In this document: positions 1 through 21,641 of the stretch, in pieces
Layout of the letters: every line of letters starts with the position of its first letter
Position numbering within the stretch: the stretch's first letter is position 1
From: a virus
DNA length: 21,641 bases
Direction: 5' to 3' (one strand)
Virus record (IMG/VR): IMGVR_UViG_3300034220_000005
Location: 1 to 21,641 of that record
Translations under genes and position numbers: made by a program
The notes under the pieces: model-generated
What the model was told of the DNA's origin: nothing
Database searches by the model: none
Seen by the model: only the letters and a program-made list of their open reading frames with translations

Positions 1-179
1 GCCGTCGAGGTGTACTCCCACGGAAGGTTCGTCGGTGACCAGTCCCAGGCAGCGTCTCCGCTGGTCGTGGTGGCGACGTACGACCCCGAGGTGGTGGCGG
101 TGACCCGCGGCTGCGCTGGCCGCTTCCCGACCATGACAGGGACAGCCCCGGTCCCCCCGGGGTAGCGGTAAAGCGGCAT
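1..179 (-). CDS. Hypothetical phage tail-region protein, N-terminal part only
   Basis: An open frame begins with ATG at 179-177 and stays open to the left edge of the window, giving 59 codons. It starts MPLYRYPGGTGAVPVMVGKR, continues with a Thr/Ser-rich stretch and then a Trp-containing segment. Its ATG shares one base with the TGA stop of the upstream tail gene (TGATG), a stop-start overlap typical of translationally coupled phage genes and the main support for the call. I do not recognise the family. The position after the tip and fibre genes suggests a small tail or virion-associated protein, or the first gene of the next module. The plus strand is also open here, but that frame has no start inside the window. 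Confidence 0.6.
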   Translation of the reverse strand, partial: MPLYRYPGGTGAVPVMVGKRPAQPRVTATTSGSYVATTTSGDAAWDWSPTNLPWEYTST

Positions 180-883
180 CAGGCCTGGTCCACCGCGATG
201 TAGGTGCCAGCCGGCAGCGCAGCCAGCTCGGTGGCGGACGGGATGCCCTGCGCGGCGGTCCGGCCGACGATGCCGGTGAAGCCTCCCAGGTTGGCGACCG
301 CCCCGACCTGCGCTGCGGTGAACGCCCGGTCGCTGCGCATCGCCGTCGTGGCGACGCCCGAACCGGCGACAGTCAGGAAGGTGGTGGGGGTGGTGGCGAT
401 CTTGTTGCGCTCCCCTGAGGTGAGCGCCAGCCGTGAAGTGCCGTCAGGGATGTCCTGCAGCGTCGTCCCGGCAGGCAACCCGCCGCCCGTGCCACCACCA
501 CCAGCGGCGACTTGTGCCTGCAACGCGGTCAGCTGCGCCTGCAGGTTGATGTTCTGCGTCTGCAAGTTGGTGATCTGGGTCTGCAGATCAACCAGGAACG
601 CCTCATCGAGGGTGCTGCGGAGGACGTCGTCGGCGTACACCGGATACCGGATGCTCGCCCCGGTCTCGCAGTACATGACCTCGACGTTGTTGGGTCCCCA
701 CATGTCGGGCCGGTTGCCGTCCGGGCCCGCGACCAGGGCGATGGTGGAGACGCCATCAGCGCCGACCACATCGGTGTACTGCGAACCTCCGGTCTTCTCA
801 GACCACCAGGTGAACGGGGCGCCGGGGGCCGGGTTGCCGTTGAGGTCGACCATCAGGTCGCCGGGGAAGAAGTGGCGGGGCAT
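179..883 (-). CDS. Coiled-coil tail fibre-like protein
   Basis: This 234-residue protein has a globular-looking N-terminal part (about residues 1-92, starting MPRHFFPGDLMVDLNGNPAPG). A regular heptad-like stretch rich in L, Q and N follows at about 95-126, then a glycine hinge (GGGGTGGG) near 127-134. The C-terminal region, about 100 residues, is rich in A, T and G. The layout of head domain, trimeric coiled coil, flexible hinge and small distal domain is common in actinophage minor tail or fibre proteins. The ATG lies 3 bases after the stop of the preceding tail gene, so it belongs to the same operon. No catalytic motif is visible. The exact function is inferred; it could be a fibre, a fibre adaptor or a baseplate decoration protein. 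Confidence 0.65.
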   Translation of the reverse strand: MPRHFFPGDLMVDLNGNPAPGAPFTWWSEKTGGSQYTDVVGADGVSTIALVAGPDGNRPDMWGPNNVEVMYCETGASIRYPVYADDVLRSTLDEAFLVDLQTQITNLQTQNINLQAQLTALQAQVAAGGGGTGGGLPAGTTLQDIPDGTSRLALTSGERNKIATTPTTFLTVAGSGVATTAMRSDRAFTAAQVGAVANLGGFTGIVGRTAAQGIPSATELAALPAGTYIAVDQA

Positions 884-886
884 GGG

Positions 887-1849
887 TTACCTCACTCGGT
901 AGGAGACGCCGGACAGGTCGATCCAGTCGAGCGAGACGCCCGGGTTGTACATGGTCACGGCGCCGTTGGACGCCTGAACGGTGACGTTGGCGATGCCCCA
1001 GCCGCCTGCGGTGGGTTTCACCGTGCAAGGCCACCGCTGCTGGGTGATCGGACGGAAGCCGACCGGCATGGTTCCCAGCGGCACATCCCCGCCCGTGGTG
1101 AGGGTGCCGGTGTTGCGGCGCAGCGTCCCCTCGAAACGGATGATCGACCTGCTGTTGGTGGTGTAGTAGCGGGCCGGCTCATCGGCGGCTGCGGCCACCA
1201 AACCGGCGCCGGCAGGGAACGCGGTCAGCAGATCGATCGAGGTCGCATCCCAGTAGATGACCCCGTTGGTGTTGCGGAGCTTCCGCCACAGGTCGCCGGT
1301 ACTCGACTCGTAGATGGTGGTGCCGAGCGGATGTGTGAACCCGACCAGCGGCGCCTCAGGGAACGACCGCGCCTGAGTCGGCAGCCGTTCCATCGACAGC
1401 GTGGCGCCGACGAACGGCCGCAGCGCGGTGATGGTGGCCGCTGACAACGCCTGCCCGGTGGTGCGGGTGATCTGGTAAAGCAGCACGTAACGTTTGTTGC
1501 CTGTGGTGTCGAGGCTGGTGCTGATCACCAGCCGGCACGGGCCCAACGTGGCCGCGTTGCCTGCGCCGTCAGCGACGTTCAACGCCGGGTCGTACATGGC
1601 GGCGATGTTGTAGGTGCCTGCGGTGGTCGGCACCGCCAGATCCTCGGCTGCGGTGACCTCAAGGTAGAAGCCGTTGACGCAGACGATGCCGGGACTGATC
1701 CGGGCGACGTTGCTGGCGCTGACAATCGTCAGTTCGAGCGACGTGCCGGTGTAGTCGTTGACGATGCCGTCAGGGCAGTCGTACATCTGCGCCCACTGCG
1801 CTTCGCTGAGCCCGCCTACGCCGACAGCCGGATATGAGGTGGTGGGCAT
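887..1849 (-). CDS. Minor tail protein, probable receptor-binding/tip protein
   Basis: The protein has 320 residues from the ATG at 1849 (MPTTSYPAVGVGGLSEAQWAQ). That start has a good GGAAGG Shine-Dalgarno about 6 bases upstream and lies 13 bases after the preceding stop; the frame is open further upstream but would overlap the spike gene. The N-terminal half (about 1-150) looks like a beta-rich attachment domain with a GIVCVNGFYLEV segment. The C-terminal about 130 residues include RFEGTLRRNTGTLTTGG and PVGFRP, and end in a WIDLSGVSYRV-type tail. This matches the C-terminal beta-sandwich heads I know from minor tail proteins of actinobacteriophages, where they serve as presumed receptor-binding domains. 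Gene order at the 3' end of the tail module fits. No enzymatic motif is seen. Confidence 0.65.
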   Translation of the reverse strand: MPTTSYPAVGVGGLSEAQWAQMYDCPDGIVNDYTGTSLELTIVSASNVARISPGIVCVNGFYLEVTAAEDLAVPTTAGTYNIAAMYDPALNVADGAGNAATLGPCRLVISTSLDTTGNKRYVLLYQITRTTGQALSAATITALRPFVGATLSMERLPTQARSFPEAPLVGFTHPLGTTIYESSTGDLWRKLRNTNGVIYWDATSIDLLTAFPAGAGLVAAAADEPARYYTTNSRSIIRFEGTLRRNTGTLTTGGDVPLGTMPVGFRPITQQRWPCTVKPTAGGWGIANVTVQASNGAVTMYNPGVSLDWIDLSGVSYRVR

Positions 1850-1862
1850 GGGTGCCTTCCGG

Positions 1863-3533
1863 TTAGACGGTGGTGCCGGTGGCGTCGACCCACACCGAAC
1901 CAGTGCTGAAAATGGGTCGACTGAGCGTGGTGTCAAAGAAGCTGTAGCCAGGACCGACCGCGGACGCCGAAGGTCGAATTGAGCCGACGCGGCCGAAGTG
2001 GACGTGCTGACCGTTGCGTTGCCCGACGAACTCCCCAGGACCGGTGTTGATGTTCCAGCTGATCTCGTCAGTCGGGTTGCCGGGGCAGGCGCAATGGGTG
2101 GCGGTGGTGTTGCCGTCCACGTTGAGGAGGCGGATCATCTTGACGCCTCGGGCGCTGAAGTTCGGCAGCCCCGGGCCGGCAGAAATCGCCTCAAGGTGAT
2201 TGTCCCGGCCGCCGTTGATGACGATGGCGTCTTCCACACCAGCACCCATGCAGGTCCATGTCGCCGTGCCATCGGTAACGGTTGCCCCGACCGTTGTTGG
2301 CCATGTCGGTTGGGTGGCGCCCGACGTTCCAGCAGTGGTGCAGGCATACCAGTTGTTGTTCGCCGGGGCTGCGGAGGTAACCGCGGAACGCCAGCCGGGA
2401 ACGACGACACCCCAGGCGGTGGTGTACGCCTTGTTCGCCTCCCAGTCCGGGTAGTCGGGGTCCTGCGAGGAAGGCGCCATCTTCTCGACGGTGACGCCGC
2501 TGCAGTCTTGGAGCCGAATCTGTGGTGCGCTGCGGCCCTCGTTGTTGCAGTTCCGCATGTGGACGTTGAACGAGTTGACCAGGTCGATGCCGGCGACATC
2601 CCGAGCCCCGTCACACCAGGTGTTTTCGAGGTTCGTGGCTTTCAGCTTGCCCGTCACCAGCGAGCCGCGGCCGCCGCGTCGAAGTGAGCCGCCACCGCAC
2701 TGCAGCATTGTCGAGTAGGAAAGCCCCGTGATGTCTGAGCTGACCGGCTCGCCGTGCGTCGACGTGTCAAACTCGAACGTCACTGTGCCGACGTCACTGA
2801 CCGGTGAGTAGATGGTTCCCGGCAGCAGGCTGGACAGCGCGTTGTCGCCGTACACCCGCTCGAACTTCGAGTAAAAAACCTGACCTTCGAGCCTCACCAA
2901 ACTCTGGTGAAAGGCGTTGTTTCCTTCAAGCAGAACGTCTTGCATCGTGATCTGCATGCGTTCGCTGTTGAAGTCGGCGAGCGCAGTACCGGTTAAGTTC
3001 CGCCGATACCAGACGGCTCGCGTCCCGGCGACCAGGGGCAGCCGCATCGCCAAGTTGCTGATCTCCTGATGCCAGGCGCGGGAAGTAACCGCTTCCCATT
3101 CGATCAACGCCCGGTTCGCGGGGAACGAAGACAGCCCGGTCAGCAAAGTCAACCGGTCACCGGCTCCGCGAATCTTCACGGTTCCGACCGGGCTGGAACC
3201 GGTGCGCGACAGGATCAGCGGGGCCGACCGTGCGTAGTTCCCGGGCGGGTAGTAGAGCACCGAACCGCGGCCGGAAGCATTCGACTTCGCCGCGTTGTAC
3301 GCCGCCTGCTCGGCAGCGATGTCGTCAGTGACGCCGTCACCCTTAGCACCGAAGTCGCGGACGTTCACCACCACCAGCGAGCCCCTCGAACTGGGCAGGC
3401 TGGACCAGGGGCGAGTGCCGTCCCCGGTGCGGATCTCGCCGGTATCCAACGCGACCAACGGTTCACCGGGCAGCGGCACATAGGAAGAGGCGGCAGCCCC
3501 GGCAGTCGTAGCGTTGCGGCGCAGCTGAACCAC
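1863..3533 (-). CDS. Tail spike with pectate-lyase-fold domain (probable polysaccharide depolymerase)
   Basis: This 556-residue protein starts at GTG 3533, directly abutting the TAA of the hub gene, with a GGAGGG Shine-Dalgarno upstream. Residues 1-48 (GEPLVALDTGEIRTGDGT, then WSSLP) resemble the short N-terminal domain of phage tropism determinants (Mtd_N type), a likely tail-attachment module. From about residue 55 the motif VNVRDFGAKGDGVTDD, with a following SVLYYPPGNY, is the signature of the pectate lyase 3/tailspike right-handed beta-helix. At about 361-430 a Trp-rich module (NNWYACTTAGTSGATQPTW, then DGTATWTC) interrupts the helix and resembles small carbohydrate-binding-like inserts of phage fibres. 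C-terminal residues 520-556 end in FSTGSVWVDATG. The inferred role is binding and cutting a cell-surface glycan. Catalytic residues cannot be assigned from sequence alone. Confidence 0.8.
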   Translation of the reverse strand: MVQLRRNATTAGAAASSYVPLPGEPLVALDTGEIRTGDGTRPWSSLPSSRGSLVVVNVRDFGAKGDGVTDDIAAEQAAYNAAKSNASGRGSVLYYPPGNYARSAPLILSRTGSSPVGTVKIRGAGDRLTLLTGLSSFPANRALIEWEAVTSRAWHQEISNLAMRLPLVAGTRAVWYRRNLTGTALADFNSERMQITMQDVLLEGNNAFHQSLVRLEGQVFYSKFERVYGDNALSSLLPGTIYSPVSDVGTVTFEFDTSTHGEPVSSDITGLSYSTMLQCGGGSLRRGGRGSLVTGKLKATNLENTWCDGARDVAGIDLVNSFNVHMRNCNNEGRSAPQIRLQDCSGVTVEKMAPSSQDPDYPDWEANKAYTTAWGVVVPGWRSAVTSAAPANNNWYACTTAGTSGATQPTWPTTVGATVTDGTATWTCMGAGVEDAIVINGGRDNHLEAISAGPGLPNFSARGVKMIRLLNVDGNTTATHCACPGNPTDEISWNINTGPGEFVGQRNGQHVHFGRVGSIRPSASAVGPGYSFFDTTLSRPIFSTGSVWVDATGTTV

Positions 3534-5522
3534 TTAGAACGTCCCTCCGTCGATGACGCCCGAGCCGTAGTCCTCAGTGCGCTCAAGCCGGCGCACCCGC
3601 TTAAGTGCGTTCGTGATGCGCCGCGTGCTGATCGGTATGCCCGCGTCGGGGGTGCCGAGGACCGCGGTCACCTGTTCGGTTTCGCCGTCCCCGCCGAGTT
3701 GGGTGGTGATCTGGCGGATGCGTTCAACGACAAGTTCGCCGTCGATGACCGCCGTCACCTTCGCCCCCAGCGGAATGTCAGTGCCGAGCCCCACATCCCC
3801 GACAACTTCGACGGGAACCGACAGCTCAGTGGTGGCGACGCCTTCGGCCAGTGCCTCTTTCAGCCCGGTCGCGATCTCGGCGGCTTCGGTGGTGTCACGC
3901 TGGTCAACGAACTGCTCAACCCGACGAGCCCACGTCCGCTCAGCAGAGTCGTCGGTGAGTGACGACAGCAGCCGTTCCACACCTTGCCCGCCAGCAGCCG
4001 ACAGGAATGTGGTGCCGGTCGGGCGGGTGATGCTGTACGACCAACCCTCACCGAGCACCAGGTCACCGGAGTCACCCGGGCCGCCGATCTGCACCGAGTC
4101 GGTCAGGTCCGGGGCTGGGCTGACCTGCACGTCGAGATAGGAGGCGGTTCCTTCGTAGGTCTGCACGATATTGACGCGCAGATCGTCCAGCTCAGCGAGG
4201 CCAGCGACTAGTTCGCCGAGCACCTGGAACCGGGCGGACGTCTTTCCGGTGTCACCGCGGCCCAGCGATGCGGGCACCCGCAGCCGAGGAACACGCCGGT
4301 CCTGGTTGGTGGACGCGACCGGCTTGATGGCCCAGGTGTACAGCCGGTAAGCCAGAGTGGCACCGGAGCCGGTGACGACGCCGATCATCAGCACCGGCTG
4401 CCCGTTGCGGGTGGTGACCGTCAAACCTTCAGGCTCGAGGCGTCCGTTGAACGGCAGCCCGCCCGTGTCCCGCCCCAACGATGAGGCGTCGACGGTGCGG
4501 ACGATAGTGTTGTTCTGGATCACTTCGAGGATGCCGGGCATGACCGGGTTGCTGCCGGTCGGACCCGTGTTGTCGTAAGGGGTGCCGTACATCCGGTAAA
4601 ACGTGCTGCCGTACTGCGCTTCGCCTTGCCACCAGCCGCGCCGGTCCGGGTTGGTGCGCCACGGCACCGCCGTGTTGCTGATCTTGCCGGGGGCATACAA
4701 CGGCTGCGAGCCGGTGCCGATCTTGTAGACGAGCACCTGAGTCGCGGTCCACGACTTGCCACCAGTCCACGGAATCCGCACCCACGTCCCGGACACGTCA
4801 TGCGAGCCCGACTGGCCGCGGAACCGGAAACTGATATGCACCCGGCCGCTGACCCGGCTGACGATCACCTGGTCGCCGTGCCCGCCGCCCTTGATGAACA
4901 TCTGCGACACCTGGACGCCGTTGACGAAGCGGGTGATGTACACGTCGTCGGGGGTGTCTTCGTCGGCGTCCGCTTTGGCTTGAGTGACGTAGATGTCTCC
5001 CGTGTCCGGGTCGACGCCACACGCCTGCGGGTTCACTTTGGTGGTCGGGGTCAGCACCAGATAGGGGTCGAACGTGGCAGCTGTGCCCGGGTCCGATCCG
5101 GTCGGCACTTCTTTCCACGCCAACGGGCCTGCGTTACGGTTGATGTAGCCGAGGATGCGGGTCTCTGTGGGCGCCGTCTGCACGTCATAGGCGGACGTCT
5201 GGAACTCCCACGGCGCGGCCGGTGTGGGCCAACAGCGGCGCTCCATCAGGTGTTCTTTGTCGCCGCGGTAGATGATCTGGGCCGAGCGGGCCCCCTTGCT
5301 TAGGCTGAACAGGTCGCCCGAAAAGCGCTGCCTACCTTTGCTGTCGGTAACGACAATCCCAGTGCCCGCCTTCAGAGCGGAGGCCACCCCGCGCAGGTCG
5401 CCTTCAACGATGAGGATGTCTGGATCGGCCACCCCGTAGTTTTCGACCAGGTCTACCCGGGTGAACTCAAGCGGGTCGCCGAGGCCACCTGATGCGTCAC
5501 GGACGCGCGCAGTCCAGGACAA
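3534..5522 (-). CDS. Tail hub / minor tail protein, ReqiPepy6-gp37-like, with inserted beta-propeller
   Basis: I place the start at TTG 5522 (MSWTARVRDASGGLGDPLE, 662 residues), after a G-rich stretch. The frame stays open to another TTG at 5675, but the added 51 residues look non-coding. Residues 1-130 (including GTGIVVTDSKGRQRFSGDLF) and about 405-662 resemble the gp37-like siphovirus tail protein family, the baseplate hub next to Dit. Between them, about 162-402, is a domain with DPDTGDIYVTQ, DDVYITRF, FIKGGGHG, several Trp-rich strands and LEPEGL. This matches my memory of the P68-RBP/TagC-like beta-propeller, which in staphylococcal phage P68 is part of the receptor-binding protein. The inferred role is a tail-tip hub carrying its own receptor-binding domain. 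The hub call is solid; the propeller assignment rests on motif recognition. Confidence 0.75.
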   Translation of the reverse strand: MSWTARVRDASGGLGDPLEFTRVDLVENYGVADPDILIVEGDLRGVASALKAGTGIVVTDSKGRQRFSGDLFSLSKGARSAQIIYRGDKEHLMERRCWPTPAAPWEFQTSAYDVQTAPTETRILGYINRNAGPLAWKEVPTGSDPGTAATFDPYLVLTPTTKVNPQACGVDPDTGDIYVTQAKADADEDTPDDVYITRFVNGVQVSQMFIKGGGHGDQVIVSRVSGRVHISFRFRGQSGSHDVSGTWVRIPWTGGKSWTATQVLVYKIGTGSQPLYAPGKISNTAVPWRTNPDRRGWWQGEAQYGSTFYRMYGTPYDNTGPTGSNPVMPGILEVIQNNTIVRTVDASSLGRDTGGLPFNGRLEPEGLTVTTRNGQPVLMIGVVTGSGATLAYRLYTWAIKPVASTNQDRRVPRLRVPASLGRGDTGKTSARFQVLGELVAGLAELDDLRVNIVQTYEGTASYLDVQVSPAPDLTDSVQIGGPGDSGDLVLGEGWSYSITRPTGTTFLSAAGGQGVERLLSSLTDDSAERTWARRVEQFVDQRDTTEAAEIATGLKEALAEGVATTELSVPVEVVGDVGLGTDIPLGAKVTAVIDGELVVERIRQITTQLGGDGETEQVTAVLGTPDAGIPISTRRITNALKRVRRLERTEDYGSGVIDGGTF

Positions 5523-5551
5523 CGGCGCACCCCCGTGAGACGATAGGAGAT

Positions 5552-5803
5552 ATGGACGAATGGAGGACGCTGTCTCAGACGCTTTGGGAACTTGAGCAGA
5601 CCGACCCGGACGTTCAGGCAGCCATGCTGCGTTATTTGGATGTGACTTCGGAATACCAAACTTGGCGCAGGGCAATGGTGAGCGAGATCTACCAGGGCCG
5701 TTCCCACGACGTGCGGCCCCAGATGACCACCGAAGTGGTCGTCGTCGCGCCGACCAGCGTCACCGACAACTCTTGGTCGCCGGGGACGAAGCCGTTGCCG
5801 TAA
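5552..5803 (+). CDS. Possible small opposite-strand gene (moron-like) between Dit and hub
   Basis: This plus-strand frame of 83 residues starts MDEWRTLSQTLWELEQTDPD and continues with an amphipathic, helix-like stretch up to about residue 52. AGGAGA directly precedes the ATG, but the spacing of 1-2 bases is too short for a good ribosome site. The first about 135 bases fall in the 166-base interval 5523-5688 between Dit and hub, where the minus strand shows no convincing coding. Codons there are visibly less GC-biased (TTT-, TTG-, GAA-, ACT-type choices) than the neighbours, as in late-acquired phage morons. The last 115 bases run antisense to the end of Dit. I do not recognise a family. Against it: no clear promoter, a poor ribosome site, and no stop at the end of the protein-like part. 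Confidence 0.4.
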   Translation: MDEWRTLSQTLWELEQTDPDVQAAMLRYLDVTSEYQTWRRAMVSEIYQGRSHDVRPQMTTEVVVVAPTSVTDNSWSPGTKPLP

Positions 5804-6630
5804 CGGTCGCCCGGACCCATCCGCGTCCAGTCCTTGACGCTGGAAAACAGCGCCGTCCGGCCCCGCGGGTCCGTCACCAGACGGAACGGCTCACCCGAAG
5901 CGAGACCGTCCGGAATCGACACCTGGAAGTCGTCGCCCTCAATAAGCACCGAATCGGCCGGCCCGACCACTTCCACGACAGGCCACGACTCGACGTCGCC
6001 CTCAACCGTGACAGTCGCCGTCCCACCGATCACCCGACGCGCTGACAGGCGGGGCGGGAACGCACCGAAAAACGACGCCGGGGTGGGCAGCCGCATCGTC
6101 GGGGTCGTCCACGTCGCACCCGACCAGTACGGCCGGACAGCCCACAAGTTCAAGCCGAGCTTCTGCCAGATCGCGCGCTCGTTCGGCGCCCGACCCGACG
6201 TCATCCCGTCAACGTAGACGCACCGCAAGGTGCGTTCGCCGCGCTCAGAGTTGGCGACCAGATCCAACGTGCCTTCACGGCTGCGGAGGTCGACGCGGCG
6301 GTGGTTGAACAGCCGCGCCAACCGGTCCCGCGCATCCAGGTGCTCGGTGTGGGTGTTCGACCGGATCGTCAATGGCAGGAACACCTCACGCTTACCGACC
6401 CGAACCTCCGACAGCCGTTCCCCCTCAAGCCCGGGAATGGTGCGGGTGATGACTTCCCGCGGCGGCATGTCGATGCCCTCCGCGTCAGGGCCGAACACAA
6501 ACGACCCGTCCGTCAGGCTGAACGGATAGTTGCCGTCGAGGTCACGGAACGCCAGCGTGCGGCTGTCCATCCGCGACCGGTCCGCCTCGATAGGCGGCTG
6601 ATCGACGAACGGGATGGCGAGGATAGGCAT
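5689..6630 (-). CDS. Distal tail protein (Dit-like, siphovirus tail component)
   Basis: The protein has 313 residues. The ATG at 6630 has a GGGAG Shine-Dalgarno about 7 bases upstream and lies 10 bases after the tape measure stop. The N-terminal part carries the Dit layout: YPFSLTDGSFVFGPDAEGID, then EVITRTIPGLEGERL, then a strand-rich block with REVFLPLTIRS and LDARDRLARLFN (about residues 35-110). The C-terminal half holds a galectin-like beta-sandwich region (about 190-300) with VEGDVESWPVVEVVGP. Dit hexamers join the end of the tail tube to the hub and tip. Position directly after the tape measure and before the gp37-like hub is the standard siphovirus order and supports the call strongly. 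Confidence 0.85.
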   Translation of the reverse strand: MPILAIPFVDQPPIEADRSRMDSRTLAFRDLDGNYPFSLTDGSFVFGPDAEGIDMPPREVITRTIPGLEGERLSEVRVGKREVFLPLTIRSNTHTEHLDARDRLARLFNHRRVDLRSREGTLDLVANSERGERTLRCVYVDGMTSGRAPNERAIWQKLGLNLWAVRPYWSGATWTTPTMRLPTPASFFGAFPPRLSARRVIGGTATVTVEGDVESWPVVEVVGPADSVLIEGDDFQVSIPDGLASGEPFRLVTDPRGRTALFSSVKDWTRMGPGDRYGNGFVPGDQELSVTLVGATTTTSVVIWGRTSWERPW

Positions 6631-6640
6631 TCAGGACTCC

Positions 6641-9600
6641 CTAAGCTCGCACGGGTCGAAGCGCCTCACGCCTCCGCTGCCGACGCTCAATCTCGTCAGC
6701 GACTTCCTTCGCACTCGGCCCACGGAAGTCGCCGTAGAAGTGGTTCCCGCCAGCCCGGTCATCCCGGTCAGCCTTCTCGGCCAAAGCAGCCACCGCCCGC
6801 CACTGCGGGTTCGTCAGGACTGCCTCAGGCTTCCCGGTAGCGTTCATGGTCAGTGACGCGCCCGGCTTCAACACCCCGCCGTTGTCGTAGAACGACGCAT
6901 GCACATGGTTGGTGTGCGCCCGGTTCGGGTTCGAGGAGTTGCCATCGAAGTACGGCGCCCACTGACCCGCCCGGATGTTGCCCTTGTTGTAGTCCCGCAT
7001 GATGCGCCGGTTCCAGATCAGGTACGAGATGTTGTACGCCTTGCGGTACTTCGCCATGTGCTGCGCGATCCGCTCACCCGTCGACCCGGTGGCCATGAAG
7101 TCCCACGCCTTGTTCATCGACGGCTGGTGACCCGGATAGGTGCCAACGCTCGAGGCACCCAACTTCAGGCCGGCGAGACGGGCAGCCTGACGGCCGACCC
7201 CCAACGCCTTCCCGATGTTGCCGACCTTGCCGATGACTCCGGACAACACGTTTCCGGCGACGCTCTTGGCCTTGCTGATCAGCGCATCCTTGGCCATGCC
7301 CGGCACGCGCTTCACCATCTCCGCGAACGGCGAAGATCCCAGTTCCTTGAGCCGGTCCAGCGGGCCGGTGAACTTCTTGCCCAACTCACCAACGAAGTCG
7401 AACAGGCTGCCTCCGGTGTCGCCGCCGTCGGTGCTGGTGTCGAGCTTCCCGTTCCCACCCTTCAGCTCGAAGTGCAGGTGGGGCCCACTGCTGTTACCGG
7501 TTGAGCCGACATTGCCGATGACCTGGTTGCGGGCGACCTGCGCACCAGCGGTGACAGCAATCCGCGACAGGTGGGCGTACAGCGTCTGCTCGGCGCCGTG
7601 GTTGATTCGGATGTGGTTGCCGTACGAGTAGTTCCACCGCTTGACCGACGACACCTGGCCGGCGTCATAGGCGTGAACGGGGGTGCCTTGCCCGACAGGA
7701 AGGTCACCAGCCCAACGGGCCCAGGGATAGCGGGCGCGTGAGTGCTTGTTGGCGCCACCGGGGACCGGCTGAACCCCGCCACCCAGCCAGTAGCCGGGCA
7801 GGTCGCCCTTCTCGTTGATGTAGTCGAGGAAGTGCGGGTGCTTCTTCTCAAACTTGCGACGCGACTGCTTCCGGACAACGAACTCATCAGCGTGAACGAC
7901 ACCAGCCGGTTGGGTCTTAGCGCCCGGACCCGTCCAGCCGCCAGTGGCCCAACCTTTGGGCTTCCAGTCGGTGATCGTGGCCAGTTCGGTGGCGCCGACC
8001 AACCTGGCCAGGCTGTTGAACCCACCGATCAAACCCTTGTTGATGACCGTGTCGATGATGAACTCGATGGGCGTCTTAGCAGCCTTCTTCAGCCCGTCCC
8101 AGATCTTGCCGATGCCCGCCACCGCGTTGGTGAAGACCGACTGCAAACCGTTCTCCCCAGCACCCAGGATGGTTTTGACGCCGTCCCGTGCCGAACCGAT
8201 GGTGGTCTTGATCTTGTCACGGATGGCCGTGAACCGGTCGCTGATCCGCTTCCGAATCGCATCGGTCACCGAATAGAACGTGTCACGCATCGCCCGTATG
8301 GTTGCCGACGCCTTGGTCCGTGCATCGGCGATGGTTGACTTGATCCGGTCACGGATAGCACCGAAGCGGTCACTGATGCGCTTTCGGATGGCCTCGACCA
8401 CCGAGAAGAACGTGGACTTGATCGAAGCCCAGTGCTTGCGAATCAGGACATACGCCAGCCCGATTGGGCCAGCCAGCAACGGCAGGAGCCGCTTCCAGTT
8501 CTTGCCGACGTAGTCGATAACCGTCCGCACAGCCTTGCCCAGCCAGACGATGACCGTGCCGGCAACCTTCTTCACACCAGCGAACGCGGCGTTGACGACC
8601 TGGCGGAACGTCTCGGAGTGCTTGTAGGCGTAGATCAACCCGGCGACCAGGCCAGCGACAGCGACAACCACTAGGCCGATTGGATTCGCGGTCATCACAA
8701 TGTTCAACGCGGCCTGAGCGACGGCGTACGCCTTCGTCACCGCCGCAATCGTCTTGAACACGACAACCCCAGCGGCGAGAGCAGACACCAGCGGCACAAT
8801 CACCGCACGGTTGCGAGCCACGAAGCCACCGAACGAAGCCAGCGCAGCCCCGGCACCGCGGACGAAGCCGACGAACTCGCCTCCCGCCCCCGTGCCCTCA
8901 GTCATGCCGGTCACGAAGCTCGACAGTGCTGGGATCACCCGCGTCGTCAAGGTCGAAGCAACCCGGTCGATCACCGGGACTAGGGCCGTGCCAACCTGCT
9001 CTTTGAAGTTGCCAAACGACACAGACAGCTTCTCGCTGGCCGTCGCCGACGCAGCAGCCACACCGCCAACCTGCGACTCGACCTCGCCCAGGATAATCTT
9101 CTGGGCCTCGAGCGTCTTGCCGCTGGCAACCAGCGTCTTGATCTGGTCTTTCTGCTGGTCAGTGAACGTGACACCAGCCCGCGACAAGGCCGTGATGCCC
9201 TTCACGGGGTCGTTCAGCGCCTTGCCCAGCATCTTGGACCCGGACTCCACAGAGCCGAACCCAGCGGCCGACAGATCCACCGCGGCAGCTGTCGCCCGGT
9301 CGAACACGTTCGCACCCTGGCCGACTTCGTTGCGGACGTTCTTGAACGTCAGCAGCAGGTTCGCGCCCGACTGAATCGCTTCGTCGTCGATGCCCGTCTT
9401 GGCGCTGATCTGCGACGTGAGGATCCCGACCTGGCCAGCGCTAATCTTCGCCGCGCCGCCGGTCGCCTTGATGACCTGCGTGGTGACGGCGCCGACCTTC
9501 TGCGCTTCCCGAGCCTCAGCCAGCGAGTCACCGAAAAACTTGATGATCTTGTCGGCCGCGAGCAGACCGGCGATGGGAGCCGCGATGCCCTTAACGCCGC

Positions 9601-9760
9601 CGAGGATCCCCGAACCCAGCCGCGAACCGGCGGTGCGACCCGACTTGGTCGCCTGCTTCTCCACGCCACCGAACTGGCGGGCGATGTCCTTACCCAGCCC
9701 GCGGGTAGACACCGCCAGTGAGATGTAACCGGTGGCCAATTCGGTAGCAGCCACGGTCAC
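6641..9760 (-). CDS. Tail tape measure protein with M23-like and VldE/M15-like wall-peptidase domains
   Basis: This 1039-residue protein sets tail length, is threaded in the tail tube and is ejected first. It starts at GTG 9760, overlapping the TGA of the chaperone frame (GTGA). Residues 1-330 are the Ala/Gly/Lys-rich helical tape measure core. Hydrophobic segments lie near 318-345 and 357-379. Two copies of a 32-residue repeat are at 450-481 and 494-525. Residues about 676-768 form an M23 (LytM-like) domain with GTPVHAYDAG, TLYAHLS and the HLHFEL motif, but the usual first zinc ligand of HxxxD is Arg682. Residues about 871-957 (GTYPGHQPSMNKAWDF, ISYLIWNRRI, AHTNHVHASF) resemble the VldE/ARB-07466 C-terminal D-Ala-peptidase-like fold. 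The end has the typical PEAVLTNPQW motif. The wall domains probably help DNA cross the peptidoglycan. Confidence 0.9.
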   Translation of the reverse strand: MTVAATELATGYISLAVSTRGLGKDIARQFGGVEKQATKSGRTAGSRLGSGILGGVKGIAAPIAGLLAADKIIKFFGDSLAEAREAQKVGAVTTQVIKATGGAAKISAGQVGILTSQISAKTGIDDEAIQSGANLLLTFKNVRNEVGQGANVFDRATAAAVDLSAAGFGSVESGSKMLGKALNDPVKGITALSRAGVTFTDQQKDQIKTLVASGKTLEAQKIILGEVESQVGGVAAASATASEKLSVSFGNFKEQVGTALVPVIDRVASTLTTRVIPALSSFVTGMTEGTGAGGEFVGFVRGAGAALASFGGFVARNRAVIVPLVSALAAGVVVFKTIAAVTKAYAVAQAALNIVMTANPIGLVVVAVAGLVAGLIYAYKHSETFRQVVNAAFAGVKKVAGTVIVWLGKAVRTVIDYVGKNWKRLLPLLAGPIGLAYVLIRKHWASIKSTFFSVVEAIRKRISDRFGAIRDRIKSTIADARTKASATIRAMRDTFYSVTDAIRKRISDRFTAIRDKIKTTIGSARDGVKTILGAGENGLQSVFTNAVAGIGKIWDGLKKAAKTPIEFIIDTVINKGLIGGFNSLARLVGATELATITDWKPKGWATGGWTGPGAKTQPAGVVHADEFVVRKQSRRKFEKKHPHFLDYINEKGDLPGYWLGGGVQPVPGGANKHSRARYPWARWAGDLPVGQGTPVHAYDAGQVSSVKRWNYSYGNHIRINHGAEQTLYAHLSRIAVTAGAQVARNQVIGNVGSTGNSSGPHLHFELKGGNGKLDTSTDGGDTGGSLFDFVGELGKKFTGPLDRLKELGSSPFAEMVKRVPGMAKDALISKAKSVAGNVLSGVIGKVGNIGKALGVGRQAARLAGLKLGASSVGTYPGHQPSMNKAWDFMATGSTGERIAQHMAKYRKAYNISYLIWNRRIMRDYNKGNIRAGQWAPYFDGNSSNPNRAHTNHVHASFYDNGGVLKPGASLTMNATGKPEAVLTNPQWRAVAALAEKADRDDRAGGNHFYGDFRGPSAKEVADEIERRQRRREALRPVRA
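8186..8413 (-). repeat. Two-copy internal repeat in the tape measure gene
   Basis: Two copies encode near-identical helical segments. Both contain AIRKRISDRF followed by AIRD (K/R) IK (S/T) TI; each copy is 32 codons, with 12 codons between them. Copy 1 is 8318-8413 and copy 2 is 8186-8281. Such duplications change tape length and hence tail length in steps. Confidence 0.85.
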
Positions 9761-10499
9761 CCCCCCTGTAGTTCCGCCATGCGGCGGTCAATCTCTTCCA
9801 TCGACGCAATGATGTCGGCCTCAGTGCCGTACTTACTGACCCCCGGCGCCGAAACGATCTGCTCGAACCGGGTAGGCCAGTCGGACTCGTTGATTGGCTT
9901 CCTGGTCTGGTTGCCGGTCAGGGTTTGCAGCTGCACGACCGCGACCATCACCAACTCGAGCCGGTTGGTCATCTCGTCGAGACGGCGCGTGACACCCGAC
10001 TGGTCATGCTCTTCGGGGTACAGGGCCCGCCACAGGGCCGACTGTGCGGGCGGCTGCTGCATCAGAACGGTGTGAGCGTCACCCCACGGCAGCCCAACAT
10101 CACCGAGGTCGTCGAGCCGGTAGCCGTGCCGCAGAAGGTCGTACTGGACGGCTGCCCGATGGTCGTCGACCAGATCGAGCAGCCGGTCTATTCCCCCAGG
10201 TCAAGCCCGAGGTGCTTCGCCAGGTCGCGCTGCAGGGTCTCCCACTCGGCGTCGTCAGTCATGGTGTCGAACGAGTCGAGGATGGCCTTGTCGCCATCGG
10301 CGAGGTCTTCGAGCATCCCCCACAGCCGGTCTTCGGCGTCGAGGTGACGGCGGCGGCGGTTGTAGCCGGGGGTCACAACCTCGCGGGTCTTCTTGGGCAT
10401 CGTGTACTCGTTGCCCTGCGTGGTGAAGCTGAAATACTCGTCGGGTTTGGACTTGGTCTGCTTGGGCAGCCGGTCCTGTGGCTTCTTCGGTTCGGGCAT
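9757..10499 (-). CDS. Tail assembly chaperone, long form made by -1 frameshift (gpGT-like)
   Basis: The long chaperone joins the short frame (ATG 10499) to the downstream frame by a -1 slip at GGGGGAA (10191-10197), giving 247 residues. After the slip the protein reads GIDRLLDLVDDHRAAVQYDL, RHGYRLDDLGDVGLPW, then MQQPPAQSALWRALYPEEH, and ends in a Glu/Arg-rich helix with AELQGG. The downstream frame from its first ATG (10062) gives only 101 residues, but it continues open and protein-like through the whole 125 bases up to the slip site. That, with the classic position between major tail protein and tape measure, identifies the lambda G/GT-type pair. The long form binds tape measure and recruits tube subunits; it is absent from the virion. 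Confidence 0.88.
10150..10184 (-). promoter_or_regulatory. Stem-loop downstream of the frameshift site
   Basis: GGCTGC (minus, 10184-10179) pairs with GCAGCC (10155-10150). Inside the loop, TGGTC and GACCA (10160-10164 and 10168-10172) can form an inner stem. It begins 6 bases after the slippery run, a usual distance for a frameshift stimulator. The role is inferred. Confidence 0.45.
10188..10499 (-). CDS. Tail assembly chaperone, short form (gpG-like)
   Basis: This is the unshifted product of 103 residues, starting MPEPKKPQDRLPKQTKSKPD and ending KHLGLDLGE at a TAG immediately after the slippery run. The sequence is charged and helical (RRRRHLDAEDRLWGMLEDL, DDAEWETLQRDL). It is the more abundant chaperone and coats the tape measure during tail assembly. 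The ribosome site is weak (AGAAAG about 12 bases upstream). It sits in a small potential hairpin (10504-10517) just after the pseudoknot-like structure at 10521-10577, so initiation may be controlled by RNA structure; that last point is inference. Confidence 0.88.
   Translation of the reverse strand: MPEPKKPQDRLPKQTKSKPDEYFSFTTQGNEYTMPKKTREVVTPGYNRRRRHLDAEDRLWGMLEDLADGDKAILDSFDTMTDDAEWETLQRDLAKHLGLDLGE
10191..10197 (-). promoter_or_regulatory. -1 programmed frameshift site GGGGGAA
   Basis: On the minus strand the end of the short chaperone frame reads CTG GGG GAA TAG. Slipping back one base gives GGG GGA ATA and enters the downstream open frame, which runs without a stop to 9757. The two frames differ by exactly -1. 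A stem lies downstream (see 10150-10184). Confidence 0.8.
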
Positions 10500-10520
10500 G
10501 GGCGTAGGTCTTTCTACTGA

Positions 10521-10577
10521 GGCGCAGGCTAGATACTTGAGCGGGGGTCGGCTGCCTGCGCCGGATCACCGACCCCC
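10521..10577 (-). promoter_or_regulatory. Predicted H-type RNA pseudoknot between major tail gene and chaperone gene
   Basis: Two perfect 9-bp stems are interleaved in the intergenic RNA (minus strand). Stem 1 pairs GGGGGUCGG (10577-10569) with CCGACCCCC (10551-10543). Stem 2 pairs GGCGCAGGC (10562-10554) with GCCUGCGCC (10529-10521). The order is S1 5', S2 5', S1 3', S2 3', which is H-type topology. Loops are 6, 2 and 13 nt, sterically reasonable. No U-tract follows, so a simple intrinsic terminator is unlikely. It lies 12 bases after the major tail stop and ends 21 bases before the chaperone ATG. Possible roles: lowering chaperone expression, stabilising the 3' end of the major tail message, or a protein-binding site. 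The two stems could also be alternatives rather than simultaneous. Confidence 0.65.
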
Positions 10578-10588
10578 ACAACCAGGGG

Positions 10589-11176
10589 TTAGGCGGTGAA
10601 CACGCCGTCGTCGTCCAGCTCGGTCACGTAGACGCCGTTGACCTTGTAGGCGGTAACGGTGACCGTGTACGACCGAACTGCGGTGCCGACCAGCGGGCCG
10701 AACTCGACCCCGGTGACCTGTGCGTCGCGGACGATCTCGCGGTGCGTCGCCTTACCGGAGAAGGTGGTGACGACCAGCCGGCCGTGGTTGCCGATCTCAC
10801 CGGTGTCGTTGACCGTGATGAGGGTGCCGGTCGACGCGGTCGCCGGGGTGACGGTGACGTTCGCCGCGCCGAAGATCAGCCGCTTCACGTCGACGTTCGC
10901 GGACTGCAGCAGCTCGAAGTCGTACGTCCGGGTGAAGTCGGTCTGCAGCCGGAACACGATGTCACCGTTGCTGTCACGCTGCTCGTCGGTGCCGATGTCC
11001 CGACCGCCGCCGATGCCGTCCGGGCCGACGTAGCCGAGGTTCACGTATCCCGTGGCGAGCGCTGCGGTGGCGGTGGTGGGGACCGTCGCGGTACCAGCGA
11101 AGTCCCAGGCGCAGATGCCGGACGCGCCAGCCCTGGCGACCCCGATTTCGGCAACGGTGTTGTTGGCGAGTGCCAT
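10589..11176 (-). CDS. Major tail tube protein
   Basis: This 195-residue protein starts at ATG 11176 with a strong AAGGAG Shine-Dalgarno (5 bases spacing). It is beta-rich and acidic: MALANNTVAEIGVARAGASG, an N-terminal arm, DEQRDSNGDIVFRLQTDFTR near 65-84, FELLQSANVDVKRLIFG near 87-103, and a C-terminal VRSYTVTVTAYKVNGVYV strand pair. Size, composition and order (after tail terminator, before frameshifted chaperones) are those of actinophage major tail proteins, which polymerise as hexamer rings into the tail tube. It should be one of the most abundant late products. It is flanked by structured RNA on both sides (11260-11337 upstream, 10521-10577 downstream). Confidence 0.88.
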   Translation of the reverse strand: MALANNTVAEIGVARAGASGICAWDFAGTATVPTTATAALATGYVNLGYVGPDGIGGGRDIGTDEQRDSNGDIVFRLQTDFTRTYDFELLQSANVDVKRLIFGAANVTVTPATASTGTLITVNDTGEIGNHGRLVVTTFSGKATHREIVRDAQVTGVEFGPLVGTAVRSYTVTVTAYKVNGVYVTELDDDGVFTA

Positions 11177-11343
11177 TGGATCTCCTTGATGGATGGGCGC
11201 GCAGGACTTACCTCACCGTTGCCGGGGAGGGGAACAGGGGTAGGGTGCTAACAACCGCCCAGACGGCTACGGTTCTCACCGTCTGACGTGTTCGACTTCG
11301 CGGTCAGACACCGCGCAGCCCCACTTAGGTGGGGCTGTCTGCG
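11177..11343 (-). promoter_or_regulatory. Structured 167-base leader upstream of the major tail gene
   Basis: No ORF fits this interval. It holds dense inverted repeats: CAGACGG/CCGTCTG (11260-11266 with 11279-11285, 12-nt loop); CGCGGT/ACCGCG (11299-11304 with 11110-offset partner at 11310-11315); CAGCCCCAC/GTGGGGCTG (11316-11324 with 11329-11337, 4-nt loop). An alternative pairing GTCTGAC/GTCAGAC (11281-11287 with 11303-11309) competes with the first two. No U-run follows the stems in the minus direction. It may be an mRNA processing or stabilising leader, or contain a promoter; I see no convincing -35/-10 pair. The AAGGAG ribosome site of the major tail gene is at the low-coordinate end. 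Confidence 0.5.
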
Positions 11344-11709
11344 TTAGAGGACTGACCCGCGTACGGCTAGGTGCACGACAGCCACATAACGGGCCATCTC
11401 AGACGCAGGGTCGGGGAACCACGACGGGGCGTTCGCCTCCGCGTAGAACACCTCAGACGCCTCAAGTCGGCCGCAGCACTCGTTGATCAGCTGGAACGCC
11501 TCAACGCGGCGGGTGGCCCACGCCTCCACAGTCACATCGGACCGGTGGACAACCTTGCCGACGAACCCTTCGCCACCGGAAGCGGTGACCCGGACAAACG
11601 CGGCAGGCCGCGGTGTAGGGACCGACGACGACACGGGCGGGATGACCAGCGGGTTGAGGTAGCCGATGACCACGGCCTCGGTGTCGGGCGGGAGGATGAC
11701 CTCAGTCAT
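11344..11709 (-). CDS. Tail terminator (neck/tail completion protein)
   Basis: The protein has 121 residues from ATG 11709 (MTEVILPPDTEAVVIGYLNP), with GGAG about 8 bases upstream. An upstream in-frame start would overlap the whole small gene before it. The sequence has the layout of actinophage tail terminators: an N-terminal helix with VIGYLN, a beta-hairpin with PRPAAFVRVTASGG, a strand VVHRSDVTVEAWA, a helix with AFQLINECCGRL, and a final strand pair MARYVAVVHLAVRGS. The terminator forms the ring that caps the tube end and joins it to the head neck. Position between the gp10-like gene and the major tail gene supports this. Confidence 0.75.
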   Translation of the reverse strand: MTEVILPPDTEAVVIGYLNPLVIPPVSSSVPTPRPAAFVRVTASGGEGFVGKVVHRSDVTVEAWATRRVEAFQLINECCGRLEASEVFYAEANAPSWFPDPASEMARYVAVVHLAVRGSVL

Positions 11710-11836
11710 CGTCGTCTCCGATGATGTTCCGGTCGTGCCGCTGGCACAGCCAGCCGAGGAAGGGTAAACGCAACCGGTGCGACCACTCATCTGCTACGCA
11801 CGTCAACCATTGCCGACAGTTGCACCGACGCTTCAT
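11702..11836 (-). CDS. 44-residue Cys/His-rich small protein in the neck cluster
   Basis: A short frame starts ATG 11836 (MKRRCNCRQW...) and ends at TGA 11702-11704. The start overlaps the stop of the gp10-like gene (ATGA), and the stop overlaps the start of the tail terminator gene by 8 bases. The frame therefore exactly fills the otherwise empty 123-base gap, strong evidence for a real, translationally coupled gene. It carries Cys at 5, 7, 13 and 31 and His at 20 and 34, including CNC and CQRH. A WSHRLRLPFLGWL core and an acidic DDDD end are also visible. A small zinc-binding fold is plausible. I do not recognise a named family and cannot assign a function; a neck-assembly factor or regulator is possible. 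Confidence 0.7.
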   Translation of the reverse strand: MKRRCNCRQWLTCVADEWSHRLRLPFLGWLCQRHDRNIIGDDDD

Positions 11837-12078
11837 CGCGCCTCGTTCAGCGCACGAACCAGCAGCGACGGGTTGCGGACCGTCTCCAGAGCAGCCTCAG
11901 CCGTGTCAGGCACCACCACCCAGCGGGCACGGTTCTTACCCGGCGACCGCTCAGCGACGAAACCAGGACCGGCAGCAGCAGCCGCGCGTCGGGCGACCTT
12001 CTCAGTCAACGCCTCAGCCGGTGCGGAGGTGCGCAGTTCACGGAAGCCGCGCAGGTTGAGCTTGAGTGACTTAGCCAT
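11833..12078 (-). CDS. HK97 gp10-like neck/tail completion protein (short)
   Basis: This 81-residue basic protein (MAKSLKLNLRGFRELRTSAP) contains a helix-rich start and a central VARRAAAAAGPGFVAERSPG segment followed by the strand ARWVVVPDTAEAAL. The pattern of an N-terminal LRGF..L helix, an Ala-rich helix and a short beta-hairpin is typical of HK97 gp10-like and related neck proteins in actinophages, here at the short end of the size range. ATG 12078 follows the preceding stop by one base. It probably helps connect the stopper to the tail terminator. The gp10 label rests on pattern and position, not on a strict motif. Confidence 0.65.
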   Translation of the reverse strand: MAKSLKLNLRGFRELRTSAPAEALTEKVARRAAAAAGPGFVAERSPGKNRARWVVVPDTAEAALETVRNPSLLVRALNEAR

Positions 12079-12079
12079 C

Positions 12080-12424
12080 TCAGCCCTCTACCTTCTTGAG
12101 CAAACAGAACAGGTGGTCGAGGCCGGCGCCTGTGGTGTCCGCCCACTTCTGGACGCTGCCGTCGATCTCGTAGTCGACGCCGTCATGGCGGACCCGGTCA
12201 GACGACCGCAGATCAGCACCAGGCGGGGCGAACAAGTTCCAACGGGAAGTGACCGACTCGCGGCCCAAGTTGTACTCGTCGCCCGTCACCGGCTGCACCG
12301 AACAGCCCGAGATGGTGAGCGTGACCGGGCTGTCCCAGTTGGTGTAAGCGTCGCCGTGTGTGTCCGTGGCGACCGGGGCTCTCAGCCTGGTCACAGTCTG
12401 AGAGGCAACCTCAGGCGGCAGCAT
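12080..12424 (-). CDS. Head-tail stopper
   Basis: This 114-residue protein (MLPPEVASQTVTRLRAPVAT) has DTHGDAYTNWDSP, LTISGCSVQPVTGDEY, WNLFAPPGADLRSSDRVRHDG and VDYEIDGSVQKW. This is the beta-barrel pattern of SPP1 gp16/HK97 gp9-type stoppers in actinophages, in which the VxPxxGxE-like strand and the APPGxDLRxxDRV strand are conserved. The stopper plugs the portal channel after packaging. Its start lies inside the last 14 bases of the connector gene, indicating coupled translation. Confidence 0.78.
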   Translation of the reverse strand: MLPPEVASQTVTRLRAPVATDTHGDAYTNWDSPVTLTISGCSVQPVTGDEYNLGRESVTSRWNLFAPPGADLRSSDRVRHDGVDYEIDGSVQKWADTTGAGLDHLFCLLKKVEG

Positions 12425-12827
12425 CAGGGAACCGGCCGCTGTATACCGGCGTCAGATCCACACCAAACGCGCGCTTGCGGGCTAGCGACAGCAACGCCAA
12501 CTCGGCCGGCTCAAGCGACAGCCCGCCGGATGAGCCGGATGCGTACGACGTCGATGTGGTGATGTTGCCGACCGTCACCGACTTCTGGGTGACCGCCGCC
12601 GACCCAGCAACACCCGCAGCCAACACACGGACGACCATGCCGACCACAACGTCAGCGACCAAGTCAGGGTCAAGCGTGCCCAGCTCCACTCGCGACGGAA
12701 CAGAAGGGATCCGCAGCAGCACCAGTCGCGATGCTTGCTCGAGGAGAATCTGCGCACGCGGCTTCTCATCGGAAGTGAGGGGGCGCCACCTCAGCTCGAT
12801 GTCACCGATCTCGGCGAAACTAGCCAT
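12411..12827 (-). CDS. Head-tail connector (Gp15/Gp19-like)
   Basis: The protein has 138 residues from ATG 12827 (MASFAEIGDIELRWRPLTSD), preceded by GGAGGGGGG 4-5 bases upstream. The frame is open farther upstream but would overlap the neighbouring gene. The alpha-helical first half contains PLTSDEKPRAQILLEQASRL and VVVGMVVRVLA. The second half has VTVGNITTSTSYASGSSGGL and ELALLSLARKRAFGVDL. This matches the Gp19/Gp15/Gp42 family of actinophage connectors, which dock beneath the portal. Its 3' end overlaps the stopper gene by 14 bases. Confidence 0.78.
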   Translation of the reverse strand: MASFAEIGDIELRWRPLTSDEKPRAQILLEQASRLVLLRIPSVPSRVELGTLDPDLVADVVVGMVVRVLAAGVAGSAAVTQKSVTVGNITTSTSYASGSSGGLSLEPAELALLSLARKRAFGVDLTPVYSGRFPDAAA

Positions 12828-12843
12828 GACGCCCCCCTCCTGC

Positions 12844-12999
12844 CTACTTGCTGCTGCCGGACGACGATGAGGAAGACTTCGCGTCCTCATCCCAAACGTC
12901 CGGGTTGTCAATCTTCTTCGCCACCTCGGCGGGCACCGTGTCGTCTGGGCCGTACTGGGTGCCGTCGACGGTCACGAAGACCTTCAGCTTCCTAGCCAT
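12844..12999 (-). CDS. Small head-region protein between capsid and connector
   Basis: A 51-residue frame starts ATG 12999 (MARKLKVFVTVDGTQYGPDD) with AGGAG 7 bases upstream, and ends at TAG 12844-12846. The core VDGTQYGPDDTVPAEVAKK followed by DNPDVW resembles the small conserved actinophage proteins with a beta-hairpin and a DEVAxxIxNPxxW-like helix that often follow the major capsid gene. The C-terminus is a Ser-rich tail (SSSSSSGSSK). It fills the 189-base gap between capsid and connector genes exactly. The function is unknown; it is probably a minor head or neck accessory. Confidence 0.8.
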   Translation of the reverse strand: MARKLKVFVTVDGTQYGPDDTVPAEVAKKIDNPDVWDEDAKSSSSSSGSSK

Positions 13000-13016
13000 G
13001 TGAGTTCTCCTCTCGG

Positions 13017-14048
13017 TCAGGCGACGTCGGCGACGAGCAGGCGGCGCGGGTTCTCCAAGACAGGCATGCCAACGGCATCGACGTAACTGAACTGCCTGAA
13101 CGGCGGGCCTTCCTTGATGACGACCCCGACGATCCCCGGAGCGTCCGCGAAAGACAGGTCGACCTCGGCGGCTCCGACCAGCTCAAGCGCGGTGGCGGTG
13201 ATGCCCCACGCGGTGTAGCCGATGTTCTCGCCAAACATGATGACCCGGTCGTCCGGGATCACCTTGGTGGTCACGCCGTCGACGTCGACCTGGCTGTCGT
13301 AGACCAGGGTGATCGGCGGGAGGCCGAACGCGGCCAGGGTGGCGTCGAGGGCCGGCCGGGTGACCAGGCCCGGAGCGCCAGCCAGGGAGGCGGCCAGGGA
13401 CCGGATCTCGGCGTTCTGCAGCATGAAGTTCATCACCCGGGTCGACACGATCATGCCGGTCGGGCGCGAACCGTTGGTGGCGACGTAGACGTTCACCCAG
13501 TCGGTCAGGTTCGCGATCACGGTGGCAGTCGCCACGGTCGACCACAGGGTGCCTGGGGCCACGATGTGGTTGCCCGGGACACCGAAATCGGCCTCCATGG
13601 TGAGGTTGCCTTCACCCGCAAGCGTGAACTTGCCATCGGTGAGCACGTCGCCGCGGGCCTGCTCCATCCGGGCCCGCACCTCGCGGGTCAGGTTGGTCGC
13701 ATCGTCGTAGATGGCGTCGACGATGGCGCCCTGGTTGGTGCCGCCGAGGCGGGCGAACTCCAGCTGGAGTCGCTCAAACTCGCCGACGCTGACCGAGGAG
13801 GACAGCGGGGGCAGCTTGACCTGCTTGGTGGTGACCGTGTCCCGCTCGGAGACGTGCAGGCGGGCGTCGAACGCCCGGAACCGCGCGGTCCGGTTGGTGC
13901 GGGTCAGCTCGGAGAGGTCGACCGTGTTCCGGTTGAGGACACGGTCGGGGAGGATCAGGTTGAGCACCTGGTCGGCCGGGGAGGGAACCTCCCGCACAAA
14001 GGCGGTGAGCGCGTCCGGGGTGACCGGTCCGTCGAAGACGATAGCCAT
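13017..14048 (-). CDS. Major capsid protein (lambda gpE-like)
   Basis: This 343-residue protein is almost the size of lambda gpE (341). It starts MAIVFDGPVTPDALTAFVRE at ATG 14048 with GGAG about 8 bases upstream. It shows features of the phage major capsid E family: an N-terminal NRNTVDLSELTRTNRTARFR region, REVRARMEQARGDVLTDGKF near 121-140 (the conserved long helix and following strand), WVNVYVATNGSRPTGMIVS, and a C-terminal VPVL-type end (DAVGMPVLENPRRLLVADVA). It adopts the HK97 fold and forms the procapsid shell. Its partner decoration gene lies immediately upstream, as in lambda D-E. Confidence 0.9.
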   Translation of the reverse strand: MAIVFDGPVTPDALTAFVREVPSPADQVLNLILPDRVLNRNTVDLSELTRTNRTARFRAFDARLHVSERDTVTTKQVKLPPLSSSVSVGEFERLQLEFARLGGTNQGAIVDAIYDDATNLTREVRARMEQARGDVLTDGKFTLAGEGNLTMEADFGVPGNHIVAPGTLWSTVATATVIANLTDWVNVYVATNGSRPTGMIVSTRVMNFMLQNAEIRSLAASLAGAPGLVTRPALDATLAAFGLPPITLVYDSQVDVDGVTTKVIPDDRVIMFGENIGYTAWGITATALELVGAAEVDLSFADAPGIVGVVIKEGPPFRQFSYVDAVGMPVLENPRRLLVADVA

Positions 14049-14053
14049 CTAGA

Positions 14054-14440
14054 TCACTCCCCAGCCGTGAAGGTGATGAGCGGGAGCGCGGCAGCGCCAC
14101 CCGCTCCGAGCGAGCCGCTCCCGGTGGCGAAAGGCAGCTTGTTGGTGTTGACGTAGCCGTGATTCACCAGCGCGCCGCCCACCTTCACGGTGCTCGACGA
14201 GATCCGCACCGAGGAGAACAGCAGGCCAGCCGCCGCGCCAGTTCCCGAGTAGGGGCCACCAGCGGGACTGATGACGGTGCCTGACGGGATGTACCCGTTC
14301 GGGTAGTGGGTGCCAGCGGTGAAGAGGGAGGCGTCGAGCGTGATGCCCCGGTTGGTGCCGGGCTCGGTGCCGTGCGGGCCCAAGAGCCACGAACGCTTCT
14401 CCGCCTGGTACCCCACGGTGCTAACGGAGATCTCCGTCAT
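14054..14440 (-). CDS. Head decoration protein (lambda gpD-like)
   Basis: This 128-residue protein starts MTEISVSTVGYQAEKRSWLL at ATG 14440. The motif RGITLDASLFTAGTHYPNGY, then PSGTVI, and a C-terminal KLPFATGSG are characteristic of the gpD/HDPD family, whose trimers bind the expanded capsid and stabilise it. It is slightly longer than lambda gpD (110). It lies between scaffold and capsid genes, 5 bases before the capsid start, a canonical arrangement. Confidence 0.85.
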   Translation of the reverse strand: MTEISVSTVGYQAEKRSWLLGPHGTEPGTNRGITLDASLFTAGTHYPNGYIPSGTVISPAGGPYSGTGAAAGLLFSSVRISSSTVKVGGALVNHGYVNTNKLPFATGSGSLGAGGAAALPLITFTAGE

Positions 14441-14491
14441 GAGGGTGTTCCTTTCGGTGGTTGAGGCGGTCGGGCTTCTGTACCGATCCGC

Positions 14492-15112
14492 TTACTGCTT
14501 GGTGGTGCCGAAGCGCTTACGCGCCTGCTCCCGTCCCTGCTCAGCCGCGCTGGGCTGACCCTGCGGGCGTCCTTGGGCGTCGTCCGGTTTCGGCCTGGCA
14601 GCCTTACCGTCGTCGACGAGGTACGGCTCGTCCTTCGCCAGGTCGGCGAGGAGTGCTCGGACGGCCTTGGCGTCGACCGTTCCGTCGTCGGAGACCTTGA
14701 CCCCGGAAAGGTCGATGGCCTTGACGGCGAGGCCCGGGTTGCGGAACTTCGCTTCGGCGGCCAGCGCCCGCGCTTCGGCTGACAGGAGGCGGCTGTTCGC
14801 TGCCTGCTGCACTTCGGCGATGGCTTCCTCGCGGGCCTTGCGAACCGCCTTCTCGAGGTCGGAGGCGTTGGCCTGCTCGATCTCCTCAAGCTTCGCGGCC
14901 TTTGCCTTCAGGTCTCCGTAGTCGGCGAACTTCTCACGCTCACGGCGGAGCCGATCGGTGACGATCCGGTCGAGTTCCTCTTGTGATGCGGGAGGGGTGA
15001 ACCCGGGCGGCGGAGTCTCGGCCGGAGGGTCGGTGACCTGCTGCGAACCGCCCTGAATGAGGCGGATGGGCAGGCCGTTCCGGCGATAACCGATGATGGG
15101 GCTGAATTGCAT
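14492..15112 (-). CDS. Capsid scaffolding protein
   Basis: The protein has 206 residues with the N-terminal MQFSPIIGYRRNGLPIRLIQ motif often seen in actinophage scaffolds. A Pro-rich linker follows (about 28-42), then a long charged coiled coil at about 44-125 (DRIVTDRLRREREKF, KLEEIEQANASDLEKAVRKA). A small folded region (about 130-175, FRNPGLAVKAIDLSGVKVSD) precedes a basic Gln/Pro-rich tail ending RKRFGTTKQ. Charge, coiled coil and position before the decoration and capsid genes identify it as the internal scaffold. No maturation-protease motif is present in it. It is the first head gene after the insertion-sequence block, so its transcription may depend on read-through or on a local promoter. 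Confidence 0.83.
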   Translation of the reverse strand: MQFSPIIGYRRNGLPIRLIQGGSQQVTDPPAETPPPGFTPPASQEELDRIVTDRLRREREKFADYGDLKAKAAKLEEIEQANASDLEKAVRKAREEAIAEVQQAANSRLLSAEARALAAEAKFRNPGLAVKAIDLSGVKVSDDGTVDAKAVRALLADLAKDEPYLVDDGKAARPKPDDAQGRPQGQPSAAEQGREQARKRFGTTKQ

Positions 15113-15273
15113 TCGTGAATCTCCGTAACCTCGTCAGGTCTTACGCCGTCCTTGAGCGCGGACGTAGCGCACCCGAATCCCCAACGGGGCCGGGAAGTCT
15201 GGTCCCCGAAGCGGAGGGGGATCTCTTGCGGCCTTGCTCGGCCACCCACGTCCCGCAACCACATGGCGGCACG

Positions 15274-15281
15274 CAGCCCAC
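15274..15281. repeat. Left arm of the hairpin split by the outer IS
   Basis: CAGCCCAC here pairs perfectly with GTGGGCTG at 17886-17893. Without the IS block and one target duplicate, the two arms flank a 12-base loop. The outer IS joined exactly at the inner end of this arm. Confidence 0.75.
15279..15281. repeat. Target-site duplicate CAC, left copy (outer IS)
   Basis: CAC immediately precedes the outer element's left terminal TG. An identical CAC at 17871-17873 follows its right end. A 3-bp duplication is usual for IS3-family elements. Confidence 0.85.
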
Positions 15282-15309
15282 TGTTCCGTACCGGGTCTGA
15301 TGGAGGCTC
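15282..15309 (+). repeat. Left terminal inverted repeat of the outer IS (interrupted at its inner end)
   Basis: These 28 bases match the reverse complement of 17842-17870 apart from 5 differences. The 29th base of the repeat is displaced to 16578 by the inner IS insertion. Confidence 0.85.
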
Positions 15310-15335
15310 TGGTGTGTCCCTGCTTCCGTGGCGTC
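15310..15335 (+). repeat. Left terminal inverted repeat of the inner IS
   Basis: Pairs with 16549-16574 in reverse complement, 20 of 26 positions, including the terminal TGGTG and GTCCC blocks. Confidence 0.8.
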
Positions 15336-15376
15336 TGAGTTTCTGGAGTCTGGTGTCCTGAGATCCAGGAGGACGG

Positions 15377-15682
15377 ATGGGACGACGGGGCTACTCGGCG
15401 GAGTTTCGACGCAAGGTCTTGGACCGGCTCGCTGGAGGACACAGCGTGGCCAGCGTCGCGCACGACCTCGACCTCAGCGACCAGACGATCTACAACTGGC
15501 GCCGACAGGACCGCATCGACCGCGGCCTGCAACCGGGTCTGAGCACCCGGGAGAACGCCGACCTGGCAGCGGCGAAGAATCGCATCGCCGAGCTCGAGAC
15601 CGAGCTCGCGGTCAGTCGCCGCGCCCTGGAGCTGGTGAAGGAGCAGACCAGCCCAAAAGCAGGTACGCGGCCATCGAGGTGA
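15377..15682 (+). CDS. OrfA of the inner IS3 element (unshifted product)
   Basis: This 101-residue DNA-binding protein is made without frameshifting. In IS3 elements OrfA alone often binds the terminal repeats and damps transposition. It ends SPKAGTRPSR after the slippery site. Confidence 0.85.
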   Translation: MGRRGYSAEFRRKVLDRLAGGHSVASVAHDLDLSDQTIYNWRRQDRIDRGLQPGLSTRENADLAAAKNRIAELETELAVSRRALELVKEQTSPKAGTRPSR

Positions 15683-16533
15683 TGGCCGCGGAGAAGCTAC
15701 CCGTCCAGGTCGGCTGCCGCGTCCTGGGCGTCGCAGAGTCCGGCTACTACGCGCACCGCAGCCGGACGCCGTCGGAGCGCTCGATCCGCCACGCGATGTT
15801 GACCGATCTGATCCGCCAGATCCATGTCGAGTCCCACCAGATATACGGCGGTCGGCGGGTCCACGCCGAACTCACCCTCGGCCGTGGCGTCCTGGTCGGC
15901 CACCACCAGGTCGAGCTGTTGATGCGGCGCGCGGGCCTGCAAGGCCTGTCCGGGCGCCGGAAGTGGAAACGGATCCGGGCCGACGACATCGCCAGCGACC
16001 GCGTCGAGCGCCAGTTCGCGCGCACCGGACCTGACCAGCTGTGGGTCACCGATATCACCGAGCACCCCACCCGGGAGGGCAAGGTGTACTGCTGCGCCGT
16101 CTTGGACACCTACTCACGCCGCGTCGTGGGCTGGTCGATCGACTCCTCACCGACCGGTGCGTTGGTGACCAACGCCCTCGGCATGGCGATCGACACCCGC
16201 CTCGGCAAGCACGCCGAGCCGGGCACGATCATCCACTCCGATCACGGGGTTCAATTCGGTTCCTGGGCGTTCACCAAGCGAGCCCGGGACTCCGGCCTGC
16301 TGGCCTCGATGGGCAGCATCGGTGACTGCTACGACAACTCCATGATCGAGTCGTTCTGGTCACGGATGCAGGTCGAGCTGCTCGACCGGAAGAAGTGGAA
16401 CACCCGCCTCGAGCTAGCCAGCGCGATCTTCGAGTACCTCGAGATCTGGCACAACCGCAAGCGCCGCCACAGCCAGCTCGGATGGCTCACTCCGCTAGAG
16501 TTCGAACGCAACCGCATCATCACCGTGGCATGA
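15377..16533 (+). CDS. IS3-family transposase OrfAB of the inner element (frameshift fusion)
   Basis: OrfA (15377-15682, 101 residues, MGRRGYSAEFRRKVLDRLAG) has an AGGAGG Shine-Dalgarno 5 bases upstream, a helix-turn-helix (SVASVAHDLDLSDQTIYNWR) and a leucine-zipper-like helix (IAELETELAVSRRALELV). The slippery heptamer CCCAAAA (15652-15658, frame C CCA AAA) allows a -1 shift into OrfB, which is open to TGA 16531-16533, giving a 385-residue fusion. OrfB has the HTH_21 segment (IYGGRRVHAEL) and the DDE integrase core: Asp in WVTDITEH, Asp in IIHSDHGVQFGS and Glu in MIESFWSRMQVELL, with the C-terminal YN..R-like WHNRKRRHSQLG. All expected catalytic residues are present, so it is probably active. 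Confidence 0.9.
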
Positions 16534-16548
16534 GAATCCACAAATCTC

Positions 16549-16574
16549 GACTCCTCCGAACCCGGGACGCACCA
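16549..16574 (+). repeat. Right terminal inverted repeat of the inner IS
   Basis: Ends GGGACGCACCA, the inverted partner of 15310-15335, and is followed directly by the CTC target duplicate at 16575-16577. Confidence 0.8.
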
Positions 16575-16601
16575 CTCTCATTCCACGTGAGGATGAGAGT
16601 C

Positions 16602-16923
16602 ATGGCAGCACCAAGGAAGTACCCCGAGGAGCTTCGGGAGCAGGGCGATCAGGATGGCGCTCGATCTGCGGCGTGACCCGGCGACTCGGAGCGGCGCTCT
16701 GCGCCGGGTCGGTGATCAGCTTGGGATCAACCCCGAGACGTTGCGGAACTGGGTCACCCAGGCTGAGGTCGACGCCGGCGACCGAGCGGGCACCACGAGC
16801 GAGGAGGCTCGGCGGGTGGTCGAGCTCGAGCGTGAGGTCCGCGAGCTGCGCCGGGCCAACGAGATCCTGAAGACGGCGTCAGCGTTTTTCGCCGCGGCGG
16901 AGCTCGACCGCCGACTGAAGTGA
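16602..16923 (+). pseudogene. OrfA of the outer IS3 element, frameshifted near its start
   Basis: The gene begins MAAPRKYPEELRE (16602-16640) in one frame. The rest (MALDLRRDPATRSGALRRVG from 16654) is in the next frame. Thirteen bases separate the two parts (16641-16653) where twelve would keep the frame: one extra base in CAGGGCG gives the expected RE-RAIRMALD-type junction when removed. The remaining part holds the helix-turn-helix (GDQLGINPETLRNWVTQAEV) and a leucine-zipper-like helix (VELEREVRELRRANEIL), ending ASAFFAAAELDRRLK. Translation from the ATG at 16654 could still yield an N-terminally shortened protein. A GTTTTTC run (16884-16890) is a weak candidate for the usual -1 shift into OrfB. 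Confidence 0.8.
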
Positions 16924-17855
16924 TCGTGGACTACATCGACGCCTACCGTCACTTGCACGGGGTCGAGCCGATCTGCCGGGTCCTCACCGAGGCCGGAACT
17001 CAGATCGCCCCGAGCACCTACTACGCCGCCAAGGCGCGCCGGCCGTCAGCCCGGTCGGTCTCCGACTCGGCGACGACTCGGTTGATCAAGGAGGTCCACG
17101 CCGAGAACTACGGCGTCTACGGCGTCCGGAAGGTCCACGCCGAGCTGCACCGCCAAGGCCACCCAGCCGCGCGCTGCACCGTCGCCCGGCTGATGCGGTC
17201 GGCGGGTCTGCGTGGGATCAGCCGGGCCAAGGGCCCTCGCACCACGATCCCTGGCGCTGGGCCCGACACTCGGCCCGACCTGCTGGACCGCCACTTCACC
17301 GCCTCGGCGCCGGACCGCGTCTGGGTCGCCGACATCACCTACTGCCGCACGTTCGCCGGGTGGGTCTACGCCGCGTTCGTCGTCGACGTGTTCTCCCGGA
17401 GGGTGGTGGGGTGGCAGCTGTCGAGGAGCCTACGCACCGACCTGGCCCTCGACGCCCTCGAGATGGGCCTGTGGACACGGGCCCACGCCGGCCGTGACAC
17501 CACCGGGGTGATCGCGCACTCCGACAAGGGAGTGCAGTACCTCGCGGTGCGCTACACCCAACGGCTCGCCGAAGCAGGTGCGGTCGCCTCGGTCGGGTCG
17601 ACCGGCGACAGCTACGACAACGCCCTGGCCGAGGCGTTCAACTCGTTGTTCAAGGCCGAGTTGGTCCGCAACAAGGGACCGTGGTGCTCGATCGACGACC
17701 TCGAGATCGCCGTCGCCGAGTACATCGACTGGTTCAATCACCGGCGCCTGCACGGCGAGATCGGACTGATTCCACCCGTCGAGCACGAACAGCACTACTA
17801 CCATCACAACCCCGTGCCGACTACCGTCGACGCGTCACTTCAGAGCCTCTACTAA
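16920..17855 (+). CDS. OrfB integrase-like transposase of the outer IS3 element
   Basis: The frame is 311 residues from GTG 16920, overlapping the OrfA TGA (GTGA); in a working element it is made as an OrfAB fusion by -1 frameshift. It carries VDYIDAYRHLHGVEPICRVL at the N-terminus, HTH_21-type NYGVYGVRKVHAEL, and the DDE triad: Asp in WVADITYC, Asp in IAHSDKGVQYL and Glu in ALAEAFNSLFKAEL. The C-terminal YIDWFNHRRLHGEIG motif is also present. The core is intact, but the OrfA frameshift and the split left terminal repeat make the element probably unable to move itself. Confidence 0.88.
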   Translation: MIVDYIDAYRHLHGVEPICRVLTEAGTQIAPSTYYAAKARRPSARSVSDSATTRLIKEVHAENYGVYGVRKVHAELHRQGHPAARCTVARLMRSAGLRGISRAKGPRTTIPGAGPDTRPDLLDRHFTASAPDRVWVADITYCRTFAGWVYAAFVVDVFSRRVVGWQLSRSLRTDLALDALEMGLWTRAHAGRDTTGVIAHSDKGVQYLAVRYTQRLAEAGAVASVGSTGDSYDNALAEAFNSLFKAELVRNKGPWCSIDDLEIAVAEYIDWFNHRRLHGEIGLIPPVEHEQHYYHHNPVPTTVDASLQSLY

Positions 17856-17870
17856 ACCCGGTACGGGACA
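17842..17870 (+). repeat. Right terminal inverted repeat of the outer IS
   Basis: Inverted partner of 15282-15309. It overlaps the last codons of OrfB and is followed by the CAC target duplicate at 17871-17873. Confidence 0.85.
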
Positions 17871-17899
17871 CACTCTCTAACGAGGGTGGGCTGTTGTGA
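17871..17899 (-). other. Phage spacer remnant between the outer IS and the MuF-like gene
   Basis: This contains the right CAC target duplicate (17871-17873) and the right hairpin arm GTGGGCTG (17886-17893). It is the other half of the phage leader at 15113-15281. Confidence 0.75.
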
Positions 17900-18469
17900 T
17901 CAGTCGAACTCGGGTACGGCGTCGCAATGATCATTGTCGTGCGACTCAAAGTCGACCGACGCCTCGTAGACGACAGTGCCGATACGAGCGCGGCAGTAGT
18001 CGCAGCCACCAGCACCCACCCGACGCCATCCGACTCGCGCCGGATCCGCGCGGGTCGACTGCACCACGGTTTCTCGGGCCCCGTTCAGCACGGTCCGCGA
18101 CAGGCCACCCAGCACCTTTACCAGTGCGATATCGACAGCAGGACTATCTGAGAACAACGGGGCCACCGACCAACGAGCCAATGCCTCAGCGCGACCATCC
18201 GTGGGCGCGTCTGGCATCACAGCAGCGAACCGCTTACGGACCCCAGCCTCCAAGCGCATCAGGTCATACCAGTCAGCGGAGACTGAGGCAGCCGACAGGA
18301 AGTAGGTGTTGACCAAACCGGGCAGCACGTCGAGCAAACCGTCTCGGACCTTCGTTGCAGCTGACAAGTCGAACTGGCGCCAGTACGTCAGTAGTTCCGA
18401 CTCGGCCAACGTAGACACGTCCCGCATCGCCGCCCGGTACAGCGCAACCTCACGCGCCGGCAGCGGCAT
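17900..18469 (-). CDS. MuF-like minor head (head morphogenesis) protein
   Basis: I choose ATG 18469 (MPLPAREVALYRAAMRDVST), which overlaps the portal 3' end by 20 bases; a longer frame reaching 18643 has a low-complexity Leu/Arg start that is only a shadow of the portal gene. The 189-residue product has an N-terminal helical region (ELLTYWRQFDLSAA, VNTYFLSAASVSADWYDL). A second helical part follows, containing VLGGLSRTVLNGARETVV. It ends with a MuF/capsid-morphogenesis signature: CDYCRARIGTVVYE, FESHDNDHCDAVPEFD. The C-terminal Cys/His cluster is intact, so the IS block lies just after the gene, not in it. Few copies are expected inside the head, next to the portal. Confidence 0.8.
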   Translation of the reverse strand: MPLPAREVALYRAAMRDVSTLAESELLTYWRQFDLSAATKVRDGLLDVLPGLVNTYFLSAASVSADWYDLMRLEAGVRKRFAAVMPDAPTDGRAEALARWSVAPLFSDSPAVDIALVKVLGGLSRTVLNGARETVVQSTRADPARVGWRRVGAGGCDYCRARIGTVVYEASVDFESHDNDHCDAVPEFD

Positions 18470-19874
18470 CCGGCACCGTAGCGACAACAGGAGCAGCAGC
18501 ACGAGCAGCCTCAGCGGCCGCAGCCAGAGCAGCGATGTTCGACCGCCCCGCAGTGCGCAGCCGGTCCTGTCTGACCCGCCGAATCTCCTGATCCGACAAC
18601 CCGAACTGCTCGAGGGTGAAGTCCCAGTCGGGGCTGAGCGCACCCGCCGCGATCATCTTCACCGCACGGTCGGCAGAGGCGGCCGGCGTCGGGGTCGACG
18701 GGTCCACCCACAGCGACTGCACGGTGCCAGGCTCCGGAAGTTCGCCGTCGCGCCACAGAATGCACAGCTCGCCGAGGTCAACCAGGCCAAGGTCGTACTG
18801 GGACTGGCGGCGGATAGCCCGCTTGTCGAGGCGCATGTCCGCCCGCTGGATTGCGTCAGCCGAGGCGGGGTTGTCGGTGGTGAATCCGAGGTGCGTGGCG
18901 GGGATGCCAGTCGCTGCGGAGATCATCTGCGCGTAGGTGCGGAGCAGGTCGGAGAACGGCTGCGGGGATGCGGAGGCGAACTGGCCGGGGACCGGCAACT
19001 GGTCGTTGTCATCTCGCGGGGCCATCAGCATGCGGCCGATGACAGCAGCCCACTGACCGACCGGGGTGCCGTCCTCTTTGACAAACATCGACTCATCGGC
19101 ACCCATCAGGTACCGCTGCGGGGCGGCGTAGAACTCGCGGGCGATCTCCATCCCCAGCAGAGTCCGCATGCCCGAGTCAGTCAGGGCACGAACAGCGCGG
19201 GTGATCTCCGACCGACCGTTCTCACGGGATGATCGGGGACGGTTCAGCAGCACCGACACAGGGACGCGGCCCAGCTTGTGCTGGTCCCGATCGGTGACGA
19301 CCAGCCGGCCCCGAAGGCGCTCGACGGTAATCGTCTCCTCGGGGAGGTACAGCTTCCATCCGTTGAGCACACCGAGGCCGTCGTACAGCTCGACCATTGC
19401 CGAGTCGATCCGACGCTGGCGGGCGTTCCAGTTCGCTGTCATCCGGTTCGGCGACTCAGCCTTGACCAGCACCTCAGGCTCATCGTCAGCGCCCGTACCA
19501 ACCGTCAGGTAGGACAGGCCAAAGATCAGCGCATCCAGGGTGGCCTGGCCTGACTCAACCGCAAGATGGTTCTGTGCGTAAACCTCCGCAAGGCCCAGAT
19601 CCATGCCGGGCGTGTACCAACCACGCCAATCCATCCGCTCGTCGATGACGTCAACCACGATCTCAGGCCACGCCGCTACCGCCTCAAGGTCCCGCAGGTG
19701 CGGGGGGATCGAGATGCCCAGGTCACGCACGATCCGTGAGCCCTCGTAGTACGCCTCCTGCCGCTTGTTCGCGACCTGGGCGCGGCGCAACTGCGAGATG
19801 AGCTGCAGCCGCAGAGACTCCTCCGCGTCCGACAGGGCGTTCAGGGTGGCAACCTCGAAAGGAAGGGCGGTCAA
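18450..19874 (-). CDS. Portal protein (SPP1 gp6-like)
   Basis: This 474-residue protein starts at TTG 19874, with AGGAAAGG about 8 bases upstream and 15 bases after the large terminase stop. Family features are: RQEAYYEGSRIVRDLGISIP near 38-57, VVDVIDERMDWRGWY near 73-87, ALIFGLSYLTVGTG near 117-130, PVSVLLNRPRSSRENGRSEI, and TGIPATHLGFTTDNPASADA in the C-terminal clip/crown region. It forms the dodecameric ring through which DNA enters and leaves. The C-terminus is an Ala-rich helix ending DAAAGA. The gene order terminase-portal-MuF is canonical. Confidence 0.92.
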   Translation of the reverse strand: MTALPFEVATLNALSDAEESLRLQLISQLRRAQVANKRQEAYYEGSRIVRDLGISIPPHLRDLEAVAAWPEIVVDVIDERMDWRGWYTPGMDLGLAEVYAQNHLAVESGQATLDALIFGLSYLTVGTGADDEPEVLVKAESPNRMTANWNARQRRIDSAMVELYDGLGVLNGWKLYLPEETITVERLRGRLVVTDRDQHKLGRVPVSVLLNRPRSSRENGRSEITRAVRALTDSGMRTLLGMEIAREFYAAPQRYLMGADESMFVKEDGTPVGQWAAVIGRMLMAPRDDNDQLPVPGQFASASPQPFSDLLRTYAQMISAATGIPATHLGFTTDNPASADAIQRADMRLDKRAIRRQSQYDLGLVDLGELCILWRDGELPEPGTVQSLWVDPSTPTPAASADRAVKMIAAGALSPDWDFTLEQFGLSDQEIRRVRQDRLRTAGRSNIAALAAAAEAARAAAPVVATVPDAAAGA

Positions 19875-19889
19875 GGGGGCTACCTTTCC

Positions 19890-21374
19890 TCAGGAGAGAA
19901 CGACGATGCGCTGCTTGGCGTTGGGGTCTGCCCGGCGCTTGGTGGAAAGTCCGAAAAGCGCCAACGTGCAGGCGACCAGCGGGGTGATGTCTGCCTGCGT
20001 ATTCACGCGAGCCCATGCCCACGCACCCTCTTGGCCGAGCTTGCGACGCCGCGCGCTAGCCAGTGCCACGTTTAGCGGCGGCTGGTCAAGGTGAGTCAGG
20101 CGAGGCGGCACGTAGACGCCGTCCTCGTCAATGCTGCCCATGCACTCGTCGTAGAACATGCCGCAGGCGTTGCCGTAATCGCGGGAGCCGATCTTGATGA
20201 CCGGAACCTTCGCGTTCAGCAACGCGGGGATCAGCGACCCGGCAGGCGACCCGGCGTCAACGACGAAGCCGATTGGGCGCTGCTTCTCGGTGATCTTGCG
20301 TGCCGCGTCTACAACCCAGTCCACGCTGTTCCGAGTCTCAACCCAGTCCAGTAAGTGCCGGCCATCGGGTCGCCAGCCCGCCATGCCGATTGATGCCCGG
20401 TCGCGCTGGGGGTTGACGTCGATGCCGTAGGCAATCAGCCCCGCCGTCTCGTCCACCTCGTCGACCAGGCCGCGCCACGTTTTCAGGTCGATCACTGCCG
20501 GGCTGCCGTCGTTCGTCCAGATCCCCAACGCCTCGCGGGCGAAGTCTTCCTCGTTGTCGAACAGCCGCCGTAGGCGCTTGATCGCCTTATACGGAGTCCG
20601 AGTACCCAGCGACGGGTTCGCCTTGTGCCACTGCGCCCGGTCATCCAGATCGGCGTCAGCATCGGCAGAAAACTCGATGTAGACGACACCCTCAGACTCA
20701 CCGTCGAGTGCTTCCTCGCGCAGACCCGAGAAGATCGCCGAGTTGTCCTGCGGCCGAGGTGGCGTCCCCATCATGATGATCTGCGGGTTCTCTGCCTGGT
20801 TCATCGTCGGCGCCAGATCCGACAGCGCCGACTCAGACAAGATCTGGGCCTCGTCCAAGATGAGCCGCCGAACCTTCGCCACACCACGGATAGTGCCGCG
20901 CTCACGAGCTGCGAACTTGATGCGCGACCCGTTGCGGAACCCAATCACTTCGTTGCCGGCGGCGCTGTGAATATCAGCCGGGTCGATGTGAGGCAGCAGG
21001 CCGGAGGTCTTGGCGATAGCGGCGAGTGAGTCGAACGTCTCGCGGGCTACTCCGAACCGGTGCGCTGTCCAAATGACCGTGGTGCCGGGGTTGACGATGC
21101 AGTCGGCGAAGACAATCGAGCCGATCAGGTACGTCTTGCCTACCTGCCGAGGGACCGACATGACCACGGTGTCGGCGGCGTAATCTCCATCAGCAGCCTT
21201 GGCCAAGATGCACTGAGCTGTCCCCGCCTGCCACGGATCGTGACCGAGGCCTATGGAGTTGCAGGTCTCGCGCACCGAGGGATAGGCCGAGGAAACGATG
21301 CCCTCAGGCAGCACCACATGGCGAGCTTCAGACAGTCCAGGGAGTGTCGGGCGTGACTGCTGCAAGGCTGACAT
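19890..21374 (-). CDS. Terminase large subunit
   Basis: This 494-residue protein starts ATG 21374, overlapping the small-subunit gene by 47 bases. The ATPase domain shows Walker A VPRQVGKT (about 74-81), an adenine-binding DPWQ (46-49), Walker B RRLILDEAQ (Asp174, Glu175) and a coupling motif MMGTPP (201-206). The RNase H-like nuclease domain has acidic residues Asp319 (YGIDVNP), Asp373 (FVVDAGSPAG) and Asp462 (NTQADITPL). All expected motor and nuclease residues are present, so packaging appears functional. It pumps DNA through the portal and cuts concatemers. Confidence 0.95.
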   Translation of the reverse strand: MSALQQSRPTLPGLSEARHVVLPEGIVSSAYPSVRETCNSIGLGHDPWQAGTAQCILAKAADGDYAADTVVMSVPRQVGKTYLIGSIVFADCIVNPGTTVIWTAHRFGVARETFDSLAAIAKTSGLLPHIDPADIHSAAGNEVIGFRNGSRIKFAARERGTIRGVAKVRRLILDEAQILSESALSDLAPTMNQAENPQIIMMGTPPRPQDNSAIFSGLREEALDGESEGVVYIEFSADADADLDDRAQWHKANPSLGTRTPYKAIKRLRRLFDNEEDFAREALGIWTNDGSPAVIDLKTWRGLVDEVDETAGLIAYGIDVNPQRDRASIGMAGWRPDGRHLLDWVETRNSVDWVVDAARKITEKQRPIGFVVDAGSPAGSLIPALLNAKVPVIKIGSRDYGNACGMFYDECMGSIDEDGVYVPPRLTHLDQPPLNVALASARRRKLGQEGAWAWARVNTQADITPLVACTLALFGLSTKRRADPNAKQRIVVLS

Positions 21375-21594
21375 CGTCCTCCTCGGCTTCGATCGCTTCG
21401 AGCGCCGCGATCTCCTTGCCGAGGTCTCGGAGTTGGCGGACCAGCGGAGCTAGGTAGGCAGGCGGGACACCCGCATCGATTTCACGAGCCACCCGGTCGC
21501 GCAGGGAGACCAGCAGATCCATCTGAGAGGCGTTGGCTGCCTCTGTAACGGACTGGGGGACCCGGGGCTTAGGCAGACGTGCAACGGAACCCAT
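21328..21594 (-). CDS. Terminase small subunit (putative)
   Basis: An 88-residue protein starts at ATG 21594 (MGSVARLPKPRVPQSVTEAA); an AGGAGG lies 4 bases upstream. GTG directly before it (21597) is too close to the ribosome site. The helical body MDLLVSLRDRVAREIDAG, LAPLVRQLRDLGKEIAALEA and an acidic tail resemble the short TerS-like proteins directly before actinophage large terminases, whose C-terminal helix mediates oligomerisation. No HTH is obvious at the N-terminus. Identification is by position and pattern. Confidence 0.65.
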   Translation of the reverse strand: MGSVARLPKPRVPQSVTEAANASQMDLLVSLRDRVAREIDAGVPPAYLAPLVRQLRDLGKEIAALEAIEAEEDDVSLAAVTPDTPWTV

Positions 21595-21641
21595 CACGCC
21601 TCCTAGGGGCCTTTTTTCGGTTCTGAGAATAGGGAGCGGCA

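Follow-up and report, generated by a model that had tools for sequence, protein, structure and literature searches.

A candidate leader RNA with two alternative pseudoknots upstream of the tail assembly chaperone gene in actinobacterial siphophages

The leader between the tail tube and chaperone genes

The sequence analyzed here, referred to below as the window, is the 21,641 bases of an IMG/VR virus record. Its minus strand encodes a major tail (tube) protein (MTP) of 195 amino acids at positions 10589–11176 (phrog_117, E value 9e-25), which is 27–38% identical to the MTPs of Mycobacterium, Gordonia, Rhodococcus, and Tsukamurella phages. Downstream on the same strand, between MTP and the tape measure gene (6641–9760), lies an ORF of 103 amino acids (10188–10499, with its ATG at 10499). 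This ORF had no match in PHROG or Pfam, and the name tail assembly chaperone (TAC) is given to it from its position. For the tape measure protein, profiles of endolysins and metallo-endopeptidases matched in addition to those of tape measure proteins. In the chaperone ORFs (10188–10499 and 9757–10062), no obvious slippery heptamer of the form X-XXY-YYZ is seen near the end of the first, and the sole match to that pattern, AAACCCG at 10448, lies early in it. Further along, in the head-gene region, two adjoining IS3-type transposase gene sets occupy 15282–17870, with 35-nt inverted ends (15282–15316 and 17836–17870) that are 80% complementary. A VG15-like head gene (17900–18643) adjoins these sets and is probably interrupted by them, and an Rfam ALIL frameshift pseudoknot lies within the IS3-type element at 16881–17012. 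Given this insertion in the head genes, the window may be a decaying prophage.

MTP and TAC are separated by 89 nt (10500–10588), rather than the 88 given in the preliminary description, which had reported two crossing stems at this site. Both stems are present as described. On the minus strand, GGGGGTCGG (10577–10569) pairs with CCGACCCCC (10551–10543) to form the helix S1, and GGCGCAGGC (10562–10554) pairs with GCCTGCGCC (10529–10521) to form the helix S2:S2', each over a perfect 9 bp. The helices cross in the order S1-S2-S1'-S2', that of an H-type pseudoknot, with loops of 6 (TGATCC), 2 (AG), and 13 nt (GCTCAAGTATCTA) that, judged from their lengths, can span the helices. When G-U pairs are counted, S1 extends to 12 bp, its 5' arm GTGGGGGTCGGT covering 10568–10579 and its 3' arm GCCGACCCCCGC covering 10541–10552, each around the perfect core. 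Simple (non-pseudoknot) folding yields one or the other hairpin, varying with the ends of the stretch that is folded, and never both stems. As had been argued, a chance origin is unlikely, since even an 8+8 bp crossing pair arose in just 3 of 20,000 shuffles that kept the dinucleotide composition of the gap. Nowhere else in the window do two 9-bp stems cross within a span of 80 nt.

The loop strand S2 (10554–10562) can pair with either of two downstream strands. The proximal partner, S2' (10521–10529), gives the H-type pseudoknot with a duplex energy of −22.2 kcal/mol. The distal partner, S2'' (ACCTACGCC, 10501–10509), stands beside the start codon, one base before the ATG. It makes 7 of 9 pairs with S2, has one central C-A mismatch, and gives an RNAduplex energy of −11.4 kcal/mol. 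Just ahead of it is a Shine-Dalgarno-like GAAAG (10510–10514) of the chaperone gene, read directly from the sequence, at which relatives have GAAAG(A)GG. In the window's near relatives L136, L222, and L229, S2'' is intact as GGTCTGCGC. A distal pseudoknot strand at the ribosome-binding site is found in the family, and the window has it only in degenerate form. As its S2'' is weakened, the window leader may be biased toward the open state of the model proposed below. At the gathering score, Rfam returned no family match for the window leader or for 11 related loci, and its only match in the window was the IS3 ALIL pseudoknot. We rejected a programmed frameshift signal, as the element is located upstream of the TAC start codon and not 3' of a slippery site.

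Recurrence, covariation, and gene linkage

We assembled related loci from scans of viral contigs, genome contigs, and actinobacterial genomes, using automated extraction and curation by eye. Unconvincing loci (distant or different MTP relatives, fragments, and misplaced starts) were removed by eye before any statistics. When the A1 profile was used on 395 and 200 genomes, Ig-like C-terminal domains overwhelmed its matches, and only those to positions 1–190 were used. As single-protein queries, the window MTP and TAC found no relative among the viral contigs. The window TAC had no match in annotated phages, and alignment A2 found nothing in the genome contigs.

Immediately ahead of TAC, a crossing two-stem element occurs in 166 distinct MTP/TAC loci forming 55 clusters at 75% identity, and the figures for these clusters describe element-bearing loci rather than prevalence among all phages. 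The carriers are phages of Mycobacterium, Gordonia, Rhodococcus, Nocardia, Tsukamurella, Corynebacterium, and Streptomyces, including D29, Kampy, TM4, Che8, the Gaia-like Nebkiss, Emalyn, Sleepyhead, TPA4, R4, and BFK20. Seven of the first eight related loci have long crossing stems of unrelated sequence directly upstream of TAC; in the remaining one, L008, TAC overlaps MTP and there is no element. Across loci the sequence is almost wholly different, while the pairing is kept. S1 is a GC-rich hairpin of 10–20 bp across the family and lies a median of 9 nt from the MTP stop. Phages that lack the element have a short MTP–TAC gap or none at all (15 nt in lambda, 34 nt in HK97, 28 nt in PA6, and overlapping genes in phiC31). 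The relatives L204–L210, from other actinobacterial genomes, also have no element.

In nearly every cluster, S2 is complementary to two tandem downstream copies, S2' and S2''. The S2:S2' duplex is significant against shuffled targets (p < 0.05) in 42 of the 55 clusters (Fisher 5e-49), figures that are partly shaped by selection, as elements were chosen for strong S1 and S2'. The S2:S2'' duplex, in the initiation region, is significant against shuffled targets in 42 of 55 clusters as well (Fisher 3e-47); these figures are cleaner, yet stronger distal duplexes could themselves have been the pairing used in the choice. When loops are swapped in from other phages or clusters, the median share that pairs equally well is only 2%. 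Both copies use the same loop bases (at least five) in 45 of 55 clusters, and the two duplexes are therefore mutually exclusive. They are also near-isoenergetic, with a median difference of 0.4 kcal/mol by stacking energies only. From the end of the distal duplex to the TAC start codon that follows it, the median distance is 2 nt, and the duplex overlaps a Shine-Dalgarno-like match by at least 2 nt in 29 of 49 cases. Clusters without a clear distal copy are L016, L017, L032, L238, and L248.

The three strands can be read directly in individual carriers. Emalyn has the loop TGCACCGGGCC, the proximal copy GGCCCGGTGCA, and the start region AGGCCTGGTGCA-ACC-ATG. Given in the same order, the strands of R4 are GCGGACCTC, GGTCCGC, and GGAGGTCCGC-AACCCC-ATG, those of D29 are TGGCGGGC(CTT), GCCCGCCA, and AAGGTTCGCC-ATG, and those of the M. 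abscessus prophages are CACCTTGG, CCAAGGTG, and CAAGGTG-ATTGAC-ATG. TM4 (L212, 4206–4314) has three tandem target copies (CACCAGG), the last of which is the Shine-Dalgarno sequence itself (CACCAGGAGG). In L002 and other M. abscessus prophages, the distal copy occupies the beginning of the coding sequence (ATGGCTGCA), which would leave the start codon itself covered.

Compensatory changes among homologues were the check that the preliminary description had set for its pseudoknot, and the idea survived it. Among ten near relatives, S1 has two-sided changes at 8 of 16 pairs, and the S2 helices covary too. For the two alternative structures in these ten, 94.5% and 95.8% of cells are paired and 9 and 10 pairs have two-sided changes; none of 500 shuffles was as high on the latter count, and slid controls collapse. 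This covariation is mostly in S1, and that of S2 is seen across clusters. Between L226 and L222, all three S2-family strands have changed together (GCACAGG/CCTGTGC/TCTGTGC versus GCGCAGG/CCTGCGC/TCTGCGC). In total, there are 41 distinct core S2 sequences.

Single interruptions of the Watson-Crick helices were also counted on the coding strand as G-U or A-C. S2:S2'' has 18 G-U versus 3 A-C. S1 has 22 versus 0, although its arms were first picked allowing G-U, and the S2:S2'' count is the less biased of the two. A flank-based count for the S2 helices ran beyond the helix ends and was uninformative, and internal interruptions were used instead. A G-U excess is expected of RNA and, with the covariation, indicates that the element is an RNA. 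Among loop bases paired in both states, counted across all clusters, 321 are Watson-Crick with both copies; for 34 the G-U pair is confined to the distal copy, and for 7 to the proximal copy. The start-site copy is thus systematically softened, as if the repressing duplex were tuned weaker.

The element is linked to TAC and not to MTP. In TPA4 and its relatives, L015, L018, and L110–L114, a further gene or a several-hundred-base stretch lies between MTP and TAC. In such separated loci, the element is directly before TAC, 380–1050 nt from the MTP stop, and it stays with TAC at hundreds of bases from MTP in L004, L015, L018, L110, L111, L113, and L114. An extra coding stretch is present downstream of MTP in L004, L110, L111, L113, and L114, and is antisense in TPA4. 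Leaders with energies of ≤ −45 and ≤ −15 kcal/mol on our two criteria make up 78% of TAC leaders, and none of the 282 starts of other ORFs in these loci reached both. Among the roles first suggested for the pseudoknot, a translational one is favored over a 3'-end stabilizer of the MTP mRNA, because the element follows TAC past an inserted gene. The suggested switch between two hairpins had missed the third strand; once S2'' at the TAC start is included, the choice is instead between two pseudoknots that share S2.

A proposed translational switch and its alternatives

From the comparison of sequences, we put the probability at roughly 0.6 that the element is a cis-acting 5'-leader RNA whose two mutually exclusive pseudoknots limit TAC translation. 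In our model, the GC-rich hairpin S1 would present the loop strand S2, which could pair with S2' or with S2''. The S2:S2' pairing would form a compact H-type pseudoknot just 3' of the hairpin, leaving the ribosome-binding site free, and the S2:S2'' pairing would form a second pseudoknot covering the Shine-Dalgarno and start codon region. Chaperone synthesis would thereby be held well below tail-tube synthesis, and with S2' acting as a decoy, repression would be partial and not complete. The near-equal stacking energies of the two duplexes fit such a two-state device. Because S2' is transcribed before S2'', a fresh mRNA may start open and close later, which would make the leader a timer. Folding of this kind in cells and repression by S2:S2'' are inferred, as are any timing or trigger. 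We give about even odds to the broader proposal that this is an undescribed three-way-pairing device common to actinobacterial siphophages, in which the loop strand would choose between a decoy and the TAC start and so set or time chaperone dosage relative to the tail-tube protein with no protein regulator.

In the main rival account, control would instead be exerted on the transcript, with S1 or the whole pseudoknot serving as a partial terminator or as a barrier to decay or processing, so that MTP mRNA would exceed TAC–tape measure mRNA. Phage Kampy carries the element, and its late RNA-seq coverage is highest over genes 14–22, gene 22 being MTP (PMC4626039), which would also fit partial termination or decay at the element. 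In cluster O phages, a stem-loop on the right side of MTP has been called a terminator (PMC4351075), and the median of 9 nt between the MTP stop and S1 likewise speaks for a transcript-level role. However, neither S2' nor a third strand that covaries at the start codon would be required for termination, and in loci with a gene between MTP and TAC the element keeps its place next to TAC. On its 3' side, S1 in the window is flanked by TCAAGTATC, with no U-run, and no intrinsic terminator (GC-rich hairpin plus U-run) was found in the window at 9700–11300. We regard a transcript-level account as rather unlikely, and note that translational control and partial termination or decay need not exclude each other.

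Some ribosomal-protein mRNAs have a pseudoknot at the ribosome site to which their repressor binds, and one paper reportedly deals with rpsO control in mycobacteria. As in those autogenous operons, a host protein, the chaperone, or the tube protein could recognize the pseudoknot or its repeats and repress TAC. Conservation of shape and not of sequence would suit a protein of this kind, but the repeats vary freely as long as S2 changes along with them, as the 41 distinct cores attest, which argues against sequence-specific though not shape-specific binding. We consider a protein regulator improbable.

It is also conceivable, though improbable, that S2:S2' alone has a function, such as that of a ribosome roadblock or stabilizer, and that the likeness of S2'' comes from duplication or from S2 mimicking the anti-Shine-Dalgarno sequence. 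The window and a few other clusters are indeed without a good S2'', and S2 resembles the anti-Shine-Dalgarno in some families (CACCTTG). In many families, however, neither S2' nor S2'' looks like a Shine-Dalgarno sequence (GGCTGC, GTCCGC). The distal copy also keeps a constant position at the start codon, S2'' covaries with S2, as its G-U over A-C count reflects, and its complementarity to S2 reaches the same significance as that of S2'. GC-rich DNA yields some inverted repeats at random, but neither chance nor a function at the DNA level, with the inverted repeats serving recombination, replication, or DNA binding, can be seriously entertained against the rarity of 8+8 bp crossing pairs in shuffles, the recurrence in 55 clusters with covariation, the coding-strand G-U bias, and the lack of any other ORF start passing both strict criteria.

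Significance and comparison with known systems

The production of abundant tube protein and scarce chaperone from one operon is usually credited to frameshifting and weak ribosome sites. Here, a widespread, strongly covarying leader element lies exactly at the MTP–TAC junction. It is present in the model phages D29, TM4, Che8, R4, BFK20, and Kampy, where it has apparently been overlooked or taken for a terminator. The element appears to be widespread and undescribed: we found no description of it in the open full-text literature, though one may exist among subscription papers. It offers a candidate three-strand switch that is testable in tractable systems, an RNA family to catalogue, and what would be a natural case in which one RNA strand chooses between two copies of its target.

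The closest parallels are the leaders of rpsO (S15) and the alpha operon (S4), which likewise have an H-type pseudoknot with its distal strand at the Shine-Dalgarno or start codon, and exert low-level control over one gene of an operon. Those leaders repress with a protein ligand, whereas in the element two tandem 3' strands would compete for one loop. Riboswitches of the preQ1 type also hide or free the Shine-Dalgarno sequence by means of a pseudoknot; in contrast to them, no conserved aptamer-like core was seen in the element, and pairing is conserved but sequence is not. In the maturation-gene leader of phage MS2, delayed folding gives a short window of translation. There, too, a minor virion-assembly protein is limited by early versus late leader folds, but the structure is different, and for the element such timing is only proposed.

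Other RNAs are alike in location. In mycobacteriophage Giles (NC_009993), a "pseudoknot RNA" ncRNA is annotated at 10907–10974 at the TAC start. Its architecture is different, as it lies inside the annotated gene and has one dominant 17-bp hairpin and a crossing pair not above chance (158 of 200 shuffles were as good). The frameshift pseudoknots of TAC genes belong to the same operon and the same fold class, but are found inside the gene downstream of the slippery site, whereas the element precedes the start codon. The SAS and ESAS of cluster K mycobacteriophages are repeats at translation starts (PMC3203893), but these have a fixed 13-bp sequence at many genes, whereas the element occupies one locus with a variable sequence constrained by pairing alone. 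As a class, and by analogy, the likely mode of the element resembles that of the pseudoknot regulators at ribosome sites (S15, S4, and preQ1), from which it differs in its duplicated target strand.
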